NCBI GenBank assembly: GCA_026993975.1
Contig: JALWRR010000010.1
Coordinates: 1 to 32,031 of the forward strand
Source: Promethearchaeati archaeon
GTDB taxonomy: Archaea > Asgardarchaeota > Njordarchaeia > Njordarchaeales > Njordarchaeaceae
Reading direction: 5' to 3'
Length of the DNA: 32,031 nt
In this document: one piece after another, positions 1 to 32,031 of the stretch
How the letters are laid out: each line of letters starts with the position of its first letter
How positions within the stretch are numbered: position 1 is the stretch's first letter
The notes under the pieces: generated by a model
Database searches by the model: none
Seen by the model: the letters and a program-made list of their open reading frames with translations, nothing else
Told to the model about the DNA's origin: nothing
Translations under genes and position numbers: made by a program

Positions 1-318
1 GAAGGTTTATATGGTGGTTAGAAGCCATAAAGAATTGCTTAAATGCTATAAGACTAATTCTCAAAAGTATTAATAACTATTACTTCACCCATAAGAAAAG
101 TTTTATAATGCATTAATGACTTAAAACATATTTTGAAGAAACATAATTTTGTGCTTGGTGATAAAAATCGTTAACTTATTGTGAAAAGTATCTAGATAAA
201 AAATCAGAGAAAATTTCTCTTTCTGCCCTAAAATCCACGTTAAGTTGCTTTAAAGCGAGAGTTCAAAGTTCTACTATTCCTAAGGCATGGTTCCTTGAAT
301 TAATAGAGGTGTTAGCGC
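1..318. other. Left-edge region without a convincing gene
   Basis: No supported gene lies in these 318 bases. One plus-strand frame is open from the window edge to a TAA at 114-116 (about 37 codons, hydrophobic and low complexity). It could be the end of an upstream gene, but nothing in it is recognisable. A short perfect dyad (AGAGAAA / TTTCTCT) lies at 206-220. The last 14 bases before 319 hold the ribosome site of the first gene. There is no GC-rich segment of the kind a thermophile tRNA would need. Confidence 0.4.
305..311 (+). promoter_or_regulatory. Ribosome binding site of the methyltransferase gene
   Basis: AGAGGTG lies 7 bases before the ATG at 319. It matches the archaeal anti-Shine-Dalgarno core and fixes this start. 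Confidence 0.55.
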
Positions 319-1101
319 ATGCATAGTGATTGGACTAAAGGATTCTTTATTGATAAGGCGCACTTATTCCTAAGGATAATGAATTTGCATTGGGAGGTAG
401 CAGAAGCTGAGGCTAAAGGCATAGCCAAGATTCTATCAAAACACGGGGTCTCTAAAGGAAAGATCCTAGATTTAATGTGCGGTAATGGTAGAATAGCAGT
501 AAATCTAGCGAAACTTGGATACGAGGTTGTAGGGATCGATTTCTCATCCTTATATATAGAGGATGCTAAGAGAAAAGCGCGGGATCACAATGTGGAGAAA
601 AATACTAGATTTGTGCTTGGAGATATTCGCGAACTAGATTCCGTTGTAAATGAATCGGGATTCGATGCAGTGATTAATGTTTGGACATCTATAGGTTATT
701 ATGACGAGAAGACAGATGAAGAAATGTTTAGTAAAGCTGCTGAATTATCCAAAGATAATGCGATTCTAGTTATAGTGAATACAGCTTCAAGAGACTCTAT
801 CTTAAGAACCTTTATGCCTAGATCAATAAGTTGTTGGGAAGATCTAGTTGTTATAGAGGATCATGAATTCAACAAATTTACCTCGAGAATGAAAAGCATA
901 TGGATATTCTATGAGAGGAGAGGCGAAGATCTAATTTACATTGATAAGCTCGAGTTAAATCTAAGACTCTACAGTATTCATGAACTTTATAATTTACTCA
1001 AGAAAGCTAGCTGGGAGATAATTGAAACATATAAAAGCTTAAGAACACTAGAGCAGGGAGGACCAACAGACCCAATAAATATTGTTGCTAAGAAAATTTG
1101 A
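319..1101 (+). CDS. Class I SAM-dependent methyltransferase
   Basis: The 260-residue protein has a Rossmann-type methyltransferase core. Motif I (ILDLMCGNGRIAVNLAKLG) lies near residues 49-67 and binds SAM. An acidic strand end follows (VVGIDFS), and the next motif is FVLGDIREL. The N-terminal 45 residues form a helical lead-in, and the last 80 residues probably form the substrate lid. The family methylates small molecules, proteins or RNA, and the substrate cannot be read from sequence. It is not fused to anything and sits tail to tail with the superoxide reductase gene, so the neighbours do not indicate a role. Start choice: the ATG follows a good AGAGGTG site. The fold is certain; the specific function is unknown. 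Confidence 0.85.
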   Translation: MHSDWTKGFFIDKAHLFLRIMNLHWEVAEAEAKGIAKILSKHGVSKGKILDLMCGNGRIAVNLAKLGYEVVGIDFSSLYIEDAKRKARDHNVEKNTRFVLGDIRELDSVVNESGFDAVINVWTSIGYYDEKTDEEMFSKAAELSKDNAILVIVNTASRDSILRTFMPRSISCWEDLVVIEDHEFNKFTSRMKSIWIFYERRGEDLIYIDKLELNLRLYSIHELYNLLKKASWEIIETYKSLRTLEQGGPTDPINIVAKKI

Positions 1102-1149
1102 TTATGAACCTTCCCAAGCATGAAATAAAAAAGGATAGAAAATAAAGAT

Positions 1150-1536
1150 TTATTCAACTTTTAATTCTTTTTCACTCTTCCAGAGACCATGTATATTGCA
1201 GTACGAGTGAGCTATTAGTTTCCCAGATTTCTCTGTCTTGAAAGCAAAAACAGCGATAGGCTCTGTATATATCGTGCTCTTATTAGGACCCTGCACGGAT
1301 TCCCCATGAGCATTAAAGTAAGCTTTCCCTATTTCATAGGGGAACTTCTCTCCATCAGGCCAGAAAATCAGCTGGATCCATTTAATATGGTGCTCGGTAG
1401 TATTAGGATGCGGTATCTCCTTACCAACTTGAACAGTAACCTTAACTACTTCACCCTTCTTAACAACATCTGGAGCATCAATAACAGGCACATGCTTTTC
1501 AGCTTTCCAATCAGCAGTCTGCCATAAATCACTCAT
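1150..1536 (-). CDS. sor: Superoxide reductase (neelaredoxin type)
   Basis: This 128-residue 1Fe superoxide reductase lacks the N-terminal desulforedoxin domain of two-iron forms. All expected site residues are present: Glu13-Lys14-His15 in the EKHVP motif, His43 and His49 in HPNTTEHH, and Cys113 with His116 near the C-terminus (CNIH). The family reduces superoxide to peroxide at a His4-Cys iron in the cytoplasm, with electrons from rubredoxin. The start is supported by AGGTGATT just upstream on the minus strand. It is divergent from the Dps-like ferritin gene across a 144-base AT-rich gap, and a rubredoxin gene lies at 2661. That arrangement fits a shared oxygen-defence role, and peroxide made here could be consumed by the ferritin-like proteins next door (inference). 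Confidence 0.95.
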   Translation of the reverse strand: MSDLWQTADWKAEKHVPVIDAPDVVKKGEVVKVTVQVGKEIPHPNTTEHHIKWIQLIFWPDGEKFPYEIGKAYFNAHGESVQGPNKSTIYTEPIAVFAFKTEKSGKLIAHSYCNIHGLWKSEKELKVE

Positions 1537-1680
1537 TACGAATCACCTAAATTTACTTTCTGTATTATTTCTCTTAAATATAATTTCGTTATTATTAAAT
1601 TTTTCTACATGAAAAAAGATGATAATTTTTTATAATTAATCTGCCATTTTTAAATATGAAAATTCTAAAAGGTGTATTTA
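1537..1680. promoter_or_regulatory. Divergent promoter region between sor and the Dps-like gene
   Basis: This AT-rich gap has to carry both promoters. Toward the plus strand, TTTAAATA at 1649-1656 is a good TATA box. A transcript starting about 26 bases downstream would begin at or just before the GTG at 1681, so that mRNA may be nearly leaderless. Toward the minus strand, an ATTATATTTAAG stretch near 1567-1578 could serve sor, and its mRNA would carry the AGGTGATT ribosome site. Joint control by an oxygen-sensing regulator is plausible but not shown. Confidence 0.45.
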
Positions 1681-2172
1681 GTGGGTAAAAAAGCGCGTGA
1701 ACTTGTTAAAGATTTCGCAGATGAATTAATAAAATTGCTAAATAAGGCTTATGCCGATGAATTAATAGCTGTTTTCTATTACAAGCATGCGGCTAAGATG
1801 GCTAAAGGATTAAACGCACCTAATGTTGCTTCAGCTCTAGAAAAAGCTGCTAAGGATGAGGAAGAGCATGCTGATGAGTTAGCTGAGAGAATTATTCAAC
1901 TTGGTGGGGAACCAATAAGGGATTTCAGTAAGATAGTTCCTGAAGCTAATTGCCCTAAAGTTGATTTACCAGATGATTGGAGCAATCTAAAAGCAATTCT
2001 CAGAGCAGTTATAGATGCAGAAAGATGCGCTATTGATGTTTACCAAAAAATAATTGATTGGTTAAAGAATGTTGGAAGAGACCCAGTTACTTGGCATGTG
2101 GTTAGGCACATAATGCAGGAAGAAATGGAGCATGAAGAGATGTTTGAAACGATTCTAGGTGAGGATTACTAG
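1681..2172 (+). CDS. Dps-like (DPSL/thioferritin-type) ferritin
   Basis: The protein is a four-helix ferritin-like fold of about 163 residues. Diiron-type ligands are visible: Glu in the first helix (YADELIAVFYY), the EEEH cluster of the second, Glu in the third (DAERC) and EEMEHEE in the fourth. Two cysteines, one in NCPKV and one in AERCAID, are exactly 25 residues apart. A conserved Cys pair is the hallmark of archaeal Dps-like (DPSL) proteins, which form cages that oxidise and store iron while removing hydrogen peroxide. A GTG start is also possible at 1672. I prefer GTG 1681 because the TATA box at 1649-1656 would put the transcript start right there, and GGTG at 1671 is correctly spaced for it. 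The next gene begins 10 bases after this stop. Confidence 0.88.
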   Translation: MGKKARELVKDFADELIKLLNKAYADELIAVFYYKHAAKMAKGLNAPNVASALEKAAKDEEEHADELAERIIQLGGEPIRDFSKIVPEANCPKVDLPDDWSNLKAILRAVIDAERCAIDVYQKIIDWLKNVGRDPVTWHVVRHIMQEEMEHEEMFETILGEDY

Positions 2173-2182
2173 GGGATCAGAG

Positions 2183-2659
2183 ATGGATAAGGAAGAGTTA
2201 AAAAATTTCTTAAGAAACCAGATAGATATTGAGAATAGGATAGTTCGTAGGGTAGAGGAGAATACAAAAGAAACGAAAAACCTATTAATCAGGGAATTAT
2301 TAAGAGGAATAGCTTACGATTCAATGAAACATGCTAATATGCTTAGCGGTCTAATAGCTATACTAGAGTCCAAGACTCCACTAATTTCAGAAGAGGAATC
2401 AAAAGAATTCCTAGAGGGAATCCGAGAACACATAAAGCTTGAACAAAAAGCAATCGAAACATACTCAATTCTGATACATCAAGTAACTGATGAGAGAGTA
2501 AAAATGATTATTAGTTATATCCTAGAGGACGAGAAGAGACATCACGCATTACTTAAAAGAATAGAGGAAGCAATAATACAGAAGCAAACACTAACCGAGG
2601 AAGATTTATTTAACCTAGTTTGGCAATTCTCCGTCTCTCATGGAACTCCAGGTGGTTAA
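2183..2659 (+). CDS. Ferritin-like / rubrerythrin-like protein
   Basis: This is a 158-residue all-helical ferritin-like protein. Acidic/His pairs typical of the fold are visible: Glu in helix 1 (DIENR), [11 protein letters not shown] in helix 3 and EDEKRHH in helix 4. Helix 2 reads YDSMKHANM, so the expected E-x-x-H is imperfect and the metal site may be altered. There is no C-terminal rubredoxin domain as in classical rubrerythrin, but a separate rubredoxin gene follows 1 base after the stop. I chose ATG 2183 because AGGGGAT lies 4 bases upstream; a frame extension to 2159 would overlap the previous gene. Likely role: peroxide reduction or iron handling. The fold is fairly sure, the activity is not. 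Confidence 0.7.
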
Positions 2660-2660
2660 T

Positions 2661-2798
2661 TTGGCTAAATGGGAGTGCTCTGTCTGTGGCTATATATATG
2701 ATGAGTCCGCAGAGGGAAGAAAATTCGAGGATCTACCCGATGATTGGGTATGCCCTGTATGTGGTGCTCCTAAAAGCGCTTTTAATAAACTAGATTAA
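2661..2798 (+). CDS. rub: Rubredoxin
   Basis: A 45-residue rubredoxin is read from a TTG start. The two CxxC iron ligand pairs are complete: Cys6/Cys9 in CSVCGYIYD and Cys31/Cys34 in [11 protein letters not shown]. The family-typical [11 protein letters not shown] segment lies between them. AGGTGG at 2650-2655 sits 5 bases before the TTG and decides the start. The gene begins 1 base after the ferritin-like gene and is surely co-transcribed with it. Rubredoxin carries single electrons in the cytoplasm and is the standard donor to superoxide reductase and rubrerythrins, both encoded alongside. Its short length and TTG start make it easy to miss. Confidence 0.93.
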
Positions 2799-2811
2799 TT
2801 TAAAAACTCTC

Positions 2812-2829
2812 TTATGTTTTTATTTGTTT
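2812..2829 (+). terminator. Probable T-rich terminator after rubredoxin
   Basis: A T-rich stretch (TTATGTTTTTATTTGTTT) follows the rubredoxin stop by 13 bases. Archaeal RNA polymerase stops at such runs without a hairpin. It would end the ferritin-rubredoxin transcript before the kor operon. Confidence 0.4.
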
Positions 2830-2982
2830 AATTACGTTGATATTGACTTTTTCTCAGCGATTAGGTAAATACAAGTTACCTTTATATTGTTATTTCATAT
2901 CTACTATCAGTTAATATCCAGATACTAATGTATATACTTATTAATGGTTAACACTTATTCCATAAATATTTGGGGAAGACAA

Positions 2983-3261
2983 ATGATTAATAATCAAAAA
3001 CAAAAAACCCAAACTATTCAAGTTAAGAGAAGAGGCATAGTTTATCTGGTTAAAGATAGATGCAAGGGATGCGGATTCTGTATTGAATTCTGTCCGATGG
3101 GAGTACTGAAACCATCAAAAGATTTTAACGCACAGGGATACCACTATCCAATACTTGTTGAAGAACCACCTAATAAAGTGTGTATAGCTTGCGGATTCTG
3201 CACAGTTATCTGTCCTGAATTCGCTATTTACGCTGAACCAATGGAGGAGGAGAAAAAATGA
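2983..3261 (+). CDS. korD: 2-oxoacid:ferredoxin oxidoreductase, delta (ferredoxin) subunit
   Basis: This is a ferredoxin-like subunit with two [4Fe-4S] motifs: CKGCGFCIEFCP in the first half and CIACGFCTVICP in the second, each with four Cys. It passes electrons from the TPP-bound intermediate to external ferredoxin. The 92-residue reading starts at ATG 2983, where GGGGAAG lies 4-5 bases upstream. The frame could extend to ATG 2944, but the extra residues are not ferredoxin-like. The stop overlaps the alpha-subunit start by 4 bases (ATGA), and the order is D-A-B-C. Together the four genes make a complete heterotetramer. Confidence 0.92.
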   Translation: MINNQKQKTQTIQVKRRGIVYLVKDRCKGCGFCIEFCPMGVLKPSKDFNAQGYHYPILVEEPPNKVCIACGFCTVICPEFAIYAEPMEEEKK

Positions 3262-4397
3262 GTCTAGAACCGGGAACATACTTCTTTAGTGGAAATGAAG
3301 CAGTCGCTGAAGCAGCTCTATTGGCTGGATGCAGATTCTTTGCGGGATACCCAATTACACCTACATCAGAGCTAGCAGAGAGAATGGCTAGAAGATTACC
3401 CCAAGTTGGTGGAGTCTTTATTCAGATGGAGGATGAAATTGGTTCAATAATGGCTATAATTGGTGCTTCTTGGGGTGGTTTAAAAGCCATGACAGCGACT
3501 TCAGGTCCTGGTTTTAGTTTAATGCAAGAAAGCATTGGTTTTGCAGCGATGACGGAGACACCTATAGTTGTCTGTAATGTTCAGAGAGCTGGTCCTTCTA
3601 CTGGTATGCCAACCTATGTTGGTCAGGGCGATGTTATGCAAGCTAAGTGGGGTTCTCACGGGCCTTATGAAATAATCGCTTTATCTCCTAGTTCTGTTCA
3701 AGAGTGTTTTGACATGACTATACGGGCTTTTAATCTCTCTGAGAAATACCGGGTTCCAGTTATTCTCTTGATGGATGAGCGGTTGAGCCATCTCTATGAA
3801 AAAGTTCGTGTTCCAAGTAAGAATGAGCTGATAATTATTAATAGGAAGAAACCAAGAGAGAAAAAAGGTTTTCTGCCTTATAAAGCTGATGATGATTTAG
3901 TACCACCTATGCCACCAGTTGGAGAAGGATATCATTTTCATGTTACTGGATTAACTCATGATGAGCGGGGTTATCCTCATATGGATCCAGAAGTTCAAGA
4001 GAGTTTAATTAGAAGGTTGAATGATAAGATTAGGAAGCATGTTGATGACATAGTAGAAATAGATACCTTCATGATGGATGACGCGGATATCGCTATTGTT
4101 GCTTTTGGAAGTGTCGTTAGACCATCGATCAGAGCTATTAAGTTATCTAGAGAAAGAAATATTAGGGCTGGTTTAATTGCTTTAAAAACTATTTGGCCTT
4201 TCCCAGATAAGTTCTTTGAAGATATATCAAGCAGAATCAATACTTTTATTGTCGCGGAGATTAATTATGGCCAAGTTGTTAGAGAGGTTAAGAGGGCTAT
4301 TGGTGATAAAGCTAAAGTATTATTATTACCTAAGATGGGAGGAGCTCTTCATACTCCCGAAGAATTATTAGACATCTTAATGAGGGAGGCGAAATAG
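3258..4397 (+). CDS. korA: 2-oxoacid:ferredoxin oxidoreductase, alpha subunit
   Basis: The 379-residue alpha subunit has the YPITP motif at residues 31-35, which interacts with the thiamine and substrate site. It is followed by the QMEDEIGS and TSGPGFSLMQE segments typical of this family. The C-terminal domain from about residue 270 is the transketolase-C-like part. With KorB it performs CoA-dependent oxidative decarboxylation of a 2-oxoacid (2-oxoglutarate is the best guess from the separate alpha subunit and D-A-B-C order), or the reverse reductive reaction. It overlaps korD by 4 bases and is followed by korB after 1 base. Substrate choice (2-oxoglutarate or a broader set of 2-oxoacids) cannot be settled from sequence alone. 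Confidence 0.93.
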   Translation: MSLEPGTYFFSGNEAVAEAALLAGCRFFAGYPITPTSELAERMARRLPQVGGVFIQMEDEIGSIMAIIGASWGGLKAMTATSGPGFSLMQESIGFAAMTETPIVVCNVQRAGPSTGMPTYVGQGDVMQAKWGSHGPYEIIALSPSSVQECFDMTIRAFNLSEKYRVPVILLMDERLSHLYEKVRVPSKNELIIINRKKPREKKGFLPYKADDDLVPPMPPVGEGYHFHVTGLTHDERGYPHMDPEVQESLIRRLNDKIRKHVDDIVEIDTFMMDDADIAIVAFGSVVRPSIRAIKLSRERNIRAGLIALKTIWPFPDKFFEDISSRINTFIVAEINYGQVVREVKRAIGDKAKVLLLPKMGGALHTPEELLDILMREAK

Positions 4398-4398
4398 C

Positions 4399-5250
4399 TT
4401 GCCCATGCAGTTCGTTAAATATCATGTTAGAGATAAATACTTGAAGACAGATAGGTTACCACACATATGGTGTCCTGGTTGCGGTATTGGATCCATATTG
4501 AACGCATTCTTACTTGGATTAGAAAAGGCAAACATTGATCCAGATAAATTACTGGTTGTTTCAGGGATAGGTTGCACTGGTAGGGTCGCGGGATACTTAA
4601 ATATGGATACTTTTCATACAACTCATGGGCGAGCAATACCATTTGCTATTGGTTTAAAGATAGCTAGACCCGATATGCACGTAGTAGTTTTTAGTGGAGA
4701 TGGGGATTTAGTGACAATAGGAGGTAATCACTTTATTCACGCTGCTAGACGAAACAATGATCTATTAGTAATACTAGTAAATAACCTTAATTATGGTATG
4801 ACTGGAGGTCAGGTTGGAGCAACAACACCTCACAACGCTATAACAACAACCACGCCATATGGGAATATTGAGGATGATTTCAATATCCCGTTCTTAGCAG
4901 CAGCCGCTGGCGCTGTTTATGTTGCTAGATGGACGTCTCTGCACGTAAGGAGATTAGCCTGGAGTATTGCGGAAGCGTTTCACAGAAAGGGTTTCAGGTT
5001 GATTGAGGTTATTTCTCAGTGCCCAACTACTTTTGGTCGTAGAAACAAGATGCCTAATGGTTTAGATATGTTGAAGTGGTTTAGGGATAATACCATTGTT
5101 AAGCATAATGCGGATTTGCGTGAAACCAGAATCGAGCTTAATAGGAAGATCGTTATAGGTAAGTTTATTGATATTAAAGATAAACCAACTTTTGAGGAAC
5201 AAGCTTATGGATTAGTGGAGAAGGTTAGAGGTGTGAAGCGTGGAGAATAG
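4399..5250 (+). CDS. korB: 2-oxoacid:ferredoxin oxidoreductase, beta (TPP) subunit
   Basis: The 283-residue TPP-binding subunit carries CPGCG at residues 25-29 and Cys60 in GIGC, which contribute to the proximal iron-sulfur cluster. THGRAIPFAIG follows, then the TPP/Mg motif GDGD near residue 100 with NNLNYGMTGGQ after it. A TTG start at 4399 and an ATG at 4405 are both possible; GGGAGG at 4384-4389 suits the TTG slightly better. It lies between korA (1-base gap) and korC (11-base overlap), which implies translational coupling and equal subunit supply. Confidence 0.93.
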   Translation: MPMQFVKYHVRDKYLKTDRLPHIWCPGCGIGSILNAFLLGLEKANIDPDKLLVVSGIGCTGRVAGYLNMDTFHTTHGRAIPFAIGLKIARPDMHVVVFSGDGDLVTIGGNHFIHAARRNNDLLVILVNNLNYGMTGGQVGATTPHNAITTTTPYGNIEDDFNIPFLAAAAGAVYVARWTSLHVRRLAWSIAEAFHRKGFRLIEVISQCPTTFGRRNKMPNGLDMLKWFRDNTIVKHNADLRETRIELNRKIVIGKFIDIKDKPTFEEQAYGLVEKVRGVKRGE

Positions 5251-5821
5251 AGTTGAGATAATTATCTGTGGTTTTGGTGGTCAAGGTATAGTTAGAGCTG
5301 GTTACATAATTGGTTATGCTGCTGCTATATCTGAGGATTTAGAGAGCTCTTTCGTTCCTAGTTATGGGCCTGAGGCTCGTGGCGGCGAATGCGCTTCTAG
5401 AATCGTTATTGCTCGAGAAAAGATTGATTATCCATTCATCACTACTATAGATATATTAATCACAATGTCTGAGCCAGCTTACAAGAAGTATGTTAATTAC
5501 TTGAAGAAAGGTGGAATCATTCTGTATGATGAGGATCTAGTTGAGCTTGATGATAGAGCAAGAATAGCTTCAAAAACGTATGGAATACCTGCTACAAGGA
5601 TTGCTGAAGAGCTAGGAAACAGGATAGTTGCTAACATAGTTATGCTTGGTTTCTTCACATCGGTAACGGGTATTATAACTTACGAGGGCATGAAGAGAGC
5701 TGTCGAAGTAGGTGTGCCAGCGAGATTCAGGGAAATTAATTTAAAAGCGTTTGATATTGGTTATTCTTACGGAGAAAAATTAAAGAAAGAACGTGAATCA
5801 GAGGAACCATTAAGAAATTAG
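5240..5821 (+). CDS. korC: 2-oxoacid:ferredoxin oxidoreductase, gamma subunit
   Basis: The 193-residue gamma subunit opens with the family signature IIICGFGGQGIVRAG and has SYGPEARGGECASR near residues 47-60, which line the CoA/TPP domain interface. A GTG start at 5240 overlaps korB by 11 bases. It completes the D-A-B-C set. The last gene of the operon ends 8 bases before the stop of a minus-strand ABC permease, so the two transcription units converge tightly. Confidence 0.93.
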   Translation: MENRVEIIICGFGGQGIVRAGYIIGYAAAISEDLESSFVPSYGPEARGGECASRIVIAREKIDYPFITTIDILITMSEPAYKKYVNYLKKGGIILYDEDLVELDDRARIASKTYGIPATRIAEELGNRIVANIVMLGFFTSVTGIITYEGMKRAVEVGVPARFREINLKAFDIGYSYGEKLKKERESEEPLRN

Positions 5822-5828
5822 CTTTGTT

Positions 5829-6686
5829 CTAGAATGTATGCAGGGTTCCCTTCTTCTTAGCTAGCTTTATACTATATTTATATGTTTTTAATCCAATTAC
5901 AAGCATTATTATTGTGAGTAAGTGAACTATCACAAGCTCTAGATCAAAGGGAGAAAGCTTGAAGCCCAAGAGATAAATCCCTCTCTCTATTAGTTCTGGA
6001 TTTATCCCGATTATAGACGCTCTAAAAATATCTATGTAGTAAGAGAATAGTATGACCTTAGATATCACTAGTGTCTGGCTTGGCAGTGCACTAAATGGAT
6101 AGAAAACAGCTCCAAAAACCATTAACAAGAACTGAACTATATTTGTAACCATAGCTGATCTCTTCATGTGTATGATTGCTGCTGCGTAAACATAACCAAA
6201 ACCAATGAAACCAATAATACTTATTATCAAAATGTAGATTGATAAGAGAATGTTCCTAGCTATGAATTCCCCTGTGAAAAACCAGAATGCTACTGGAATA
6301 AACAGTATCAATGGTATATCCCTCACGTATATTCTAAATAACCTAGCTAGAGGATAAATGTACTCGCTTACTGGGGAGAGAAAGTTCTGCTCAAGAATCC
6401 CCGTTACTTGATCGTACCTTAAACCACCACCTATTGACCAGAGCACATCACTAATAAACACGTATATTACGAAACCCCATAAAGCGAATAATGCTGGTGA
6501 TGCTCCACTAAACGTTGTTTCAGGGGAACTAAATAAAAGCATGGCTGTTGTGAAGATAGCTACCCAGAGAGATAATTCTATGAAATCAGCGATAAAGTTC
6601 AATGGATATCTAAGGGATATTTTTAGGAGGTATTTAGACATTTTCAATAGCGTTACTGTATCTTCAATTATCTCTTTAATACCCAC
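5829..6686 (-). CDS. ABC-2 type exporter, membrane permease (second)
   Basis: This 285-residue protein has about six hydrophobic spans in the ABC-2 pattern. A helical cytosolic start precedes the first span near residue 30, and the amphipathic SYIYPLARLFRIYVRD segment lies in the middle. It starts with GTG at 6686, preceded by a strong GGAGGGTGG site, and overlaps the preceding permease by 11 bases. It probably forms a heterodimer with that permease, driven by the ATPase at 7503-8531. The substrate is unknown; families of this type export lipids, drugs or peptides. Confidence 0.82.
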   Translation of the reverse strand: MGIKEIIEDTVTLLKMSKYLLKISLRYPLNFIADFIELSLWVAIFTTAMLLFSSPETTFSGASPALFALWGFVIYVFISDVLWSIGGGLRYDQVTGILEQNFLSPVSEYIYPLARLFRIYVRDIPLILFIPVAFWFFTGEFIARNILLSIYILIISIIGFIGFGYVYAAAIIHMKRSAMVTNIVQFLLMVFGAVFYPFSALPSQTLVISKVILFSYYIDIFRASIIGINPELIERGIYLLGFKLSPFDLELVIVHLLTIIMLVIGLKTYKYSIKLAKKKGTLHTF

Positions 6687-7506
6687 TTAAACCACCCTCC
6701 TTCTTAGCTTTCTTCTCCACGTAATTAAACGTGGTCATACCGATTAACGGCCATAAAGCGCAATAAATTAGAAGGATGAATAAGTCTAGTTGCGGGTTAA
6801 AGATATATGAGATATTTAGGAGTACAGCTCTCATATCTTGAAGAGATACTGTTAGAGGTATTAGGAGAGCTATATATCTTATTAATTCAGGCATAATTGT
6901 TACCGGGTAAAATATACCAACGAGAAAAGCTATTCCAGGCTGCAATAATCTTATAACTGCCTCGGCTTCACGCATCTTAATAATTAAACTACCAATAAGT
7001 AGAGCAAATCCCGTTAATGGCAGGACTCCTAAAATGAGATAAATTATTGTTAGTATCATAGCTGGGCTGATCAGGACCCCAATGAAATTAAATAGTACTC
7101 CAGCTACAAATAGAGCTATAACGAATTGTATTGAAGAGTTAAAGAGCGCCCATACAGTGGAGCTAGCTAAGAGCTCAATCGGGTTAACAGGAGTTAATAA
7201 TAATTGCTCTAAAGTACCCATCTCTTGCTCCTCTCTAATCCACATCCCAAAATCCCACATAATACTTATGCTTACTAGCCATATTAAGGATCCTAGAATC
7301 ATAAATAACGTGTAGTTAGGTGTCCCAACATTCATTTTGAAATTGATAGCTGCTTGCTGCGGGGAACCAGCTACCGCCCAACCAAGAATTATTGGAATAA
7401 CAGAGAACACTATTGGGAGTATAATAAACATAATGAACCATCCAGGGTACCTAACAGTATATTTCCATCGCACCTTAAACACAGCTTTAATTACCCTAAG
7501 CATCAT
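6676..7506 (-). CDS. ABC-2 type exporter, membrane permease (first)
   Basis: The 276-residue permease has six predicted spans. After the second span it carries the cytosolic coupling region typical of ABC-2 proteins (REEQEMGTLEQLLLTPV), a well-conserved family motif in DrrB/NodJ-like permeases. Its ATG overlaps the ATPase TGA by 4 bases (ATGA), so translation is coupled. The motif is also present in weaker form in the downstream permease (VTGILEQNFLSPV), which shows that the two are homologous and probably heterodimeric. Confidence 0.85.
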   Translation of the reverse strand: MMLRVIKAVFKVRWKYTVRYPGWFIMFIILPIVFSVIPIILGWAVAGSPQQAAINFKMNVGTPNYTLFMILGSLIWLVSISIMWDFGMWIREEQEMGTLEQLLLTPVNPIELLASSTVWALFNSSIQFVIALFVAGVLFNFIGVLISPAMILTIIYLILGVLPLTGFALLIGSLIIKMREAEAVIRLLQPGIAFLVGIFYPVTIMPELIRYIALLIPLTVSLQDMRAVLLNISYIFNPQLDLFILLIYCALWPLIGMTTFNYVEKKAKKEGGLSGY

Positions 7507-8531
7507 AACCCCTCCCTTGTATCCTCAGACAATAATCTACCCGTATAATGCAAGAACACATCCTCTAGAGTGGGTTCCTTGGGATTAATATAGAGGAGAT
7601 CGTACTTCTCATTAACTATCTGATTTATTATCTCTGGAAGTATCTCTCTAGGTGAGTCACAAAGCACTCTTATTCTAATAGCATCTCTATGATCCACTCT
7701 AACGTAATTAGCAGCAACGCTAGTGACACCGTCAATAGATTTAATGAAACTTATTAATTCATCCACCCTATTACCAAGAATATCAATCTCAATAGAACTC
7801 ATACCTTTAAGCGTGCTCTTTAATTCATCAGGCGTTCCAATTGCGAGAATTCTACCCTTATCGATTATAGCTACTCTATCACATAATTGTTCAGCTTCAT
7901 GCATCAGATGAGTTGTCAACAATATTGTTTTACCCTGATCCTTCTTCAACTCCTTAACCTTTCTCCTAATCATAGCAGCGTTCCTAGGATCCATCGTGAC
8001 AGTAGGCTCATCCAAAAATAGGAGGGGGGCATCGTTAATTAGGGCTTTAGCGAAAGCTAAAAGCATCTTCTGGCCACTACTATAAGTCTCAACTAATCTA
8101 TCTATAAAATCATTTAAACCAATAAAATCAGCAATCTCATTAATCCTCTCCTTGAGCTCTCTTGGCGGTATGCGATAAAGCGCCCCAAAATACTCTAAAT
8201 TCTCTCTCCCAGTAAGCTTCCAGTACAAACTTCTCTCACCCATCAACATTACTCCAATCTTTTTCCTAACCTCAACAGATTCTTTTACAACGTCATGCCC
8301 AAGAACTATTGCTTTCCCCTTATCTGGAAGAAGAAGCGTTGTTAATATCTTTATTAAGGTGGTTTTACCAGCACCGTTAGGACCCAGTAAGCCAAAGATT
8401 TCCCCTTCATATATCTCCAGATCTATTCCTCTCAGTGCGTGAACTATCTTTTTCTCTTTCTTGAAAATGCCTTTCTGTATTTCCGATACATAATCCTTAT
8501 AGATCCCAATCGTTCGAACAACTTCGTTCAT
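7503..8531 (-). CDS. ABC-2 type exporter, ATP-binding protein
   Basis: The 342-residue ATPase has Walker A GPNGAGKTT at 50-58, signature SSGQK at 151-155, Walker B LLFLDE at 170-175 and a switch His in LLTTHLMHEAE. The Q-loop region reads GVMLMGERSLYWKLTGREN, which resembles the DrrA/NodI-like subgroup. The last 90 residues form the C-terminal accessory domain (about DUF4162) common in these exporters. The signature SSGQK departs from the usual LSGGQ, but this subgroup tolerates it. It is first in a three-gene minus-strand operon. The upstream gap (8532-8692) separates it from a divergent CPBP protease, so the two may share a control region. Confidence 0.9.
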   Translation of the reverse strand: MNEVVRTIGIYKDYVSEIQKGIFKKEKKIVHALRGIDLEIYEGEIFGLLGPNGAGKTTLIKILTTLLLPDKGKAIVLGHDVVKESVEVRKKIGVMLMGERSLYWKLTGRENLEYFGALYRIPPRELKERINEIADFIGLNDFIDRLVETYSSGQKMLLAFAKALINDAPLLFLDEPTVTMDPRNAAMIRRKVKELKKDQGKTILLTTHLMHEAEQLCDRVAIIDKGRILAIGTPDELKSTLKGMSSIEIDILGNRVDELISFIKSIDGVTSVAANYVRVDHRDAIRIRVLCDSPREILPEIINQIVNEKYDLLYINPKEPTLEDVFLHYTGRLLSEDTREGL

Positions 8532-8692
8532 AATAACAGCCTCATGAAGTTTATTTACATTTATCTGAACTATAATAAATTGTAGTTTTACTTTAATATA
8601 TAAAATTTACGTTAACAAGACATAATTATGCGAGATTTAAAAAGTTCGTAAAATAAATAATCTCAAGGACTAGGTTGATTCTGGTAATCATT

Positions 8693-9394
8693 ATGCGTGA
8701 AGAGATTCTATCGCCTTTTTATATCATTTTAATTGGAACTATACTCACTGTAATAGTTGCACTAGAAAGTATTTACTACGTGCCTTGGTCTCCCTACTTC
8801 CTGATTTATGCCGCTCTAGCAATAATAATACCAATTTATGCTAAGTCATATCGATTTGGCTCTCTTAGATATGCATTCTCTAAAAAGAATTTAGTAAGCT
8901 TTATAATATTTCTCACATTGATCTCGATGGTTCTATTTGTAATTGAATACACCTATAACTATATTCTATCCTTATACGGATTCGGCAACAATCCTTATTA
9001 CAGCTTAAGTGAAGCCTTACATGATCTAGCTGAAAAAGCTGGCTTAAAATTCGGGATTAACGTAGAAACTGCTATTGGAATATATGCTATATACGTTATT
9101 GTTTGGGCTCCAATTGGGGAAGAATTATTTTATAGAGGATACATGTTTGGTGGGCTTCGAAACAGATATAATTTTGCTACTTCAGCTATATTATCATCAT
9201 TATTCTTCTGTATCAGACATATGACTCACTTCATCTTTCTCTTACCATTCTACCCACTATATGCAGCTATTTTCTGGGCATTTCACACATTCATTTTCGG
9301 AATACTAATATCATATGCTTACGAGAAAACTGATACCCTGTACATCCCGGTACTTATCCACTTCCTATATAACTTGATTGATGCACTTATCTAA
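8693..9394 (+). CDS. CPBP-family intramembrane metalloprotease
   Basis: This membrane protein of about 233 residues has roughly seven spans. All three motifs of the CPBP (CAAX protease/Rce1-like) family are visible: EELFYRG (EExxxR), FFCIRH (FxxxH form) and HFLYNL (HxxxN). The two Glu and two His form the metal or catalytic centre within the membrane. Bacterial relatives process peptides or confer self-immunity to bacteriocins, while the archaeal roles are mostly unknown. The frame can begin at TTG 8675 (with AAGGA upstream) or ATG 8693; I chose the ATG. The gene faces away from an ABC-2 exporter operon, a neighbour combination also seen in peptide export loci, but no precursor peptide gene is visible here. 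Confidence 0.85.
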   Translation: MREEILSPFYIILIGTILTVIVALESIYYVPWSPYFLIYAALAIIIPIYAKSYRFGSLRYAFSKKNLVSFIIFLTLISMVLFVIEYTYNYILSLYGFGNNPYYSLSEALHDLAEKAGLKFGINVETAIGIYAIYVIVWAPIGEELFYRGYMFGGLRNRYNFATSAILSSLFFCIRHMTHFIFLLPFYPLYAAIFWAFHTFIFGILISYAYEKTDTLYIPVLIHFLYNLIDALI

Positions 9395-9535
9395 TTGGAA
9401 TTAAATTATTGCTAATTAAATAGTAAGAAAACTTTTTTATTAATGAAAAAACAATTATATCACTGATACTATCTCTTAAATTCTTTTAACTTATAATAAT
9501 TGATTAGTAACTAGGGGATAAAAATACTTAAGAAA

Positions 9536-10903
9536 TTGTTAATAAGGCATATATTATCACCCTTAATCACAAGACAGTACACTAAGTGGTACTACTTAAC
9601 TAGAAGTTGGAGAAAAAAAGATTGGAGAAACTGGGTGGCAGAAGAATTTGAGCGCGCTAAGAAATCAAGATGGACTCTGAAAAATTTCCCAGATTTAAAG
9701 GATGTGTCTTTTGAGGATCTACCAAGCTACCCAATTACTGAGAGGTATATTGAGGCTCCTTCAAACTACCCTACTTACTTAAGTTACTATAGCTCTGGAA
9801 CAATAGAAAGAAAGATAATTAGATTATCTAAGGATGATTTGAAGCGGATTTTTCTAGGGATTGGGAGAATAATTTGGACTGGTAAGAATGAAGCTAAGTT
9901 CAAGAACGGTCTATACATGGGTTTCTTTGGCCTTGGATCTGGAGCGATAGTTCATTACGCAACATACCTACTTTCTAACAAGGGAATCTATGTTAATGCT
10001 GGAGACTGGAGAAAGCATAAAAGGGAGATAATTAAGAATGCTCCATACGACTTATTGATACTGCCTTTGCCTTATTACGCTGACTTTATTCTGAATTTTG
10101 AGCATGATATTTATGATGGATTATCTTACTGGATTGTGAGTGGGGATTTATTTACGGAGTATCTTCGCTCGCTTCTAATTAATAAGAGCCAGAGAATGAA
10201 TAAAATTTTCTATGCTGTGGATTTCTATGGCGCGTCAGAAGTTTTTCTTCTAGGAACTGAGATACCTCCTTTCATAACTAAGGCTATTCAGTATGCTCCA
10301 GAAACAACAATAATCTTGCTGAAGAAGGAAGATGGTGAAATTGTTAACTTGTTTGATGCAGATCCTGGGGATCGAGGGGAAGTATTAGTTACTCCATTAT
10401 TTAATTACACTGTTCCGAATTATCCCCTCCACGATATAATCGAGGTAGAAGAGACTGAAAGCAAATTCGGGCTACCTACATTCAGGATCTTAGGACGTAA
10501 AGGTATCCGAGTCGATATAGAGCTTGAATCGCTCGGGCACATTAAGGGGTGGTACTCGATTTATGCACGTATAATGGGTATAATTATTGATGGAAGCGCT
10601 CTTAACGATTTAATTGGAAGAATATTTAATAGTGATCACATAACTTTTGTAGAACAAAGAAACGCAAAAATACATGTTAGAATCTATGTTAATAAGCGAA
10701 TAAATTACGATGATTTTATTAACGCTTTAAAAAACAATAATAGAACCAAGTATTTATATAATGATATAATAAATCACTTAGTATATATTGAAGTAATATA
10801 TAATCCCCAATTAATTAATGAAATCGAAACCAAATATTATGAAAAATTCGGCCCGCAAGCCACGATTCCAAGACTCATAATAGTGGAAAGTGAATCCTCA
10901 TGA
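9536..10903 (+). CDS. PaaK-like adenylate-forming enzyme, divergent
   Basis: This 455-residue protein has the layout of phenylacetate-CoA ligase-like (ANL superfamily) enzymes. It has a P-loop-like SSGTIERK at 86-93 (the usual form is SSGTTGKP), YGASE at 231-235, GDRGEVLVT at 278-286, Asp300 in PLHD and RILGRK at 317-322. These parts bind ATP and form the acyl-adenylate. The altered P-loop and the lack of an obvious catalytic Lys in the C-terminal domain leave the second half-reaction uncertain. It starts from TTG with a poorly placed AGGGGAT 16 bases upstream, so the start is doubtful. The stop overlaps the start of the membrane gene at 10900 by 4 bases (ATGA), so the two were co-translated. 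It could activate a carboxylic acid (aromatic or fatty) or have lost activity. Confidence 0.72.
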   Translation: MLIRHILSPLITRQYTKWYYLTRSWRKKDWRNWVAEEFERAKKSRWTLKNFPDLKDVSFEDLPSYPITERYIEAPSNYPTYLSYYSSGTIERKIIRLSKDDLKRIFLGIGRIIWTGKNEAKFKNGLYMGFFGLGSGAIVHYATYLLSNKGIYVNAGDWRKHKREIIKNAPYDLLILPLPYYADFILNFEHDIYDGLSYWIVSGDLFTEYLRSLLINKSQRMNKIFYAVDFYGASEVFLLGTEIPPFITKAIQYAPETTIILLKKEDGEIVNLFDADPGDRGEVLVTPLFNYTVPNYPLHDIIEVEETESKFGLPTFRILGRKGIRVDIELESLGHIKGWYSIYARIMGIIIDGSALNDLIGRIFNSDHITFVEQRNAKIHVRIYVNKRINYDDFINALKNNNRTKYLYNDIINHLVYIEVIYNPQLINEIETKYYEKFGPQATIPRLIIVESESS

Positions 10904-11307
10904 TACAATTAATTCTAGTGATAGCTGCAATCTTAATGATAATTCCACTAATACTTGGTTTCAGGTTAGTAAAAGATTCTTATGAAAGATTTAATTTATG
11001 GCCATTCCTATTGAATGAATTTATTGTTATTCTAGGTATACTATATATTGTTTTAACTATTGCGGGAAACCTAGCTTGGAACGCTTATATGGCTTTCATA
11101 TTTTTTAATGCATCATTAATAATAGCTAATGCCATAATAATACTCACCTATATTTATTTCCGCGCTCTAAGAACAGAAACCATTAATGCTTTAATCTCCC
11201 TCCTTTGCATACTCCTTTTTTCATTCAAGATAATTGCTCTCTATATCGATCCAATAAAAGTGTTTACCGGAAATGAACATATATATATCTCCGAAGCGCT
11301 CACCTAA
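10900..11307 (+). pseudogene. N-terminal part of a frameshifted 7-span/longin-like membrane protein
   Basis: This 135-residue reading has four hydrophobic spans (about residues 2-20, 36-58, 62-88 and 95-117). It runs out of frame just after a short extracellular-type loop ending NEH. The downstream piece at 11367 is open upstream in its own frame to 11277 and encodes a fifth span there (ILALISPIILIGLILYEA). The change of frame must fall within 11277-11307, where an (AT)5 run sits. Removing one AT restores a single reading of about 360 residues. It overlaps the PaaK-like gene by 4 bases. The cause could be a real mutation, a switchable repeat or a sequence error. Confidence 0.75.
11279..11288 (+). 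repeat. (AT)5 dinucleotide run at the frameshift site
   Basis: Five AT units occur exactly where the membrane gene changes frame. One unit fewer joins both halves into one open frame. Such runs are slip-prone in replication and also in sequencing. Confidence 0.6.
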
Positions 11308-11366
11308 CAATCCTAGCTTTAATCTCACCTATCATATTAATAGGATTAATTCTTTATGAAGCAACT

Positions 11367-11984
11367 ATGCTCTATCTTAATGCTAGATACGACTCTAGAA
11401 GAAGACCCTACGCTAGTAAATTAATGTTAACGTATATCTTAGTGATAGTTATAGTTCCCTTCTTTTATTTTGGATTCGAATCCTTGTATGTATCAGTCCT
11501 TATTCCCTATTTACAGGGATTTATCCTGAGTATCATAGCTTTATCAATTTCCATTTTATTTCACCGTGACCCAAGTAAACTCGTTTTAATTCCAATACAT
11601 ATTAACGGCTTCCTACTACACACGTATGGGGGCTTAGCAATACTAAGGAAAGCTTTCAGCGCTGATTTCGAGAGTGCTGTGGCGCTCTCCTCCGCACTAG
11701 TTGCATCTATAATTGGTTTAGAATCAGCTATCGTGGGGCGTGAGAAAAAGAATTTTTACATGGTTCATAAACTCATGAAGATTGTTATTATAATGTATTT
11801 TGGTAATTTCGTGGTAGGGACTATCGTGGCTAATAAGGATAATATTGTTCTTAGAGATATTCTTAGGAATATTGTTAGGGAATATGAGGATAGCGTAGGT
11901 TCTGTTGATGAGGGAATGATAACCAACAGGGAGATTGATAAGGCTATGGAGATTCTAGATAACTGGAAGGATTTCTTGTATTAA
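11367..11984 (+). pseudogene. C-terminal part of the frameshifted membrane protein, with longin-like domain
   Basis: An ATG-initiated reading of 205 residues contains two spans (about residues 21-45 and 49-67). These are followed by a soluble domain of about 110 residues whose pattern (FLLHTYGGLAILRKAF, an acidic/alanine-rich helix, a basic strand pair, then VVGTIVANKDNIVLRDILR) matches longin/roadblock-like alpha-beta folds. The same pattern occurs at the C-terminus of the protein at 19835-20905. The frame is open back to 11277, so this ATG is probably internal and the gene originally began at 10900. If translation restarted here, it would give a two-span protein with the cytosolic domain intact. 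Its stop overlaps the convergent LarA-like gene by 4 bases. Confidence 0.68.
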
Positions 11985-13246
11985 GCTGTTAGCATTGGAA
12001 CTGTTTCATAACTATAAGGCATGACTATAACTTTAACATCTTTATTCTCACTCAAGTAATCATCTATAGTTTTCTGAATATTCTTTATAGGATTCATCCG
12101 CAACAACTCTTTTACATCTCTAGCATTTAAACTAGTGTATAAGTATACTTCATAACTAGCTATTGTTTTTAGAACGTAGTAAGCCTTATGACCCCCAAGA
12201 ACAAATCGCTTCTTCAACTCATTCATGACCTCGATATGGTTACTGAATCTTCCTAGCCAATCTGCAAAAACACTGTGTCCGAAACCATCTGGGCATTCAG
12301 CTATAAATACTATTTTGCCTCCTTCCTTAACTATCTTCTCTGTGTTATATAATCCTTTATGAGCTTGATAGAAATTTATGTCAAAGGGATATCCTCCTGG
12401 AGAAGATATAGCTAGATCAGCTTTACTTTCGATAGGGACCATTATGAATGATTTAATATACTCTACTCCATCAAGAAATGTTCTGTCTGGATCACCAGCA
12501 AAAACTCTTAATATCTCTTTTCGAGAATTCAATACTACGGCTAGCGAGAAATCTATACCTACTAAGCCAGCTCCCTCTCTCAAATCAAGGAAAACTGGGT
12601 TATCACTTATATTGCATATATCTGCCTTCTCATCAAACATCATTGAGTGATTAAAATTGATTGTTTCTCGACCAGCGATTCCTGGAACAATGCTCTTGTA
12701 TACTCCTCCGAAACCCGCGTAGTAATGGGGTGTTATATCGGAGATAACTATCCTGAAATCCGCGTTAACGTAATACTTATTCACATAGACGTGATTCCCA
12801 AATGATGTATCTCCAAGATAAACGAGATCTTTTGAATCGCAATCATGATTAATCCACTTATACTTAGCTGCTAAATCACCCATTAAATAGAATGCTTCCT
12901 CATTACTTACACCCCTATGAGTCCCCGTAGCGATAATTATCACTATATTTTCCCTCCGTACACCGCCTAGCTCGAGTTCTTTGATGACATAGGGGAGAAT
13001 TAATTTTGATGGGAGAGGTCTAGTTACATCATCTATAACTATAGCAACCTTCATATCGCTATCGACAAGATTTCTTAATGGATCAGTGCCAGTAGGTTCT
13101 CTTAATTTCTCAGCAATCTCTTTACTAGGATCCAGTAAGGGTTCTGGAAACTTGGGTTTTAATACTGCTAAAATATTCTTATCTGGGACTTTGATTTCGA
13201 CATGAGATTTACCGTAGGGCATTAGGAATCTAGTCAATTTATACAC
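11981..13246 (-). CDS. larA: LarA-like nickel-pincer-nucleotide racemase/epimerase
   Basis: The 421-residue protein belongs to the LarA (DUF2088) family. The known LarA site residues fall at matching places: Arg76 in DDVTRPLP, His110 in GTHRGVS, His174 in ITPHYYAGF, Lys184 in GGVYKSIVPG and His200 in NFNHS. Lys184 tethers the nickel-pincer cofactor and His200 binds nickel. LarA racemises lactate, and archaeal homologues can act on other 2-hydroxyacids, so the substrate is open. Cofactor genes larB, larC and larE are not in this window and would have to be elsewhere. Translation starts at ATG 13246. It converges with the frameshifted membrane gene, with a 4-base overlap at the stops. Confidence 0.88.
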   Translation of the reverse strand: MYKLTRFLMPYGKSHVEIKVPDKNILAVLKPKFPEPLLDPSKEIAEKLREPTGTDPLRNLVDSDMKVAIVIDDVTRPLPSKLILPYVIKELELGGVRRENIVIIIATGTHRGVSNEEAFYLMGDLAAKYKWINHDCDSKDLVYLGDTSFGNHVYVNKYYVNADFRIVISDITPHYYAGFGGVYKSIVPGIAGRETINFNHSMMFDEKADICNISDNPVFLDLREGAGLVGIDFSLAVVLNSRKEILRVFAGDPDRTFLDGVEYIKSFIMVPIESKADLAISSPGGYPFDINFYQAHKGLYNTEKIVKEGGKIVFIAECPDGFGHSVFADWLGRFSNHIEVMNELKKRFVLGGHKAYYVLKTIASYEVYLYTSLNARDVKELLRMNPIKNIQKTIDDYLSENKDVKVIVMPYSYETVPMLTA

Positions 13247-13324
13247 CTAGAAGCTTAATACACTTACTTAATAAACTTCAACTCTACTTTATTAAATTAT
13301 TAATCCATATAAGCTAGAGAATTG

Positions 13325-14287
13325 ATGATACAGTTGATCGAGATAAGGGAAGCTACCCTAAGTGATGTTGAAGGAATCACAGGAGTCCATAAGAGCGATG
13401 TGAATAAGTGGTATAAAGTTATTGATTCGGATCTTGTCGAAGCTAGTTATGAGGAGTTATCTATCGAAGAGAGATGGCTTCATGGCGGTCCATGGATGAG
13501 TAAAGAGACTTGTTACATGCACCTAAAATCCTTCATGAATATGGGTGGCAAGGTTTTAGTAGCAGTGAATAAAGGTCAGATTATCGGTGAAATCGAATTC
13601 ATTAGCGATTCAGAACCATTCCCATATCTAGATAATATCGAGATCTATGTTTTAATGATTCACAACAAGTTTCGTGGAAGAGGCGTCGGTAGAAAACTCA
13701 TGGAATCCGTTGAGAATTATTGCAGTGAATTAAAAGCTAGCAGTATTCTTGTTTCTTCTGAGGAGAGAAGCATTAATTTCTATAAGAAGATAAATTACAG
13801 TTTATTCGAGGAGTACGAGACACTATCAATTAAGTTAGATAAGTTGCCTAGAATTAGTGAAGTGCATTTTGAGCCAATTAACAAGATAAGTACTAGGGAT
13901 ACAGAGAATAAATTATTGCTTATGGGGAGATTCCATAACACGAAAGCAACCATGTATAACTTATCTTTCTCTTATCCCTTCAGAAGAATGATAAATAAGT
14001 ACTTTTACTACAAGCTTTATGTTAATGATTCAGAGCACTTTTTGGTAATACGGAAGAGCAATATGATTAATAACTCACTTTACTGCTGGGTAGATACGAG
14101 CACCACTGAACTAAACACTATATCCAGAATATTAATTAACTCACTGCAAATAGCTAGGAGCTTAGGAATAGAAGAAATCTTAGTTGCATTGCGAAAGGAC
14201 TTGATAAAATTCATTAAGAAATTAAACCTTAAGTATAGTAACGTCGAGAAGATACCTTGGTTTAAGAAAGAGTGTAAAGGCGCTTGA
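13325..14287 (+). CDS. GNAT-family N-acetyltransferase (possibly tandem GNAT)
   Basis: The 320-residue protein has an N-terminal GNAT domain at about residues 5-175. The acetyl-CoA pyrophosphate loop is NKFRGRGVGRKLM, followed by ERSINFYKKINYSLFEEY (the FYxxxGF-like motif B). The second half (about 180-320) has ILINSLQIARSLGIEEILV and a following Lys-rich helix that resemble the end of another GNAT fold without the acetyl-CoA loop, so it may be a degenerate second copy. The acceptor is unknown. An in-frame TTG lies directly before the chosen ATG. The stop overlaps the next gene's TTG start by 4 bases, suggesting an operon with the creatininase-family and DUF72 genes. Confidence 0.8.
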   Translation: MIQLIEIREATLSDVEGITGVHKSDVNKWYKVIDSDLVEASYEELSIEERWLHGGPWMSKETCYMHLKSFMNMGGKVLVAVNKGQIIGEIEFISDSEPFPYLDNIEIYVLMIHNKFRGRGVGRKLMESVENYCSELKASSILVSSEERSINFYKKINYSLFEEYETLSIKLDKLPRISEVHFEPINKISTRDTENKLLLMGRFHNTKATMYNLSFSYPFRRMINKYFYYKLYVNDSEHFLVIRKSNMINNSLYCWVDTSTTELNTISRILINSLQIARSLGIEEILVALRKDLIKFIKKLNLKYSNVEKIPWFKKECKGA

Positions 14288-15012
14288 AAATGAAGTTAAA
14301 GATAATTGAGTTAACTTATAGAGATGTCGAGAAATTAATCTCTGATGGATATAGAAACCTCATTATTCCTGTAGGCACAATAGAAGCTCACGGCCCTCAC
14401 CTACCTCTAGGCACTGATGCTTTAATACCAGAGATAATCGCTGAGTCAATAGCTAGCGATATAAAAGCGCTAATAGCTCCCACCTTATATTATGGCTTAA
14501 CATCAAGCTTGCTTCGTTACACTGGAACATCAACATTATCTCAGGAAACACTAGTTAATCAATTAAAAGAAGTAATCTTATCTTACAAGCAGCATGGTTT
14601 CGAGAAATTCATCATTATGAATGGGCATGGAGGCAATATAGATGCTATTAGAAAAGCTTTGAACGATTTATGGCTTGAGCATAGGATTAAATCAATAGCT
14701 ATTCACTGGTGGATCTTCGCTAGGGAGGTAACGTTAAGGGTTTTTGGTGAACCTGGAGCTCACGCTGGTGTGGATGAGACAGCGTTCATACTTCATCGCT
14801 ATCCAGAATTAGTTAGGGAGGAATATTATACTGATAATGAATCCTTCCTAAAGGAGAATGGATTGGATATATGGCCTAGCCCTGGTTCAATAATTATATA
14901 TGAGAGAAATCGAGGTTTACCGAGGTTCGATAAAGATCTTGCTGATAAGTATGTTGGAGAGGTAATAAATCTAATAAGGAATAGATTGATTGAATTATTG
15001 AGCAAGATATGA
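14284..15012 (+). CDS. Creatininase-family amidohydrolase
   Basis: The 242-residue protein has the metal site of the creatininase family: Glu34 and His36 in GTIEAHGPH, Asp45 in PLGTD, and His115 in NGHGGN. A later GAHAGVDETA motif carries another Glu. These bind two divalent metals for amide or formamide hydrolysis. Characterised relatives include creatininase and the archaeal FAPy deformylase ArfB of flavin/F420 synthesis. The Glu of the creatininase NGHxEN motif is Gly here, as in ArfB-like members, so creatinine is an unlikely substrate. TTG 14284 or ATG 14290 could start it; AAAGG lies upstream of both. It sits between the GNAT and DUF72 genes with an overlap and a 5-base gap, so one transcript is likely. 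Confidence 0.85.
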   Translation: MKMKLKIIELTYRDVEKLISDGYRNLIIPVGTIEAHGPHLPLGTDALIPEIIAESIASDIKALIAPTLYYGLTSSLLRYTGTSTLSQETLVNQLKEVILSYKQHGFEKFIIMNGHGGNIDAIRKALNDLWLEHRIKSIAIHWWIFAREVTLRVFGEPGAHAGVDETAFILHRYPELVREEYYTDNESFLKENGLDIWPSPGSIIIYERNRGLPRFDKDLADKYVGEVINLIRNRLIELLSKI

Positions 15013-15017
15013 TTTAG

Positions 15018-15740
15018 TTGGGCGAGCAAGTATTGCGGTTTTACGTTGGTACAAGTGGCTGGAGATACTTCTGGAATAAAGGTAATAGCTTGGATTGGTA
15101 TGTCCAAAACACTAACTTCAACGCAGTCGAGTTAAATGCCTCATTCTATAGATTCCCATTCCCAAATCAAGTTAAGAGTTGGATGAAGAAAGGCAAGAGC
15201 CTAGTATGGAGCATTAAAGTGAACAGAGTCATTTCACATATGTATAAGTTAAGCGAAAAAGCTATAGGAGTCTTCGAGAAATTCAGGAAAATATTCAAAC
15301 CAATGGAGGATAAGGGATTAATTCGATTCTACTTGATACAACTACCAAGCATAGTGAGGTGCAGTGAGAGAACTCTAGCTAGAATCAGCAACTTTCTCGA
15401 CAATATTTCTATAAGAAATAAAATAGCGATCGAGTTCAGGCACGAAACTTGCTTTAATGATAAGGTTGAGAAAATTTTATCTAGGTTAGGGGTAACAATG
15501 GTATCCATTGATTCACCAGACACTGGTTTCAAGTTATTCAATACTAGTAACTCTATATATCTAAGACTGCATGGTCGGGAGATCTGGTATCACCATATCT
15601 ATAGTGATGAGGAGATAGATGGGATATTATCACAGATCCTAAAGACAGATGCTGATGAAGTATTTATCTATCTTAATAATAATCATGGAATGCTTCCAAC
15701 TGGTGAACTAATAATTAGTAAGCTAAAAGCTCTAAGATGA
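15018..15740 (+). CDS. DUF72 (YecE-like) TIM-barrel protein
   Basis: The 240-residue protein is a clear DUF72 member. It has the N-terminal GTSGWRYFW motif, then VELNASFYRFPF, IAIEFRHETCF and YLRLHGREIWYHH, all conserved strands of this beta/alpha barrel. A later LNNNHGMLPTGE matches the YxNNxxxG segment near the C-terminus. The family is widespread but its reaction is not established. It starts from TTG 15018, five bases after the creatininase-family stop. Phosphate or nucleic-acid related roles have been suggested for the family, but nothing here proves one. Confidence 0.88.
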   Translation: MGEQVLRFYVGTSGWRYFWNKGNSLDWYVQNTNFNAVELNASFYRFPFPNQVKSWMKKGKSLVWSIKVNRVISHMYKLSEKAIGVFEKFRKIFKPMEDKGLIRFYLIQLPSIVRCSERTLARISNFLDNISIRNKIAIEFRHETCFNDKVEKILSRLGVTMVSIDSPDTGFKLFNTSNSIYLRLHGREIWYHHIYSDEEIDGILSQILKTDADEVFIYLNNNHGMLPTGELIISKLKALR

Positions 15741-15870
15741 AATTATTTCAAACATTTTTAACACTGATCTTAATATGGAACTCACTTATTTGAAAAATAT
15801 TTTTAACTAATTTTTTAGTAATATCATTAAAATGCAGTAATTTCTAAATCTAAAATAAATGGTGATGAGT
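15741..15870. promoter_or_regulatory. AT-rich gap with terminator and promoter signals
   Basis: T-rich runs at 15773-15780, 15797-15804 and 15810-15816 can end the DUF72 transcript. The following AT-rich block can hold the promoter of the TIM-barrel gene. GGTGAT at 15861-15866 is its ribosome site. Confidence 0.35.
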
Positions 15871-16758
15871 ATGGGTTACGCCATTTTAGATTGGGGGACA
15901 TATAATGCTTTAGGATCTATAAAAAATGCTATCTTGTTAGGAATGAGACTAACAGAGATACCTCCAAGGATCTTCTCGAGAAGGAAAGTTGATGAGAAGT
16001 ATTTTAGGGAGTACAAGAAAGCGTGCAAAGGCATATTCACAACAATTACTGCGCATGCACCATACTACTCCTTAACCTCTAGGGATCCATCAACGTTAAA
16101 GGATACTGAGAGAGCGATGAAATCGGCAATTAAGCTTGCGAACATAGCTGGAGCAGAGATATTTAATATGCATATTGGTTCAGCGCTTGATGATAGGGAT
16201 AAAGCAATTGAACAGGCGTCAGATATAATTAAGAAACTACTCAAAGAGAGCAAGGATATAATGATATCGCTTGAAACAACTTATTCCCCAAAATTCCTGG
16301 GCTCGCTTGACGACATAAAAGCTATTATAGAATCAGTTAATAGTGATCGAGTCATTATTTCCCTTCAGCTCGATAATGACTTTATAAGGGAGCTAGAGAT
16401 CTATAAGAATGCAAATTTTAATTTAGCGAACTCAAAAGCCACTGTTGATTTCTGGATGAATTTGTTTAAGAGAGCTATAAAACTAACTAGAAACTATTTC
16501 TCAATAAGGTTTTCTCAAGTAATAGGGATGTATCTCAGAAAGAGATTCTTCGTTAAAAAGAGAGTTCCTCTTGGTCGTGGTTATCCAGATATTAATCCAT
16601 TAGCTAAGGCTATCGCTCAATTTATTTACAGAGAGATCTATGAAAAAGAACTACCAATGGAAGTACACATAATTTATACTGGGCCAACAGAGACAAAGTT
16701 TAGGGATACAGTGATGTTAACGAGCTCTATAGTGAGTGAAGTCGCTCAATTACTCTAA
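15871..16758 (+). CDS. Endonuclease IV-like / xylose isomerase-like TIM barrel protein
   Basis: The 295-residue protein resembles endonuclease IV (Nfo), the AP-site endonuclease. Early metal ligands match: His62 in AHAPYYS, His101 in NMHIGS, Glu135 in SLETT, and a final Glu274 in TGPTE. Between them, the Nfo signatures DxxH and D-x-H are not evident (LDND and a Lys/Arg-rich GMYLRKRFFVKKR segment take their places). It may therefore bind fewer metals or act on something other than abasic DNA. The ATG at 15871 follows GGTGAT by 4 bases and is preferred over ATG 15859. The next gene is an SF2 helicase, which supports a nucleic-acid role (inference). Confidence 0.7.
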   Translation: MGYAILDWGTYNALGSIKNAILLGMRLTEIPPRIFSRRKVDEKYFREYKKACKGIFTTITAHAPYYSLTSRDPSTLKDTERAMKSAIKLANIAGAEIFNMHIGSALDDRDKAIEQASDIIKKLLKESKDIMISLETTYSPKFLGSLDDIKAIIESVNSDRVIISLQLDNDFIRELEIYKNANFNLANSKATVDFWMNLFKRAIKLTRNYFSIRFSQVIGMYLRKRFFVKKRVPLGRGYPDINPLAKAIAQFIYREIYEKELPMEVHIIYTGPTETKFRDTVMLTSSIVSEVAQLL

Positions 16759-16853
16759 TTTTTTATTTAATAAAACACCTATTTATTGCTTTCAGGGATT
16801 ATCAAAGAAAGTGTGTTAATTTCTCTATAAGACATGCTTAATGGTTATTAAGA

Positions 16854-18599
16854 ATGAGTAATTACTCTGAATTGAAACTGAGACCTAGGAAGTATCAGAT
16901 AAAAGCTAGTGAAATAGCTCTAAGTAACAAAAAGACAGTAATAGTTATGCCTACAGGAACAGGCAAAACTCTTATAGGATTGATGTGGGCTAAATCTCTT
17001 CTAGATAAAAAGAAAGCTAGAAAAATCCTTGTGCTTGAACCCACAAGAATTCTAGTTGAGCAGGTATCAGCTTTTTATAAGAAAGTTTCTGGCCTAGACA
17101 CGGGAGCTATCCATAGTATGATGCCTGAGGAATCAAAACGAAGAGGCTGGTTATCAAGAATAGTTGTTACTACTCCTGAAGAGATCCTATTCAATATGGA
17201 TAAGCTCGATTCTTTCGATGCCATCGTCATCGATGAATGCCATCACTCTGTGGGAGAAGATGCTTATAAGAAAGTTTTAGAAGCAAGCACTGCTGAGTGG
17301 CGATTAGGTTTATCAGCTCATATCCCTAAGAGGCATAGAAAAAGCATTGAGAAACTGATTGGGAGGATCTATGAGTGGAGTACTAGTGATCCAGATATAT
17401 CGAGATATATTCCCGATTGGATTGGCGAAGTTTATGAATGCCCTCTAGATAATGCTTCTTTCAAAGTATATAAGCTCCTAGAGAAGGAGTGGCTTAATTC
17501 TGATCGAAGAGAGAAAATACTGTATGGTTTAGCTCTAAGATTCTTGTCACGGGACGGTGCTTTAGCTCTAAAAGAGAGCCTAAGCAAGAAAACTAAACTA
17601 GCGTCCCTCTTAAGTAAGTATAAGCAAGATATATTGAGACTACCAGATCTACATAAGCTCGATAAATTAAATAAAGCAATAGATCAACATGATTTCGAGA
17701 AAGCAATAATATTTGTGGATAGAGTGATCGTAGCAAGGAAACTAAAAGAGTTATTTCAGGGATACGATACAGTAGTTATAACTGGTAAGAGGAGAAACGG
17801 GGATAGAGTTATTAAGCAGGCATTAGAGCTTGCTAGGAGGAAAGAAACTAGGATAGTTATATCAACTTCAGCCGGTGAGGAAGGGGTTGATTTACCTAGT
17901 GCAGATCTGCTAGTTCTCTGGAGTAATGTTGTTAGTCCATTAAGATTTATACAGCGGCATGGGAGAATATTAAGGAAAACCAAGCCAGTTAAATTCGTTG
18001 TTTACCTAGTTACACCTAACACGATTGATATGAACGCATTCCTGGATTCAGTTTATCTAGCTAAAAAAGTGGGAGTAGATATAAATATCTCTAATGAATC
18101 ACTGAGAGACTACTTAATGCGATCCCCTAGAGCAATCTTGTTAAGCGCTCTGGAAAACCCACTCCCAAGAGAGTTCATCCAGGAAGTGACTGGACTTGGA
18201 GCAAGTGAAGTTCAGAGAGCATTAAGACTTTTCTTTGAGCAGGGAGAATTATTCTACGTATATACACCGCTTGGAAGAACAATCGCTAAACCAGAGCACA
18301 TCCCGATTCTCTATGAGAAATACCCAGAATACTTTAATCCCGAGAACATTCAGGGGAAAGTAGTGATCATTCTAGATTCAAGAAAAAAAGTTTTTCAAGG
18401 CGATTACAAATCAATAATAAACACGCTTACTAAGTTTCTAGGTAGATTCAATGGATTAAGAATCACTTTAAGAGAGAACATTGATTCAATTGAGTATGTT
18501 TATTCTCTCTCATATAACTTCAGGATAAAGGAGAGAGAAGTGTTAGAAATAGTTCTAAAAAATGCATTCACTAAAACCGTATTCACAGAGTATGGCTAA
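16854..18599 (+). CDS. SF2 DNA helicase (Hef/FANCM-like or XPB-like core)
   Basis: The 581-residue helicase has RKYQ at 12-15 (Q-motif position), Walker A PTGTGKT at 33-39, PTRILVEQ (Ia), TTPEE (Ib), DECHH at 127-131 (II), LGLSAH at 151-156 (III) and QRHGRILR near 366 (VI). The order and the insertion after motif III resemble the helicase half of Hef and related fork-remodelling enzymes. No XPF-type nuclease domain follows; instead there is a C-terminal part of about 170 residues with a winged-helix-like LPREFIQEVTGLGASEVQRAL region. Motif III ends in His rather than the usual Thr. It sits downstream of the endonuclease-IV-like gene and its stop overlaps the convergent membrane gene by 4 bases. 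A role in DNA repair or replication restart is likely. Confidence 0.82.
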   Translation: MSNYSELKLRPRKYQIKASEIALSNKKTVIVMPTGTGKTLIGLMWAKSLLDKKKARKILVLEPTRILVEQVSAFYKKVSGLDTGAIHSMMPEESKRRGWLSRIVVTTPEEILFNMDKLDSFDAIVIDECHHSVGEDAYKKVLEASTAEWRLGLSAHIPKRHRKSIEKLIGRIYEWSTSDPDISRYIPDWIGEVYECPLDNASFKVYKLLEKEWLNSDRREKILYGLALRFLSRDGALALKESLSKKTKLASLLSKYKQDILRLPDLHKLDKLNKAIDQHDFEKAIIFVDRVIVARKLKELFQGYDTVVITGKRRNGDRVIKQALELARRKETRIVISTSAGEEGVDLPSADLLVLWSNVVSPLRFIQRHGRILRKTKPVKFVVYLVTPNTIDMNAFLDSVYLAKKVGVDINISNESLRDYLMRSPRAILLSALENPLPREFIQEVTGLGASEVQRALRLFFEQGELFYVYTPLGRTIAKPEHIPILYEKYPEYFNPENIQGKVVIILDSRKKVFQGDYKSIINTLTKFLGRFNGLRITLRENIDSIEYVYSLSYNFRIKEREVLEIVLKNAFTKTVFTEYG

Positions 18600-19630
18600 G
18601 AAACTGCCCGTAAACCCCTCCTTCTTACCGCTCTATACACAATTGTAATAAGATTATAGGCAATAATAATGAACCCAAGAATAATCGTTATAAAGAACAT
18701 GCCAGCGATAAATACATATGCTATATTACTTATTAGAGAGAAAACTATCACTAGAATGAAAACCAGTATGTAAAATCTCAGTAAATCACTAAACTTGAAT
18801 AATTCCCCTAATTCTCTTTCCTCCCCTTTAAATGAATCCTTATCGAGATAAATCCCCATAAACAGAATCAAGTAAATTAGAATCGTTAGCATAATAGTGA
18901 TCGGCCCCGGAATCTCACCTGGTCTAACCACGAAAAAGAATAATATGTAGAGAAACGCTAGATAAGCAATCATGATAACTAGACCAATTTTACCCACAAT
19001 TAAATTATCTAAAGAGATTGTCTCTCTATCCATTCTCTTAATAATGAGATAGATCAAGGTGATGAGAGCTAGAGATCCAAAAAATCCAGAAGCACTAATA
19101 AAGAGGTTCCCTCCCGAATTAAGAGCTAGAGCTGAACCAGCGAAAAGAATTAGGAAAACATAGAAAAATAAGGAGACCTTGTTCTTAATGATCAATAAAT
19201 CAATATTACATGAATCCTCGTTACCTAAGTGCATTGAAAGTATCTTTATGGTGATTAACGGAGCGATAAAAGACATGAATGGATGCCAAATAAAACTAAC
19301 TATACTCATCTCTGCTACAGCAAAGCCCAGAGGTGTACCAAGTATCGGTTTCCCAGAATCACTAAACCCAGCCCAATCAACCTTCGTCATCCATGTCTCA
19401 TAGAGACCGAAAATAACACCGAATAAGTAGAGGGATCTCGGGGAGGTCCTGTTGACTCTCACTGCAATATTAAATAATACGAGCAAATGAAACATGTATA
19501 AGGGGAGTAGAAAGATGTATCCGAATATATCAGAGAACCATAGAATCGATGAACCAGATAAAACTTCTGCGTAGAATACAGAAAGTAATCCAGCCAGTAG
19601 TAATAACAGAAGTTTCGGGATCAAACGCAT
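18596..19630 (-). CDS. Polytopic membrane protein of unknown function
   Basis: This is a protein of about 344 residues with roughly ten hydrophobic spans and little soluble sequence. An ordered segment (FGVIFGLYETWMTKVDW, then HPFMSFIAPL) in the first half has conserved-looking Trp, Asp, Glu and His that could form a site near the membrane face. The C-terminus is basic (RRRGLR), so it is probably cytosolic. ATG 19630 is chosen because GGTGA lies 6 bases upstream; TTG 19642 is less likely. It is head to head with the 7-span/longin-like gene across about 200 bases. I do not recognise a family with known function. Confidence 0.65.
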   Translation of the reverse strand: MRLIPKLLLLLLAGLLSVFYAEVLSGSSILWFSDIFGYIFLLPLYMFHLLVLFNIAVRVNRTSPRSLYLFGVIFGLYETWMTKVDWAGFSDSGKPILGTPLGFAVAEMSIVSFIWHPFMSFIAPLITIKILSMHLGNEDSCNIDLLIIKNKVSLFFYVFLILFAGSALALNSGGNLFISASGFFGSLALITLIYLIIKRMDRETISLDNLIVGKIGLVIMIAYLAFLYILFFFVVRPGEIPGPITIMLTILIYLILFMGIYLDKDSFKGEERELGELFKFSDLLRFYILVFILVIVFSLISNIAYVFIAGMFFITIILGFIIIAYNLITIVYRAVRRRGLRAVS

Positions 19631-19834
19631 AAGTTTCACCAACTAATCTTAAAAAAAGTAAGTTTTTCTGCGAATATTTCTATATCGTATTAATTAGAAG
19701 TATATATTCTTACTCTTATTTCTTTATTTAAAAAAGTTGAATATACCATATATACGACTTAATATATTTCAAGAAAATTTTAAATTAGTGAGCAGCTATT
19801 AATTAATCTACTTATGAAAACGTGATGAGTAATA
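19631..19834. promoter_or_regulatory. Divergent promoter region
   Basis: About 200 AT-rich bases separate two membrane genes transcribed away from each other. TTAATATATTT at 19759-19769 and the TTTTAAATTAG block at 19778-19788 are TATA-like toward the plus strand. CGTGATGA at 19821-19828 is the ribosome site of the plus-strand gene. No further gene is visible. Confidence 0.35.
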
Positions 19835-20905
19835 ATGATTATTCAATACATCCTACTATTAATCATGCCTGAGTTATTATTTAGCTTCATCATAAGCCTT
19901 AAAAGCTTTATGAAGCATGGTTACTTATCTCTACTATACGATTCCTTAACATCTCTGTTTCTGGAACTAGCGTTGATTTCAGAAGTATTAAGTTACTATG
20001 TTAACATGAGAATTTTCATTCTTAGTAGATACGTCGTTCTAAACGCTTTCCTAAGAACAACATTCATCGTTCTTGGATTCATATCCTGGATCTTCTCAAT
20101 AAACTACTTAACAAGCAACAAGATATCGAGACTAATACATATTGTAACATTTATAGGTGGCGGCGCGGTAATAGCTTCATTATTCGAGACTGATCTATTC
20201 TCCTCACTAGTCCTTGCTGTCGTGGAGATAGCTGGATTAGCGTTAATAGGAATTGTTATTGCGAGACACTTAATATTCAGCATGAGACAGTTAAGGGCGA
20301 GAAGAAACATGAAGTATCACTGGATATATTTCCTAGGAACACTCACGTTCCTATCAGGATTATCAATCTTGATTATAAATGGTTTATTAGTGTACGTCTC
20401 AATACCTTTAGTGGATTTCCTAGAGGTAATCGCGATAGCATTATTGTTCACCGGTTACTTAGGAGTCATGATGATCTCTGGATTATACCCACACATGCTA
20501 TTAACAACATATATAAGACCATACAGCTTGTTCCTAGTAACAACTGGAGGAGAAACATTCTTCAAGTACTCTTTTAGAGCTGGAAGAGAAAGAGTTGATC
20601 CAGAGTTGGTTGGTTCAGCAATGACTGGAATTTCAATGATGACAAGTGAGATCATTGGAAAAAACATACCGATGAGACTAATTGAGCATGAAGCATTCTA
20701 CATAATAATGGCCCATGGAGAAAAAATATTGGGTTTCCTCTTCACGGACAAGATGAGCAAAATACTTAGCGAGAGCTTAGATAGATTAATAAAAGTAATA
20801 GAATCAAAATATATGGATTATATAGGAGACATCGTGTTAATGGATGAGAAGATCCAGAAAGAAATGGAAAAAGACACAGAGGAAGCATTCTATTACTTAA
20901 TCTAA
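19835..20905 (+). CDS. Seven-span membrane protein with C-terminal longin-like domain
   Basis: The 356-residue protein has seven hydrophobic spans within the first 228 residues (about 2-21, 30-56, 72-93, 101-119, 122-149, 163-190 and 194-222). A soluble C-terminal domain of about 110 residues follows. It opens with a strand FLVTTGGETFFKYSF, then a long helix, a pair of strands (AFYIIMAHGEKILGFLFTDK) and an amphipathic helix ILSESLDRLIKVIESKY, which is the pattern of longin/roadblock-like regulatory folds. With an odd number of spans, this domain would be cytosolic if the N-terminus is outside. Such folds usually bind small GTPases or act as dimer platforms, so a sensor or docking receptor is possible. 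It is a relative of the frameshifted gene at 10900-11984. No GTPase gene is nearby. Confidence 0.7.
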   Translation: MIIQYILLLIMPELLFSFIISLKSFMKHGYLSLLYDSLTSLFLELALISEVLSYYVNMRIFILSRYVVLNAFLRTTFIVLGFISWIFSINYLTSNKISRLIHIVTFIGGGAVIASLFETDLFSSLVLAVVEIAGLALIGIVIARHLIFSMRQLRARRNMKYHWIYFLGTLTFLSGLSILIINGLLVYVSIPLVDFLEVIAIALLFTGYLGVMMISGLYPHMLLTTYIRPYSLFLVTTGGETFFKYSFRAGRERVDPELVGSAMTGISMMTSEIIGKNIPMRLIEHEAFYIIMAHGEKILGFLFTDKMSKILSESLDRLIKVIESKYMDYIGDIVLMDEKIQKEMEKDTEEAFYYLI

Positions 20906-21075
20906 AGCAATCAAGAAGAATATTTAAGCCCACTTCTTCATTAAATAATTATGCAAAATCGATGATTTCTCAAATATCACGCTTTTACCTATATATTGTC
21001 TTAAATTATTATATCATTTTTTAATTCTCGGTTTCTTACAAACTACATTCACCATGATGATTGGTGGGCTAGTAG

Positions 21076-22353
21076 ATGGATAAGAGGAATCTATTTGGGT
21101 TAGGGTTCTTTCAATTCATTAGGAATCTTAGGAGAGGGGTTTTTTACGCTTACTTAATATTATTTATGCTTGAAGTCCTTAAGAGATCTTTCACTGAATC
21201 AATCCTTGTTATGGCTTTACCAATGCTGGCTAATTCTCTGACTCAATCCCTTTTATGGGGACCGTTAAGCGATAAGATGGGGAAAAGGAGAATTTTTATA
21301 GCTCTAGGGGAAAGTATAGCTGGAGTAGCTTACGTTTTTATTTCTCCTCCTATATGGTCGCTGATAACTGGTTTAAACATATATGTAGCTAAGGCTCTGT
21401 ATGCTTATACCTTGATAGCGAGCTTAACGCTACTTGAATCTATATGGTCGATGAGCAATGTGAATTGGTCTGCATTAATCGCTGATTTGACTCTACCAGA
21501 GGAGCGAGGGAATGTGATGGGTCAGATTAGCTCTATTGGAGCTTTAGGGAATATTGCTGGTGTATTTATTGGGGGTATCGTCTATGATTATCCAACGAAA
21601 GCTGCTGGTTTCCAATACATTTTCTTTATAGCGTCTATATGCTTATTCCTTAGCGCCGTCATCATACTAACTTTTGTTTCTGAGGAAAAATCTATCTCTC
21701 CTAGGATTATAGCTAAGATGCCTAGTAGTGATAGCAGATTAATGAAACCTTATTTATTCTACTCTTTTCTAGTATCGCTCGCATTCGTGATAGTTGGTAG
21801 AGCATCTATAAGAAGAATCATGAATTATTATCTTAGATTAGCTATCTTGGCTTCAAGCTTTGAGATGAGTATAATAAATAATGCTGGTACAATATCTAGA
21901 TTGATTTTTAGTCCTTTGCTCGGATACTTATCTGATAAGAAGGGAAGGGAGATATTTATTGAGCTTGGATTCATACTTGCAGTGTTCGTACCTCTACTAT
22001 ACGTATCATTTAATACAATTACTCTCTTAGTTATTGTAAGTATTATTAATGGCTTTGTCATGTCGATTATTAATACTGTGGCTTACGCGTATGTCGCAGC
22101 TATGATTCCTGAGAAAGCTAGAGGGAAGTATTTTGGTCAATATAACTTAGTGAGATCAATTAGCTCTGGAGTTATACCCATTTTATCAGCTGGATTCTTA
22201 TTGGATTTCTTGGTATCGATGTATTTAAGTAGAGGCATTAGTTTCACTAGTGCTCAATTAAACGCCATGATAGATATATTCTACTTAGCCTCTATTCTCG
22301 CTCTAATAGGAACAGCTCTATTTACTCTCCTTAACGTTTTTAGGAGGAAATGA
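21076..22353 (+). CDS. Major facilitator superfamily transporter
   Basis: The 425-residue protein has about twelve spans in two halves. The MFS loop 2-3 motif is clear in the first half (GPLSDKMGKRR) and repeated in the second (GYLSDKKGRE). A basic intracellular loop separates the halves. ATG 21076 follows GGTGGG by 8 bases. MFS members move small solutes or drugs using ion gradients, and nothing here points to a substrate. Its stop overlaps the convergent phosphoesterase gene by 14 bases. Confidence 0.88.
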   Translation: MDKRNLFGLGFFQFIRNLRRGVFYAYLILFMLEVLKRSFTESILVMALPMLANSLTQSLLWGPLSDKMGKRRIFIALGESIAGVAYVFISPPIWSLITGLNIYVAKALYAYTLIASLTLLESIWSMSNVNWSALIADLTLPEERGNVMGQISSIGALGNIAGVFIGGIVYDYPTKAAGFQYIFFIASICLFLSAVIILTFVSEEKSISPRIIAKMPSSDSRLMKPYLFYSFLVSLAFVIVGRASIRRIMNYYLRLAILASSFEMSIINNAGTISRLIFSPLLGYLSDKKGREIFIELGFILAVFVPLLYVSFNTITLLVIVSIINGFVMSIINTVAYAYVAAMIPEKARGKYFGQYNLVRSISSGVIPILSAGFLLDFLVSMYLSRGISFTSAQLNAMIDIFYLASILALIGTALFTLLNVFRRK

Positions 22354-23107
22354 TTCTGAGCGCTTGATCAACATCAGCGGTCTTTAGCAACGCTATTATC
22401 CACTTCTCATATTTCTTATCCAGATTCAATTCCTTTATTCTAGAGATTACTTCATCTATAGGATACTTAACTCTCTGTATCTCGAAACTTCTTTTCTCAG
22501 TATTGAGAATTGCGAATGAAGCTCTAGTATCAACATCCCTAGGCTGACCAACTGATCCCGGATTAACAATCATTGAATTATTAATTCTTCTAATCATTGG
22601 GATATGTGTGTGGCCTAGGATAATGAAATCAGATTTAATCTTCTTAGCAACACCGTAACTACTTTTCTCTATAAGTAGATTGGAGAGCTCATTGTCTGGG
22701 AGATCTGGGTAAACATAACCATAGAGCGGGACTCTTGGAGATCCATGAACAATATATAGCTTCAAGCCATCTATCTCAATAACTTTCCTCAAAGGCATTT
22801 CTCTTAGATAATTTATCTGATCCTCGTGAAGAAGCTTTAGAGATATGTTCTCTCTAGTATAAACACTTAACTCATGCGTCTTCTCACCACACCTACAATC
22901 CACTCCCCATGCAACAGCATTATCATGATTACCCATAACGATAATATCAGCGTTTTCTCTCAACCAATCAACCACTTCTCCTGGATTAGGACCATAATCA
23001 ACACTATCACCAACAAATATCACCCGATCATAATTCTCCGCGCTATTAATTACCGCGTCTAGAGCATGCATATTACCATGTATATCCGAGATAACTAATA
23101 ATCGCAA
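22340..23107 (-). CDS. Metallophosphoesterase (YfcE/MJ0936-like)
   Basis: The protein of about 255 residues has every motif of the calcineurin-like fold: DIHGN, GDSVDYGPNP, GNHD, a later HGSPR, and GHTHIP, followed by NPGSVGQPRD. These coordinate two metals for phosphodiester or phosphomonoester hydrolysis. The family includes archaeal cyclic-nucleotide phosphodiesterases, but the substrate is unknown. A TTG at 23107, preceded by GAGGGGAG, gives a start directly before the first strand and is preferred. An upstream ATG at 23134 would add nine residues. It is divergent from aconitase. Confidence 0.87.
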   Translation of the reverse strand: MRLLVISDIHGNMHALDAVINSAENYDRVIFVGDSVDYGPNPGEVVDWLRENADIIVMGNHDNAVAWGVDCRCGEKTHELSVYTRENISLKLLHEDQINYLREMPLRKVIEIDGLKLYIVHGSPRVPLYGYVYPDLPDNELSNLLIEKSSYGVAKKIKSDFIILGHTHIPMIRRINNSMIVNPGSVGQPRDVDTRASFAILNTEKRSFEIQRVKYPIDEVISRIKELNLDKKYEKWIIALLKTADVDQALRIISS

Positions 23108-23210
23108 GGCTACTCCCCTCTTTAATTGATACATTGCTTTCTAAGAAATCTTGAAACAGTAATAAGGTTTAGCTAAATTCCCAATATATGCATCACTATA
23201 TTTTTATTTA

Positions 23211-23224
23211 CAAATATATTAAAC
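23211..23224 (+). promoter_or_regulatory. Probable aconitase promoter (TATA box)
   Basis: AAATATATTAAACC is a good archaeal TATA box. A transcript start about 26 bases downstream would fall near 23243, leaving a 14-base leader with AAAGGTG before the ATG at 23257. Confidence 0.42.
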
Positions 23225-23256
23225 CTTAACAGTGGCCTCTAAAAAAGGTGCAAGTG

Positions 23257-25980
23257 ATGACGGAGGATACTGATTTTATTAAAGATATTAAGGTTGAGAT
23301 CAAGACATATATGGGGAAAGCAATCGCTTATGATCTATCAAAGCTAAGAGATATGGGCATCATAGATATAGAGAAGTTACCATACTCCCTGAGAATCATG
23401 CTCGAGAACATAATACGGAATGCGCATAAGATAGAGAACTTTTCCGAAATGTTAAAGAAATTTACTGAGTGGCCTAGTAGTGGCGGTAAGGGAGAGATAT
23501 CTTTTTTCCCATCAAGAATAATCCTACAGGATTTCACGGGAGTCCCACTTGTAGTTGATTTAGCGGCTATGAGAGATGCTGCGAAAGATCTTGGAGCTGA
23601 TCCCAGGATAGTTAATCCGGTGATTCCATCTCACTTAATTATTGATCATTCTGTTCAAGTAGATTATTATGGTGTCTCAGATGCATTAATCAGAAACATG
23701 CAATTAGAATTCAGGAGAAATCGGGAACGCTATAGGTTTCTTAAATGGGCTCAAAACGAATTCAGTAATTTTAGGGTTTTTCCTCCAGGATCAGGAATAA
23801 TCCATCAAATAAATCTAGAATACCTAGCGAGAGTCATTGAATTAAGGAACGAGAACGGAGTTCTACACGCTTATCCCGACACAGTACTTGGAACAGATTC
23901 ACATACAACAACCATAAATGGAATAGGTGTGGTTGGATGGGGCGTGGGTGGAATAGAAGCTGAGGGTGTTATGTTAGGTCTCCCATACGAGTTACCGTTC
24001 CCAGAAGTAATAGGTGTTAAACTGGTTGGAGAGTTACCGCCAGGAACAACAGCCACTGACCTAGTCCTATACATAACGGAGAGATTAAGGAAGAAAGGTG
24101 TAGTCGGTAAATTCGTGGAGTATTTCGGTCCAAGCATTAAAAATCTACCTGTACCTAATAGAGCCACGATCTCTAATATGTCACCTGAATATGGATCAAC
24201 AATTGGTTACTTTCCAATAGATAAAGCTACTATAGATTACCTCACTTTAACCGGAAGGGATCCAGGGCACGTGCAGTTTGTTAGGGATTACGTGGAGAGA
24301 TTTAAACTTATTTATAATGAGGAGATACAGCCAGTTTACTCAGATATAGTTGAGATAGATCTAAGTGATGTTGAACCAGCTGTCTCTGGCCCAGCTCATC
24401 CAGAGGATAGGATTCCATTAAAAGAGCTAAAAAAGAAGATTCTCCAGCTCATTGAAGAGCATTTAAAGAGAACTGGGAAAAAAGATTACTCTGGTTACAT
24501 ACTAGCGGGAAAAGATGAGAGGGATGGAGTAATACTGGATATAAATGGAGAGAAAACGATTTTCAATCATGGATCAGTAATAATAGCGGCGATAGCTAGC
24601 TGTACAAACACACCAAACCCTCTAGTAGTTATAGCTGCTGGACTACTAGCTAAGAAAGCTGTTGAGAGAGGCCTACGCACGAAACCACATGTTAAAACAA
24701 GCTTAACCCCTGGATCAAGAGTTGTTGTTAAGTATCTAAATAAGCTAGGCCTGCTCCCGTACCTAGAGGCCTTGAGATTCCATGTAGCTGGGTTTGGATG
24801 CGCTTCATGCATAGGTAATAGCGGACCTCTCAACAAGACTATTGAGAAAGCGATTAGAGATCTCGATATTTACTCTGTCTCGGTCATAAGTGCTAATAGG
24901 AACTTTAGCGGTAGGATTCATCCACTCTCAAGAGGAAACTTCCTAGCTTCACCACCACTCGTTGTTGCTTTTGCGCTAGCTGGTAGATTAGATATTGATC
25001 CTATAAATGAGCCATTAACAATGGATCCTAATGGTGAACCAGTCTATCTAAGGGATATATGGCCATCAATGGAGGAGATATATAAAGCGTTTAATGAGGC
25101 TCTAGATCCAGAACTATATAGAGAGACATATAGGAATATTGAGGAGGGATCAGAGGATTGGAAGAAGCTGGAAGCTCCAAGCGGAATAGTTTACCACTGG
25201 GAGAAAGAATCAACATACATAAGGAAGCCACCATACTTCGAAGGATTCAAGTTAACTCCAGAGAAGCCAAAAGACATAAAGAAAGCTAGAGTTCTAGTAT
25301 TGCTGGGTGATAGAGTATCAACAGATCACATCTCTCCTGCTGGAGCGATACCTCCGGACAGCCCTGCGGGAAAATACTTGCTTGAACACGGTGTATCAAT
25401 AGAAGACTTTAACACGTATGGATCTAGAAGAGGTAATCATGAAGTAATGATGAGGGGAACATTCGCTAACATAAAACTAAAGAATTATCTTGTTCCAGAT
25501 AGAGAGGGAGGATGGACAAAATATATTCCAACGGGAGAAATAATGAGTATCTATGAAGCAGCAATGAGATACAAGAAAGAGAACATCCCAGTTATAGTTA
25601 TAGCTGGAAAGCAGTATGGCGTAGGTAGCTCAAGAGACTGGGCGGCCAAAGGACCAGCACTACTTGGCGTTAGAGCAGTTATAGCTGAGAGCTTTGAGAG
25701 AATCCATAGAAGTAATCTAATCGGTATGGGAGTACTGCCGCTTGAATTTAAGGAGGGTGAAAACTGGAGATCACTAGGTTTAACTGGCGAGGAGGAATTC
25801 GATATAATTGGTATAAGTGAGGGATTGCATCCTAGAAAAGAGCTGAAAGTCATAGCTAGGAAAGGAGATAAAACAATAGAGTTCAATGTCATAGCTAGCT
25901 TAAATACATGGGTTGAAGTGGAGTTCTATGAGCATGGTGGGATACTACCATACACATTAAGAAAATTAATTAAAGAATAA
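23257..25980 (+). CDS. acnA: Aconitate hydratase (AcnA type)
   Basis: The 907-residue aconitase belongs to the AcnA/IRP1 branch. It has GTDSHTTTINGIGVVGWGVGG in the first domain and the three cluster cysteines in ASCTNTP and GFGCASCIGNSGPL. NRNFSGRIHP and the swivelling C-terminal domain follow, with GDRVSTDHISPAG, YGSRRGNHEVMMRGTF and KQYGVGSSRDWAAKGP. It isomerises citrate and isocitrate through aconitate at a [4Fe-4S] centre in the citric acid cycle. AAAGGTG at 23244-23250 sits 6 bases before ATG 23257, which is preferred to GTG 23248. The gene stands alone, with T-rich DNA after the stop. It complements the KorDABC oxidoreductase at 2983-5821. Confidence 0.96.
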   Translation: MTEDTDFIKDIKVEIKTYMGKAIAYDLSKLRDMGIIDIEKLPYSLRIMLENIIRNAHKIENFSEMLKKFTEWPSSGGKGEISFFPSRIILQDFTGVPLVVDLAAMRDAAKDLGADPRIVNPVIPSHLIIDHSVQVDYYGVSDALIRNMQLEFRRNRERYRFLKWAQNEFSNFRVFPPGSGIIHQINLEYLARVIELRNENGVLHAYPDTVLGTDSHTTTINGIGVVGWGVGGIEAEGVMLGLPYELPFPEVIGVKLVGELPPGTTATDLVLYITERLRKKGVVGKFVEYFGPSIKNLPVPNRATISNMSPEYGSTIGYFPIDKATIDYLTLTGRDPGHVQFVRDYVERFKLIYNEEIQPVYSDIVEIDLSDVEPAVSGPAHPEDRIPLKELKKKILQLIEEHLKRTGKKDYSGYILAGKDERDGVILDINGEKTIFNHGSVIIAAIASCTNTPNPLVVIAAGLLAKKAVERGLRTKPHVKTSLTPGSRVVVKYLNKLGLLPYLEALRFHVAGFGCASCIGNSGPLNKTIEKAIRDLDIYSVSVISANRNFSGRIHPLSRGNFLASPPLVVAFALAGRLDIDPINEPLTMDPNGEPVYLRDIWPSMEEIYKAFNEALDPELYRETYRNIEEGSEDWKKLEAPSGIVYHWEKESTYIRKPPYFEGFKLTPEKPKDIKKARVLVLLGDRVSTDHISPAGAIPPDSPAGKYLLEHGVSIEDFNTYGSRRGNHEVMMRGTFANIKLKNYLVPDREGGWTKYIPTGEIMSIYEAAMRYKKENIPVIVIAGKQYGVGSSRDWAAKGPALLGVRAVIAESFERIHRSNLIGMGVLPLEFKEGENWRSLGLTGEEEFDIIGISEGLHPRKELKVIARKGDKTIEFNVIASLNTWVEVEFYEHGGILPYTLRKLIKE

Positions 25981-26162
25981 TTAATAGATTAGAATAACTG
26001 TTTAGAAAGCTTAAAGCTAACTTTTTATTTATTAATTATTGTCAAGTCTTGTCTTTTATTCTGATTTAATGTTTTAGTAGATTAGGTTTAAAGCTTATTA
26101 TGAACATGAGAAAATAGGATTATTAAGCAAGCGATCCTTTTTGGTGCAAGTCTCTCATGTTT

Positions 26163-26178
26163 AAACTTTTTAAAGTTT
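26163..26178. promoter_or_regulatory. Inverted repeat upstream of the MgtE-like gene
   Basis: The arms AAACTTT and AAAGTTT are perfectly complementary and separated by TT. A dimeric repressor operator is possible, but AT-rich DNA yields such repeats by chance. Confidence 0.25.
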
Positions 26179-26206
26179 CTTGGTTTTATTGTATTGAGAT
26201 TTCATT

Positions 26207-26314
26207 ATGCTTAAATTGGTAAAATGTTTTCAGAAATATGGGTTTGAAAAAGGCTTATTTAATGGTTTGATAGGAGATGCGGTGGGTAAGGAGAGAGAAG
26301 CAGTGGTTATCTAG
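26207..26314 (+). CDS. Possible short ORF (leader) before the MgtE-like gene
   Basis: This is a 35-residue frame that starts at ATG, is rich in Lys and Gly, and ends 11 bases before the GTG of the transporter. It resembles no family I know and has no clear ribosome site. It may be a translated leader or chance. Confidence 0.2.
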   Translation: MLKLVKCFQKYGFEKGLFNGLIGDAVGKEREAVVI

Positions 26315-26325
26315 GGTGAATTCGA

Positions 26326-27513
26326 GTGCTTATCTTGGATCGGGAGTGGTTAAAGGAGGTTGCGAGTATTACTATGATCTATATGTTCAATACTATGGAG
26401 ATCCTGACTGGGTATCTAGCGGTTCAATTGATTCCTTTCACTGAGTTATTACCTTGGATTCTGATTCTTTTTCCAATATTTCTCACTATTAGGGGGGCGA
26501 CTAGTGGGGCTTTCATTGGGAATTTAACCACTTTACTTCATATAGGTACTATTTTACCTAGGTTTAGGGATAATTCTGATGAATACTATTTGTTGGCTCA
26601 ATCAATATTCTTGTTCTCTGTAACGAATGCTTTATTAGTGTCATTATTTATTAGTGTTTATATCTTTGATTTCTTTGCGGCTATATCCGCATTCATATTG
26701 ATTTTATTTGTGTTTGCTCTAGCGATAACGTTTTCATTAACTCTTACGAGTGTGATAGGTTTCACTTCGTTTAAAAAAGGTCTAGATCCAGATGTGGTTG
26801 TTTACCCAGTTATGTCTACTATGAATGATGTTGCCATACTAATTATTTTTCTTGTCTCATTAATCTGTCTAGAGCCCTGGAATCCCAGAAAGACACTATT
26901 TATTGGTGTGATACCTTCGATAATAATATTGCTCCTATATATCTTTATTTTCAAGCGAATAAGGAGAACGGAGATTTTTAGAGAGATTTTTAAAGAATCA
27001 TATATAACCATAATTTATTCTCTCGTATTATCTACTATATCTGGCATGGTTCTGACTAGTATAACTAGTATTCTTTCTAGGATCCCAACGATACTAACGG
27101 TTCTTCCAGCTTTAATGACAACTATGGGGGATGTAGGTTCAATAACAGCGTCAACATTTACTACTAAATTGAGAATAAGTGGTTTAAGTGAATCCCCGAT
27201 TTATTCTACTTTAAGACACTTCATTGCGCTTCTCCCGAAGCTAAGTGCACCATTCTTATTATTCTCCGTGATAGTATCTTTTCTTTCATCTCTATTAAAC
27301 CTAAATTTAGTTGAATTATTTTTAACTCTGACAATTATTCTGCTAGCCGGATTCATCACTATTGCGATTATAGGGATTTTATCAACGCTAATATCTATTA
27401 TCGCGTTTATTTATGGTATAAATCCAGATAACGTGGCGATACCGATAATAACAGCGACAGCTGATTTCATCACGATTATCATAGTCACGATCATTGTTAA
27501 ATCCATGTTATAA
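26326..27513 (+). CDS. MgtE/SLC41-type divalent cation transporter (membrane domain only)
   Basis: The 395-residue protein consists of two homologous membrane halves, as in SLC41-type proteins. The paired motifs are LTIRGATSGAFIGN in half one and LMTTMGDVGSITASTF in half two, plus GLDPDVVVYPVMSTMNDVA and GINPDNVAIPIITATADFI. The conserved Asp and polar residues line the cation path. The cytosolic N and CBS gating domains of bacterial MgtE are absent, so control must differ. Transport of magnesium or another divalent ion is likely. It starts from GTG 26326 with GGGTGA 6 bases upstream. A 345-base leader region precedes it. Confidence 0.83.
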   Translation: MLILDREWLKEVASITMIYMFNTMEILTGYLAVQLIPFTELLPWILILFPIFLTIRGATSGAFIGNLTTLLHIGTILPRFRDNSDEYYLLAQSIFLFSVTNALLVSLFISVYIFDFFAAISAFILILFVFALAITFSLTLTSVIGFTSFKKGLDPDVVVYPVMSTMNDVAILIIFLVSLICLEPWNPRKTLFIGVIPSIIILLLYIFIFKRIRRTEIFREIFKESYITIIYSLVLSTISGMVLTSITSILSRIPTILTVLPALMTTMGDVGSITASTFTTKLRISGLSESPIYSTLRHFIALLPKLSAPFLLFSVIVSFLSSLLNLNLVELFLTLTIILLAGFITIAIIGILSTLISIIAFIYGINPDNVAIPIITATADFITIIIVTIIVKSML

Positions 27514-27561
27514 CAATACATTCATTGCAATATGCTATCTTCTTAGACCTTTCTACACATC

Positions 27562-28329
27562 TTATAGGTTAAATAGTTTCTTAACATTAATTTTCTTGAA
27601 TTCTAAACCATATCTCTTCGCTATTATTTTTCCGCGATCCGTGATTGATGGAGCCACTAAGATACCTCTGATTTCCCTCCTCGTATTCGACTTCATGTGC
27701 TGGATATATCTCATTAATTGATATACAGCATCGACTTGAGCTGTAACTCTCTTGAATTCTACTACGACCAATCTACCATCCTTATCCTCACCTACTAGAT
27801 CTATATATCCGAATGGCGTTTGTACTTCAGTTCTTATTGGTCTAAAACCTTCTTCAATAAGCTCTGGTTTCAATAAAACCTTCTCAACTAATTTCTTCTC
27901 ACTAACATCACTTTCTATACCAGTAGCATCTAGTTTGACAAAAGCAATGAAATATAGATCTTTCACTCGAATTAAGAGTGTTTCTCTAGGTCTATCTCTA
28001 ATAGACTTGATTAATAATTGGTTATCTCTAATAATAAAGCTCACTCTACTTCCAGGAGGCTGCCAGTTAACCGGCTCTCTCTTTTTACCTTCATGAATAA
28101 GAATTGTGCCATCAGGCTTAATGATTATTATTCTGTTTCCCATAGGGAGATAAGCCCTGGATCTCCCCTTATAATCAGCTTCAAAACTAGCATAGATTAT
28201 TATGGTGAATGCTGACTTTCTCTTATTGAGCTCCCTTACAGCTTCACTAGGATCAATTTTTGACAAAAAGATGAAATTGTGATGAGATGGAAACCGTTCA
28301 AATTGATCAGTATTCGGCAAAATAATCAC
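27562..28329 (-). CDS. nucS: Endonuclease NucS / EndoMS
   Basis: The 255-residue protein has the N-terminal beta-rich dimerisation/DNA-binding domain and a C-terminal RecB-like nuclease. Catalytic residues are visible: Glu168 in RTEVQ, Asp177 in GYIDLVGED, and Glu191 and Lys193 in VVVEFKR, followed by QLMRYI. PVNWQPPGS near residue 89 holds the Trp of the base-binding pocket. NucS/EndoMS cuts both strands at mismatches and acts in a non-MutS mismatch repair route, often with PCNA. A GTG start at 28329 lacks a ribosome site; a TATA-like TTAATTTATT near 28356-28365 would make it nearly leaderless. No MutS/MutL genes are in this window. Confidence 0.93.
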   Translation of the reverse strand: MIILPNTDQFERFPSHHNFIFLSKIDPSEAVRELNKRKSAFTIIIYASFEADYKGRSRAYLPMGNRIIIIKPDGTILIHEGKKREPVNWQPPGSRVSFIIRDNQLLIKSIRDRPRETLLIRVKDLYFIAFVKLDATGIESDVSEKKLVEKVLLKPELIEEGFRPIRTEVQTPFGYIDLVGEDKDGRLVVVEFKRVTAQVDAVYQLMRYIQHMKSNTRREIRGILVAPSITDRGKIIAKRYGLEFKKINVKKLFNL

Positions 28330-28357
28330 GAGGCTTTAATCGTTCTCACTGAATAAA

Positions 28358-29539
28358 TTAATTATTATCTGATTTAAAAACATAGAAGTAAAAAGGCATT
28401 GAGGCTAGGATGATGATACTTGAGATTAAAAAGTTAGCTAATGGATCTATGCTACTTGCTATTAACGCTGATAAAACTGGGGAAATTATGTAAATAAAGT
28501 ATCTGCCTGAAAAAATAAATCCAAATACTGTTCCCTTATACTCTTGAGGCACCCTCTTATATAGGATGGTTCTGTGATAAATGAACCATACTGTATGAGC
28601 TGTATATGACGAAAAAGTAAATAAGCAACTTAAGAGAAATACCTGAAAATTATTATTAATGAACTTAGAGAAGTAAGGCAAGCTATATGATATAGCTGAG
28701 AAAATAATAGCTATGGATAAATATCTCAAGTTAGCGTTTCTACCAGTTGTTAAATACGAACCTAGAATTCCAGCTATATTAGCGAGCGCTAGTGTTATAG
28801 ATATTAGAAATAGATTGAGTTGAGCTACATTATAAACAAAATTTAAGTAAATGAATTCTGGTGATATGGAGTAACCAAGATAGATAATTAATTCAGCGAA
28901 TATAACTGGGATCAAACTCTTTGTAATTGATAGAGAAAAAGGGAAGTTTACACGAGCTTTCTTAGTTCTGGGAATCATCAATAGGATGTAAATGCACGAT
29001 ATACTCATTATTAAAGCACATGAAATGAAGAGCAATCTAAACCCATTTACACCACCATAAACATAAGTCAACGCGAATCCCGTTAAAAGCATTGCAAATA
29101 ATTGGGAAGCATTTGGTAAGCTCATATGATAAGAGAAAGAAGTCTCGTATTGTTCCTCGGGATAAAAAGCCTTCTCAACTGTTTGATACGCGACACTTAA
29201 TGGATCCAAGAATGAGTATAGGCTCAGACCTAAGTATATGTAATCAACTCTCGGAGCAAATGCATATATTAAGTAGAGTATGGTTGCTGAAGCATCAATA
29301 AAGAACATGGCCCATTTTGGTTGAAAGCCAAGATCGAGAATCCTTCCAAAAACCACGCTACCTATAATGCTAACTATGAAACTATAACTTATTAAAATGC
29401 CAATCTCTACAAGTTTCCATCCCAGTATGAATAAATAGATAGGTAGAAAAATATCCGCTATTATTGGTATGGAGGATAAAGTATAGTAAATTATTAGTAT
29501 CCTGGCGTTTCTTGGGAGATCATGCCAACTCTTAAACAT
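28358..29539 (-). CDS. Major facilitator superfamily transporter (second)
   Basis: This protein of about 393 residues has twelve spans in two halves. The loop 2-3 motif reads FGRILDLGFQPKW, a weakened version of the MFS consensus, and there is a charged loop between halves (PRTKKARVNF). ATG 29539 follows AGGTG by 8 bases and is preferred to GTG 29551. It is not closely similar by eye to the MFS protein at 21076. The substrate is unknown. It ends 28 bases before the NucS start on the same strand, so NucS may also be read from this transcript. Confidence 0.82.
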   Translation of the reverse strand: MFKSWHDLPRNARILIIYYTLSSIPIIADIFLPIYLFILGWKLVEIGILISYSFIVSIIGSVVFGRILDLGFQPKWAMFFIDASATILYLIYAFAPRVDYIYLGLSLYSFLDPLSVAYQTVEKAFYPEEQYETSFSYHMSLPNASQLFAMLLTGFALTYVYGGVNGFRLLFISCALIMSISCIYILLMIPRTKKARVNFPFSLSITKSLIPVIFAELIIYLGYSISPEFIYLNFVYNVAQLNLFLISITLALANIAGILGSYLTTGRNANLRYLSIAIIFSAISYSLPYFSKFINNNFQVFLLSCLFTFSSYTAHTVWFIYHRTILYKRVPQEYKGTVFGFIFSGRYFIYIISPVLSALIASSIDPLANFLISSIIILASMPFYFYVFKSDNN

Positions 29540-29684
29540 AGTTGTGGGCACCTATCGAGCCATACAAATTAAGACTTATAAAGATGAGTTCAATTTTATA
29601 TTAATTAAAAATGCTTAATATTATCTCTAGAAAGAATAACACTATAAGCGAGAAATAACTTAGTAATGATTCAGAGGCAGTGAT

Positions 29685-30056
29685 ATGTCGTATATTGAGT
29701 GGATTGAGAGGGCTAGATTCTTCCTGAAAGAAGCTGAGAGATATCTGAAAGAGAATATTTATTGGGCTTCATGCTTTAACTCTCATCAAGCAGCTGAATT
29801 CTATCTCAAGGGAATTTTATTTAAGATCACGAATTCTTATCCATTCACCCACGATTTAATAATTCTTCTAGACGCGTTAGAGAAACTAGGTATAGATATT
29901 TCTGATAATATACGTTTAAGTGCAGATTATTTAACTCCTCATTATACTTGAGCGAGATATCCTGGAACTAAAGCAATAATATATGATAAAAGAAGAGCTG
30001 AGAAATGTTTAAACCACGCAAAAATTATAGCAAAATTTGTTGAGGAATTACTATGA
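29685..30056 (+). pseudogene. HEPN-domain protein interrupted by an in-frame TGA
   Basis: The frame from ATG 29685 encodes a HEPN helical domain (WIERARFFLKEAERYL, then NSHQAAEFYLKGIL and THDLIILLDALEKLG). It is stopped by TGA at 29949-29951, codon 89. Reading past it in the same frame continues without a break for 34 more codons with family-typical sequence (ARYPGTKAIIYDKRRAEKCL). It ends at TGA 30054-30056, overlapping the MNT gene's ATG by 4 bases (ATGA). That coupling shows the original gene was 123 codons long. The truncated product lacks the last helix and the conserved RYP segment. HEPN/MNT pairs act as toxin-antitoxin RNases with a nucleotidylylating partner. A sequence error remains possible. 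Confidence 0.78.
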
Positions 30057-30391
30057 AACCAGAACTAATTCGCGAAGCAGAAAAGTTTCTCAGGGAACTA
30101 GTAGATACAATCATAGATATTTACTCGGGTAACGTGACGATTATCTTGTTTGGTGGTAGGGCTCGAGGAACTAGTTCTGATTCAGGAGATTTCGATATAT
30201 TAGTCATCTTAAGGAAGGTTCATGACCCAATAGATGAAGCTATAAAAATTAGAACAAGATTGCACAAAAAAAGGTTTCCTCTAGATATCGTGGTTATCGA
30301 AACTAAAGACTTAGAGAAACCTATCATTAAGAAAATGTTAGAGCATCACGTAGTACTATTTGATGGCTTGAAAATACAGAAATTAATTTAG
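30053..30391 (+). CDS. MNT-type minimal nucleotidyltransferase (HEPN partner)
   Basis: The 112-residue protein has the nucleotidyltransferase core FGGRARGTSSDSGDFDILV, with metal-binding Asp46 and Asp48 spaced as in the GSx10DxD motif. A third acidic residue lies in FPLDIVVIE. The Ser of the GS pair, which contacts the nucleotide phosphates, is Gly35 here. In HEPN/MNT modules this enzyme modifies (for example AMPylates) and silences the HEPN RNase. Its start overlaps the reconstructed HEPN end by 4 bases. With the HEPN partner truncated, it may be a leftover antitoxin. The fold is clear; its activity is doubtful. Confidence 0.82.
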   Translation: MKPELIREAEKFLRELVDTIIDIYSGNVTIILFGGRARGTSSDSGDFDILVILRKVHDPIDEAIKIRTRLHKKRFPLDIVVIETKDLEKPIIKKMLEHHVVLFDGLKIQKLI

Positions 30392-30433
30392 TTTCAATAA
30401 ATAACAAAATAAATTATGATGAAAATAGCTTGC

Positions 30434-30829
30434 CTAGATCTTGAATACTACTAGCGAAGAATCTCTCATTCCCATAGACCAATCAGGCATCATTCTCTCT
30501 ATCCTTATCCATCCAGCATCCTCTAAGAGATCCAGTAATTCCTCTGCCTCGCTCCTTCTTAAATCAAAAGCTCTCATAAGCAATTTAACAGCTCCACCAT
30601 ATCTAGCTGCATTATGAACAATGAACTTCCTTTTCTTTGGAAATAAGGGCACTAATCCCGGTTCCTCAACTTTCACTTCATAGTCACTAATATTTAAATT
30701 ATTCTTAAGAAAGAGCGCTAGATCCTTAAGTGATCTTATTGACCCATTACTTCTCTCTATTATTATCATGATTAAATCAACCACATTATGCACCGAACTA
30801 AGCGGTAAACATATAATATTTTTCACCAA
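30434..30829 (-). CDS. Small winged-helix-like protein of unknown function
   Basis: The 131-residue protein is of mixed helix and strand type. Its second half (RRSEAEELLDLLEDAGWIRIERM) looks like a recognition helix and wing of a winged-helix domain. An internal Lys/Arg patch PKKRKFIVHNAARYGG precedes it. The first 25 residues could form a hydrophobic strand-helix. TTG 30829 is the longest start; a GTG at codon 17 or ATG at codon 21 is also possible. It is divergent from AlaX. It might be a DNA- or RNA-binding regulator, but I recognise no family. Confidence 0.5.
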   Translation of the reverse strand: MVKNIICLPLSSVHNVVDLIMIIIERSNGSIRSLKDLALFLKNNLNISDYEVKVEEPGLVPLFPKKRKFIVHNAARYGGAVKLLMRAFDLRRSEAEELLDLLEDAGWIRIERMMPDWSMGMRDSSLVVFKI

Positions 30830-30875
30830 CTAATTAAATCTTATTAAGTTTTTATAGCTTTTTGAGGGCGACTGT

Positions 30876-31580
30876 ATGACAGAGCTACTTTATATGGATA
30901 ACTCCTATTTAAAGGAATTTACAGCCAAAATCGTTTCCGTTTCTGATGATGGAGTTGTGCTGGATAAGACAGCTTTCTATCCTGTTGGTGGAGGATTGCC
31001 TAGTGATACTGGATACATCATTGCTGGTGATGAGAAAATAAGAGTCAAGCACGTGTTCAAGAAGGGCGGTGAAGTATATCACGTTATAGAGGGAACAGTG
31101 AGTGAGGGTATAGAGGTTAAGGGCGTGATTGATTGGGATAGGAGATATAGAATCATGAGACTTCACACAGCAGCTCACTTATTGAGCGGATTACTGTACA
31201 GCAAGCTTAAAGTGCTTATAACGGGGAATGCCATCAGGGAAGATCGCGCTCACATAGATTTTAGTCTTGAAAAAACGGATAGGGAATTATTCCAACAAGT
31301 TATTAACGAGGCAAACGATTTAATTAAGCAGGGAAGACCAGTTAAGATTTATTATATGGAGAGAGAGAAAGTTCTGCAAACACCTGGATTAATTAAACTT
31401 GCTGGAAAGCTGCCTCCAAATGTACCAGTCTTACGGATTGTTGAGATAGAGGGAATAGATATTCAGCCGGATGGAGGAGTTCACGTAGCGGATATAAGGG
31501 AAATAGGAGAAATAAAAATGCTAAAGATACAGAATAAGGGCAAAAATAGAAAAAGATTGCATTACACTGTTGAACCATAA
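30876..31580 (+). CDS. alaX: Alanyl-tRNA editing protein AlaX-like
   Basis: The 234-residue free-standing editing protein is of the AlaX-M type. The N-terminal part resembles the AlaRS glycine-rich region (KTAFYPVGGGLPSDTG). The zinc-binding HTAAH is at 97-101 and the second site reads PDGGVHV at 198-204, with His203. The usual CxGTH motif has Asp199 where the Cys should be and Val where Thr should be. The family removes serine (and glycine) from mischarged tRNA-Ala. ATG 30876 is preceded by GAGGGCG. The metal site could use Asp in place of Cys, or activity may be changed. Confidence 0.88.
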   Translation: MTELLYMDNSYLKEFTAKIVSVSDDGVVLDKTAFYPVGGGLPSDTGYIIAGDEKIRVKHVFKKGGEVYHVIEGTVSEGIEVKGVIDWDRRYRIMRLHTAAHLLSGLLYSKLKVLITGNAIREDRAHIDFSLEKTDRELFQQVINEANDLIKQGRPVKIYYMEREKVLQTPGLIKLAGKLPPNVPVLRIVEIEGIDIQPDGGVHVADIREIGEIKMLKIQNKGKNRKRLHYTVEP

Positions 31581-31666
31581 AGTATAGGTTCAAAACTATG
31601 GGATTCCGTATTTAGAGGTGCATGTAGAGAAACTAGGTGAAACTAAAAATATGGATAATAAAACTT

Positions 31667-32031
31667 CTATATATTTATTGTTATGATCTCTTTCTCTATT
31701 CCCATTTTGTTTAGATACGCTATTACGTCAGCTAATTCCACGGCGAAATTGTATGGGAGAATAGCTGTGTGAAATATTTCTGTGAATAGTTTTTTGTACG
31801 GCTCAAATTCCTTATCTATGTATACCGCGCTAAGCAAGATTCCTCTTCTCTCTATTATTCGTCTCACCTTCCTCAAGACTCTATCCATTACTATAATCCT
31901 AGCTTTCCACTTAGGAACCCTCTGTATCCTTGATATGAAACGAGTCAGGCTCTTGAACTTCAATGATACACAAATAGATATGAAACCGAATTTTCTCCTT
32001 GATAAATAATTCAGAACTCTCTTCTTCTTAT
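31667..32031 (-). CDS. Partial CDS at the right edge, unknown
   Basis: A minus-strand frame is open from the window edge to a TAG at 31667-31669 (about 120 codons), so the gene starts outside. It is rich in Arg/Lys in the first half (VLRKVRRIIERRG). It then has AVYIDKEFEPYKKLFTEIF and FAVELADVIAYLNKMG at the end. The pattern of strand-borne Asp and a late Asp in a helix could suit an RNase H-like nuclease, but I do not recognise the family. The basic content suggests a nucleic-acid-binding protein. Confidence 0.5.
   Translation of the reverse strand, partial: KKKRVLNYLSRRKFGFISICVSLKFKSLTRFISRIQRVPKWKARIIVMDRVLRKVRRIIERRGILLSAVYIDKEFEPYKKLFTEIFHTAILPYNFAVELADVIAYLNKMGIEKEIITINI

Follow-up and report, generated by a model that had tools for sequence, protein, structure and literature searches.

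Results

Judged from their sequences, two genes of the window, which we call A and B, belong to a large and apparently unnamed Asgard family of proteins in which seven membrane spans are followed by a C-terminal longin-like domain (7TM-longin proteins). By the window we mean the whole stretch of 32,031 nucleotides that was analysed; both genes lie on its forward strand. Gene B (19835-20905) is an intact open reading frame of 356 amino acids with homologues in other genomes, namely Njordarchaeota (61% identity, in another MAG) and Thorarchaeota-type genomes. Its seven-span region, predicted to run with the N-terminus outside and the C-terminus inside, occupies 19835-20480, and the longin-like domain, with the order b1-b2-a1-b3-b4-b5-a2 in the alignment, occupies 20507-20824 (profile E 1.4e-31); a C-terminal tail, which sequence and a crude prediction make the last helix, fills 20825-20905.

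Gene A as a whole spans 10900-11984 and is split by a frameshift. The N-terminal part, with the first spans (10900-11307), ends at an early stop (11305-11307) that follows a run of TA dinucleotides (11279-11288), where the frame shifts relative to intact homologues; the remaining spans and the C-terminal domain are read in a different frame (11277-11984). The longin-like domain of A lies at 11592-11912 (E 5e-26 against a profile that includes A as a row, E 5e-7 against a B-only profile). Intact homologues of 361-362 amino acids and 39-43% identity occur in the same genome and genus, and since they are of equal length we take A to be a genuine coding region carrying an indel, or else a recent pseudogene. 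The source genome is itself a fragmented MAG of 216 contigs, 87% complete.

Relation of A to B

The first-pass annotation had described A and B as related proteins sharing their length, seven hydrophobic spans and a similar C-terminal domain, and all of this stands on the evidence of the reading frames, hydropathy, profile searches and hhalign. A direct pairwise search detects no similarity between A and B, each finding its own relatives only. Against a profile built from the C-termini of the B family alone, the C-terminus of A scores 26.5 bits (E 5.1e-7), where 2000 shuffled versions of it reach 10.3 bits at best, and hhalign connects the two C-terminal domains with a probability of 97.5 (E 6.4e-12) and the two whole families with a probability of 97.9 over 316 columns (E 5.6e-13). 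The membrane regions compared directly by hhalign give no match (probability 2.4), and each of them finds its match in a mixed group of further 7TM-longin proteins from Asgard genomes (E 4.5e-6 and 2.6e-7); in 35 control comparisons of membrane regions with unrelated membrane proteins, all were at or near 3% or below.

The annotation had further suggested a lineage-specific family from the presence of two nearby copies, and here the result is different. In a tree from which A itself is omitted, as it is split, the relatives of A (94/90) and of B (100/99) form separate clades, the latter beside Thor-type proteins (93/78), so that A and B are old paralogues within a phylum-wide family rather than a recent local pair; a recent tandem duplication is ruled out by the tree.

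The C-terminal domain

The domain of about 105 residues at the C-terminus is common to A, B and many proteins of other genomes, and the earlier proposal that it is longin- or roadblock-like is supported by profile similarity against a reversed control. In Pfam and the PDB the domain comes closest to longins, among them TRAPP subunits, Mon1-type proteins and coatomer delta, and to roadblocks. For 34 diverse copies of the domain the leading Pfam families by member count were Fuz_longin_1 (4 members), Intu_longin_1 (3) and Sybindin (2), all weak matches, and the PDB matches were mostly longin and roadblock chains. A second alignment of 41 proteins, of which 38 were new and all came from one other genome (G115), returned Sybindin (4), Fuz_longin_1 (3), TRAPPC1 and Trs23; over the two alignments the best E of the leading Pfam families was 5e-4. 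Reversed sequences gave no longin or roadblock match, and no Pfam family was matched by two or more of them; in the PDB they reached E 0.004 on adenylate kinase. The single longin and roadblock hits being sub-threshold, the case is carried by their consistency and by the controls.

Comparison with Asgard roadblocks by hhalign gave a colinear alignment with a probability of 74 (E 2.7e-5), against 2% for the reversed set; with the second alignment alone the match was weak (probability 10). The alignment begins past the first helix of the roadblock, which fits a longin topology. Robl_LC7 (PF03259) matches 4 of 49 relatives, with a best E of 1.1e-5, and neither A nor B. The order of strands and helices given above comes from the alignment and a crude prediction, the C-terminal helix being predicted only. 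A GG pair had been remarked on after the first strand: it does sit in the turn between strands 1 and 2, but only its second glycine is a feature of the family.

Seven spans and their topology

Averaged over families, hydropathy shows exactly seven spans in both the A and the B family and in three further groups. Lysine and arginine are enriched in loops 1, 3 and 5 and on the C-terminal side in four of these five groups, the pattern being less clear in the fifth (f24). Such a distribution of positive residues points to an N-terminus outside and a C-terminus inside, which would place the longin-like domain in the cytosol. The topology, read from hydropathy and the distribution of lysine and arginine only, is thus predicted alike for A, B and the Thor-type families, and is receptor-like, as had been suggested. 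Within the spans we identified no ligand site and no conserved signalling residue. Neither A nor B matches Pfam, and NCBIfam holds no family for B or for the C-terminal part of A.

Spread and expansion of the family

The B-family profile finds a match at E <= 1e-6 in 217 of 227 Asgard genomes, many of these matches being the domain alone within larger proteins; the architecture of multiple spans with a C-terminal longin was confirmed in 12 family-level groups among the loci read. With Njordarchaeota M288 and a Thorarchaeota MAG as the closest named relatives, the setting is Asgard and not Thermoproteota, where the annotation would have searched. At least eight copies are present in the source genome (C10 twice, C5, C204, C127, C125, C152, C117). 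The Asgard genome G115 holds 134 longin-like domains at E <= 1e-5; 40 of those read belong to 7TM-longin proteins, of which 32 have seven spans exactly, with three more besides, and there are tandem arrays of six genes (L222, G115:C5:1283500-1293500) and of three (L223). The copy number here, together with more than 40 copies and tandem arrays in G115, is what we would expect of a receptor-like gene family. We found no description of the 7TM-longin architecture, its expansion or its gene pairing in the open-access literature, and a mention elsewhere, for instance in Asgard orthologue tables, is possible.

The domain also occurs in other settings. Proteins at four loci (L024, L025, L014, L016) have a large, partly beta-rich N-terminal region (MG2-like in L024), then spans, then the longin-like domain, and multi-span proteins of about 620-760 amino acids with the same C-terminal domain are found in several Asgard families (L013, L020, L021, L028, L029). 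At L022 and L031 there are neighbouring pairs of related longin-like genes of about 280-300 amino acids, perhaps heterodimer partners, and at L151 a longin gene of 171 amino acids lies immediately upstream of a 7TM-longin gene.

The putative ligase gene beside A

Gene A is preceded on the same strand by a gene of 455 amino acids (9536-10903) that overlaps its start by 4 bases. Conserved S/TSGT..K, YxxxE and PNYxLxDxIEV motifs, together with PDB matches of its family that were all ANL enzymes (6 of 6; PaaK-like, AjiA1 and GH3; sub-threshold, E 0.04-0.33), point to an adenylate-forming (ANL, PaaK/GH3-like) ligase as its product, although the protein is not recognised by Pfam at cut-off. In motif pattern and PDB matches it resembles the PaaK-like, AjiA1 and GH3 acyl-acid amido synthetase ligases; it differs from known ANL ligases in that the family adjoins genes of longin proteins in this genus. 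At G000:C204, G001:C132 (two copies) and G001:C72 ANL homologues directly adjoin A-type genes; at G000:C127 and G004:C80 they neighbour 7TM-longin genes in divergent orientation, and at G003:C48 and G001:C12 they lie next to longin-like reading frames or fragments. More distant ANL members in G007 and G009 have no such neighbour. B, unlike A, has no adjoining ANL gene. Just upstream of the ligase gene, at 8675-9394, the window also encodes a CPBP/Rce1-like intramembrane protease (Pfam PF02517), of which there was no homologue at the related loci searched.

GTPases and kinases

We count at least 13 Roc/Ras-like GTPases in the source genome, and on contigs C127, C128 and C141 roadblock genes lie close to Ras-like GTPase genes. 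In another Asgard genome, G043, a protein of 339 amino acids (L057:811-1827, reverse strand) has the longin-like domain fused to a Ras/Rab-like GTPase, and longin-GTPase fusions have been published for Loki (PMC4917890, PMC10933270). Since this type of domain is fused to a GTPase at that locus and longin-GTPase fusions are on record, we consider a link of the 7TM-longin proteins to GTPases plausible on sequence grounds. The neighbourhoods, which the first-pass annotation had proposed to examine for GTPases, lend little to it: among the 40 wider loci that were first read, just 3 had GTPase genes nearby, and GTPase operons are not the rule. This is in keeping with the Loki isolate MK-D1, whose small GTPase genes, according to PMC10933270, are generally not in operons with their regulators.

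HisKA kinases were found neither in the source genome nor in eight other Njord-order MAGs, the exception in the order being G005, which is 12% contaminated; HisKA histidine kinases do occur elsewhere in the Asgard phylum. Kinship of the spans with HisKA_7TM (PF16927) was rejected, as this model matches one relative at E 0.33 in each of two Pfam searches and nothing in the source genome.

Discussion

In human cells the longin fold handles small GTPases, and some longins serve SNAREs, adaptors or dimerisation instead. How might such a domain act at the end of a seven-span protein? We propose, with confidence evenly balanced, that A and B act as sensors in the membrane and regulate Ras-like GTPases through a longin platform in the cytosol. 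The computed basis for this is the homology, the seven spans and their predicted topology, the profile similarity of the domain to longins, the spread and expansion of the family and the gene pairing; from it we infer the sensing of a ligand, the dimerisation, the coupling to GTPases and what the ligase contributes. The seven helices, bundled and with the N-terminus outside, would sense a ligand or the state of the membrane, and the seventh helix would continue straight into the longin domain on the cytosolic face. There the domain would probably pair with a second copy of itself, or else with a soluble longin or roadblock protein, and so form a platform on which at least one Ras-like small GTPase is recruited or regulated, the domain serving as GEF, GAP or scaffold. 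The protein would then work like a GPCR or a 7TM sensor kinase, except that the receptor itself contains the module that handles GTPases, and the ANL ligase beside A-type genes of this genus may make, conjugate or remove the ligand. In favour of sensors, at those even chances, we count the GTPases of the source genome and the roadblock genes close to some of them, the longin-GTPase fusion at L057, the failure to find HisKA kinases, the expansion in copy number and the pairing with ANL genes. Against them weigh the sub-threshold level of each longin or roadblock hit, the weak roadblock alignment of the G115 set, the scarcity of GTPase genes among the neighbours, the other uses of some longins and the lack of a recognised ligand site or conserved signalling residue in the spans.

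The comparison with known systems is instructive. The best, though weak, matches of the domain are TRAPP longins (TRAPPC1/Bet5, TRAPPC4/Trs23) and Mon1-type Rab GEFs, which have the order of strands and helices that we tentatively read here; those longins are subunits of soluble complexes, whereas in our case a seven-span protein ends in the domain on the cytosolic side. Roadblock/LC7 proteins (MglB-type) have GTPase partners and a remote profile similarity, but are soluble and begin with a helix that seems to have no counterpart here. The longins and roadblock proteins of Asgard archaea and the longin-GTPase fusions described in PMC10933270 and PMC4917890 are of the same domain class and phylum, but unlike the 7TM-longin proteins they are mentioned in the passages concerned without membrane spans. 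G-protein-coupled receptors are alike in having seven spans, predicted here as N-out/C-in, a receptor-like expansion and a coupling to G proteins, conjectural in our case; here, by contrast, the GTPase module is fused to the receptor and no heterotrimeric G proteins are implied. Pfam lists no GPCR family for A, B or their relatives, and we rejected a kinship suggested by PDB hits to CCR5, which are sub-threshold, no better than noise and aligned out of register. The 7TM sensor histidine kinases (HisKA_7TM) likewise have a seven-span input followed directly by a small cytosolic alpha/beta domain, but A and B have neither a kinase domain nor a match to that model.

Could the seven spans do something other than sense? 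They might form a transporter, lipid scramblase or assembly factor, with the longin as a regulatory, dimerisation or trafficking adaptor and no GTPase signalling, a reading that we consider unlikely but that deserves attention. Longins also serve SNAREs and coats, as PMC10933270 states, and other multi-span Asgard proteins of 740-760 amino acids end in the same domain; yet no transporter family in Pfam or NCBIfam matches the spans of A or B, and a receptor is suggested by the 7TM form of about 360 amino acids, by the expansion and by the tandem arrays. Among the relatives, MFS_1 matches 1 of 49, a member without assigned identity. Because A-type genes and the ANL gene sit so tightly together, A-type proteins could also be the ligase's partners in the membrane, taking part in biosynthesis or in the modification of lipids, and not receptors. 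We find this improbable, as B-type and most Asgard members have the same architecture with no ANL neighbour at the loci read.

The domain, too, could be read differently. If it were a PAS/GAF-like sensor or a plain dimerisation domain, within the fold superfamily that contains longins, the protein would resemble the input half of a 7TM-PAS kinase, and the junction of span and domain is presumably similar to that in such kinases. Longins have indeed been grouped in a PAS/GAF superfamily, according to PMC4917890. It is nevertheless longin and roadblock models that the database searches match, PAS and GAF models are missing from the Pfam families listed, and HisKA_7TM comes up only at the level given above, so that we think this reading quite unlikely. 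That the whole pattern is a chance resemblance or an assembly artefact, as the frameshift in A and the fragmented MAG might suggest, is scarcely credible: the orthologue in another MAG, the profile E-values and the shuffled and reversed controls argue against it, it is already refuted for B, and intact homologues speak against it for A.

Returning to the proposal of sensors acting on GTPases, we suggest more generally, and at rather less than even confidence, that a large Asgard class of 7TM receptors, each with its own longin platform, passes signals from outside directly to Ras-like GTPases, without heterotrimeric G proteins and sometimes, in Njordarchaeota, with a ligand-making enzyme. Asgard archaea are the archaeal group closest to eukaryotes, and their genomes hold many small GTPases whose control is poorly known; a 7TM-longin family with a cytosolic end like the longins of Rab GEFs would be a concrete candidate for the upstream input to them. 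If this is true, membrane receptors wired to Ras-like GTPases predate eukaryotes, and the genes named here can be put to the test.

Two further features of the window may be recorded. An aconitase gene (78% identity) at 23248-25980 has a counterpart near the B orthologue in the other Njordarchaeota MAG (L067), so that the neighbourhood of B is partly conserved. By its sequence, a gene pair at 29685-30391 may be of the HEPN-MNT toxin-antitoxin type.
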